IMG/VR virus record: IMGVR_UViG_3300050343_000090
Location: 1-41,168 of that record
DNA: 41,168 nucleotides
Reading direction: 5' to 3' (one strand)
Source of the DNA: a virus
Position numbers and translations under genes: made by a program. Position 1 is the first letter of the stretch; each line of letters begins with the position of its first letter. Under the pieces are notes generated by a model that saw only the letters and a program-made list of their open reading frames with translations, was not told where the DNA came from and searched no databases. This document shows positions 1 through 41,168 of the stretch, in pieces.

Positions 1-387
1 ATTTTTTTCCTCCGTTTCTAAATATTTGTGTTCCCTTTATACCATAAATGCTCGCAACGACAAGGATCCAAAGATTTGTGAACCATGACGGGAGCTGCGA
101 GAACATGTCGAAGAACAATTTTACCTTGTCCATCGCTGTCCCGGATCGTCCGATACGACTGCCCAGGCCAAAATTACCACGGGCAAACTTAAAATTATCA
201 AAACTGCCTCGTCCTTCCAGTCTGACTGACGGGCTTCTAATAATTTTCCCTGGTAAGCTTCCTTACCTTCGGCCATACGAGATGCGTGCATAAGCTGTGC
301 ATCTGACATAGCCATCTTAGTTCTTCTGCTTGTTAGCGTAAATTTTACTTCCAGCAGAAACGGCTAATTTAATTGCCGATAACCACA
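1..387 (-). CDS. Holin-like two-TM membrane protein (frameshifted, cut by window edge)
   Basis: Composite minus-strand gene starting four bases after the portal stop. The N-terminus (MWLSAIKLAVSAGSKIYA) is separated by one frameshift near 320 from the segment beginning MAMSDAQLMHA, and a second frameshift near 140 leads to FSQLPSWFTNLWILVVASIYG at the left edge. Two hydrophobic segments are visible: ILSLPVVILAWAVV and LWILVVASIYGIKG. A small basic-start protein with two membrane spans directly behind a portal gene fits a holin or a virion membrane protein; holin is an inference. The C-terminus probably lies just outside the window. An alternative is two separate small ORFs of 23 and 64 aa, which I find less likely because one base change joins them. 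Confidence 0.6.
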
Positions 388-391
388 TAAT

Positions 392-2812
392 TTATTCTAT
401 ATCAGCTCTTAAATTAGCTAATTCTTCGTTCTGTTGTAGCTTATCTTCTTGATTTTGTTGATTCATCATTGCTCTCATCTTATCAAGATTGAATCTTTGA
501 TCAGTATCTTTAGCTTTTCTATCATTTTCCATTGCTCTAAGGTCTAATTCTCTTGATCTTAACTTAGCAATTGGGTCATTGTCGAATTGTGAAGTAATTT
601 TCTTCTCTTCATTCATAAATTCTTCCATCATCTCGGCAATTAGTTGAGCTTTTCTTGCTTCAATCTTCTGTTGCATCATCATAGCTTGTTGACCCATCTG
701 TGGATTCTGTTGTGCCATCTGTTGCATCTGTTGTAGTTGAACTAATTCATCTCTAAACTCTAATTCAATCTGTTCTTGAGACATTAAACTAATGTGTTCA
801 AAAATATTTTTCTCTAACGAAGCCATAACCATCGGATTATTTCTTGCAATGTTTGTTGCCATGAAATTTAAGTGAGCTGTAATGTGTGCTCTGTGATCTT
901 GACCTGGAAAAGCTTGAAACTGTTTACCACCTAATGCATCAATGTGTTCTAACGCAGGATCTTTTGGTGTAGGTTGCATTGGTCTAACTAAAATAGAATC
1001 AATATTTTTTACGCCTAAAGCTTCATACATATTTCTGTATGCCTGGTACATGTTGTGCATTTGTGGATTAGAAGTTGCCAGCTGCAATTCCGTCTGAGCG
1101 AGGGAAATACGCTGAGTTTGTGAAAAAATGTTGGGGTCGGCAACTGGCAATATATCCACCCTATCATCAAAGTCAGATTGTTTAATCATCTTTTGGCCCC
1201 CAACTACATCATACGGATACTCTTGGGGTAGATATAACTTGAATACTCTAGCCATTAATTTGAATTCATTCTTAAGAGCTGAGTAAATTCTTTTGTGTAT
1301 AGCAGACATAGTTCTTGAACCACGTTCTAATAATGCAACTGTAGTTCCAACTGCTGCTTGTTGATTACCATCACCAACTTGTAAATCTGCAATCGATGCA
1401 AACCTTTGACCTGCACCAACTACAACACCCATTAATTGTAATAGTGTTTGTGATGGTTCTTTAAATGGTAACATCATAAACGAATCTTTTAAGTTTCCAC
1501 CAGGTGCATCTACATCTCTAAACTCACCAGGTTGAATTGACTGTGCGTCATCTCTAATTCTTATACCTCTCATTTTAAAACCAGCTGGCAGATTAGATAA
1601 CGTTCCCGCATCCAAGAGCTGTCTTAAAGCTGCGGTCGCTGTTCTTGACAGTCCACCAATCATGTGGATTAGACCGAACCCATAAAAACCTAGTCCAGGT
1701 AAAAATTTAAAGTGAACAAAATATTGAATTTTGTTTTTCTTTGCATCACCTATTTCATAGTTTCTTCTTATAGCTAAAATTTCTCTTGATCCTTCTTCTA
1801 GTGTTACAATGTATGGGACCTTAATTCCTGATGGCTCACCAGTCTGTGGATCTGTATCTTCAAAACCTTCAAGATCTAAATTCACATGACACTCTAACAA
1901 AGTATATAAATCATCATTCTTAGATTTTGATACTCCTTCAAGTTCTCTCTCTTTTCTGTCAACTTCTGATTCCTTATCTTGTGGTGCAGCTAAATCTATA
2001 TCTCTATAGAAACCTGCGACCTGTTGTTTTCTTAATTCGTTTTCAGAAATTTTTACTTTATGAATGATTGCTTCCGCATCGTCCAATGAGGTAGCCGTGT
2101 ACGGAACAACCAAATCATCCGCAGGAACAAATTTAGAAACTGCTCTACCTTCTACTTCATCAAAGTAAACTTTTTTGAAAGTAGATCCTGCTAACGGTAG
2201 ATGGAATAACATAGAATCAAATTCTGGTTCATACTCTTTCATCTGATCCATAATTTGATAGTTCATAAAATCTTTAACACGATCAGCTTGTTGAACTTTA
2301 TCTGGAGTTTGTAATCCAAGTATCTGTGATCTTACAGGTCCATCAGCTGGTAATAATTCTTTGTATGCTAAAGCTTGAAACTGAGTAACTGCTTCTGCAA
2401 GAACTGGGTGAGTTGCACCTGAAGCTCCTTGAAACGGTTCTGTTCTTTGATCGTATTTAAATCCTAAAAGGTCTAAACCTTGTGTGTAAGTTTTTTCCCA
2501 ATCTTTTCTTGATACAGAGTAGTCTGTATATTTTTGATTTAAGTCTGAGCCTAATGATCCTAAAGTATCATCAGGTAAAAATTCTGCTAAGTTTGCATAG
2601 TGGTCATCACCACCTTCTTGAGATGCAGCACTTGGATCAAAGTTAATATCAACTGATCCATCTTCATTTTGAACTTGTTCTACTTCTCCTGGTTTTTCTA
2701 ATTCAGCTTCAACTTCTTCTACTAAAGTTTCTTGAATCTCTTCTTCTCCAGGAAGCGTAATTTCTTTTCTAGGCTCGTTTGGTAGAGCTTTGTCTATTGT
2801 ATTGTCTGCCAT
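392..2812 (-). CDS. Portal protein (P22-like, 806 aa)
   Basis: An intact 806-aa ORF downstream of the large terminase. The acidic, Glu-rich N-terminal ~60 residues are followed by a portal-like body with conserved-looking stretches (LLGFKYDQRTEPFQGASG; ALAYKELLPADGPVRSQILG; FHLPLAGSTFKKVYFDE). The last ~170 residues are Gln/Met-rich and helical (QQMQQMAQQNPQMGQQAMMM), as expected for the long crown/barrel helices of P22-type portals; P22 gp1 is about 725 aa, so the size fits. The portal dodecamer sits at a capsid vertex and is the docking site for terminase and tail. Terminase lies upstream on the same strand. The family call is from memory of sequence pattern, without a search. Confidence 0.88.
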   Translation of the reverse strand: MADNTIDKALPNEPRKEITLPGEEEIQETLVEEVEAELEKPGEVEQVQNEDGSVDINFDPSAASQEGGDDHYANLAEFLPDDTLGSLGSDLNQKYTDYSVSRKDWEKTYTQGLDLLGFKYDQRTEPFQGASGATHPVLAEAVTQFQALAYKELLPADGPVRSQILGLQTPDKVQQADRVKDFMNYQIMDQMKEYEPEFDSMLFHLPLAGSTFKKVYFDEVEGRAVSKFVPADDLVVPYTATSLDDAEAIIHKVKISENELRKQQVAGFYRDIDLAAPQDKESEVDRKERELEGVSKSKNDDLYTLLECHVNLDLEGFEDTDPQTGEPSGIKVPYIVTLEEGSREILAIRRNYEIGDAKKNKIQYFVHFKFLPGLGFYGFGLIHMIGGLSRTATAALRQLLDAGTLSNLPAGFKMRGIRIRDDAQSIQPGEFRDVDAPGGNLKDSFMMLPFKEPSQTLLQLMGVVVGAGQRFASIADLQVGDGNQQAAVGTTVALLERGSRTMSAIHKRIYSALKNEFKLMARVFKLYLPQEYPYDVVGGQKMIKQSDFDDRVDILPVADPNIFSQTQRISLAQTELQLATSNPQMHNMYQAYRNMYEALGVKNIDSILVRPMQPTPKDPALEHIDALGGKQFQAFPGQDHRAHITAHLNFMATNIARNNPMVMASLEKNIFEHISLMSQEQIELEFRDELVQLQQMQQMAQQNPQMGQQAMMMQQKIEARKAQLIAEMMEEFMNEEKKITSQFDNDPIAKLRSRELDLRAMENDRKAKDTDQRFNLDKMRAMMNQQNQEDKLQQNEELANLRADIE

Positions 2813-2924
2813 TTATTTTCTCCGTATGTCTGACTGTTTTAACAGTATTATAATTAATATTCAACCCCTGACTCGTGGGTCCTAATTTAGGTGGAACTGT
2901 CTTGGTCAATCTTTTAGATGTCAT
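2769..2924 (-). CDS. Small basic protein overlapping the portal start (51 aa)
   Basis: A 51-aa ORF beginning MTSKRLTKTVPPKLGPTSQG and ending in TKRA. It starts inside the end of the upstream 468-aa gene (11-base overlap) and ends 44 bases into the portal gene in another frame. It is the only thing that fills the ~100-base gap between these genes. It is rich in Lys, Arg and Thr with a PPKLGP motif, and has no membrane segment. Function unknown; the position suggests a packaging- or head-associated role. The extent of overlap with the portal means its true end could be earlier. Confidence 0.5.
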   Translation of the reverse strand: MTSKRLTKTVPPKLGPTSQGLNINYNTVKTVRHTEKINGRQYNRQSSTKRA

Positions 2925-4320
2925 TATATGGGTTCTTATCTAGTTTTTTAACATCAATTAAATCTGGTCCACCAAGTGGATCTTTCATTTGTCCTGCAGA
3001 TCCTCCAGGTATTCTAATCTTAAAATTTTTAAATAGGTTATTCATTTTTGTTTTTTGTGGAATAGGTGCGTTAGACGCTCTCATTGGATTAGAATCTTTT
3101 ACTTTTGATTTAACTAAATCAATTAAACTTTGAACCTTAGATTGAGTTGGTCCAAACGCAACTCTTTTAGAAGGATCCATATTTTTAAATTCTTGTTTTT
3201 CTCCAGAGATACCTGCAAATGTTTTTGCTTTATCTACTCCTTTCAAAGTAAACTTACCTGTATCAGGATTTACTACAAAATATCCAAGAGTTCCTTTTAG
3301 TCCTTTTGGTAATTCTTTGTTTGCTTTTTTAGATAAATTTGCAGCTTTGTAATTTTCTTTGATTAATAAGTCTTTATAGTTTTTAGGTTTTTCTTTAATT
3401 AATTTTTCTTGTTTCTCTGCAATCTTTAAAGCTGCTTTATCATAACCTTCAGCGGATCTATTAACTGATGCTTTCAATGGACCTGTATCTGCCGTTGAAG
3501 TTAAATAACTTAATAACTTTGGTGCATAGTGTGCAAAGTTATTTATCTTATCCATTGATATGGCAGAACCCTGAGATGCTTTATAGAACTGAGATGCTTT
3601 TAAATTTTGATCTCCTCTTGTATCTTTAAATTTTATTTTACCCGTAGGAAATACTATTCCCGCTGCTTTTCCTCTTTTGATATCATCTCTTGTTAATAGT
3701 TTTCCCTTGTAATTTTTTTTTCCGAGTTCAGGTTTATTTAATGTTCCTTCACCCCTAAAATCTTTGGGACGGAAAGTAGGATTATCTTTTTGAATCTGTC
3801 TTATTTCTTCTATTGATTTCATCTTACCAGTAAATTGATTTGCACCTGCTGGATTTCTATTAAAATCTGTTTTACCTGGAGATCCTTCATCAAAATTAAT
3901 ACGTCCACCATCAGCCATCTTTGGAAAATACTCTTCTGCAAATTTATCTATATCCATGCCTGTACCTTCTTGACCACCAAGTTCAATATATTTCTTTGTA
4001 ACTAATGCATTGTATTCAGTATCACCACCATCTAAGAAGTTAACCCGTTCCTCTTCTTCAAAACCTGGTAGAGCTGGCATTTCTTCTCCTGGATTATTTT
4101 CTAAAAATTGTTTTAACTCTTGTGTTCTTTCTTTAATAAATTTAAGTGCATCGTTGTAATCCATGGTGCCTGACTCTTCGATCTTTCTTAAATCTTTTTG
4201 AATCAAGTCAACCATCTCACCACGATCGAAACCACCTAACGCACCTTTGATACGTCTGTCTGTATTTAGTTTAAACTGTTCCTCTGTGAAAGGTTTTGGT
4301 TTTGGAATAATGGGGTCCAT
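2914..4320 (-). CDS. Lys-rich virion-region protein, 468 aa, unknown function
   Basis: Intact ORF between the terminase-side 160-aa gene and the portal. It is strongly Lys-rich and basic in its C-terminal two thirds, with an acidic N-terminal third. Near residue 135 it has the short glycine motif MADGGRINFDEGS, resembling motifs in the 160-aa neighbour and in the 31972-32663 protein. No catalytic motif, signal peptide or membrane span is obvious. Location between terminase and portal suggests a head-associated or DNA-binding structural protein (inference). The start is supported by position: the ATG at 4320 lies 10 bases after the upstream stop. I do not recognise a named family. Confidence 0.75.
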   Translation of the reverse strand: MDPIIPKPKPFTEEQFKLNTDRRIKGALGGFDRGEMVDLIQKDLRKIEESGTMDYNDALKFIKERTQELKQFLENNPGEEMPALPGFEEEERVNFLDGGDTEYNALVTKKYIELGGQEGTGMDIDKFAEEYFPKMADGGRINFDEGSPGKTDFNRNPAGANQFTGKMKSIEEIRQIQKDNPTFRPKDFRGEGTLNKPELGKKNYKGKLLTRDDIKRGKAAGIVFPTGKIKFKDTRGDQNLKASQFYKASQGSAISMDKINNFAHYAPKLLSYLTSTADTGPLKASVNRSAEGYDKAALKIAEKQEKLIKEKPKNYKDLLIKENYKAANLSKKANKELPKGLKGTLGYFVVNPDTGKFTLKGVDKAKTFAGISGEKQEFKNMDPSKRVAFGPTQSKVQSLIDLVKSKVKDSNPMRASNAPIPQKTKMNNLFKNFKIRIPGGSAGQMKDPLGGPDLIDVKKLDKNPYNDI

Positions 4321-4330
4321 TATAAGACCT

Positions 4331-4813
4331 CTACATTACTGATGTGATGCCACCAGCTTTAACACCCATTCTAGCTTCAGCTAGAATCATTCTGATAAAA
4401 TCTTTAAGAGGCATTGGGTCTCTACCCATTTCTTGCATTTCAAAAACATACTGCTCATACTCTCTAAGCAACATTGGATCTGCTCCGCCTGCCATTTTAA
4501 TTGATGGTGCTTTTTCTTTTAGACCCATGATTCCTGATTCCTGAGTCTCGGTTGGTGCACCCATTTGTTTTAATAATTCTTGATACTCTGCGTCAGAAGT
4601 TTCTTCTATTTCAGGGATATCCTCTGAACCCATTGCGTAATTTTCTCTAATCATTTGTCCTCCCATTGCATTTGGATCTCTATCCAAATAATATTCATAA
4701 GCTTTTTTATAATAACCCATTTGTTGTTTATCTGAAAGCTCAGAATAATCTAAACCATCTTCTCCTGCCATATCTTCAGCAATCTCAACAATCTTGTACT
4801 TATAATCGTCCAT
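4331..4813 (-). CDS. Acidic virion-region protein, 160 aa, unknown function
   Basis: Intact acidic ORF starting three bases after the terminase stop. Its N-terminal half is Tyr/Asp/Glu-rich (MDDYKYKIVEIAEDMAG), followed by AMGGQMIRENYAMGSEDI and SGIMGL near the middle. The pair NYAMG(S/T)...SGIMGL also occurs, in the same order, in the late protein at 31972-32663, which points to a shared ancestry or a shared binding surface. The C-terminus ends in a short Gly/Met/Val segment. Context (terL, then this, then the 468-aa protein and portal) suggests a virion or packaging accessory. Function unknown. Confidence 0.7.
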   Translation of the reverse strand: MDDYKYKIVEIAEDMAGEDGLDYSELSDKQQMGYYKKAYEYYLDRDPNAMGGQMIRENYAMGSEDIPEIEETSDAEYQELLKQMGAPTETQESGIMGLKEKAPSIKMAGGADPMLLREYEQYVFEMQEMGRDPMPLKDFIRMILAEARMGVKAGGITSVM

Positions 4814-4816
4814 AAC

Positions 4817-6294
4817 CTAATAATACACTTTTGGTGTCTGTTGTAAAGGTTCATCTTCATAATCTTCAGGGTGATTAATTAATCCACCTTGTCTAAATCT
4901 CATTACAGCTTGAGTCATAGAATCCACCAAGTCATCGTGATCTCCATAAGGAAATGCAGCACATTCTTCAATTACATCTTGTGCAAACTCCATTTCAGTT
5001 GGAGCATAGATTCTACCAGACTCAAACAATGGAGATACAGAATTAACTCTAGTGTGTTTATCATTACCACGTGATGGTGTAAAATTTAATTACTGGTATA
5101 CCCATTTTCTTAATTCATAAGTAAGCGGTAACCCTGATGCCTTACTCTCTATTATAACTGTCTCCGGATTCCAGTAACCATATTGATCTAATAGCAATAC
5201 TCTACGTAACTCTGGAAACTCATACCGACCTTTTATTGCATCAAGAAGCATGAGACAGGGACCACTATCCTCGTTGGATGAAACACGCCCCAGGTGGTAA
5301 TAGCAGAATAGTCGGCAGTTTGTTTTTTCATAAAAGCTGTATCGTAAGATTGAATGACATGTTCTATTGCAGGAATATCTTTCTCCCAAGGTTGCCACCA
5401 TTCACGTTTTATTAATGCTCCTTCTTCTGAAGTAGGATTCTGCATGTATTGTGCATTCCACTTTGAACCAGGAATAGAAGCCTTGACTGATTCTAAATCC
5501 TTCAAGTTCCAATATTCAGGCCACAGGGGTTTACCACTTGGCAGGATTGCAGGAAACTCAATCACCTCCCATTGATCAGCCTTTGGTTCTTTTTGTGCAG
5601 AGATCAAACGACCTGCTAAATCTTTTTCATTCCATCTAGTCATTACAATTACAATTGTTCCACCAGGTTGAAGACGTTGACGTGGACCAGATGTATACCA
5701 CTCATAAGTTCTATCTAGAGCTTGAGCATTCATTGCATCTTGTTCAGTATGTGGATCATCAATAATCAAGAGATCGGCACCACGACCTGTAATTGCAGAA
5801 CCAACACCAGCAGCATAATATTCACCACCTTGTTGGGTTTCCCATTTACCAGCAGCTTGAGAATCTTCTTTGAGTCTTGTTTGAAATACTTCTTTGTACT
5901 CTGGTGAATCCATAAGTTGTTTTGCTTTACGACCAAACCTTACAGATAATTCAGTTGTGTTAGTAGATTGAATAATTTTTAGTTTAGGATTTTTACCTAC
6001 CATCCAGGCGGGCAACAAATAAGATGCAAACTCAGACTTAGTATGTCTAGGAGCCATATTAATAATAACACGTTTAGTTTTACCAGAAGCAATGTCATTG
6101 AATTTTTTAGCAACTTGTTTGTGATGTTTACCTTCAATAAAATCTGGCCATACGTGTTTAACGAAAGCTTCATGAAGTCATTTTTGTATATCAGCTTCTT
6201 TTTTCTTATCTTTCCATTTAGCCATATACAGAGCTAATTGTCTTTTTACATCAGGTGGGAGCTTTTCAAATTTCTTTAATTTTTCTATATCCAT
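4817..6294 (-). CDS. terL: Terminase large subunit (frameshifted)
   Basis: Composite gene of about 490 aa with frameshifts near 6178, 5275 and 5095. It is the ATPase/nuclease motor that packages DNA. Visible motifs: an atypical Walker A-like NMAPRHTKSEF (usually PPRHGKSE), Walker B LLIIDDPH, the coupling motif TRWNEKDLAGRL, and nuclease-domain acidic residues in IQSYDTAF, IIESKASGLPL and DDLVDSMTQAV. The C-terminus is a short acidic tail ending KVYY. The start at 6294 (MDIEKLKKFEKLPPDV) was chosen as the first ATG in frame behind the 250-base intergenic gap. The gene is followed after three bases by the 160-aa gene. The matching small subunit is not adjacent but on the other strand at 11484-11999. 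Confidence 0.92.
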
Positions 6295-6437
6295 AAAAGT
6301 GCATTCGAAAAAAAATTTTGCAAAATTTTTTCAGTCATGTTTTAGAAACCTAAAAGTATTTTACGGCTATGATTATCCAAACCTTTGTATAAATACGTAT
6401 ATGTCAAGATTCCTTTTTGTCGCAGTATAATTTAAAA

Positions 6438-6468
6438 ATAAAAAAAACGCAAATTTTCGTTTGCGTTT
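6438..6468 (-). terminator. Rho-independent terminator
   Basis: Perfect 9-bp stem AAACGCAAA / TTTGCGTTT (6445-6453 with 6460-6468) and a 6-nt loop. Read on the minus strand it is followed at once by at least seven T. It lies between the early block ending at 6547 and terL starting at 6294, so it would end early transcripts before the packaging genes. Confidence 0.85.
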
Positions 6469-6484
6469 GGTACCTCTACGAGGC

Positions 6485-6532
6485 GCCTGCGACATTTTGT
6501 CGCAGGCTGCTTGGTGCGACGTATTGTCGCAC
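6485..6532. repeat. Two tandem TGTCGCA palindromic hairpins
   Basis: Two perfect inverted repeats side by side: GCCTGCGACA / TGTCGCAGGC (10 bp, loop TTT, 6485-6507) and GGTGCGAC / GTCGCACC (8 bp, loop GTATT, 6513-6532). Both are built on the core TGTCGCA, which recurs through 6.4-10.5 kb. They sit between the terminator at 6438-6468 and the end of the gene at 6547, so they could be extra termination/RNA-stability hairpins or protein-binding sites. Confidence 0.8.
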
Positions 6533-6546
6533 CTTATACTAGGAGG

Positions 6547-6777
6547 CTAGTCTAGTAGAACCATGTAAGCGTCAGGGTTTTCTTGTCTAAACCAATTAAG
6601 ATTCTCTCGAACTTTGTCCCATAGTTTAGAACCGCCCCAACCTAATTTCTTATCTTCCTCAGTTGCCATGTATTCATAATAGAATATTGCATCATGCTTC
6701 TTGGCTTCTTCTCTTGTTAGCATTACAGATTCACCACTGAATCTGTTTACTCTTTTGTGTGTCTTTTGTTCTGTCAT
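6547..6777 (-). CDS. Small early protein, 76 aa, unknown
   Basis: Intact ORF starting MTEQKTHKRVNRFSGESVML and ending YMVLLD, last gene of the early block. It is charged and Trp-rich (KLGWGGSKLWDKVRENLNWF), with no membrane span or recognisable motif. An RBS-like GCGAGG lies five bases upstream of the ATG, within a leader shared with two other early genes. Probably a host-takeover or accessory protein; function unknown. Confidence 0.72.
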   Translation of the reverse strand: MTEQKTHKRVNRFSGESVMLTREEAKKHDAIFYYEYMATEEDKKLGWGGSKLWDKVRENLNWFRQENPDAYMVLLD

Positions 6778-6781
6778 ATTT

Positions 6782-6825
6782 CCTCGCTTTGTTATGTGCC
6801 CATTATAACATCAATGGGCACATAA
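6782..6825 (-). promoter_or_regulatory. Early promoter/leader with 13-bp inverted repeat
   Basis: On the minus strand a TATAAT box (6807-6802) is followed by GGGCACATA, then AAAGCGAGG (RBS) and the ATG at 6777. The same string occurs upstream of the gene at 7319-7516. Here the box lies in a perfect 13-bp inverted repeat (6792-6804 with 6813-6825, 8-nt loop). A TTGACA lies 24 nt upstream of the -10 (6837-6832), too far for a standard sigma70 pair. Confidence 0.55.
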
Positions 6826-6833
6826 GTACATTG

Positions 6834-7148
6834 TCAACTTTGTCGCACCTCAATCGTAGTATTATAATAATTTCCCCATTCACTTTTTACTTTTTTAGGA
6901 TCTTCAATCGGTGTTTCAAGGGGCTCGGTCCTTGGTGCAATAGAAATAATTTCAGCCATATATTCTTTAGCGAAATCATTATAACAACCCATGTTACAAA
7001 AATATCCCCATATACTTCTTGAGTTCCATTGGTTTTGTTTTATCTTACGAGTTCTTAAAACCTTTTGACCTTTAACACCTCGAACTCGGTCTGTTGTTGT
7101 TCTTTCATGGCAATTTGGCCCATGACACCAATTATATTCCTCACTCAT
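6834..7148 (-). CDS. Cys/His-rich small early protein, 104 aa
   Basis: Intact ORF with WCHGPNCHERTT near the N-terminus and YFCNMGCYNDF in the middle: two paired C-x4-C / C-x3-C type sites with nearby His, as in a treble-clef or zinc-ribbon fold. The region between is basic (RGVKGQKVLRTRKIKQ) and could contact nucleic acid. The start overlaps the end of the 58-aa gene at 7141 by eight bases. Binding of zinc is inferred from residues only; the role is unknown, with a transcription or host-control factor plausible in this early block. Confidence 0.7.
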   Translation of the reverse strand: MSEEYNWCHGPNCHERTTTDRVRGVKGQKVLRTRKIKQNQWNSRSIWGYFCNMGCYNDFAKEYMAEIISIAPRTEPLETPIEDPKKVKSEWGNYYNTTIEVRQS

Positions 7149-7317
7149 TCCAACTCCTTTTCATTCTTTTCATTTCACTATAAAGTTCTTGCATATGTTG
7201 TTGACTACAACTTTCAATCCAATCGATTAACTCTTTACGCATGGACTTTTGTTCTTCGTATGCTTTTGCTTTATTCTTACTTATTACTTCAAAATGTTCA
7301 TCTCTTAACTCAGCCAT
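7141..7317 (-). CDS. Small charged early protein, 58 aa
   Basis: ORF of 58 codons (MAELRDEHFEVISKNKAKAY ... MKRSWNE) running exactly from just after the 65-aa gene's stop to an eight-base overlap with the 104-aa gene. It is predicted to be largely helical and highly charged. It fills an otherwise empty 170-base gap with codon use like its neighbours, which is the main support. Function unknown. Confidence 0.6.
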   Translation of the reverse strand: MAELRDEHFEVISKNKAKAYEEQKSMRKELIDWIESCSQQHMQELYSEMKRMKRSWNE

Positions 7318-7318
7318 A

Positions 7319-7516
7319 TTAACCTCTATCTATTATTGTCCAACTGTCTGTTGCAGTTCGGTATTCGTTTTTATCTACATCAAAATAAGTCATCAACATT
7401 CTGTTTGCTTTTGATGTCCAATACTTACACTTGTCTGTCCACAATGCATTTCTTGTAATTGTCTTTTTATCTTTTGCCGAAAAGTATCTTACTTTAAATG
7501 GTTTGTTGTTTATCAT
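7319..7516 (-). CDS. Small early protein, 65 aa
   Basis: Intact basic ORF (MINNKPFKVRYFSAKDKK ... TDSWTIIDRG), rich in Lys, Thr and aromatic residues. It is preceded by an RBS-like GCGAGG four bases before the ATG, inside the shared early leader. Its stop and the ATG of the 58-aa gene are one base apart. No known motif; function unknown. Confidence 0.65.
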   Translation of the reverse strand: MINNKPFKVRYFSAKDKKTITRNALWTDKCKYWTSKANRMLMTYFDVDKNEYRTATDSWTIIDRG

Positions 7517-7520
7517 ATTT

Positions 7521-7573
7521 CCTCGCTTTCTATGTGCCCATTATAACACAATGGCGAGAGTATCGCCATTGTG
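7521..7573 (-). promoter_or_regulatory. Early promoter/leader with 11-bp inverted repeat
   Basis: On the minus strand, TATAAT (7545-7540) followed by GGGCACATAG, AAAGCGAGG and ATG at 7516, nearly identical to the leader at 6782-6808. Directly upstream of the -10 is a perfect 11-bp inverted repeat CACAATGGCGA / TCGCCATTGTG (7547-7557 with 7563-7573) covering the -35 region, then a TGTCGCA at 7579. The palindrome could be an operator. Confidence 0.6.
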
Positions 7574-7586
7574 CAGATTGTCGCAG

Positions 7587-8534
7587 TTAGTTGATTGCCT
7601 CTTGTTGCATTAAACCTTTTGCAATAGCAATTTTTTGATCTCTAGTTAATTCAACCTTATCTTCTAAAAGACTTGCTAAATTTTCTGGACTATAAATTGA
7701 TAATGCCATTGAACTACTTTCATTCAACACACTTTCATTTAAAGGTACTCCGAGTTTATCTGCAAGTAATTTAGCTTGGTCAAAGTATCTGTAAGATTTT
7801 AAACCTAGTCTTAATTTACTCATCTTATCTTCAACATAAGAAAATAATTGTTGATGTGATAGTTTTACATTTTCAACTGCTTGGTTATACATTTGAAAAA
7901 CTTTAATTGTATCTTCATCAACTTTAAACTGTCTTGAATGACAATAAGAACTTCCTATTGTCCAAAGTTTAAAATCATTTTCCCATTCGTCAGTATGATA
8001 GAGAGTGTTTCCTGTACTATCATTCCTACTTCCATAACCCAAAAACTTTTCAACTTTACTTTCCATGTCATAATAAACAGGATTTCTTTTTGAATAATCA
8101 TCTTGAAGTTTTAATTTATAATCTGCGTCAAGACCTTTTGCATTAATCTCATCTCTATAATAAGACCTTGCAAAATCTCTATCATCTAAATCAAACTTAA
8201 CATGTTCTTCGTTTTCGGATTGGTACTCTCTACCCTCATCATCAACTTTAGTGATTGGTTGCGTGAAGTAAAAACAATTATCTTCATACAACTCGCCACC
8301 TGCACGATTATATTTTTGTGTCATTCTTCTAATCGTGTCAATATCTTCTTGAGGTTGATGTGCTCTTACAACTTTTTCTGCAAGTGATTTTGTAATCTCT
8401 CTTGCATGGTTGTAATTTTCTATTGCTTTTAGATGTGCTTGTCTTTTTGGGTTATCTTCACTTTCCCAATGTGCTTTAAAAACATCTGCAATAGTTTTTC
8501 TTTTTTCTGCATTTAGTGTTAGTCTTTTAGTCAT
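7587..8534 (-). CDS. Early protein of 315 aa, unknown function
   Basis: Largest early-block gene, intact. I take the start at 8534 (MTKRLTLNAEKRKTIADV) and not the in-frame ATG at 8564, because GCGAGG lies five bases upstream and a TATAAT box follows behind it. The protein is charged and mostly helical. Its C-terminal part (DQAKLLADKLGVPLNESVLN) and ending (ELTRDQKIAIAKGLMQQEAIN) look globular. No catalytic motif, zinc site or membrane span is evident. Its size and promoter suggest a dedicated early role, possibly host interference, but nothing in the sequence shows which. Confidence 0.75.
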   Translation of the reverse strand: MTKRLTLNAEKRKTIADVFKAHWESEDNPKRQAHLKAIENYNHAREITKSLAEKVVRAHQPQEDIDTIRRMTQKYNRAGGELYEDNCFYFTQPITKVDDEGREYQSENEEHVKFDLDDRDFARSYYRDEINAKGLDADYKLKLQDDYSKRNPVYYDMESKVEKFLGYGSRNDSTGNTLYHTDEWENDFKLWTIGSSYCHSRQFKVDEDTIKVFQMYNQAVENVKLSHQQLFSYVEDKMSKLRLGLKSYRYFDQAKLLADKLGVPLNESVLNESSSMALSIYSPENLASLLEDKVELTRDQKIAIAKGLMQQEAIN

Positions 8535-8538
8535 TTGA

Positions 8539-8561
8539 CCTCGCTTTCTATATTTATTATA
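8539..8561 (-). promoter_or_regulatory. Early promoter/leader for the 315-aa gene
   Basis: TATAAT on the minus strand (8561-8556), then AAATATAG, AAAGCGAGG (RBS at 8544-8539) and ATG at 8534. Same architecture as the two leaders near 6.8 and 7.5 kb but without GGGCAC. No clear -35 at 16-18 nt. Confidence 0.5.
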
Positions 8562-8564
8562 CAA

Positions 8565-8813
8565 CTAAATTGTGTCTATATTATGACTGCCATTTGCCAT
8601 AACAACTGTATCTTTACTATCATCTAAATAAGTATCCACTAATTGTAAATGATAACTTGTATCTTCTTTTTCATTATTCAATTCATCTAAAGCTAGAAGT
8701 TTTCTTGTAGCAGTAGTTAAATCATAAAATGTTCTGTCATGTATATCATATCTCACAGAGCCTAAAAATTTATTCTTTTTAATTATGAAATATTTTAAGT
8801 TTTCGTTTTCCAT
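8565..8813 (-). CDS. Small early protein, 82 aa
   Basis: Intact ORF (MENENLKYFIIKKNKFLGSV ... ANGSHNIDTI), mixed charge, no membrane span. It overlaps the 3' end of the upstream 68-aa ORF by 35 bases in a different frame. An AAAGGAC lies upstream of its ATG. Function unknown. Confidence 0.6.
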   Translation of the reverse strand: MENENLKYFIIKKNKFLGSVRYDIHDRTFYDLTTATRKLLALDELNNEKEDTSYHLQLVDTYLDDSKDTVVMANGSHNIDTI

Positions 8814-8985
8814 GTGTTTTTTGTCCTTTTGTTGTTGGTTTTATTTTTAAGTCTAAAGGTATATAAAAATCTAAATCATCAATTAAACTTTCACTTTCCC
8901 AAATTTCTTGAGCAAAAATAAAAGTTTGATTTGTCAAATTATTCATTTCACAATTTAGTTTTACATTTTCTCTTTTGACTTTCAT
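8779..8985 (-). CDS. Small early protein, 68 aa, first gene of the minus early block
   Basis: ORF starting MKVKRENVKLNCEMNN, with a basic Lys-rich C-terminus. It is the first gene behind a good sigma70-like promoter at 9025-8997, with the ATG about 12 bases after the -10, so the 5' UTR would be very short. The 3' end overlaps the next gene, so the last ~12 residues are uncertain. Function unknown. Confidence 0.55.
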   Translation of the reverse strand: MKVKRENVKLNCEMNNLTNQTFIFAQEIWESESLIDDLDFYIPLDLKIKPTTKGQKTHGKRKLKIFHN

Positions 8986-8996
8986 GCGATTATTCT

Positions 8997-9025
8997 ACAA
9001 TAAAATTGTGGCAACAATGTGTCAA
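8997..9025 (-). promoter_or_regulatory. Sigma70-like promoter, early block (minus)
   Basis: Minus strand: TTGACA (9025-9020), exact 17-nt spacer, TATTGT (9002-8997). It lies just upstream of the first early gene (ATG 8985). Confidence 0.65.
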
Positions 9026-9040
9026 ACCATTGGTCATTAT

Positions 9041-9103
9041 TGTCGCACCCTGGACAAATTGTCGCAGCGTCAATTTGTTTCTTGACTTGGTCAAGATTGA
9101 CGC
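9041..9103. repeat. TGTCGCA direct repeats and long hairpin between divergent promoters
   Basis: Two TGTCGCA copies (9041, 9060) are followed by an inverted repeat: GCGTCAAT / ATTGACGC (9067-9074 with 9096-9103) enclosing CTTGAC / GTCAAG (9081-9086 with 9090-9095). It lies between a minus-strand promoter (8997-9025) and a plus-strand promoter (9114-9142), the expected place for a shared operator. Confidence 0.7.
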
Positions 9104-9113
9104 ACCATGCATC

Positions 9114-9142
9114 ATGACATACTTTTGCCACAATCCTATATT
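9114..9142 (+). promoter_or_regulatory. Sigma70-like promoter for the structured RNA
   Basis: ATGACA (9114-9119), 17-nt spacer, TATATT (9137-9142). Transcription would start near 9149, immediately before the first stem of the folded RNA. Confidence 0.6.
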
Positions 9143-9148
9143 ATTATA

Positions 9149-9500
9149 TATACTCAGCCTCATTTGAGAGTTTATCGCTGAAACAAAACTATAAACTCTA
9201 ACGGGACTTGCACCGGCAAAAGCAAGTAGGATTTAGATCCTCCTGGAAGATAGCCATTGGAGGATCCTGATCCCTGGTCCAGTGGAGAGTAAGTTCAGCC
9301 TTGCTTTAGAACTGGTAAACTGGACCTGGGATCAGTCGTTACGCGATAATATAGTGAGTCTATAGGATACCCGCAAGGGTTGAGAGCTGGGTCCTCACTA
9401 CCGATCGGCTGATGTACTAACTTAACCTAAATCTCTAATTGATCATTAGAGACTATGACCTGAAAGGATGGTTGGTTAATCTCTGGTGCTGATCCAGTTT
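9149..9500 (+). ncRNA. Large structured RNA (standalone ncRNA or leader of the GP88 gene)
   Basis: No convincing ORF covers this stretch, and it looks richer in G+C than the AT-rich genes around it. Consecutive, non-overlapping helices can be drawn by eye: AGAGTTTAT/ATAAACTCT (9167-9175, 9191-9199); ACTTGC/GCAAGT (9206-9211, 9222-9227); GATCCTCC/GGAGGATC (9236-9243, 9259-9266); TGATCCC plus GGTCCAG with CTGGACC plus GGGATCA (9268-9282, 9320-9334), capped by AGTTC/GAACT (9292-9296, 9309-9313); TAGTGAG/CTCACTA (9352-9358, 9394-9400) enclosing ACCC-GCAA-GGGT, a GNRA tetraloop (9369-9380); TTAACC/GGTTAA (9422-9427, 9474-9479) enclosing TCTCTAAT/ATTAGAGA (9432-9439, 9445-9452). A promoter precedes it and no terminator follows before the GP88 gene. 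I do not recognise an Rfam family. Confidence 0.75.
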
Positions 9501-9541
9501 AGAATGATTATAAAGTAAAAATTATTATGAAAGTAAAAGCA

Positions 9542-9625
9542 CAAGCACCAAGCCACAAGCTGCGACAAATTGTCGCAGGACAATTTGGTAAATTGACAAA
9601 GCCTCAAGCGTCAAGCCGCAAGCTG
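9542..9625. repeat. CAAGCNN heptad arrays A and B with palindrome
   Basis: CAAGC begins at 9542, 9549 and 9556, then at 9605, 9612 and 9619: exact 7-nt phase in each triplet. Array A runs directly into CTGCGACAA/TTGTCGCAG (9560-9577), and array B into TGCGTCA. Both lie between the folded RNA and the GP88 start, probably in its 5' UTR. Confidence 0.85.
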
Positions 9626-9687
9626 CGTCAAAGTGTACAATGTTTTGTACCGGGTCGACGTGTTAAGAATCGATTCAGGAGGAATAT

Positions 9688-10286
9688 ATGAAAATAAAAG
9701 ACGCATTAAAAATAACAGACAGCTTTACAAAAACGTCTAAGATGCCTGGACTTATCTTACAGCCTGCCAGCCTGGGAATGCAAAACAGGATGGAAGCTTG
9801 CTCAGGTTCCTGGCACGCCTTGCTTTAGCTGCTATGCTAAAAAAGGAAATTACACAGATACCCAGCAATCAAAGCTGCACAGTATAGAAGACTGGAAGCA
9901 ATCAATCACCCGCTATGGGTTCAAGCAATGGCTGCTAAAATTAAAAATCAAAAATGGTTTAGATGGCATGACGCCGGAGACGTACAGAGCAGCGAGCATA
10001 TGCAAAAAATTTTAGAGGTTTGCAGGTTAACACCTGAGACCCGTCACTGGTTACCAACTCAAGAGCGGCAGTTCTTGCCAGCACCTGAAGAGGTCCCTGC
10101 TAATTTGGTGATAAGATTATCAAGATCTAAAATAGATGGGCCAGCTCCAGCGCCTGGAGCCATGAGTCAGGCGTCACTACTGGTGAAGCTCGAACATGTC
10201 CAGCCCCTGATCAAAGCGGTAAGTGCGGCAGCTGTAGACAATGCTGGGATCCTGAAGTAAAAGCAGTTGTATACGGTAAACACTAA
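9688..10286 (+). CDS. GP88-family protein (frameshifted)
   Basis: Composite gene of about 198 aa with frameshifts near 9745, 9920 and 10190. Start is supported by AGGAGGA four bases upstream. Recognisable parts: KTSKMPG near the start, LPAWECKTGWKLAQVPGTPC, FSCYAKKGNY, then WFRWHDAGDVQSSEHM, RHWLPTQERQF, and a C-terminal CGSCRQCWDPEVKAVVYGKH. The order of Cys clusters plus the WHDAGD motif matches the phage 'Gene product 88' family as I remember it; the Cys residues suggest a metal or iron-sulfur site. Biochemical role of the family is unknown to me. It is flanked on both sides by CAAGCNN arrays and sits behind the structured RNA, with which it may form one transcription unit. Confidence 0.78.
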
Positions 10287-10453
10287 TGCACGTTTTTAAA
10301 CATCCAAAATATTATGAAGAGCTGCGTAAGAAACGCAAAAAATTTCAACAAGAAGAAAGGGAAAGAAATGCCAAGGAACAAGCAACAAGCACGAAGGCTC
10401 AAGCAGCAAGCGTCAAGCCACAAGCTGGAGACTCTGATAAACCTGATTCATGA
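10286..10453 (+). CDS. Small basic protein partly encoded by the heptad repeat (55 aa)
   Basis: ATG overlaps the GP88 stop (TAATG). The N-terminal half is strongly basic and helical (MHVFKHPKYYEELRKKRKKF), while the second half (EQATSTKAQAASVKPQAG) is simply the translation of an eight-unit CAAGCNN array. Three heptads equal seven codons, so the array keeps the frame open. Either a repeat has invaded the 3' end of a real gene, or the ORF is read-through into the array. Function unknown. Confidence 0.55.
   Translation: MHVFKHPKYYEELRKKRKKFQQEERERNAKEQATSTKAQAASVKPQAGDSDKPDS
10372..10427. repeat. CAAGCNN heptad array C (eight units)
   Basis: Eight 7-nt units in perfect phase at 10372, 10379, 10386, 10393, 10400, 10407, 10414 and 10421. 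Six start with exact CAAGC; the first is CAAGG and the fourth GAAGG. It lies inside the coding end of the 55-aa ORF. Confidence 0.88.
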
Positions 10454-10477
10454 TTATTGGGCCTTAGATAATGGTTA

Positions 10478-10639
10478 CAAGACTCAAGCGTCAAGCCACA
10501 AGCTGCGTACACAGAGAATACACCTGCGACAAAATGTCGCGCGGTATAATGCCTCGGACTACAAAGACTCAAGCAGCAAGCCACAAGCGTCATAACCCAT
10601 GACGCAAGGCTCAAGCTTCAAGCCACAAGCAACAAGCTC
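10478..10639. repeat. CAAGCNN heptad arrays D and E with TGTCGC palindrome
   Basis: Units at 10478 (CAAGA), 10485, 10492, 10499; then 10570, 10577, 10584; then 10605 (CAAGG), 10612, 10619, 10626, 10633, all on 7-nt phase within each group. Between D and E lies CTGCGACA/TGTCGCG (10524-10541), an imperfect palindrome of the same type as at 9560. The last units overlap the 3' end of the VRR-NUC gene. The rest of 10454-10617 holds no convincing gene. Confidence 0.87.
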
Positions 10640-10920
10640 CCGGATTCTTTCTCCTCATAAAGTTTTGGAAGGTTACAAGAGCCATCCAAAACTAGGATAA
10701 ATGTATTGTCAGGATGTTTCACATGAAACGCAATTTGGTGTGGAGAGAGGGTAACTTTATTTGTTTTTGTATATTTTAATTCAACAGTGAAAAAGTGGCC
10801 ACTATTATTATACCCCAATAGATCGGGAGTACCAGGAACGCTAAGGTTTTCAATCCTAATCCAGGATATTTGATTAAGATTTTTTTTAACATTTGCATAA
10901 AATTTGGTCTCAGGTTTCAA
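10618..10920 (-). CDS. VRR-NUC type nuclease (100 aa)
   Basis: Intact small nuclease of the VRR-NUC branch of the PD-(D/E)xK superfamily. The catalytic pattern is visible: GTPDLLGYNN (metal-binding Asp), then FFTVELKY (E-x-K), followed by LSPHQIAFHVKHP, where the Gln helix is typical. Such stand-alone VRR-NUC proteins in phages are expected to cut branched or replication-intermediate DNA. The final residues (SGSLLLVA) are encoded inside CAAGCNN array E, so the repeat defines the protein's end. The gene is the last of a minus-strand pair with 10930-11154 and converges on the GP88 transcript. Confidence 0.85.
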   Translation of the reverse strand: MKPETKFYANVKKNLNQISWIRIENLSVPGTPDLLGYNNSGHFFTVELKYTKTNKVTLSPHQIAFHVKHPDNTFILVLDGSCNLPKLYEEKESGSLLLVA

Positions 10921-10929
10921 ACTAACAGG

Positions 10930-11154
10930 CTATCCAATTTTGTTCAAAACTTGACCCATATTCCATGTTTCTGCTTTGACTGTTAAGACTAGTCGATGAG
11001 TTTCTCTAGCTCCCAATATTTTATTTTCCATTAATTGTAAAGAGGAAATGTCATAAAATTTACCATCGGGTAAACAAACTTGCACCCTAGCATTTTGTGC
11101 TGCAGGTGACTTCAGCATCTTGTCTAAAACTTGTCTTAGTAATTTTCCATTCAT
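10930..11154 (-). CDS. Small phage protein, 74 aa, unknown
   Basis: Intact ORF (MNGKLLRQVLDKMLKSPAAQ ... MGQVLNKIG), helical N-terminus then a mixed beta-like part (RVQVCLPDGKFYDISSLQL). It is nine bases upstream of the VRR-NUC start and likely co-transcribed with it. The pattern resembles small conserved proteins of marine phages; no function can be read from it. Confidence 0.68.
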   Translation of the reverse strand: MNGKLLRQVLDKMLKSPAAQNARVQVCLPDGKFYDISSLQLMENKILGARETHRLVLTVKAETWNMGQVLNKIG

Positions 11155-11313
11155 AACTTTTATCTTTTTAGGATGGGGCCCAGTATCCCGTAGAAAGAGT
11201 TGATAAAACTACGTCGTAAGCCGACCCCAACCACCAACAAAGAGAGTAGTTGAAAACACAACACTCATTGATTTTTTATCATTGTTATGTTAAAAGTCAA
11301 GGCAGATACAAAT
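11155..11313. other. Divergent intergenic region
   Basis: Separates the minus pair (10618-11154) from the plus-strand pair 11314-11999. It contains a G/C-rich GGATGGGGCCCAGTATCCCG and AT-rich DNA just before the plus genes, including TTGATT at 11268. I see no confident -10/-35 pair, terminator or ORF. Confidence 0.4.
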
Positions 11314-11481
11314 ATGACACAGAAAACAAAAGACAGAAGATACGATGGTAGATCAAGACCTACCAACGATTTATACAAAAAGAACTTCGATAGAATTTTT
11401 GGTAAGAAAGAAAAAACCACATCAGAATTACTTATGGAAGGATTTAAAGAAGAACAAAAAATGTTAGAGGAAGAAGAATAG
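11314..11481 (+). CDS. Small charged protein upstream of small terminase (55 aa)
   Basis: ORF starting MTQKTKDRRYDGRSRPTNDL and ending in an acidic EEEE-type tail. I prefer this ATG to the in-frame one at 11287 because the intervening residues look non-conserved and AAGG lies at about 14 bases upstream, though the choice is uncertain. It ends two bases before the small terminase gene, so the two form an operon. Basic N-terminus and acidic C-terminus suggest a nucleic-acid or protein adaptor; function unknown. Confidence 0.62.
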   Translation: MTQKTKDRRYDGRSRPTNDLYKKNFDRIFGKKEKTTSELLMEGFKEEQKMLEEEE

Positions 11482-11483
11482 AT

Positions 11484-11999
11484 ATGGGAGTACCCAAAAC
11501 ATTAACAGAAAAGCAAATGAAATTTGCACAAGAACTAGTTGCCAATGAAGGCAGAAAGACTGGCACACAATGTGCTATCGATGCAGGTTATTCAAAAGAA
11601 GCAGCGAGACAACAGGCTAGCGTATTACAGAATCCAAAATTATACCCACTTGTAGTTAAATATATAGGTGAACTCAGAGAAGAATATCAAAAGAAATATG
11701 AAGTAACTTTCGGGAGTCACGTTAGAGAATTATCTAAACTTAGAGATGAAGCAAGAGATAAGAAAGCGTGGTCAGCTGCGGTGAATGCAGAAGTTGCGAG
11801 AGGAAAAGCAGCGGGCTTGTATATAGAACAAAAGATAATACGAACTGGTAAACTTGAAGACCTATCAACAGAAGAATTAGAGCTAAGAATGAAGCAGATA
11901 ATAGACGATTACTCACCGATTCTCGAAGACGTCGAAGTGGAAGAACTAATAGAAAAAGTAAAGACCCCACCAAACAAAAAAGAAGAGTCATTAAATTAA
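11484..11999 (+). CDS. terS: Terminase small subunit
   Basis: Intact 171-aa protein. The N-terminal half (LTEKQMKFAQELVANEGRKT ... AIDAGYSKEAARQQASVLQN) is a helix-turn-helix of the Terminase_2 type that recognises packaging sites. The middle is helical (oligomerisation), and the C-terminus is acidic and then Lys-rich (PPNKKEESLN), a usual place for contact with TerL. It is transcribed on the plus strand, about 5 kb from terL and in the opposite direction, an unusual separation. Its last nine bases overlap the convergent gene at 11991. Confidence 0.88.
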   Translation: MGVPKTLTEKQMKFAQELVANEGRKTGTQCAIDAGYSKEAARQQASVLQNPKLYPLVVKYIGELREEYQKKYEVTFGSHVRELSKLRDEARDKKAWSAAVNAEVARGKAAGLYIEQKIIRTGKLEDLSTEELELRMKQIIDDYSPILEDVEVEELIEKVKTPPNKKEESLN

Positions 12000-12275
12000 A
12001 ATCTTCTCCATCTTTTTAATACAACCTTTTGGAAATACATTACGATCGCTAAAGCATTCAGAGTTAGCATCATAACTGGCAAAGGTTCTAAGTACTTTAG
12101 AATCATTATGAAATACATATGCACTGGTAATCATTACAGCAGGTTTCATATCCATAAATTCATTATTGTCAGCATGTCCGCTGTCACCCAAGATATCTAA
12201 CCAAGTTATTTTATAGAAGTAATATCGTTTCTTGTTTATAACTACGTGTCTGTATTTTGATTTTTTATATGTCAT
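11991..12275 (-). CDS. Small phage protein, 94 aa, unknown
   Basis: Intact ORF (MTYKKSKYRHVVINKKRYYF ... CIKKMEKILI), basic and Tyr-rich at the N-terminus. The middle DSGHADNNEFMDMKPAVMIT looks like a compact alpha/beta fold. It is convergent with terS, overlapping by nine bases with no terminator between. The repeat cluster at 12352-12493 lies upstream of its start, so it may be the gene controlled by those repeats. Function unknown. Confidence 0.66.
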   Translation of the reverse strand: MTYKKSKYRHVVINKKRYYFYKITWLDILGDSGHADNNEFMDMKPAVMITSAYVFHNDSKVLRTFASYDANSECFSDRNVFPKGCIKKMEKILI

Positions 12276-12351
12276 AGTTTTCTATAATACTTTTTTACAG
12301 GATTTTATGTAAAATAAAATTCAGAAAAAATTTAAGCTCTAATGGGGAAAT

Positions 12352-12493
12352 TGTAACCTTATGTAACCTCATTGTAACCCAATTGTAACCTCAACAAATG
12401 GCTTAAAATAACAATAATAGTCAATTGTAACCTTGTAACCCCTCTTTGTAACTTTTTTCAAAAAATATTTTTAAAAAATCTTGGTAAAAAGTA
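12352..12493. repeat. Phased TGTAACC repeats with A/T-rich flank: candidate origin or operator
   Basis: TGTAACC starts at 12352, 12362, 12373, 12384, 12426 and 12434, and TGTAACT at 12447. Spacings are 10, 11, 11, 42, 8 and 13: the first four, and the jump of 42 (about four turns), fall on one face of the helix. The next 40 bases (12453-12493) are almost pure A/T with runs of T and A, as in a DNA-unwinding element. The whole 12276-12493 gap has no gene. Iterons of an origin or a cooperative repressor site are both possible. Confidence 0.75.
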
Positions 12494-13171
12494 TTATACA
12501 TTTTTAAATTGGTCAACTCTTCTTAACCATTCCCATGAAAAACGTTGAAATTCCTTGTCTTTTATCTCAAACTTTCTGAAATACATTATCTTTGGTGCAC
12601 ATTAGAATGATTCCAGACTGGATCTTTGTGTCATAAACATAGTTATGAGCCATGGCGTATGCCGCCAGTTGCACGAAGTAGTCTTCAATCCACTCTCTCC
12701 GCTTCATCTTGTTACTCTGTTTGAAGTCAATTATGGCAGGTTGACCATCATATACCCCAACGCAGTCTGTAGCTCCAGCGTACAACCCCGGATAGTATAC
12801 AGTAATTTCTGATCCCCATATCTCGTCCAAATGATCCCTGATGCCTGATTCTATGATCGTGTTGGCCATAACCCCTGCAAGTTTACCCTGATCGCTTAAA
12901 TCAGCATGGTTACGGCCCAGCAAATGGCCTTCTATGATCCTATGCATAATTGTACCACGTTCTGCTGCATCATTCTTAATGAACTCTGCCTTATTTTCGC
13001 CAACATTCTGCCTCCATTTAGCCAAACTTGCCTTTTTTCATCACTTTGTGTAGCTTGTAGAATAGTCGTAACACTTGGTAATTTCTCATCAGTTCCTACA
13101 TCATAGTGTCTTTTACCATCAATCAAGGCACGTGTTGAAGTCGGGTAGTCAAATTGTTTATTCCATTTCAT
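12494..13171 (-). CDS. PD-(D/E)xK exonuclease, RecB/MGME1-like (frameshifted)
   Basis: Composite gene of about 225 aa with frameshifts near 13030 and 12575. Motifs of the RecB-like nuclease fold are visible: RGTIMHRIIEGHL, GLYAGATDCVG (motif with catalytic Asp), PAIIDFKQSNKMK (D-x-K), and DYFVQLAAYAMAHN (Q-x-x-x-Y helix). The order and size match phage exonucleases related to mitochondrial MGME1, which resect DNA in recombination and replication. The restored C-terminus is FQRFSWEWLRRVDQFKNV. It lies at the downstream end of the replication operon, next to the phased repeat cluster. Confidence 0.85.
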
Positions 13172-13451
13172 TATTTAATCCTTTTAAAAGTTTAGCTTCT
13201 TTTTTCTTTTTATCTGATAAATATTTACTCATATTAATTTTGTATATTTTCTCCCATACCCAGGCGTGTTTGCTTTTAACATTAAAACTTTTGACACATT
13301 TTTTAGGAAACCATAGATTGATATCATTCTCTAATTTAAGATAGACCGCCTTAGGTGTTTCTTTAATCAACGTAAAATTTTTTATATGCTTGTAGTAATT
13401 GTAGTCATACTCTCCCAAAGGCCTGCTCCAATCCATTACCAGCCGCCCCAT
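13158..13451 (-). CDS. Small protein, 97 aa, unknown
   Basis: Intact ORF (MGRLVMDWSRPLGEYDYNYY ... KLLKGLNNEME). Its 3' end overlaps the exonuclease start by 14 bases and its 5' end overlaps the 147-aa gene by 16. It is aromatic-rich in the first half and Lys-rich at the end. A segment AVYLKLENDINLWFPKKCVK may be a small beta barrel. No assigned function. Confidence 0.62.
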   Translation of the reverse strand: MGRLVMDWSRPLGEYDYNYYKHIKNFTLIKETPKAVYLKLENDINLWFPKKCVKSFNVKSKHAWVWEKIYKINMSKYLSDKKKKEAKLLKGLNNEME

Positions 13452-13879
13452 CCAGAAGATTGATACATTGGATTATTATTTATAATGGCTCTATATAAAC
13501 ATTTCTCAACTGTCTCCTTATGAATTTGTCTATTCTTCTTTCTAGACCATGAGTTAGGACCACGTCGAATTAATCTTCTTGGTATCCAAAAAGCATAATC
13601 AGACATTAAAAAATTATTTTCTTTATCATTGAAGTGTGTACTTTTACCTAGATAAAGAGTCTTGACTCTGATTAAATGTTCTTTGTCGCCTATATTGTAA
13701 TCTACAAATGTATTTACAATTTCTCTTTCGTTTTTTAATTTGAACTTAGATAGATCAACCCCTAAAAATTTATATTTATCTGCCGCAACTATGTCATATT
13801 CAACTGGCGTATGAAAATGGTAGCTTGCATGATTGTCTTTCCAAAGTCCACGAATACTGTGGCGATATGCATAACTCAT
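13436..13879 (-). CDS. Unknown phage protein, 147 aa
   Basis: Intact ORF starting MSYAYRHSIRGLWKDNHASY. Mixed alpha/beta look; basic, aromatic-rich C-terminal half (FWIPRRLIRRGPNSWSRKKN) that could contact nucleic acid; ends GWGGW. Four bases of overlap with the upstream 68-aa gene indicate coupling. No recognisable motif. Confidence 0.65.
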   Translation of the reverse strand: MSYAYRHSIRGLWKDNHASYHFHTPVEYDIVAADKYKFLGVDLSKFKLKNEREIVNTFVDYNIGDKEHLIRVKTLYLGKSTHFNDKENNFLMSDYAFWIPRRLIRRGPNSWSRKKNRQIHKETVEKCLYRAIINNNPMYQSSGWGGW

Positions 13880-14082
13880 ACTTTAAAACTTTGAAGAGCT
13901 TGCAACTTCTCCTCAGCCTCTGCTATCTTTTGTAATTGCTTGTCTACTTCATCAATATGTTGTGGATGCTCTCCAATACCTACAGAGCTTTCCATGTATA
14001 TTTTAATAGTAGCTTGAGCCTCAGCTATTTGAGCCTCGTATCTTGTTTCTAGTGCGTTAACTATCGCTGTTCTTACTGTCAT
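13876..14082 (-). CDS. Small coiled-coil protein, 68 aa
   Basis: Intact ORF (MTVRTAIVNALETRYEAQIA ... LQALQSFKV). Two Ala/Glu-rich helices with heptad spacing (AEAQATIKIYMESS and LQKIAEAEEKLQALQ) separated by a GIGEHPQH turn suggest a helical hairpin. It resembles small coiled-coil proteins common in marine phages. Its ATG lies inside the end of the zinc protein gene 14057-14221. Confidence 0.68.
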   Translation of the reverse strand: MTVRTAIVNALETRYEAQIAEAQATIKIYMESSVGIGEHPQHIDEVDKQLQKIAEAEEKLQALQSFKV

Positions 14083-14221
14083 TTTTTACCTCTATTTCAC
14101 CTTCTGATTTACAATCTCTGCATTGTTCGATTAAGCGTATTATTGATTCTTGTCGCTCGTTCATACCTATTACCTTTATGTAACCATTGCCCTTGCACGT
14201 CTGACATATTACCTTTTGCAT
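14057..14221 (-). CDS. DnaJ-type CxxCxGxG zinc protein, 54 aa
   Basis: ORF nested between two genes in another frame. It starts MQKVICQTCKGNGYIKV and continues to IEQCRDCKSEGEIEV: a CxxCxGxG unit paired with a second CxxC about 30 residues on, as in one zinc module of DnaJ. GAGGAAA lies three bases upstream of the ATG at 14221. It overlaps the C-terminal part of the 129-aa ORF extensively, so that ORF may actually end earlier (base error). Likely a small zinc protein; role unknown. Confidence 0.66.
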   Translation of the reverse strand: MQKVICQTCKGNGYIKVIGMNERQESIIRLIEQCRDCKSEGEIEVKNDSKNSDS

Positions 14222-14498
14222 AACTTTCCTCTATCGCTTTAAATGTTAAACCAACTTTTTTTCTTACTAAATTGTGGTCCAAATCAGCATAATGGCAAAT
14301 TGTGGCAAAATCTTGATTTGGTTCTGTGATATATAAAAGGTCATGAAATGTCACATCTGCTTTGTATTTATGCTTCATTACACATGCCTTAATTGCATCT
14401 TCTATGGCAACGATAAGAACGTTTCGCCATAAAGATTTTATTGGGTCTTTTGTTTTTGATTGATAAATATCAACCGCTTTTGTTCCGTAACTTACCAT
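14109..14498 (-). CDS. Unknown phage protein, up to 129 aa
   Basis: ORF starting MVSYGTKAVDIYQSKTKDPI, with helices VLIVAIEDAIKACVMKH and the motif ICHYADLDHNLVRKK, the latter like a helix-turn-helix. The last ~37 codons overlap the zinc protein in another frame; that part of this ORF (RATRINNTLNRTMQRL) is probably not real or the frame is shifted by a base error near 14220. Possibly a DNA-binding protein; function unknown. Confidence 0.58.
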   Translation of the reverse strand: MVSYGTKAVDIYQSKTKDPIKSLWRNVLIVAIEDAIKACVMKHKYKADVTFHDLLYITEPNQDFATICHYADLDHNLVRKKVGLTFKAIEESYAKGNMSDVQGQWLHKGNRYERATRINNTLNRTMQRL

Positions 14499-14644
14499 TT
14501 AGTTTTACCACCTTCTCGTTGATTATTAATTCCAGAGCCTTGGCTCTAGATACTCTTACCGTGGGTACAATTGCTTTACAAATCTTATCTAACTTTTACG
14601 CTTCTGCGAGAGTGCGACGATTTGTATTTACTTATGTCTGTCAT
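14470..14644 (-). CDS. Small basic protein, ~57 aa (one frameshift)
   Basis: Start ATG at 14644. After a single base error near 14595 the frame reads LDKICKAIVPTVRVSRAKAL, then ELIINEKVVKLNGKLRNKSG and stop. The N-terminus is MTDISKYKSSHSRRS. Basic throughout. Its end overlaps the next gene's start by 29 bases. Function unknown. Confidence 0.5.
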
Positions 14645-14863
14645 TACGTATCCTTATTATCTACAAGGAAGTCAATGAAGTGTTCGATGCCAACGATTGC
14701 GACTACCAAAAGTATTTCCTGACCATCACGATTGCATACGCGCTGGGCTGACAGAGTCGTATGTACTGTACGCTGAAGGTAATTTTACCAAAGAACAGAT
14801 AAATGTTACAGTTGTACGCTAGATATACGTGTAGTCCTATTAAAGATGAAGGCAAAGTACTAC
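14645..14863. other. Unassigned 219-base stretch, possible broken small gene
   Basis: On the minus strand, CNRDGQEILLVVAIVGIEHF and then IDFLVDNKDT end with a TAATG overlap onto the ATG at 14644, which suggests the 3' end of a small membrane-protein gene. On the plus strand a different frame also looks protein-like (FDANDCDYQKYFLTITIAYA). Base composition here looks richer in G+C than in neighbours. I cannot decide the strand or start. Confidence 0.35.
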
Positions 14864-14998
14864 TTAACCTTGTCCCTTGTACCTTCGTTGTTTTTGATGA
14901 CGCTTCTCGCTTTTATTTTTATTTTTCTTATGTTGACGAGGCCCTCTCTTTTTAGGTTTGTCCCGAGGTGTGAAAAATTTAAAGCTTTGTCGTGCCAT
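14864..14998 (-). CDS. Small highly basic protein, 44 aa
   Basis: Intact ORF with about half its residues Lys, Arg, His or Gln (RDKPKKRGPRQHKKNKNKSE), beginning MARQSFKFFTPR and ending RRYKGQG. It overlaps the zinc-ribbon gene by 20 bases. Composition suggests an RNA- or DNA-binding peptide. I believe similar peptides are common in marine phages; function unknown. Confidence 0.65.
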   Translation of the reverse strand: MARQSFKFFTPRDKPKKRGPRQHKKNKNKSEKRHQKQRRYKGQG

Positions 14999-15213
14999 TT
15001 TGTTTTATAAAATTTTTATCTGCTTCTGATAGTTGCATGTATCTAATTCTACCATTGATATGTTGTTTAGTATCATGACCACAATTAGTACATCTATAAA
15101 ATTCTGAAACGATAGCTACTAAGATAGCTTCTTCCTGACACTCTTCACAATGTCCATGTACTGTATCTATATTTTTAAATGCTAACTATTGCTTTTTTAT
15201 CTATTATACTCAT
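14979..15213 (-). CDS. Small zinc-ribbon protein (~77 aa, one frameshift)
   Basis: Starts at an ATG that overlaps the endolysin stop (ATGA). One base error near 15178 separates MSIIDKKAIVS from FKNIDTVHGHCEECQEE. The second half reads FYRCTNCGHDTKQHINGRIR, so two CxxC pairs about 21 residues apart form a classic zinc ribbon, followed by YMQLSEADKNFIKQ. Such ribbons are transcription- or translation-associated folds; the target is unknown. Its stop lies 20 bases inside the next gene. Confidence 0.78.
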
Positions 15214-15687
15214 ACTAGATCTTTTGCCTTTCCTATTACTGGTTTATATTTAGTTTTACCTTCTGATTTATATGCATGCAAAATTGTTTTCTAGGTTTAT
15301 CTGGTAGTGTAACTACAGTGTATCCATCCCGAGTTGGGTTCGCCTGGCGTGTAGAACTCGAGTATCAATTGATCAAATTCTAGGTTCATTTTAAATCCAA
15401 TCAGCTACTTCAGCATTGTCAGTTCCCATACATTCGAAGTCTGCGGCCTCAGCTTTTGCATGTTGGCTGTTCCGATCGAGCTACCTATAGGCTTCACTGT
15501 CTCACTACGAAACCCTGATGTTACTTTTACTCTACCGAAGTGATCACGTACCGGCTGTAAAATATTTTCACAAAGTGCTTTTAGTTTTTCTATCTGACCT
15601 GAGTTAGGATTGTTATTGATATCCTTTACGTACAGCTGTATCAGATTTGATAAGCTCCTGAAGAGAAAAATTTCTTGATAATTCCAT
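15210..15687 (-). CDS. Endolysin: peptidase M15-type (frameshifted)
   Basis: Composite gene of about 155 aa with around four frameshifts. Restored reading: LSRNFSLQELIKSDTAVRKG, NSGQIEKLKALCENILQPVR, GRVKVTSGFRS, then GSQHAKAEAADFECMGT (zinc ligands His and Asp of the M15 core, usually SQHxxGxAADF), LEFDQLILEFY and GWIHCSYT (third ligand His). This is the M15A/peptidase_M15_3 layout of phage D-Ala-D-Ala-type peptidases that cut peptidoglycan. Three small membrane-type genes immediately upstream make a lysis cassette. The first glycine of the motif is replaced by Glu context (HAKAEAAD), possibly another base error. Confidence 0.85.
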
Positions 15688-15821
15688 TATTGACAGCTTA
15701 AACACTCATCGCTGTCATTGTCAAGAGCAGCTAGAGCTTCTTCCTTACAGTCCTGGCTACAGAATAAATCTAATTCTTCTTTAGCTTCAAACTTTTTTAC
15801 ATTATTACAATTTTTTTTCAT
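15687..15821 (-). CDS. Small Cys-rich protein, 44 aa
   Basis: Intact ORF MKKNCNNVKKFEAKEELDLF followed by CSQDCKEEALAALDNDSDEC and LSCQ. Five Cys, with CxxxC and CxxC pairs, suggest a zinc knuckle. It is joined by TAATG overlaps on both sides, to the gene upstream and to the endolysin downstream, so it is translated in step with lysis genes. Function unknown. Confidence 0.65.
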   Translation of the reverse strand: MKKNCNNVKKFEAKEELDLFCSQDCKEEALAALDNDSDECLSCQ

Positions 15822-16054
15822 TATTTTAATATAAGTTTTTTAATTGATTTTGAACCATCGACGTTCGACTCGAGCTCGGCCATCGATTTTATACATTGAT
15901 AAACTATATTATCTTTTGTATTTGATCTCATTGCAACTCTTTTTCCTTTCAAGCACATTGACATTGAAGGTTTATTTGTCTCAGGATCAATTTGAATTCT
16001 ATGTTCTTTGATCTCTCCATTAACAATCATAAGTAAAGCTACAATCAACTCCAT
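15821..16054 (-). CDS. Small exported or membrane-anchored protein, 77 aa
   Basis: Intact ORF with a short hydrophobic N-terminus (MELIVALLMIVNGEIKEHRI) and a Cys-containing, charged remainder (CLKGKRVAMRS, YQCIKSMAELES). Two Cys about 20 residues apart could form a disulfide in the periplasm. Placed between the coiled-coil membrane protein and the endolysin, it may help lysis as an outer-spanin-like or accessory protein (inference). Confidence 0.6.
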   Translation of the reverse strand: MELIVALLMIVNGEIKEHRIQIDPETNKPSMSMCLKGKRVAMRSNTKDNIVYQCIKSMAELESNVDGSKSIKKLILK

Positions 16055-16440
16055 TAATGACCTCCGTTTTGTCTTACCTTATCTTTTAACACTTCGATAT
16101 CAGCTAGTGCTTTATCTAATTGTTCTCTTAAAAATTCTATATTAACTTTGTTTGTCATGTTCATCTCTTGAGTCTCTTCCATTTTCTCAACGGACTTATA
16201 AAGATCCTCGATTAAAAAATGTTGCTCCTGATCCGTAGGGACCTGTTCAGATTTTTTTAATAAATCATTTTCAAACAACTCACGTGATGTCTCTAACGAT
16301 ACCAACCTCGCAGTCAGCTCCGTATAAGCGAACACGCCCATTGCGACGAGCACGATCAGGCTAGCTACCGTTTTCATCGGCATCTGCACTCGTGCTTCTT
16401 CTCCGATATTTAGTGGTTTATTGGACACTTGGTCCTCCAC
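16054..16440 (-). CDS. Membrane protein with coiled coil, spanin-like (128 aa)
   Basis: Starts with GTG at 16440. One TM segment near residues 23-40 (TVASLIVLVAMGVFAYTEL) follows a short cytoplasmic N-terminus. The rest, to residue 128, is a charged helical coiled coil (LEDLYKSVEKMEETQEMN-like, LDKALADIEVLKDKVRQ). This N-in membrane anchor plus periplasmic coiled coil is the architecture of an i-spanin, and its position just upstream of the endolysin supports a lysis role. No family assignment is certain. Confidence 0.65.
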   Translation of the reverse strand: MEDQVSNKPLNIGEEARVQMPMKTVASLIVLVAMGVFAYTELTARLVSLETSRELFENDLLKKSEQVPTDQEQHFLIEDLYKSVEKMEETQEMNMTNKVNIEFLREQLDKALADIEVLKDKVRQNGGH

Positions 16441-16495
16441 ATAAAGCTAATACAACTAGCATTACTATTAATAAACCTGTCGCATAATAGTTCAT
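16418..16495 (-). CDS. Small hydrophobic peptide, 25 aa
   Basis: ORF MNYYATGLLIVMLVVLALCG followed by GPSVQ: almost entirely a single membrane span with a terminal Cys. It fills the gap before the spanin-like gene, overlapping it by 23 bases, and its ATG overlaps the stop of the preceding small gene (ATGA). A tiny holin or lysis regulator is possible; purely inferential. Confidence 0.45.
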   Translation of the reverse strand: MNYYATGLLIVMLVVLALCGGPSVQ

Positions 16496-16637
16496 CCTTT
16501 GGCACTCCATAATTATCTAGTCCAAAAAAATATTCTTCTCCACCAACTGTATTTTAATTTAGGTGGTACAACACACTGACACTTTACAAGGTTCCTTTTC
16601 AAATGGCATTACAATGTTCACATATATACAAACTCAT
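16492..16637 (-). CDS. Small Cys-rich ORF, ~48 aa (frameshifted)
   Basis: ATG overlaps the stop of the upstream gene (ATGA) behind GAGGAGAAAA. It reads MSLYICEHCNA, then after base errors KCQCVVPPKLKYSWWRR and FFGLDNYGVPKG. CEHC and CQC suggest a minimal zinc site. The restoration is approximate. Function unknown. Confidence 0.42.
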
Positions 16638-17276
16638 TTTTTCTCCTCAATATCATAAAACATTTTATCAGAATCTTCTGTTACCCAATCAGATCCTTCA
16701 CAGTCCCAGTACGTAGTTTGTACGCTATAGTCTGGCCAATCATTATCTGTTGTATAACTGTTCACATGCCAAATGATTCTGTTGTTTGGCTGCGCTGCAT
16801 AATTACCGTTTTTCAACGCTAATATGTGTGCACACTTGTGCTCTTGCGGAATTTCAGAATGTTCCGTGTTTAGTATATTAGTCTCTGGATGCGCCCAGTC
16901 AACAGTAAATAAGTATTGACCTTGGATAAAATTTTTTATCTTTACCTAAATACTTTCCGTCTATACCAGCCAACCAATCAAAACAATGGACACTAGGATA
17001 ATAACTAAAGCAGTTCCACAGTTCGAGTTGATCCACTCGCATATCAGGCACGTCTTTTCTTTCAAATTCTTTTTGAAAGAATGCTGAAATAGGTAGTCTA
17101 TAAAAGACCGCACCATTTGGTAGCATGCAATGAAATAAGATTGCACGACCTGAAATAGAGCTAAGACCAAAGATAACACAGTCACTAGACTGTCCTTTAT
17201 TTTTTTTAAGATCATAGAGATACTCCCTTCTTATTTTACAATAAATCGGCGGTATGTTAGCATTTAAATAAGCCAT
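16634..17276 (-). CDS. Conserved phage protein of ~214 aa, unknown (one frameshift)
   Basis: One base error near 16925 splits the gene into a 125-aa ORF and a downstream part. It starts MAYLNANIPPIYCKIRREYL; characteristic pieces are CVIFGLSSISGRAILFHCML, LELWNCFSYYPSVH, then YLFTVDWAHPE, EHKCAHILALKNGNYAAQPN and NRIIWHV. The second part is in frame through to DIEEKK. I recognise the pattern as a conserved protein of marine cyanophages and pelagiphages but know no function. It lies directly behind the DNA polymerase. Confidence 0.75.
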
Positions 17277-17282
17277 AGTACA

Positions 17283-19236
17283 TTACTTTATTTCACCCCA
17301 GTTAGGACCAGATTCATAGTCTACTTTATTTGGAACTTCTAAGTCTACTGCATTTTCCATAATTCTTTTATTTTATCAGCTTGCTCTTCTGATTCAATAG
17401 AAAAGTCTAACTCATCATGTATTTGTATGTGAGCCTAAGATATCCTTCTTTATATAAATCAACCATAGCTTTTTAGTCATATCAGCTGCACTACCTTGAA
17501 TTAATTTATTTAATGCTTTGTATGTAAAAGCTCTACGTGACCATTCTTATGCCAATAGTTTTTCTAGGATTTGTTTTTTATCTTTAATAAATTACCATCA
17601 TCATCTTTTAACCACTCACCCATCTCTTGAAGTTCTTTCATTCGTTCTTCATCTTCTGGTGGTACATATTTACCCCAATCACTACCTTTTAATATAGGTT
17701 CATACTTTGGAAATCTACAACGTCTACCTAGTAAAGTTTTTATTTGACCTTTGTTTCTGCTGCGTTCATAACTTTATTCATTAGTTGTTTTACAAATGGA
17801 ACTTTACCATGATACTTATTAAATAATTCATCAGCTTTCTCTTTTGTTAACACCTAATTCATTCTTAGTTTTGCTTTACCCATACCATAAAATAAACCTA
17901 AGTTAATTGTCTTAGCTTCTGTTCTAGGTATCTCTGCCATCTCTGCAACAATTTTGTGAAAGTCTGTTGATGGATCTTCTTCATATGAATCTGCAATTGT
18001 ATTTACAGATGGTAATTCAAATCTTAATGCATAGTGTGCAACTAATCTTGGTTCCTGTTGCGAGTAATCAAACGTACCCCACTTGCAACCTTCTTCAGGT
18101 ATAAATAAACTGATCTAATTAATGGGCCTGTATCTGGATCCCTTGCTGGAATCTGTTGTAAGTTAGGATTAGAATAACTAAATCTTCCTGTAACTGTACC
18201 ACCATCATCAGATCTAATTTGATTAATGTCTGCATGTATTCTACCACAATGTTCATGTTTAATAATAGTATCAATAAAAGTTGTTCTAACCTTGTTTATT
18301 TTTCTAGCTTCTGCTATCATACTTAACTACAGGATGTTTATGATTTGTAATAAAGTTTTTAGTAAATGAAGGTGTTTTTGTTTTTCAGTTCTTCATAAGG
18401 TAAATTCAGTTTGTCAAAAGCTTTGGCAATACTTCTGCTGCCCATATCTGAACTTCTGGTTCCTGTTTCTATTTTTATTTGTTGTAGTAGGTTTTCTTCT
18501 TTTACTGCCATTGCTTTTTTCAATTGATGAGCTTTCTCATATCTACCCTCACACCTAGGTGGCGCATATCGACCAGACAAGGAAAAAGATCCGTCTCAAG
18601 ATTAAATACATTTTGTAAGATTTTCTTCAATAATTATTTTTTTAAAATATTGCCAAAGTTCTAAAGTAAGTTCAGCATCTGCTTCAGCATACTCTCCAAC
18701 TTCCATAGCAGGTAATCTCCACATATCAGCTTTAGGATCTAGTCCTCTTTCTTTTGCAGCTTTATTAATTTTGCTTCGTTCTTACCTTTTTTAAATAAGC
18801 CCAAGACAAAGTATTTAGTGTATAAGAGAATCTATTTTCATCTATAAGACTGGCTGCAATCATAGTATCTGTGATTAAACCATTGATTTTTATACCTAAA
18901 TTACGTATCCAACATACGTCGTACATTGCATTATGAAATATTTTTGTAGCAGGTGAGGCACATACATCTGTAAACCAATCTAAAACTTTTTTACGATCCA
19001 TGTTAGGACCTTCTTCATGTGCAATTGGAAATAAGCTTTCCAACCATCTACAGCTACAGCTATACCTACAACTTCACCACTACCTATGATGGCTCCTGAA
19101 CCCAGTTTCTTTAAGTTTGGATCACGTGTCTCTAAGTCAATTGCTATCTCATCATGCTTAGATCTTAGATCTGGAAATTCTTTTGGTTGTAACCATTCTG
19201 TTTGTGGTATATCATTTCTTTTTACCCATGTCTTTC
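17283..19236 (-). CDS. DNA polymerase, family A, with 3'-5' exonuclease (heavily frameshifted)
   Basis: About 650 codons across at least eight frameshifts. Exonuclease motifs: IAIDLETRDP (ExoI), FHNAMYDVCWIRN (ExoII), YAEADAELTLELW (ExoIII). Polymerase motifs: TGRFSYSNPNLQQIPARDPD, GTFDYSQQEPRLVAHYA (motif A), TEAKTINLGLFYGMGKAKL (motif B O-helix) and a C-terminal HDELDFSI (motif C). The gene ends with ESGPNWGEIK. The organisation matches small phage PolA enzymes without the 5'-3' exonuclease. The start is uncertain; the first residues I can place are NDIPQTEWLQPKEFPDL, just behind the DUF3310 stop. It follows DUF3310, helicase and primase in one operon. Confidence 0.9.
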
Positions 19237-19472
19237 ATTGTTTTAATTTCTAATTCACAGTAATGAATTATTTTCTCTAAGATCTTGTATGCCTGCTTTG
19301 TTCTTGTATCGACACACATACTTTATAACATTGCCTTGAAAAAAAGAAAGGTCATTCTTTGATATAAATTCATATGGTTGAATATGAAATTTTTTATAAT
19401 GTGATCCTCCAATTTGTTTATTTGTTTTTCTTGTGGTCCTTTAGAACTTTCAAATATACTATTGTCTGTCAT
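19212..19472 (-). CDS. DUF3310-family protein (~85 aa, frameshifted)
   Basis: Starts MTDNSIFESSKGPQEKQI at an ATG overlapping the helicase stop (ATGA). After frame correction it continues GSHYKKF-like, QPYEFISKNDLSFFQGNVIK, then YVCRYKNKAG, DLEKIIHYCELEIK-like. The 'HY...QP.EFI..N.L.F..GN.IKY..RYK.K....DL.K' pattern is the DUF3310 domain, found in many phages beside replication genes and sometimes annotated as nucleotide kinase; its reaction is unproven. The end overlaps the polymerase start region. Confidence 0.75.
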
Positions 19473-20902
19473 AGTTTGTATCCCTTCCTCTGCATTAACT
19501 TTTTTTTTGCTTTTAGTTTATATAGATTATTTTTTGCACGAGTGACTGCTACGTACCAAACTCTATGTTCTTCATCCTCTTTGTCTTGACTTTTCTTTAT
19601 TGCTTTTAATATTTTGTTCCTAAATCTAAACATAAAATTACATTATCTTGTTCACCACCTTTAATCGCATGAATAGTTGATGTCCATATTCTAGCAGGTT
19701 TACTTAAATCTTCTCCCTGCTTCAATTAAATTTAAAGATAATCTTTGTCTTCTTGTTCATATTTTGAAAATGCTTCATACCAATCTTTTTTTAAATTCAA
19801 ATTTTTCTGTCACCTGTGTATTCTTTAATATCTTTAATATCTTTTTCTTCTAGTTTAATATCTTCCTGTAATAGTTCGTAGTTCTTAATTGCTTTGTATG
19901 CCCGAACCCTGACGCTTTTTCCTCGGTTACTTTCAAAATATAAATTCTTTTTCTTTAATTGTTCTTCTATCTTCAAGTAATCTTGATACTGTTCTAGTTA
20001 ATATTAACCACTTACCCTCAGTTAAATCTACCTGATCTAGGTTAGCAATCTCCTCACAGTTTCCTTCATAGTCTCTTGGATAATATTCTTTTTCTTTTCT
20101 TTACCTACAATATTTTCTATACACATTTGTGATTGTTCTTGTATGGCTTTAGATATTCTTCTAGACTTATGTAATACTTTTTCTTTTGCAGGTTCATCAA
20201 TAAATCTATTTACATCAGCGCCAGCCCAGGCAAAGATAGCCTGATCATCATCTCCTGCAAGATAGATATCTTTACTTTTTTCTTTTAGTTTATCATAAAG
20301 TTTCCATTGTAATGGTGATAAATCCTGAGCTTCATCAATAAATACTGTATTAAATTCTGGAATCTTAGTATCTTTCTTCAATAACATTTCAATCATGTCA
20401 TTAAAGTCCATCATTTTTTTCTTGTCTTTGTACTCTAAGTAATTTTTATGTATGTTTAGCATAGACCATTCAACTTCTTTTGAATTATGTTCTCCACGAT
20501 CAAACTCTTCTCTTATATCTACACATCTATTGATAGCTCTATGTATCAACTGAAAGTATGGATTATCACAAGTTAAAAAGTGAGATTCTTCTTTGTTATA
20601 TCTATCGTAGTATTTTACTTTTACATTTAATTTTTTACCAAAGCTTTCATAATGATATGGTTGCATACATCATCTTCTTTAAGACTTAAAATATTAAATG
20701 CAAATGAATGAAGTGTTTGAAAGTATGGTAACTTCTTATCTTCTGCTGGCATTCTTTTCTTTGCTTCACCTGCAGCTTTTTTAGTAAATGCAAAGTAACC
20801 TATCTTATGTAATGGTGTGCCTACTCTTGCGTAGGCTTTGGCTCTTGATATCAATCTATATGTTTTACCCGTGCCTGGTGGGCCATATATCTTATATATC
20901 AT
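19469..20902 (-). CDS. SF1 DNA helicase, UvrD/Rep-like (frameshifted)
   Basis: Composite of about 478 aa. Motifs in order: YGPPGTGKTYRLISRA (I), FAFTKKAAGEAKKRM (Ia), YFQTLHSFAF, DFNDMIEMLL, VFIDEAQDLSPLQWKLYDK (II, DEAQ), YLAGDDDQAIFAWAGAD (III), TIHAIKGGEQDNVILCL (V), and WYVAVTRAKNNLYKL (VI). The gene begins at 20902 with an ATG overlapping the primase stop (TAATG). The restored C-terminus ends RKGYKL with a TGA overlapping the DUF3310 ATG. It is a superfamily 1A translocase that unwinds DNA for replication or recombination. Residues between motifs III and V (20040-19640) are badly scrambled. Confidence 0.87.
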
Positions 20903-22519
20903 TAAATAATATCCTCTTCATCTTCAAAGTGAACAATCTCTTCTATATCTTTTTTTCTTCAAAGACATACAAAGGAACTCTTAAAACTTTTATTGGTGGA
21001 AAGTAATCATCATTCTTGTCCTTACCAGGAAATCTTTTTGGTTTGTTAAACAATGCTTTCTTTTCTTTATCATCACTTTTAAATAATTCTTTTATCATGT
21101 AAGAAGTTCTTTGTGGATCTGTTTTCCATTCTTTTGTTTTTAAATCAGAATAAAATTCATCATAAACAAACCATGCATAGTTTTCATCTACCAAAGGTTT
21201 ACCACTTTCAAAAGATTTATATGTGGTTGCTCTTGGTCCATTACATATTTCTCTAGATTCTTTTAAAATATCCATAGGACTTGTGCCTTCTACAGGTTCA
21301 ATAGTTTCTACTTTTTCTTTGTCAAATAAAGCTGCATTATTTCAATAAAGTCCATTACCTTTTAAATTTGGTGGAACTATAAATGCTTGTTCCATTATAA
21401 TGCTCTTAATTGCTTTTTGACTTTCTAATTTGTAAATATCTTTTGCATGTACTTGTGCAGTTTCCCCATCTTCTCTTTCAACAGTAAACTTCCATTCTGG
21501 TGTAGGTTTGTAATTTATTTTTTGAAGTGCAAACATTCTAGGCCATAAAGGTTTATCATCAGATAATAATTCCATACTTTCTTTTTAAACACACTGGTTT
21601 AACACACACTGGTGATAGTAATTCTCCATTACATTGATAACCTTTTGTTTCTTTGTCCCAACTTTTAATTTTTGTTTTAACATGATCATCAGTCCACTTA
21701 GAATCAAACTTAAAATAATTTCTAGCTGCTTCAACTACTTATCTTTCCAATTATCTTTGTATTTCTTTTTAGCAAAGACCATATAGTTATATAAAAATCT
21801 ATCTCTATCATCTGTCATTATTTCTTTTGTAAGAACTCCAAGACAAGGTGGACCATCTTTAAACTCTTCACCACTACCTTGTAGTTCATCTGAAATAATT
21901 TTTTCTTGTATATCTTTTAATTGTTTTTTACTTACTGCATTGAGTTCAATACATTTTACAAACATGTCTAAAGACATTTCAGTTCCATCAGGTGCTAATG
22001 CTCTTCGACCATCTGCATTGTATGGAAGATTTATAAAGTTACCATTTGCTTTATTACCTTTTTCATCGGAAGAACGTAAGTTTGTTTGTTTAGGAAATAT
22101 CTCTGTCTTAATGTTTAGTTTAAATACATAAGCATTTGTTCTAGAAACTGTCTTATCTCTATTGCTTTTACAAATTCAGTGGTGAACACATATAAATGTA
22201 GTCCACCACTTTTGGACAGGACAGGTATGATTGGTAAACTTTTTTCTTGTATTATTTTTAAATAAAATTCTCTATCTATTGGATACTTATCAACATCAAT
22301 TGCACCAAATCTTGCAGTGCCATCATCTGTACATGGTTGTATACCAATTGATTTAACTCCTGTTAAATGATCCTCGTAGTCTTTGTCTGTAACTTTTAAC
22401 TGTGACCATTCATGTTTAAATTTTTTCTTACCTGTTTCTGGATCTACATATCCTTCGTTTATTTTACAGACACCATAATTACGTGTTAACCCTGTAAAAT
22501 ACTTTATAAAATCTTTCAT
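20902..22519 (-). CDS. DNA primase, archaeo-eukaryotic (AEP) type (frameshifted)
   Basis: Composite of about 535 aa, with breaks near 22125, 21735, 21590, 21345 and 20950. The catalytic core is at the N-terminus: RFGAIDVDKYPID supplies the DxD metal site and VLSKSGGLHLYVF the SxH motif, as in AEP primases of the TOTE-like/primpol group. GNKANGNFINLPYNADGRRA follows with the NLPY signature. The C-terminal half (TDDRDRFLYNYMVFAKKKYK and KALFNKPKRFPGKDKNDDYF) is helical and basic, without a Walker motif, so it is not a fused helicase; the helicase is the next gene. It would make primers for PolA. The start at 22519 follows a 73-base gap. Confidence 0.85.
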
Positions 22520-22592
22520 ACCTATCCCTGTTTTTAAGGCGCCTCCAGTCTCCCTTCAGCGCCTCTGCTTGGCCAGCATCCCCTAAGGGAAA

Positions 22593-23375
22593 CTAGATAA
22601 TGTCTTCAGTTACTTTTAGTTGATCAACCTGTTCATACTTAGGTTTCGCTGCACCTGCAAAAGCTTCTTCTTGAAGTTTTTTTGCAGTTTCATAGATCGA
22701 TAAATCTTCTGGCTTAGATACATCTAGCATTCTAACTTGCTAGGTTTGTAAACGTGCCAGCTTTTATCTCCCCAGTTTTTACCAACTGTTTTAAGATTAA
22801 AGACTGCTGCATAGGCTGCAGGTTTAAATGAACCTTGAGCATCTTCCATTCTAAGATTATCAATTAAATCATTTAACTCTCTACCTGGAGTTAAATTAGA
22901 TGATCTCATAGTGATGACTGCTCTTCTTGCTTCACCGTTGATCAATGCCAGTACAAAGAAATACATAGTTTTTCACAGTAATTACCATTAGATAATCTGT
23001 ACTTACCATTTTTTTCTTCTACTGCATCTGCAGGTGGATTGATATGAGTACCGACTGGTGCTGCTGCACTGTCTCCTCTCTCTTGCCATTCTGGATATCT
23101 AGTGTGAGTATGACAACAACTACTTCTAGTCCTTTGTCACCATCAATTAAAGTACCCATACTTCCAGAATATATCATACCAGGTTTAGCACCTTCAACGT
23201 ATTTAGCGTTTCTAGTGTTACACTCAGGTGATAATTGGTGAAGGATTTTTAAAATCACAGTAGATTTATCACTGGACTTTAATTCTTCTGTACCTTTTCC
23301 TGCATCGGATCTTAAGCTTACTGGTGATAGTGCACCTGCACTATTCTTTTTAACCATATCTGTATTATTTGACAT
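22593..23375 (-). CDS. Conserved replication-region protein, candidate ssDNA-binding (frameshifted)
   Basis: About 260 aa over at least three frameshifts (near 23110, 22970 and 22730). It starts MSNNTDMVKKNSAGALSPVS. Conserved-looking parts: ILKILHQLSPECNTRNAKYV, EGAKPGMIYSGSMGTL, then RLSNGNY, FFVLALINGEARRAVITMRS, SNLTPGRELNDLI, and WHVYKPSKLE with an acidic C-terminus PKYEQVDQLKVTEDII. A beta-rich body with an acidic tail, located upstream of primase and helicase, would suit a phage SSB, but I see no diagnostic SSB motif. The 22520-22592 gap after it contains TCCCTT / AAGGGA arms only. Confidence 0.66.
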
Positions 23376-23398
23376 ATATATACCTATTAGTTATTGGT

Positions 23399-23945
23399 TT
23401 ATTTTTTATTTTTTATTTTTGTTTGATTTCCATCAAACGTCCAAAAAAGATCTTCTGGAACTTCGTTACCTTTGTTCTTCCAATCTTCCATGGTTACTTT
23501 AAGAGTCATGGCATGAACTGCTTCTTTTTGAGAAGGTTCATAGCCCTGACCCTTTGCAAGGGTAGCATATTCTGCAGCCTTGTTTTCTTCGCCTTGACCA
23601 AAGTTAACTGTGATTTCATTTTTCACAATATCACCTAAGCCATTGTTTCGAAGCCATTGTATCGCCTCAGCTTTTTTATCAGCTTTTATTGTGGCGCTAT
23701 AAATTTTTTTAACAGATAATTCTGAACCATCTTTTAATTTTAAGTGTGCTCAAATTCATCTTTTCCATAAGTTCAGGAATAGTAAAATTATTTAACTGTT
23801 TTTCTTGTTCTTTTAACTCTTTTAAACTAGCCTCTGTACTTGAAATTTGTGCATTAATAGAATTTAATTTTTCTATCTGTTCAGATAGTTCTGTTGGATC
23901 AATTGTATTTAATTGATCAGGTGCGTCGTCACGTAGATTTATCAT
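23399..23945 (-). CDS. Coiled-coil phage protein, ~181 aa (one frameshift)
   Basis: Break near 23750. The N-terminal part is a coiled coil (LSEQIEKLNSINAQISSTEA ... LKELKEQEKQLNNF); the C-terminal part is a small alpha/beta domain (KLKDGSELSVKK, AIQWLRNNGLGDIVKNEITV, NFGQGEENKAAEYATLAKGQ, VHAMTLKVTMEDW). I recognise the coiled coil plus 'WLRNNGLGDIVKN' pattern from marine phage replication modules but know no function. It follows a sigma70-like promoter at 23984-24011. Confidence 0.68.
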
Positions 23946-23983
23946 TTTTAACTCCTTTATTTAAATTAACTTTCATGTTTCGT

Positions 23984-24011
23984 AATATAGAAACAAATTA
24001 ATCTTTGTCAA
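23984..24011 (-). promoter_or_regulatory. Sigma70-like promoter, replication operon (minus)
   Basis: TTGACA (24011-24006), 16-nt spacer, TATATT (23989-23984), in the 68-base gap between the genes ending at 24014 and starting at 23945. It could drive the whole replication operon. Confidence 0.65.
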
Positions 24012-24013
24012 GA

Positions 24014-24362
24014 CTACTTGTTAAATAAATTTATTTCTATTGGAAAATAAGACGCTTGTATTCTGTCCCACTTTAATAATTTAAAGCGACCATTTGTCAC
24101 ATCACTTGCAACTGCACATACAACTCCAATTAGAGCAGGATCACCATACAATAAAAGATAATCATCAGATGTAAAATCTTTTAAACTATTTTTTATTTCT
24201 ATAATTAATGGGCCTGGTGAAAATTGCATTTGTTTTAACTTAGGAAACATTGTCTTAATTTCGCCATATTTGATAGCAGGAGTTAAATCAAACTTAGGTT
24301 GTCCTGTTTGTCTATCTGTAGGTATTTCTTGTACTAAATAAACTTTAGATAATTTTTGTCAT
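24014..24362 (-). CDS. Small phage protein, ~115 aa (one frameshift)
   Basis: Break near 24345 just after MTKI. The rest reads LSKVYLVQEIPTDRQTGQPK, FDLTPAIKYGEIKTMF, then PLIIEIKNSLKDF, DDYLLLYGDPALIGVVCAVA and RFKLLKWDRIQASYFPIEIN. Mostly beta with hydrophobic core, no membrane span. It is divergent from the SNF2 helicase gene. Function unknown; location suggests replication or early control. Confidence 0.66.
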
Positions 24363-24396
24363 TCGTAGTATTGTTTATTATTATACTATTTTCATA

Positions 24397-24425
24397 TTGA
24401 CTTTATATCTTTCTCTTCCTATATA
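24397..24425 (+). promoter_or_regulatory. Sigma70-like promoter for the SNF2 helicase gene
   Basis: TTGACT (24397-24402), exact 17-nt spacer, TATATA (24420-24425), then a 36-base interval to the ATG at 24462 with AAAGG as a weak RBS. The opposite strand carries a TATAAT toward the gene at 24362 without a clear -35. Confidence 0.72.
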
Positions 24426-24461
24426 CACCAGTAGAAAGCAAAGTAAAGGTATATATAAATT

Positions 24462-25895
24462 ATGAATTACAAATTTAAAACAAAACCATATAAGCATCAG
24501 CTTGATGCATTACAAGACTCTTGGGACAAAGAAAACTTTGCCTATTTCATGGAGATGGGTACGGGTAAATCTAAAGTTCTTTTAGACAATGCAGCAATGC
24601 TATACGACAAAGGTAAGATTAATGGTTTATTAATTATTGCACCTAAAGGTGTATATAAAAACTGGTACGACTCAGAAATACCAACACACTTACCAGATCA
24701 TATTTTTAAAAAAATGGTTTTGTGGAAGACATCTGACAAATCAAAAAAACAACAACTGCTTTTAAATACTTTATTTGAAACAGGAAGTGAGTTTCATATA
24801 TTACTTATGAATGTTGAAGCTTTTTCAAAAGGTGATGGTGCAGCATTTGCATATAAATTTTTATCTTGTCACAATGCAATGATTGCAATTGATGAGTCTA
24901 CAACAATTAAGACTCCTACATCTAATAGAACTAAAAATATTTTAGCATTAAGACAACATGCTAAATATAGAAGAATACTTACTGGTTCTCCTGTAACTAA
25001 ATCACCATTAGATTTATTTAGTCAATGTGAGTTCCTTGATCCCTGGCTCCTGGGGCATACTTCATATTGGACATTCAAGTCTCGTTATGCAGTAACCAGA
25101 AAGATTCAGGTACAAGGTAGACAAGTAGAAATAGTTGTTGGTTATAGAAACCTGGGTGAGCTATCAGAGAAGATACAACCATTTTCTAAAAGAGTTTTAA
25201 AAGATGATTGTCTAGACTTACCTAAAAAGACTTTTATGAAACACGTTGTTGAAATGACTAAAGAACAAAAGAAAGTCTACAAACAAATGAAAGAAGAAGC
25301 TATTGCCTATCTTGATGGTAAAGTTTTATCTTCAGCTACAGTCATGACTCAGTTAATGAGACTGCATCAAATTACTTGTGGCCACTTCACACCTGATGAT
25401 GGAGAGATAAAAGATCTTCCTTGTAATAGAATGACAGAGCTGATGGACATACTAGAAAATGTACATGGTAAAGCTGTTATCTGGTCCCACTATACTCACG
25501 ATGTAAGAAGAATTATTGAAGAAATAAAAAGAGTATATGGAGAAGATTCTGTTGTTGATTATTTTGGTCAAACTACGTCTGAAGAAAGATCAAAGAATAT
25601 AAAAAATTTCAAGAACGATGACAAGTGTAGATTTTTTGTAGGAACTACTCACACGGGCGGCTATGGTATCACATTGACTGCTGCGAGTACAATGATTTAT
25701 TTTTCAAACGGTTATGATTTAGAGAAGAGACAACAATCAGAAGCTAGAATAGATCGTATTGGTCAAACAAAACCTATGACTTATATTGATATTATTTCTG
25801 AAGATACTGTTGATGATAGAATTGTTAAAGCTCTTCGTAGCAAAATAAATATTGCTAATCAAATTATGGGTGAGGATTATAAAGATTGGATTTAG
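24462..25895 (+). CDS. SNF2-family DEAD-like helicase/ATPase (477 aa)
   Basis: Intact and the only large plus-strand gene. N-terminal helicase lobe: YKHQLDALQDSWDKENFAYF (Q-like), MEMGTGKSKVLLDNAA (Walker A near residue 31), AMIAIDESTTIK (DEST in motif II), RILTGSPVTKSPLDLFSQ (III). C-terminal lobe: KAVIWSHYTHDVRRI, GTTHTGGYGITLTAASTMIY (V), QQSEARIDRIGQTKPMTYID (VI). These are SNF2 signatures. Phage SNF2 proteins are thought to remodel or translocate on dsDNA during replication or recombination. It stands alone behind its own promoter; its end overlaps the convergent gene at 25892 by four bases. Confidence 0.93.
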   Translation: MNYKFKTKPYKHQLDALQDSWDKENFAYFMEMGTGKSKVLLDNAAMLYDKGKINGLLIIAPKGVYKNWYDSEIPTHLPDHIFKKMVLWKTSDKSKKQQLLLNTLFETGSEFHILLMNVEAFSKGDGAAFAYKFLSCHNAMIAIDESTTIKTPTSNRTKNILALRQHAKYRRILTGSPVTKSPLDLFSQCEFLDPWLLGHTSYWTFKSRYAVTRKIQVQGRQVEIVVGYRNLGELSEKIQPFSKRVLKDDCLDLPKKTFMKHVVEMTKEQKKVYKQMKEEAIAYLDGKVLSSATVMTQLMRLHQITCGHFTPDDGEIKDLPCNRMTELMDILENVHGKAVIWSHYTHDVRRIIEEIKRVYGEDSVVDYFGQTTSEERSKNIKNFKNDDKCRFFVGTTHTGGYGITLTAASTMIYFSNGYDLEKRQQSEARIDRIGQTKPMTYIDIISEDTVDDRIVKALRSKINIANQIMGEDYKDWI

Positions 25896-26089
25896 ATTTT
25901 ATCTAATAACATTAGAATAACACTAGCCATACCAGCAAGTAATACGCCAGCACATACTATCATTATTTTTTCTATTCTTTTGATTTGTTCTTCTATAGAT
26001 TTAATTTTATCGTGAGTTTGTTTCTGCATAATTCTACACAGCTTTTCATGTGATTCTATTCTCGTAAGTGCTTCGTCTTTTTTAGCCAT
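25892..26089 (-). CDS. Coiled-coil/TM small protein, holin- or XhlA-like (65 aa)
   Basis: A charged helical N-terminal coiled coil (RIMQKQTHDKIKSIEEQIKR) followed by one C-terminal TM segment (IMIVCAGVLLAGMASVILML). This order matches XhlA-like hemolysin/holin helper proteins. It is far from the M15 endolysin, at the end of the late operon, where a second lysis or ejection-membrane factor would not be unusual. Assigned on architecture alone. Confidence 0.6.
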   Translation of the reverse strand: MAKKDEALTRIESHEKLCRIMQKQTHDKIKSIEEQIKRIEKIMIVCAGVLLAGMASVILMLLDKI

Positions 26090-26110
26090 TAAAATGTGAC
26101 CCCCGCCACA

Positions 26111-26141
26111 TAAAAACCCCGATAGTGTGATACTATCAAAC
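26111..26141 (-). terminator. Terminator-like hairpin after the late operon's large gene
   Basis: Stem GATAGT / ACTATC (26121-26126 with 26132-26137), followed on the minus strand by GGGG and five T. The stem is short, so partial termination between the 1346-aa gene and the 65-aa gene is likely. Confidence 0.5.
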
Positions 26142-26156
26142 CGCCCAAATAAATCA

Positions 26157-29100
26157 TTATGCTAAACCTCTTTGTCTTAATCTAATTTGTTTTTCTTCAT
26201 CTGATAATAAAGCATTCTCTACTGGTGTCAATCCTGTAGCCATAATGTTTCCTGGTGCCTGAGGCTGTAATACTTGAGCATTAGGCATCGGTTGTATTGG
26301 TAATGGTGGTGTTTGTACTTCAGGTAATAAATAATTATTTATATCTAATCCAGGTAAAGACTCTACTTCTCCACCTTCAGATTTTAACAGTCTTTCATCT
26401 GTACTAAACAGACCTCTATTAGTTAATCTCATTCTTCTCATATCATTAACCATTCTAAGTATTTGTGGTCTAGCTATATTATACGGATTAGGTCCACCTA
26501 AATTACGAGCATTCTCTGCAAATTTTTCTTCTATATCTGCTGATGGTAAATAAGGATCAAACTGAGCGTTTCTTAAATTATTAAAATTCTTTTCACTAAT
26601 TTGTCTATCCTTAAACTGTCTACTTAAAACATTTCTTGAAACACCTAATGTTTCAGCAGCAGTTAAATCTTTAAACATTTCTTGTTGAACTCCAAATCTA
26701 GCGTTGTTAGATGCAGCAAATCTTTTTATAATATCATTAGGATCAACTGGTCCACCTTTCAATACTCCAAACTTACCTCCAGTAAATTCTCTTCTTGCAT
26801 CCCTGATACCTGATTGATAGTTAGATATTTTAAAACCCATTGATCTTAATGGATCAATCTTAATAGGTCTAAGACCCATAAATCCTGCAATCTCTGGACC
26901 TACATCCAATAGATCTCCACGGTCTGTTGGTGTTTCCGTTGCTGCTTTTAATAATCTTTCATATTGTCTAAACGAAGGTAATAATGCATTTCCTAAATGC
27001 ATAAATTCAATTGCACGTTTATCTCCAAAAGATGTTTGATCAGTGTATAGTCTTCTACCATCAGCTGTTCTACCACCTCTTACTGTTAAATCTGTTGCAG
27101 CTTCCGTCCAAATAGATTCTGAAATAAATGGATTCATAATCTCAGCTCCTGCTTCTCCTATACCAGATGCGAAACCTGCTAATATTTGTTCATCTGTTGC
27201 TTCACCTTCTTGAATACTATTTAAAACAGTTCTTATAGGTCTAGCTACTACATCGTAAGCATTGCTGTGACTAAAATCTATATATCTTAATTCACCATCA
27301 TCATCTCTTATTGGAATTAGTGTAGAGTTTTTTGACCACTCAGGAACAAATCTTCTAAGAGCTGCTAGCTCTTCTTTTGATACATCATATATTGCAGACG
27401 CACCTTCAGTTAATGCAATTGGAATACCTGTTGTAAATGTTGCCATACCCAATAATCTTTTAAATCCAGTTTCATAAGTTCCATTAGTTAATGCATTGTT
27501 CTTAACAACTTGTTCAGTTCCGTCTGCTAATACTTCTGTAACACTTAAACCTAAATTACTTCCTTTGATTCTAACTCCTGGAGCAGGAACATGTCTCATT
27601 TCTTTTAAACCTTGTCCAACTATATTTGAAGTTGTTCTAATCATTTCAGATGGAAACGACATAAAGTTACCAATTGGTAATAGTCTTGCAGTTCTAACTG
27701 CAGAACCAACGAAGTCATAATTAGGTACAGTATTTTTAACTATATTAGCAGCATCAACCTTTAAACCTCTTAATACAGTTTCATCTGAAACATCTAAACC
27801 TTGTTTAACTGCAGCTTTTTTTAATCTATCTAATTCAACAACATAGTTTGTAATTTTAAATGTATCATCCTCTGCAACATACTTACCTTGAAAAAATTCT
27901 TTTGTTTTTTTCATTTTTCTCATAAACGGACTTATGATTGAATCTATATTTGCAACTTGTTCTCCAAGTCTAACATCTGTTAATAGAGCTTTAAGATCTC
28001 CTATTTGAACTTGTGAGTTTACCACACCAAGTTCTAATAGTTCTCTGTATGCTTCCTGAGCTCTTGGTGTATTAGTTCCAAGTTTTGTTAGACCTGATAC
28101 ATCAATACCTTCTCTAAAAGCTTTAGCAACTACAGCTGGATTTTCAAATAAAATACCATTGGCTCCTGAAAAACCAAAAGCACTTATCATATTACGTAAG
28201 TGTGTTGGTATAGAGAAAACTGTTTTTGATAATTGTGAAACTCCTTTTGGAAATAATAATAAATTTCTATACATCCAACTTACAGCAGCTTCTGCTCCTT
28301 CTTTACCCTCACCTCTTACAAAACCTTGAAGGCCACCAGAAATATTATTTGCATTTCTAATTGCTTCAGCTATTTCTTTTGTAGTAAAACTTCCTTGTAA
28401 TGGATTAATAACTTTACCTGCTCCAGGTAAATCTTTTACAATATCATCAACTGGAACTAACTCTATTCCAGTTGTTCTTGATCTTAATGCTTCTTCTCCT
28501 GCTTCTTTACTACTCCAAAAAAATCCTCTACCACCCGCTGCTTGTACTTCAGAGTTTTTTGCTGCAACATTTGTTAGATAATTTGATGTTCTTGCTACAG
28601 AAGATAAGTTAGTCATTGCATTAAATATTGAATATCTTGGATCTTGTATCTCTCCCAATAGTTCTCTTATTTCTTTTGGTAACATATTGGTGTCATCAAT
28701 AGCTTCTTTTATAAATTTTTCACCAGGTTTACCTTCCATTGTTTTTGTAATGTATTTATTTAAATCTAATGCTTTTGGATTTTTTAATTTTTTTACAGAA
28801 TTTAATAAACTCTTTACTTGTATTACAGCTTCTCTTTCTAATTGACTGGGTTTTGAAGCTAAAGCTGGATTATCTTGTGCAATTATTGTTTTAAAATATT
28901 TTATAGCTCCTTCTTCTGCTTCTGCTGTAGGTCTAAACCTACTGAATAATTTTAATAAACCTTTGTTTTGATCTTCAAAAATTCTGTATGTACCACCAAT
29001 CCAATTAGTAGTTCTATCTTGTAGTATTTTTTGTAATTCATTTTTACCTTTTTTAAAATTAACTCCTTTTTGATTATTATCTAATATACCTATTAATCTT

Positions 29101-30198
29101 ACAAATTCTTCTCTTGCATTATTTATACCTCCAACAATTGCTTGTCTTCTTTCTGCAGGTAAATTTGTTTTGTTCATTAGTTTTAAAGTTTCATCTAATG
29201 CATCTTTGTTTAAAGGTTTGTTTAAATCTCCTTCAAATAAAGATTTATTTAATAAAGATAAAAACTTATCTCTTTCGGCTACGTTAGCTCTACCAAATAA
29301 TCTTTCTGCTTCAGGATAAATAGCATCTATTTCTCTTGTAAGATTGTCTACAATTTCTTTTGCTCTGTTTGTGTCTCTTGCTATCAAAGCTTGTTTTGTT
29401 TTCTCCGCACCAAATAATTCTTCAGTTAACCCACCTCTAGGACTAAATGGAGCTCTAATATATTTATCTAGAAATCTAGCAACTTGACTGTCACTGTATG
29501 CTAATTCTTTACCTCTTTGTGCTAGTAGCTTTGCACTCTTACCAGCGCCGTAAACAAAGGGTGTGATTAATAAAGACTCTGATCCAAACTTTAATCTGTT
29601 TGCTAATTTTCTTGCAGCATCTTCTCTACCAAAACCTTCTTCTCTATCTAGTTGAGTTGGACCTCCTTCAAACATATCTCCGAAAGTTCCAATCTTTTCT
29701 ACATCTGCAACAAATGTTTCACCTGTTGCACCACCCATTAAACCTACCGCAAATTTTGGAAACTTAGCTTTAGCATTTAAATCTCGAGCTTTGTTTAATG
29801 AATCCCTTAGTGCTACTCTATCTTTATCTAATCTAAAATCAGCAAAAGCATTTGCACGTTTTGCTTTTAAAGTTCTAGCAGTTAAATTTCTTGCAGCTCT
29901 GATTTGCTAATTTAAAACCTGCTGTCCCTGGTACACCTACTTGAATGATGGCTTCTGTTAATTTACCTACTGCTCTATCTTGTGCAGCGTCTTCAAATAT
30001 ATTTATCTTATCAAAAAATTGTTCTACATCAGATGCAGTGTCTGTATCAAAACCTAAATCAATTAGTTCAGCCGTTAATGAAAATACTCCTTCAGGTACT
30101 TTAATAATACCTGATGCTATTCCTGATGCAAATGATGAATACCAAGACCTGTCACTATCTCTTTCTGCTTCGTTAAGTGGTAGATACTTCTCTGCCAT
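26157..30198 (-). CDS. Giant virion protein, ~1346 aa (one frameshift)
   Basis: A 1193-aa ORF plus its N-terminal part (MAEKYLPLNEAERDSDRSWY ...), joined by one base error near 29900. The start has AGGAGGT three bases upstream. The N-terminus holds Ser/Gly/Ala and hydrophobic residues (SSFASGIASGIIKVPEGVFS), then long helical stretches (IRAARNLTARTLKAKRANAF). A hydrophobic, conserved-looking patch reads VRTARLLPIGNFMSFPSEMI. The C-terminus is Pro/Leu-rich (LPEVQTPPLPIQPMPNAQVL). Size, helical content and place at the end of the late operon fit an internal/ejection protein like those of podoviruses; no lytic transglycosylase motif was seen. Function inferred, family unnamed. Confidence 0.72.
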
Positions 30199-30206
30199 TT
30201 AACCTC

Positions 30207-31074
30207 CTATACTGGTAAGTCGTCTGAGATTCTAAAATCAGGTAAAATTTCTTTTAATGTCTTTGGTGGTTTTGATTCTTGTCCAAATAAACCTGCTTTT
30301 GGTTTTTCATCAACTTTACTTACTCTGGCTTCTTTATCTGCTTCAGGATCAAATGTAGCCATGTTAATTGTTTCATAACTATATCCGTCTGCAGTTTTTC
30401 TTAATCTTTTAAAAGTACCATCAGTTACATCATAATATACTTTTCCAATGTTTCCTTTTTTCTCATAGTCTTTTGTTTTACCATGAATACCACCAATAAA
30501 TCCTTCATATGATTCACCAAAATTTTGTACAGCTTTAGATTCTAATCCTTGGTTTTCATAGTCTGCTCTGTTTTTAGCTTGAACTGAACTTCCTTGATAT
30601 TGTTCTAAGTAATCTTTAAAATCAGTTGTGCTTAATGCACCTAATTCCATTTCTGCTAATTCTTTTTGACCAGCTAATTTTTTTTCTAATAATGATTCAT
30701 CACCAGCTTGTTTAATTGCAAGTTCAGTTGCACCTGCTTTTAAATCTCTTAAATATTTTCTTTTCTCAGCTTGATTTTCTATAAGATTTTGTACAGGCTT
30801 TTCAGAAGCTAATAAAAGATTACCTAATAAATTACCACCACCTGTTTGAACAGCTGCTTTTGGTCCATATTGTAATAAGAAAGTTGTTAACGGATCAAAA
30901 CCTTTATCTGGTTGATCACCACCTAAAGTTTTTAAATTAGCTGCTGCTAACTCTTCTACTCTAGAAGGAGTTCCTTCTTGCATAGTTTTCTCTATCTTCA
31001 ATACCAGACATGATGCCATTCATATTAGCACCGCCACCTTTTCTAAACATGGGTCTTCTAAATATTCTACTCAT
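30207..31074 (-). CDS. Virion-associated protein, ~288 aa (one frameshift)
   Basis: Starts MSRIFRRPMFRKGGGANMNG at 31074; a base error near 30985 links it to EGTPSRVEELAAANLKTLGG. The middle is helical and charged (ENQAEKRKYLRDLKAGATEL), with a C-terminal beta part (GKVYYDVTDGTFKRLRKTAD). Its stop lies inside the RBS of the giant protein gene. The 'MFRKGG' start resembles other late-gene products here. Probably a structural or ejection protein; function unknown. Confidence 0.68.
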
Positions 31075-31972
31075 TAACCGAACGCTCTATATATACCAGC
31101 TAGTGTTGAACCTAAACCTAATGCAGATTGAAGTGGGCTAGCTGATGGTGATGTTTGTTGAAAGTTGTGATCCAGGGTATCCAGCAATTAGACTCGTGAT
31201 ACCTGAACCTAAAGTTTGTGCTGCTGTAATTGGTTGTTGTAATTGTTGTTGTGCTAACTGTTGTTGTGCTCCTAATTCTGATTGTCTTTGTGCTTGCAAT
31301 CCACCACCTAGACTAGTTAAACCTGCAACTTGTTGTCCAGCTAACTGTGGAGATAATCCTGCTAATGCTTGTTGCTGTGTAGATAATGCTTGTTGCTGTT
31401 GTGCTAAAGCTTGTTGTTGACCAAAAGCTGTGACCAGCTGCTTGTTGTGCTTGACCAAAACCTTGTTGTAATAATTGTGCTTGTAATGCTGCTCTGTTTC
31501 TATCTGATGCTGACATATATTCTGCTCTTGCAACACCTTCACGTCCTCCACCAAATGCACCTGATTGAATTGCACTTTGTGCAATTGAACCTAAACCTTT
31601 TTGTGCTTGAATATCAAATTCTTCTAAAGATGCTTCTATAACATCTTGTTGATAAGGTGACATAAATTGTTGGTAAGCTGATGGGCCAACAAATTGACCT
31701 GCTTGGCCAGCTTGTTTTGCTGCTTCTCCAGCTTGAGTTGCTGCTGTTTGTAAAAATGGAGCATAATGATCCTAAACCTTGTTGTGCAGTTGCAACTTTA
31801 ATTGCTTCAGCTTGTAAAGGATCTTGACCTGCAACAAATTGTGGACCATAAACTTTTAGATAAGTCTGCACCTTTAAAAGCACCAACAGCTTTTTGTAAT
31901 TCTGTAAATAAGTTTTGCAGCTGCTTCTATAAACTCAGGTGGTTGTGTTATTTGTGTAATTGTTTCAGCCAT
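31074..31972 (-). CDS. Gln/Ala-rich virion protein, ~298 aa (frameshifted)
   Basis: Starts MAETITQITQPPEFIEAAAK; breaks near 31900, 31760, 31440 and 31170. A defined domain (YGPQFVAGQDPLQAEAIKVA; MSPYQQDVIEASLEEFDIQA; AIQSGAFGGGREGVARAEYM) precedes a low-complexity Gln/Ala tract (QQALAQQQQALSTQQQALAG). The end SALGLGSTLAGIYRAFG has a TAATG overlap with the next gene. The 'SGAFGGGREGV' motif is typical of phage structural proteins near tail genes as I recall. Likely virion-associated and elongated. Confidence 0.68.
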
Positions 31973-32663
31973 TATACTCTTCCGCCTTTTTCTAATTTTT
32001 TCATCATGTCGTACATACGTTGTGCACCTTTATTAACATTACCGTCACCCATTCCTCTTACAGCATCTGCTGTGAATACGAATTCATTGTTTGACTAACA
32101 TCGCAGGGATGTCATCTGCCTTCTCTTTTACACCAACTGGAGGAATAAATCCACCACTTTCTCTAAGATCTAGCTCCTTTACGCCTGCTTTATTAGTTCT
32201 TTGAGGTAGACCCATGATGCCTGATGCCTGATCCACGATCTGATCGGTTCCCATAGCATAATTCATTCTACCACCCATATTTGCAGGTTCTCTATATGTA
32301 TTTGCTGCAGTAGTAGTTCCTTTAACACTATTAAATAATTCATCTATTTCTCTTACAGACATATTTTCTACCATGTCTCTGTATCCTTTTTTAATTAAAA
32401 AATCTTTTTTAAGATCAGTTCCATCGTTGTATCCTATTCTACCACCCTCTGCATATCCACCAGCTCCTGATGTATACTCAGATAAATCATTGTCTACAAG
32501 TGCATTTACCAACATCTGATTTAAGAAGGCCACTGATACCTTTAGCAACACCTTTAACAGCCTTTTTAAGGCCACCCAATAGTGCTCCTTGTCTCGGTGC
32601 GACTTCCATTATTCCGCCACCTCTTCTTAATTGTCTGGGCATTTGCATTCTTGAAATTGCCAT
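31972..32663 (-). CDS. Virion-region protein with GGR motifs, ~229 aa (frameshifted)
   Basis: Starts MAISRMQMPRQLRRGGGIME; breaks near 32525 and 32098. It contains GGYAEGGRIGYNDGTD, GGRMNYAMGTDQIVD and SGIMGLPQRTNKAGVKELDL, then GGFIPPVGVKEKADDIPAML followed by FTADAVRGMGDGNVNKGAQR. The NYAMG...SGIMGL pair is shared with the 160-aa protein at 4331. The C-terminus ends LEKGGRV. Repeated glycine-arginine turns suggest a structural, possibly scaffold-like or assembly-bound protein. Function unknown. Confidence 0.65.
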
Positions 32664-32675
32664 AGTTTTATTAGT

Positions 32676-32845
32676 TTATTTTGTTTTTCCAAAAATATCA
32701 AGGCTTGGCATAAGAACTTTTATATCTCTTCGAATGTCTTCTCAGGTATACCTTTTGATTTCCATTCGTTATCGTCCTTGTATTCCTCACCTGTTTTAAG
32801 GTTAGTTATTTTTTCTATTATTTTCTCTGGTTTTATAACTTGCAT
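32676..32845 (-). CDS. Small late protein, ~56 aa (one frameshift)
   Basis: Starts MQVIKPEKIIEKITNLKTGE behind AGGAGG. After a base error near 32735 it ends RRDIKVLMPSLDIFGKTK. Charged helical N-terminus. It lies between two late structural genes. Similar small proteins with 'D..V..PSLDL..KTK' ends occur in marine phages, as I recall. Function unknown. Confidence 0.62.
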
Positions 32846-32853
32846 TTTTCCTC

Positions 32854-33181
32854 CTATGTTCTATCAAATTCTAGTATTGATACTGTTCCTTCAAATATAT
32901 CAGCTGTCGCTGCTTGTAATTGTAACTTGTCACTTTCTTCTAATATAATTGTACCATCAGATATAGACTTAGAATTACCTGAGTTTACAGTGTGTTCTGC
33001 AAATTGATAAGCTCTACCTGCAGAGGTATCATATACAAAAGCTTTTATCTCAACGTTACCCTCCAACATTAGCTGTATGTATGTTTTGAATGATTGCTCT
33101 AGACTCAGATGGTACAGTATAAATATCTGTAGCATCAGTTGTAGTTAAATCAAAGTGTGCATTCTTATATCTATTAGCCAT
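32854..33181 (-). CDS. Small beta-rich structural protein, ~108 aa (one frameshift)
   Basis: Starts MANRYKNAHFDLTTTDATDI; an extra base near 33062 follows IIQNIHTANVGG. It continues EIKAFVYDTSAGRAYQFAEH and IILEESDKLQLQAATADIFE, ending SILEFDRT. The all-beta look with Tyr/Thr suits a head-decoration or tail-completion protein. The pattern matches a conserved small marine-phage protein I know only as structural/hypothetical. Confidence 0.66.
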
Positions 33182-33361
33182 TATGCTTCACTTCCACTAC
33201 TCATGAACCAAGTAAACTTTTGATTGCTCATCTCTTAAATCTTGTTGAAAAGTTGAGTTTAATTTTTCAATCAATCCGTCTAAATCTCTAACTAAAGAAT
33301 CAGCATCTTGCTGTCTATATTCTTTATTGGGTCTTGTAAATACTACTGTTATCTTTGCCAT
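33181..33361 (-). CDS. Small late protein, ~60 aa (one frameshift)
   Basis: Reads MAKITVVFTRPNKEYRQQDA, then LVRDLDGLIEKLNSTFQQDL, and after a base error near 33230 KFTWFMSSGSEA. The stop overlaps the next gene's ATG (TAATG). Helical with a hydrophobic C-terminal strand. It fills the gap between two structural genes; function unknown. Confidence 0.58.
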
Positions 33362-33364
33362 TAG

Positions 33365-34055
33365 TCAATCATCATAACCATTAGAATGTTTAACTGATGC
33401 CCAAGGTACTTCATGAGCCATTGCTCCTTGATAAGTTGTTGGGTTATCTTTGTAATTAAATTTATAAATATTAATATTAGATGGTGACTTACCTATTAAT
33501 TCTACATTTTCTTTTAATCTTATATCACTGAAACCTAAATCAGAACTTCTATTTGGACTTTCATCTGTTATTTCTCCTGTATATTCTCCTGTTTCTTCTA
33601 TTTCAGCAATCACTGCGTCTATCTGTGATTGAGATAATCCTTTTTCTCTTAATGTATTTACTTATGTTACCTGTTCTTTTATCAAAAGATTTATCAGTAA
33701 GTTTAGCTGCATTATATCCAGCCATAATTCCTTCTGGTGTATTATAATTATTTGTTACAATTCTACCTATGTCATCTAACATAATACCACCACTTAATAA
33801 TTCGTTTTCTAAAATACCTCTTCTATTTACAGGCATAATACCACTTAAAAATTCAACTCCTTTTTTTAAGCCTCCAATACCAGGTATGAAGTTTGCTGCT
33901 GTACCTAAGGTTTTTCCAATTCCTGTAGGTTCACCATATAAAAAACTTGAGTCTGATAATATACCTGAAGGTATACCTACTCCTGGATCATTGGGACCTC
34001 TGTAAGTACTCGCATAGGCTTGTCTCATATTATAGGGACTATAATTTTTAGCCAT
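33365..34055 (-). CDS. Tail-associated protein with S74-like C-terminus, ~229 aa (one frameshift)
   Basis: Starts MAKNYSPYNMRQAYASTYRG; break near 33660. The C-terminal 60 residues read SDIRLKENVELIGKSPSNIN, IYKFNYKDNPTTYQGAMAHE, VPWASVKHSNG. SDIRLKEN is the hallmark of the intramolecular chaperone (Peptidase_S74) domain that ends many phage tail fibres and spikes; it folds the trimer and is normally cut off. Here it is short and attached to a glycine-rich 170-aa body, unlike a usual long fibre. Probably a spike tip or short tail-fibre component. Confidence 0.75.
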
Positions 34056-36230
34056 TATCTTCTTCCATCTGGTTGTGTATCTAATCTAAAAGTACCTAAG
34101 TTTCCAGCTTTGATTAGTTGCTGTATTAGCTATTTTAAAGATATAGCTCTTGCTCTTGCACGTGTATCTACTTTATCAGTAGATGATGTAATTGTAAAGG
34201 GTCCAAGTGGTGAACTTGCTTGTGAAGCTATTTGGATAATTTCTTAATTGTAATGTTACTTGAGTATTTCCTGTTTGAGATAAAAAGTCAGGTATAAATC
34301 TTCTAATCTTCATAATAAATTCACCATCTCCTTGAATGTTGCAACACCTGTTTGTTGACCTTGTCAGATCTTTTTGTGTAATATCAAAGTCTCCTGATTC
34401 AATATTAGAAGTAATTGCTGTTTACACCATTTGCTAATGCTTCATCCGTTCCTGTTTCATGTTCAAAGTATATTGTACTTCCTTCTGTATTACCAACAAC
34501 ATCAAAAGATGCATCATCACCTGCAGTGTATTTAGTTGCATGTGGTAAACCAAATACAGCAGAATCTTCCCATGTTCTAGATAAAGTTCCTGTTGTCCAT
34601 ACAGGTCTTTTGGTGTTGAATCTAAATAATTATATGTAACACATCTATTAACAACAGTTGATGTAGATGTTGGATAAAACCAAGTAACTTCACCAAACAA
34701 ATTATTTAATCCACATAATTAATTGATTAGATGTTGTATTTAAATCATCATAAACAAAATCTTCTACTAAACAAGGTCCATAGATTCTAGTTTACCAGTG
34801 TATCTAAAGAAACCATTTTCTGACATCCAATAAGCAGCACCATCAACTTCTAATGCTGCATTCTGTCCAATCAATCCACAGTTAGTTCCAACTTGTTCAA
34901 AAGCAAATGTAAATGGTTGACCAACAAAACTCATAGTAAATAAAGATGTATCAGTCCAAACATAAATTGCATCTCTACCTCTAATAGCACCCATGATCCG
35001 TGATCCATCGGCCAGTCTTTGTGTACCAGCTGTATTGGTTGCTGTAGGTGTATAGTATTAATATCTTCTTGAGAAGAAAATCTTATAAACATATCATCTT
35101 GTGTAGATTTTGTTCCAATAGTTGTTTCTGTTCCAAAAAATACTAAGTGTCTATCAGGTGTAGATACTAACATATCACGTGATGCTGTTGGTGCACCTGA
35201 TATAATAGTTGCTCTATTGGTTGTTGCATTTGTTGCATCAGAATCCCATTCAAAACATTCACCATTATGAATTAGTGCAATTAGCTTTATCACCAAATTA
35301 TCAATAGACCATAAACCAGGATCAACAACTAAGTCACCAGATGCTGCTTCACCCCATGCAACAAAAGTCTGAACTTTAGTTACTGTTGCACCATTAGAGT
35401 GTGTTGCAGCTGTTGTTCCTCTAACACCTCTTGTAACACCTGTTAAAGTATTACCAGATATACCTGTGTATGAAATTTCTTCTGTACCTATTTGTATAAA
35501 GTTTGTACCTGAAGTTGGAAAACCTGAGATGCATCAGTTAATGTAATTCCTGTTGTTGTAGACGTAGCATTAATACCACCATTTAAAGTTGTTGTTGTTG
35601 CTCCACCTGTTACACCACCCCAAGAAGCAATACCCCAACCAAAACCAGGTAATTGTTCTGCTGGTCCTACTGGATAGTAATGTTAACTCTAATACCACCA
35701 GATGTAGTTGCACCTGATCCTGTTTCATTAGATGGCATTGTAATAGTTAAAGTGTGTTCCTGTTGGCACACTTGTTACCATAAATTTTTTATCATCAAAA
35801 TCTGATGCTGAATAATTAGAATTAGTAATAGCTGTAAAATTATCTAAAAAATAATATCTTTGCTACAATATTATGTGGTCCTGACTAAATGTTATAGTAA
35901 CTGTTGCTGATCCATAGTCGTTGTACTAAATGCATTTGTAATGTTGTTGTAGTTTTAATAGGATGTATGTCATAAAATACACCACCTGAATAAGCATATA
36001 AAATTCTGTTTGTTCCTATGATTGCAAATTTTTACCAGCTTTATTAACAAAATGATGTAAACCTCTTGCAGCACCTGTAAGTTTAGACTCACCTAATTGT
36101 TTCCAACCACCTATTTTTTCAGGTGTACCATATCTAAAACGTACATTATCTCCATCTGTCCATTGTCCTTCAGCACCTGTTTCTGTAACTTGTTTATTAA
36201 ATCCTGGTTGAAATCCTATTTTTGTAACAT
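34055..36230 (-). CDS. Large tail protein, P22 gp10-like, ~720 aa (heavily frameshifted)
   Basis: Starts MLQKIGFQPGFNKQVTETGA behind GGAGG; the homopolymer right after the start is one base short. Motifs: NVRFRYGTPEKIGGWKQLGE, GAARGLHHFVNKAGKNFA, YAYSGGVFYDIHPI, MLVSTPDRHLVFFGTETTIG, MGAIRGRDAIYVWTDTSLFT, MSFVGQPFTFAFEQVGTNCG and YWMSENGFFRYTGK. The bladed beta pattern with these motifs fits the tail stabilisation/DNA-plug family (P22 gp10-like). The C-terminal part is badly scrambled and ends LGTFRLDTQPDGRR. A TAATG overlap joins it to the S74-like gene. It likely closes the tail tube below the portal. Confidence 0.8.
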
Positions 36231-36248
36231 ATAACCTCCATTATAATA

Positions 36249-36900
36249 CTATTTTACACCTGATGGTAGACCTAACATAGGTCTTCCATCAAATCTATTT
36301 TTATCAGCAAATGGGCCATTTACATGATTATAATGTAGAAATACTTGACCGCAAATGTTCCCGTCAAAAGGCTCTCGCCAATGTTCAAGTTCACATCCAC
36401 TATATACTAACATATCTCCTACTTCAAGCAAGACTTTCGTGCCTGCTGGAGCGTTGGGTTTATGTATATTTTTGTATTCATCTAATAACATTATTAGCAC
36501 CTGTACCATCTATAAATATAGGCCAAGGATCACCACCTAAATTAAGTGTTGTAGATATTTCACAACTAGGTCTATCTTTATGTCTTTTTAATTCATCTCC
36601 TTTTTTATATGCTCTTGCATAAGAATAAGTTGGAATAAATCTAAGCCTGTTTGTTGTTTCATTACTGGTAACACTTTAACAATAAAGTTTCCATTACAAA
36701 ATCTGCATAATGAGAGTAAGTATTAGGTATTTGTTGATCGGTCCATGTTCCAACATCGGGGACTGTGATCATGTATATTGTTTTGATACATAAATTTAAC
36801 TGCATCTCGTTTAAGTAAGAAAATAATTAAATATAAAATTAGCTAACTCATACTAACTGCATTTTTTATTACTTGATATTTTTGTTTGAAAAGCCATCAT
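36249..36900 (-). CDS. 2OG-Fe(II) oxygenase 1 (~215 aa, frameshifted)
   Basis: Composite reading MMAFQTK ... FLLKRDAVKFMYQNNIH, MITVPDVGTWTDQQ, SYARAYKKGDELKRHKDRPS, CEISTTLNLGGD, VLLEVGDMLVYSGCELEHWR, EPFDGNICGQVFLHYNHVNG. The Fe site is His-x-Asp in RHKDRP and a distal His in CELEHW; GQVFLHYN supplies the 2OG-side strand. Prolyl-hydroxylase-like fold, hydroxylating a protein or small molecule. It is the last of four such genes and lies just before the large tail gene. Its ATG overlaps the stop of oxygenase 2 (ATGA). Confidence 0.83.
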
Positions 36901-37486
36901 GCACTTTTGTATAAAATTAATGACTTACTGATATTCTTATATCATTTGATTCATTAGGTTCAACACAATGCCATTAACCAAGAAGGAAACATAATTATTC
37001 TATCTTCCAGCAATAGGTTCTAAATGTACTTCTCTCCATAAATGTTTTGGTGGTTGACCTTTTTCATTCTAGGCATCTTACATTGCAGCTCCTGGTCTTG
37101 GATCATCTAAAATTTTTAAATTTACCACAATTTTTAGGTGCTTTAACATAATACACACCACCAAATAAAGAATTAGGGATGTATATGTGGTCTATTCATA
37201 TCCACCTGGATGGATTTATATTAGCCCACATATTACCTAAGCTTTGGTTGTCTATCTAACCATTCTTCTTTATATATTTCATTTTGCATTTTATATAATT
37301 CATCTACAAGTTTTAAATTGTGGTATTTCATGCATATTAGTTGTTGAATGCCAACCTTTACATTTGTTTTTTTACACCTTTATCTTGTTTAGACCAAGCA
37401 ACAATATCTTTTTCTAATTGTTGATTATCTAGTTTCTATATCTTCAGCATATATAAGGTGTTGGAAAAAAATCCTTCTTTAATCAT
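36897..37486 (-). CDS. 2OG-Fe(II) oxygenase 2, PF13759-like (~195 aa, frameshifted)
   Basis: Reads MIKEGFF, TPIYAEDI-like, NQQLEKDIVAWSKQDKGVKK, TNVKGWHSTTNMHE, then IHPGGYE/NINPPGGYNRP-like, FKILDDPRPGAAM, and FPSWLMALC. 'NVKGWHS.TNM', a HxH in the PxHIHPNS region and the 'RPG...FPSWL.H' end are the pattern of the 2OG-FeII_Oxy_5 (PF13759) family, common in cyanophages and other marine phages. Many base errors prevent a full reading. Overlaps both neighbours by ATGA. Confidence 0.75.
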
Positions 37487-38071
37487 CTAAATGGTTTACC
37501 TCCAAACCACATAACTAAAGATTGTCTATTACCACGTATTACTGGTTTAACTCTGTGTCTTATAAATGATGCAAAGAATATTGCGTGTCCTTGTTTTAGT
37601 TTTGCAAATTTACCTTGCCATTAATTCTAAATCTCCACCTTCAAACTCTGATGGATCATTTAAGTAAACAAGTCATAGATATTTTTCTAACAGGTGGTTC
37701 GTGTTGCATGTTTACATCATTATCTATATGCCAATCATAAAATCCTCCTTCTGGATATTCTGTGTATTGTGCATTTCTGTTATTGTCATTCCATCAAAAC
37801 CAAAATGATTTTCATTTGTTTTTGTATAAAATTATTAAGTCTTTGATACATGTGTCCCATTTCTTTAAATGGTATCCAACTAATTGTAGTTACTCTTTTT
37901 TTGTATCTGTTCCACCACCTGGTTTACCCATACCAACTTGTGCTTTTGTGGTGGTTGTTTCTTCCACATTCTATAATCTGTCTACATTGATCAGGTGTAA
38001 ATAATGGTGTAGTTGTTTGAACTATCCAACTTTTCCATTTAGGTTCTGTATATGTGTCTATTTTCGTACAT
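37483..38071 (-). CDS. 2OG-Fe(II) oxygenase 3, prolyl-4-hydroxylase-like (~195 aa, frameshifted)
   Basis: Restored: MYENRHIYRT, KWKSWIVQTTTPLFTPDQCR, QIIECGR, RVTTISWIPFKEMGHMYQRL, FGFDGMTIT, GGFYDWHIDNDVNMQ (Fe ligands His-x-Asp), ISMTCLLNDPSEFEGGDLEL, KQGHAIFFASFIRHRVKPVI (distal His and Arg), NRQSLVMWFGGKPFR. This is the P4Hc/PKHD-type hydroxylase layout. Stop overlaps the next ATG. Substrate unknown; a protein proline or lysine residue is likely by family. Confidence 0.83.
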
Positions 38072-38725
38072 TAACTTACTCCTCTATTTTTAATTGGGTC
38101 ATACTGCACATCCATATTTGCAGCTAGTGTTCTTCTATATCCTGGTCCATTAAAAGGATAAACACAATGTCTCATGTCATATGGAAATATATAAAAATCT
38201 CTTTCTTTAATATTTGGTTGATAATCTACATTTGCAAAATGTCCATTAGCTGAACCTAGTATTTGTAGTCTACCATTTTGTGGTGATCTGCTGCAGAATA
38301 TTCTACACCATAAGACTCTGGTAATTTTAAAATCATAACAGAAGATAGACCTGTAAACAATGATCCTTGGTGCACGTGCACTGGATTGTATTCATGTTCA
38401 AACATAGTGTTAACCCAAATAGAATTAAAATGTAAATCGTATTCTTTTATTTTATTCCATTCTAAATAATGTTTAAACTTTGATTCAAACCACTGTAATA
38501 CATTTTAGGTAAATGATTATGTTTAGTCATTTTAGGACTATCTTCACCATTAAAAAATAAACTATGTTCTTTTTCAATCTTACCAACTAATTGTTTATTA
38601 GCAGGTTTTAATTCAGGATACTTTGTTTCATAAATATGATTGATAGTATTATATACATCAAGAGGTACTTGATATTTTAATACCGACTGACCTAAAAATA
38701 TAAAATTAAAATCTGATGTGTCCAT
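38071..38725 (-). CDS. 2OG-Fe(II) oxygenase 4 (~215 aa, frameshifted)
   Basis: Starts MDTSDFNFIFLGQSVLKYQV; break near 38505, then LQWFESKFKHYLEWNKIKEY, FNSIWVNTMFEHEYNPVHVH (Fe ligand His pair), QGSLFTGLSSVMILKLPESY, and after further breaks FYIFPYDMRHCVYPFNGPGY with RRTLAANMDVQYDPIK. Same fold as oxygenase 2 but distinct in sequence. The start is inside the sulfotransferase end (20-base overlap). Confidence 0.75.
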
Positions 38726-39498
38726 ATTTCTGTCTTATCCTTTCTGGAATTTTTTCTATATAAGGGTTGTATACTTTTCTAACAGGTCCATCAAATAGTT
38801 TATGCATATTACTACCAACTATTTTATCATCATAAGATAAACCATTTACTTTTACTTGATCTAAATTATTAAATCTGTGATTAAAATAAGGCTCACCTAT
38901 AAACTGATATATTTTTCTAAACTCTTGTTCTGGATTTGTAACCATATCATCATATTTTACAAAGTGACAAATATCTTTATATTATATGCATTTTTTATTG
39001 CTTCTAAATCTTTTGCAACAGCACCATCTTTATTCATAATCATACTTAATTTTTCTTCATCGTTTTTAAATTATATCTATTAGGAAATGCATCAGGGTTT
39101 TCTGTATACCACTGCATATAACTAGCTAACACATCCATTAAATCTCTAAGTAATACTATACATTTAAAAGGTCGTTTAAAATGTTTTTGCATTAATGCAA
39201 AATTGCCTTTAGTCATTACAGGACCACGATCAATAATTATACGTTGTGGCCAATCTTTATAATAAGTATCAAACACGACATCTAATACATTATCTAAAGA
39301 CTTATGATCTGGATAATTTAAAAACACATCAGTTTGTTTTAATAAAAACAAATCTTTCATTATCTCTAATGTAATAGAGTTAGGTGTTGCAGCTATCTCA
39401 GGATTTTGATTCATAATACTTGCAAATAAAGTATTACCTGATCTAGGTTGTGCTACTAAAAATAAAAGTTGTTTACTTTTCTTTGGCTCCGAGGTCAT
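38706..39498 (-). CDS. Sulfotransferase (~264 aa, frameshifted)
   Basis: N-terminal LLFLVAQPRSGNTLFASIMN contains the 5'-phosphosulfate-binding loop (PRSGNT) of PAPS-dependent sulfotransferases; IIIDRGPVMTKGNFALMQKH and CIVLLRDLMDVLASYMQWYT give the 3'-phosphate-binding segment (LLRDLMDVLAS). The C-terminal part (YDDMVTNPEQEFRKIYQFIG) is the usual helix with the conserved NP.../FIG pattern. Breaks near 39060 and 38955. It transfers sulfate from host PAPS to an unknown acceptor, likely a virion glycan, tyrosine or peptide given its tail-gene setting. Confidence 0.85.
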
Positions 39499-40150
39499 TA
39501 GTCAATTGTTCTTTCTTGTTGTAAATCATTTCTCCTGATTTTTTAACTCTTTCTATAGTTTGTAATTGTCCAAGTACATTAAACACTTCTGGCTGACTTG
39601 AACCTGATGTTAATGTCTCTGCTTTGTTTTTCATAATTAAATGATAAGAATCTAATTGGTGTCTGTTAACATCTTTGTATCAAACGAACCATCATCAAAT
39701 TCTTTTTTAAGAGTTGACCATAAGTTTAATTTCTCTCATTCTATCTCTGCAACTAATTGCATATTAGCTAAACCATATCTAGCTTCATCTAAATCTATTT
39801 GATATTTCTCTTTTGTATTCATCTTTTCTGTCTCTAATTTTTTTTCTAACCATTTAACTTTAGCTTCATTACGTCTAGCAATCAAATGATAAACTCATTA
39901 AGTTTTCTAAAAATACGTTTTGTTCTCTAACACACTGCCAATACTTTGCAGCTTTTGTTGGATACTTTGCATCTTGTAACACAGACATTCTCATTTCTGT
40001 CTCTGTTCTAAATACTTGTTTCTTGGTCCATGTGTCACGAAGCTCGGCTGTCATAGCCTTAAACTCTTTGACGTCTTCTGGATCTAATAAATTATTTAAG
40101 CTTGGTGCTTCTTTTTCTATTAACGCATGTATATTTCTTTTTTCTGTCAT
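39476..40150 (-). CDS. Helical late protein, ~220 aa (frameshifted)
   Basis: Starts MTEKRNIHALIEKEAPSLNN; breaks near 39885, 39735 and 39680. It continues IARRNEAKVKWLEKKLETEK, YQIDLDEARYGLANMQLVAE, IKLWSTLKKEFDDGSFDTKD, VNRHQLDSYHLIMKNKAETL, TSGSSQPEVFNVLGQLQTIE. Long charged helices with the 'DDGSFDT.DVN.HQL.SYHL' pattern, which I recall from marine phage late operons. Function unknown. Its C-terminus overlaps the sulfotransferase start by about 23 bases. Confidence 0.66.
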
Positions 40151-40185
40151 ATTAATTCCTTTCGATTCTTTATATATAACGATTA

Positions 40186-41168
40186 TTAACTAGTTGTCAA
40201 TGTCGAAGCTGTACCACCTTCTGACCAAGATGTTCCATTATATTCTTCTGTATCTACTTCTAAAGATACACCTGGAGAACTTCCACCAAAAGCAAGCCCT
40301 GCTGTTTGTGTTCCAGCTCCACCTAGTCTTGCTCTTACTTCACCTAAATTATTTTGTTCTGACCAACTACTTCCATTATATTCCTCAGTATCACCAGTTT
40401 CATTAGTGCTAGGAGAAGTTCCTCCAAACATTAATCCAGCAGTTTGAGTTCCTGCGCCAGCTCCTCTAAGTCTTGCAGTATTCAAATTTCCACCTGATGC
40501 CCAAGATGGTGTTGTAAATGCATTAATGTTCGAGTTGTATTCTTCGGTAGCTGCTGTAATACCTGGAGTGCCACCACCTGCTACAGCTCCTGCTGTTCCA
40601 GAACCAAAACCAGCAAGTATATCTTCTAGCTGTTGCAAGAGTTGCTGGAGATGTTGTCCAATTAGTTCCATCGTATTCTTCTATAGAATTAACGATACCA
40701 GGATCTGCTCCACCTGCAATTACTGCATGTGTTTGTACTCCAAAACAAGCTAAAGCAGATCTTCCTTCAGTAAAAGAATTTCCACTAGTCCAACTTGATC
40801 CATTATATTCTTCTGTAGCTGCACTTCTTACAGGAGTTCCAACGCTTCCACCTACTGCTAATGCTAAAGTTTGAATTCCACATCCTGCTAAATATTTTCT
40901 ACCTGTATTTAAAGTTCCACTTGATGTCCAATTAGTGCCATCATATTCTAAACTTTGAGTTCTTATAGGACCAGGAGGGTCTCCTCCAAAAACTAAACCT
41001 GCAGTTTGAGTTCCTGCAGCTCCTTGAGATCTTTGATTACCTGGAAGATCAGTTACTTCAGACCAAGTTGATCCGTTATATTCTTCTACTTCTGATTGAT
41101 CTCCATTACCATGATCATATCCTCCAGCTCCAACAGCTGCAGTTTGAGTTCCAAAACCACATCCATAA
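40186..41168 (-). CDS. Kelch-like repeat fibre protein, C-terminal part (cut by window edge)
   Basis: Seven imperfect repeats of about 44-53 residues from the right edge to the stop at 40186. Unit consensus: TEEYNGSSW, a short linker ending in arginine, then AGAGTQTAGLAFGG with a short Pro/Gly turn. Repeat spacing on DNA is 130-160 bases (EEYN-type boxes near 40240, 40373, 40533, 40668, 40800, 40940 and 41070). A few base errors break the frame. Repeats like these form beta-propeller blades and occur in phage tail fibres and receptor-binding proteins. The N-terminus, expected to attach to the tail, lies outside the window. Confidence 0.8.

Follow-up and report, generated by a model that had tools for sequence, protein, structure and literature searches.

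A structured RNA of about 240-640 nt is encoded on the transcript strand at a fixed locus of HTVC023P-type pelagiphages, and it consists of two 5' pseudoknots followed by a multibranch domain with about one to seven exchangeable hairpin modules, many of which stand on a clamp stem. The member described here spans positions 9153-9497 of the window, that is, of the whole 41,168-nt stretch of IMG/VR virus record IMGVR_UViG_3300050343_000090 that was analysed. The first-pass annotation had regarded 9149-9500 as a large structured RNA of unrecognised class with no convincing ORF in about 350 nt. Strong covariation bore out the structured RNA, no ORF of at least 40 aa was found inside 9149-9500 on the + strand, and the window sequence fits no known class. 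The idea of a single conserved class was dropped when the modules proved exchangeable: the RNA is a mosaic, and one module type carried by relatives is already in Rfam.

Fold and covariation of the RNA

The region 9149-9500, for which a density of complementary arms above chance had been claimed, folded far better than shuffled sequence: its MFE was -117.1 kcal/mol (z -3.54), and one of 100 dinucleotide shuffles did as well. The array domain at 9226-9497 alone reached an MFE of -95.8 (z -3.53), and none of 200 shuffles was as good. In the MFE fold of the full region, 9153-9160 is joined to 9408-9415, at odds with the 5' pseudoknots that covariation supports; when the pseudoknot region was left out, the remaining RNA folded as a single clean closed multibranch domain. 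At the gathering thresholds of Rfam 15, the window gave no match, including to GOLLD, ROOL, HEARO and IMES, with which a comparison had been proposed, and to the group I intron and RNase P. The e-value mode of Rfam returned only weak, chance-like matches to miRNA and snoRNA for the window, and a weak Ocean-VII match on the opposite strand of the relative L199, found with relaxed thresholds, was also counted as chance-like. ARAGORN and Rfam found no tRNA or tmRNA in the window.

PK1 (9155-9199, + strand) pairs CAGC 9155-9158 with GCUG 9177-9180, crossing the helix of AGAGUUUAU (9167-9175) and AUAAACUCU (9191-9199), and its loops are CUCAUUUG and an A-rich segment. Both stems show compensatory changes; the first occurs in relatives as CAGC/GCUG, GUGC/GCAC, GGCC/GGCC and UAGC/GCUA. 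In PK2 (9201-9226, + strand), which 66 loci hold, the stem is CUUGC 9207-9211 with GCAAG 9222-9226, and the loop CCGG 9213-9216 pairs with ACGG 9201-9204 upstream. The PK2 stem changes with covariation. In general, a loop of the form CCNN pairs with an NNGG shortly before the hairpin; the combinations observed are UG/UA, UU/AA, CU/AG and AC/GG, of which AC/GG contains a single A.G mismatch. Judged from these compensatory changes, PK1 and PK2 are two consecutive predicted H-type pseudoknots. An alignment of 24 distinct sequences was tested against the named structure of 22 pairs: 95.8% of cells were paired compared with 85.3% in shuffles, and 13 pairs had changed on both sides compared with 4.8 in shuffles, none of 500 being as good. 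With the partners shifted by one column, pairing fell to 29-42%. Some phages carry other 5' leaders, for example GGGACAACUUCUGGUUGUG.

The clamp hairpin lies at 9267-9335 on the + strand (CUGAUCCCUGG...CCUGGGAUCAG) and corresponds to the long nested helix that had been placed at 9268-9334. It reads CUGAUCCC-U-GGUCCAG...CUGGACC-U-GGGAUCAG in the window, and its general form is CUGAUCCC-U-GG...CC-U-GGGAUCAG with interchangeable apical modules above. Among 246 unique homologous hairpins, the first 11 positions of the clamp are nearly invariant, position 9 is a U.U mismatch in 228, and positions 12-18 stay paired while their identity changes. In 178 cluster representatives, the pairing at positions 12-18 was 0.97, 0.96, 0.94, 0.97, 0.91, 0.92 and 0.72, compared with 0.88, 0.91, 0.72, 0.48, 0.41, 0.69 and 0.40 in the shuffled control. 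The pseudoknots and the clamp hairpin thus covary above shuffled controls; covariation was among the checks proposed for this RNA. G.U pairs outnumber A.C pairs by 194 to 19, and therefore it is the + strand that folds and whose fold is under selection.

A chance fold or an assembly artefact could be suspected from a window fold z of only about -3.5 and from the broken GP88 frame in this contig. Set against these points are 204 loci with homologous hairpins among the matches listed, the array in a cultured phage genome and the strong covariation; the covariation refutes this explanation, and we give it a negligible probability.

Modules and their exchange

The multibranch array domain (9229-9495, + strand) has GGAUU 9229-9233 and GAUCC 9491-9495 as its closing stem in the window. 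A similar closure was found in 28 of 47 related domains, compared with 8-13 when the first 11 bases were shuffled. Four hairpins stand in a row inside it: hp0, the clamp hairpin, y and F, all on the + strand. Module hp0 (9236-9266; hairpin GAUCCUCC...GGAGGAUC, taken from the fold) has the same or a similar counterpart in L057, L074, L158, L189, L194, L201 and L225, and the apical module of the clamp hairpin (9279-9324) recurs in L040, L152, L002, L186, L080 and L138. The linker module y (9338-9413, also from the fold) contains the GNRA tetraloop hairpin noticed at first reading, which is real (CCCGCAAGGG, loop GCAA, 9370-9379). Module y gave no match in the relatives fetched, and since the GNRA loop lies within this window-specific module, it is not a conserved hallmark. 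Module F (9414-9489; GUACUAACUUAACCUAAAUCU...GGUUAAUCUCUGGUGC) has homologues at ten other loci, within the clamp in some and outside it in others. In another linker family, UCAUUAUUGACUGUG...CGUAGCAUAGUGACUGAUCA, the rim is invariant, and a covarying stem carries a hypervariable insert. Just past the 3' end of the RNA, a conserved AT-rich near-palindrome, TTTAGAATGATTATAAA, occurs at 9491-9520 and at 24 loci.

Clustering of the 295 clamp hairpins gave 178 clusters, 114 of which have a single member, and 54 apical modules also occur in linker position. Exchange was examined in 75 pairs of loci with a common module of at least 90% identity and with both GP88 proteins available. In 14 of the 75 pairs, the GP88 proteins were less than 60% identical (background median 61%), and some of the modules were 100% identical. 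Because modules up to 100% identical adjoin GP88 proteins of only 52-63% identity, modules evidently move between phage lineages; as far as sequence comparison goes, they have been swapped while stems and clamp were preserved. Recombination at the shared clamp sequence would be the simplest route of exchange. Two phage contigs of Pelagibacteraceae single cells, L237 (2400-2560) and L238 (near 1120-1165), carry single modules upstream of GP88 without the CUGAUCCC clamp, and therefore modules may also travel independently of the clamp.

Relatives, neighbouring genes and promoters

When IMG/VR was scanned with the 3' arm of the clamp alone, 65 stretches were obtained, most of which had the same hairpin arms with different interiors and flanks, and the same interior recurred between different flanks. 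A gapped pattern for the clamp hairpin gave at least 120 matches, 63 loci matched a pattern taken from the 5' part of the window's RNA, and arrays with one to four clamp hairpins were present at 204 loci among the matches listed. The cultured Pelagibacter phage HTVC027P has one array, on the reverse strand at about 17,670-18,180, between gp35 and gp34/gp33. Because the proteins of the window are collinear with those of HTVC027P, we assign the window to an uncultivated pelagiphage, predicted to be of the HTVC023P/HTVC027P type. The array is followed by GP88 at 136 of 146 loci and preceded by a divergent gp35 homologue at 110 of 156, and TerS is within reach at 48 of 49; the locus is fixed and its module content is variable. 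No match to the clamp-hairpin pattern was found in 84,980 prokaryote genomes. A host origin of the modules was also considered: a search with the HTVC027P RNA in 61 genomes, all from the genus of one Pelagibacteraceae single cell, gave nothing significant, a weak result obtained without a positive control.

In the window, the upstream neighbour is the gp35 homologue (7587-8564, - strand; tblastn to HTVC027P gp35), whose fold gave no useful match in the PDB. The downstream neighbour is GP88 (PF17338 by Pfam match; 9688-10260, + strand). It is frameshifted here in its N-terminal third and intact in relatives such as L057, and the frameshift could equally be real decay or a sequencing error. The model of the GP88 homologue L057:633-1229 (pLDDT 92) aligned best, and weakly, with the radical SAM enzymes viperin, QueE, BtrN and lipoyl synthase (Z 5.1-5.6). 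This weak structural alignment, together with the invariant cysteines of GP88, suggests that GP88 may be a reduced radical SAM-like enzyme. In phage HTVC033P, judged from gene spacing, GP88 stands in a tight operon without the RNA, which disfavours GP88 as an obligate protein partner.

The RNA had also been described as lying behind its own sigma70-like promoter. Candidate promoters on the + strand at 9114-9154 (matches 9114-9142 and 9125-9154, 10 of 12 positions) were found by consensus scan, which is weak on its own at 5 matches in the window against 2.3 expected. In relatives, a TTGAC-N15-20-TATA promoter stands directly upstream of the RNA at 34 of 60 loci. By eye, the promoter often overlaps a CTTGAC...GTCAAG inverted repeat. 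At 8 of the 60 loci, no promoter was found, and an ORF on the same strand immediately precedes the RNA. A separate TTGACA...TATA promoter with CAAGC repeats usually lies between the array and GP88. In the window, the stretch from the RNA to GP88 contains runs of CAAGCNN heptad repeats (9535-9630), as does 10372-10640 further downstream, and such repeats precede promoters in most relatives. The palindrome GCGACAAATTGTCGC recurs at 9053-9066, 9562-9576 and 10526-10540, and these copies are possible operator sites. The genes that directly follow the array in HTVC027P, gp33 and gp34, make up an expression cluster of their own in the transcriptome, with high levels at 6-9 h (PMC12753301); the main text of that paper makes no mention of non-coding or intergenic RNA.

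Known systems and the proposed role

Flavobacterium-1 (RF02976) is, like the array RNA, marine and without assigned function, and it occurs as one module inside such arrays. Rfam treats it as a separate sRNA, whereas with about 121 nt it is one exchangeable part only. Membership was taken as a covariance-model score of at least 58.9 bits, which was reached at L177, L040, L179, L218, L222, L223, L229 and L236; the window had no match. HTVC027P and seven other loci carry the module at 83-104 bits. A phage contig of the Flavobacterium single-cell genome SCGC AAA160-P02 (L236, 360-780), which was reached through GP88, holds an array with a variant clamp, Flavobacterium-1 and GP88. Since Flavobacterium-1 there adjoins a clamp hairpin and a GP88 of 71% identity to that of L057, it belongs to the phage contig, and the Rfam name probably comes from this single-cell genome. 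The contig would stem either from such a phage with a flavobacterial host or from a pelagiphage that was sorted together with the cell.

GOLLD, ROOL and other large ornate RNAs are likewise large, highly structured, non-coding and found in phage genomes. Each of these RNAs has one conserved architecture, represented by a model in Rfam; no such model matches the window, and to our knowledge these RNAs have not been described as exchanging modules on a clamp. ToxI RNAs of type III toxin-antitoxin systems are pseudoknotted and phage-related and provide a precedent for RNA decoys, but the array RNA lacks a tandem repeat of pseudoknots, and no toxin gene was recognised beside it. Neither Rfam nor the open-access papers searched yielded a description of the complete modular RNA; the Flavobacterium-1 module is known, and within that scope the modular build as a whole appears to be new.

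With confidence a little short of even, we believe that this is a stand-alone, trans-acting RNA that displays swappable binding or decoy modules, and we favour this reading over a leader or a DNA-level array. A discrete RNA acting in trans is suggested by the conserved frame, the free exchange of modules and the fixed single locus; the promoter at 34 of 60 loci, the GP88 without RNA in HTVC033P and the separate expression cluster of gp33 and gp34 in HTVC027P (PMC12753301) also speak for it. Against it are the loci where the RNA follows a same-strand ORF and the lack of a target match for the HTVC027P RNA in the 61 genomes, which come from a single genus of its host family. No terminator was found between the RNA and GP88, in agreement with the first-pass annotation, and read-through into GP88 is therefore possible. 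That annotation had allowed for either a leader or a stand-alone RNA, and the leader has become less likely, since GP88 usually has a separate promoter after the RNA. A structured 5' leader or riboregulator of GP88 (and gp34), controlling mRNA stability or translation, would agree with the missing terminator, with GP88 downstream at nearly all loci and with the unusual expression cluster common to gp33 and gp34 (PMC12753301). We nevertheless consider it unlikely: besides the separate promoter and CAAGC repeats, extra ORFs intervene, HTVC033P has GP88 in a tight operon without the RNA, and the module content varies freely whereas GP88 does not.

In REP/BIME elements and integron attC sites, imperfect inverted repeats whose interiors vary likewise form arrays. 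A mobile hairpin array of this or the MITE kind, with hairpins that a recombinase or transposase moves and that are selected at the DNA level, the RNA being incidental, would account for alternating inverted repeats, exchanged interiors, identical modules in diverged phages and modules without clamp in L237 and L238. We regard it as quite unlikely, since the array keeps to a single fixed locus without REP/BIME or MITE scattering (one array in HTVC027P, one in the window), no linked recombinase, RAYT or IntI was seen nearby, no integron integrase was recognised among the neighbours examined, and the 5' pseudoknots covary and follow a promoter. The G.U bias points to one strand as well, although folded ssDNA would also tolerate G.T. 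PeSLs are short stem-loops that promote modular shuffling in intergenic regions of T4-type phages, with early promoters between the stem-loops of their cassettes. Conserved short stems, variable content, adjacent promoters and exchange between lineages could also describe a recombination-hotspot cassette of that kind, whose main effect would be genome shuffling around promoters. Here, in HTVC027P-type phages, structured modules inside one RNA are exchanged with their structure preserved while the flanking gene order is unchanged. We consider this explanation improbable.

For the trans-acting RNA, we infer that its transcription would take place in the early to middle phase of infection and often start at a promoter of its own, that the 5' pseudoknots may protect or anchor the RNA, and that it would serve in trans as a scaffold, its apical modules binding or titrating RNAs or proteins of the host or of rival phages. 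Recombination at shared clamp sequences would diversify the module set, as expected if targets differ between SAR11 strains. Possibly, and more doubtfully, the RNA is combinatorial, its cassette-swapped modules on one scaffold serving as phage-specific binders or decoys against host or competitor factors. What the modules bind could be tested directly in the cultured pair of HTVC027P on HTCC1062. SAR11 are the most abundant marine bacteria. If our reading is true, Flavobacterium-1 of Rfam would be part of a larger phage RNA, and SAR11 phages would provide a natural case of an RNA evolving through the exchange of structured domains on a common connector.
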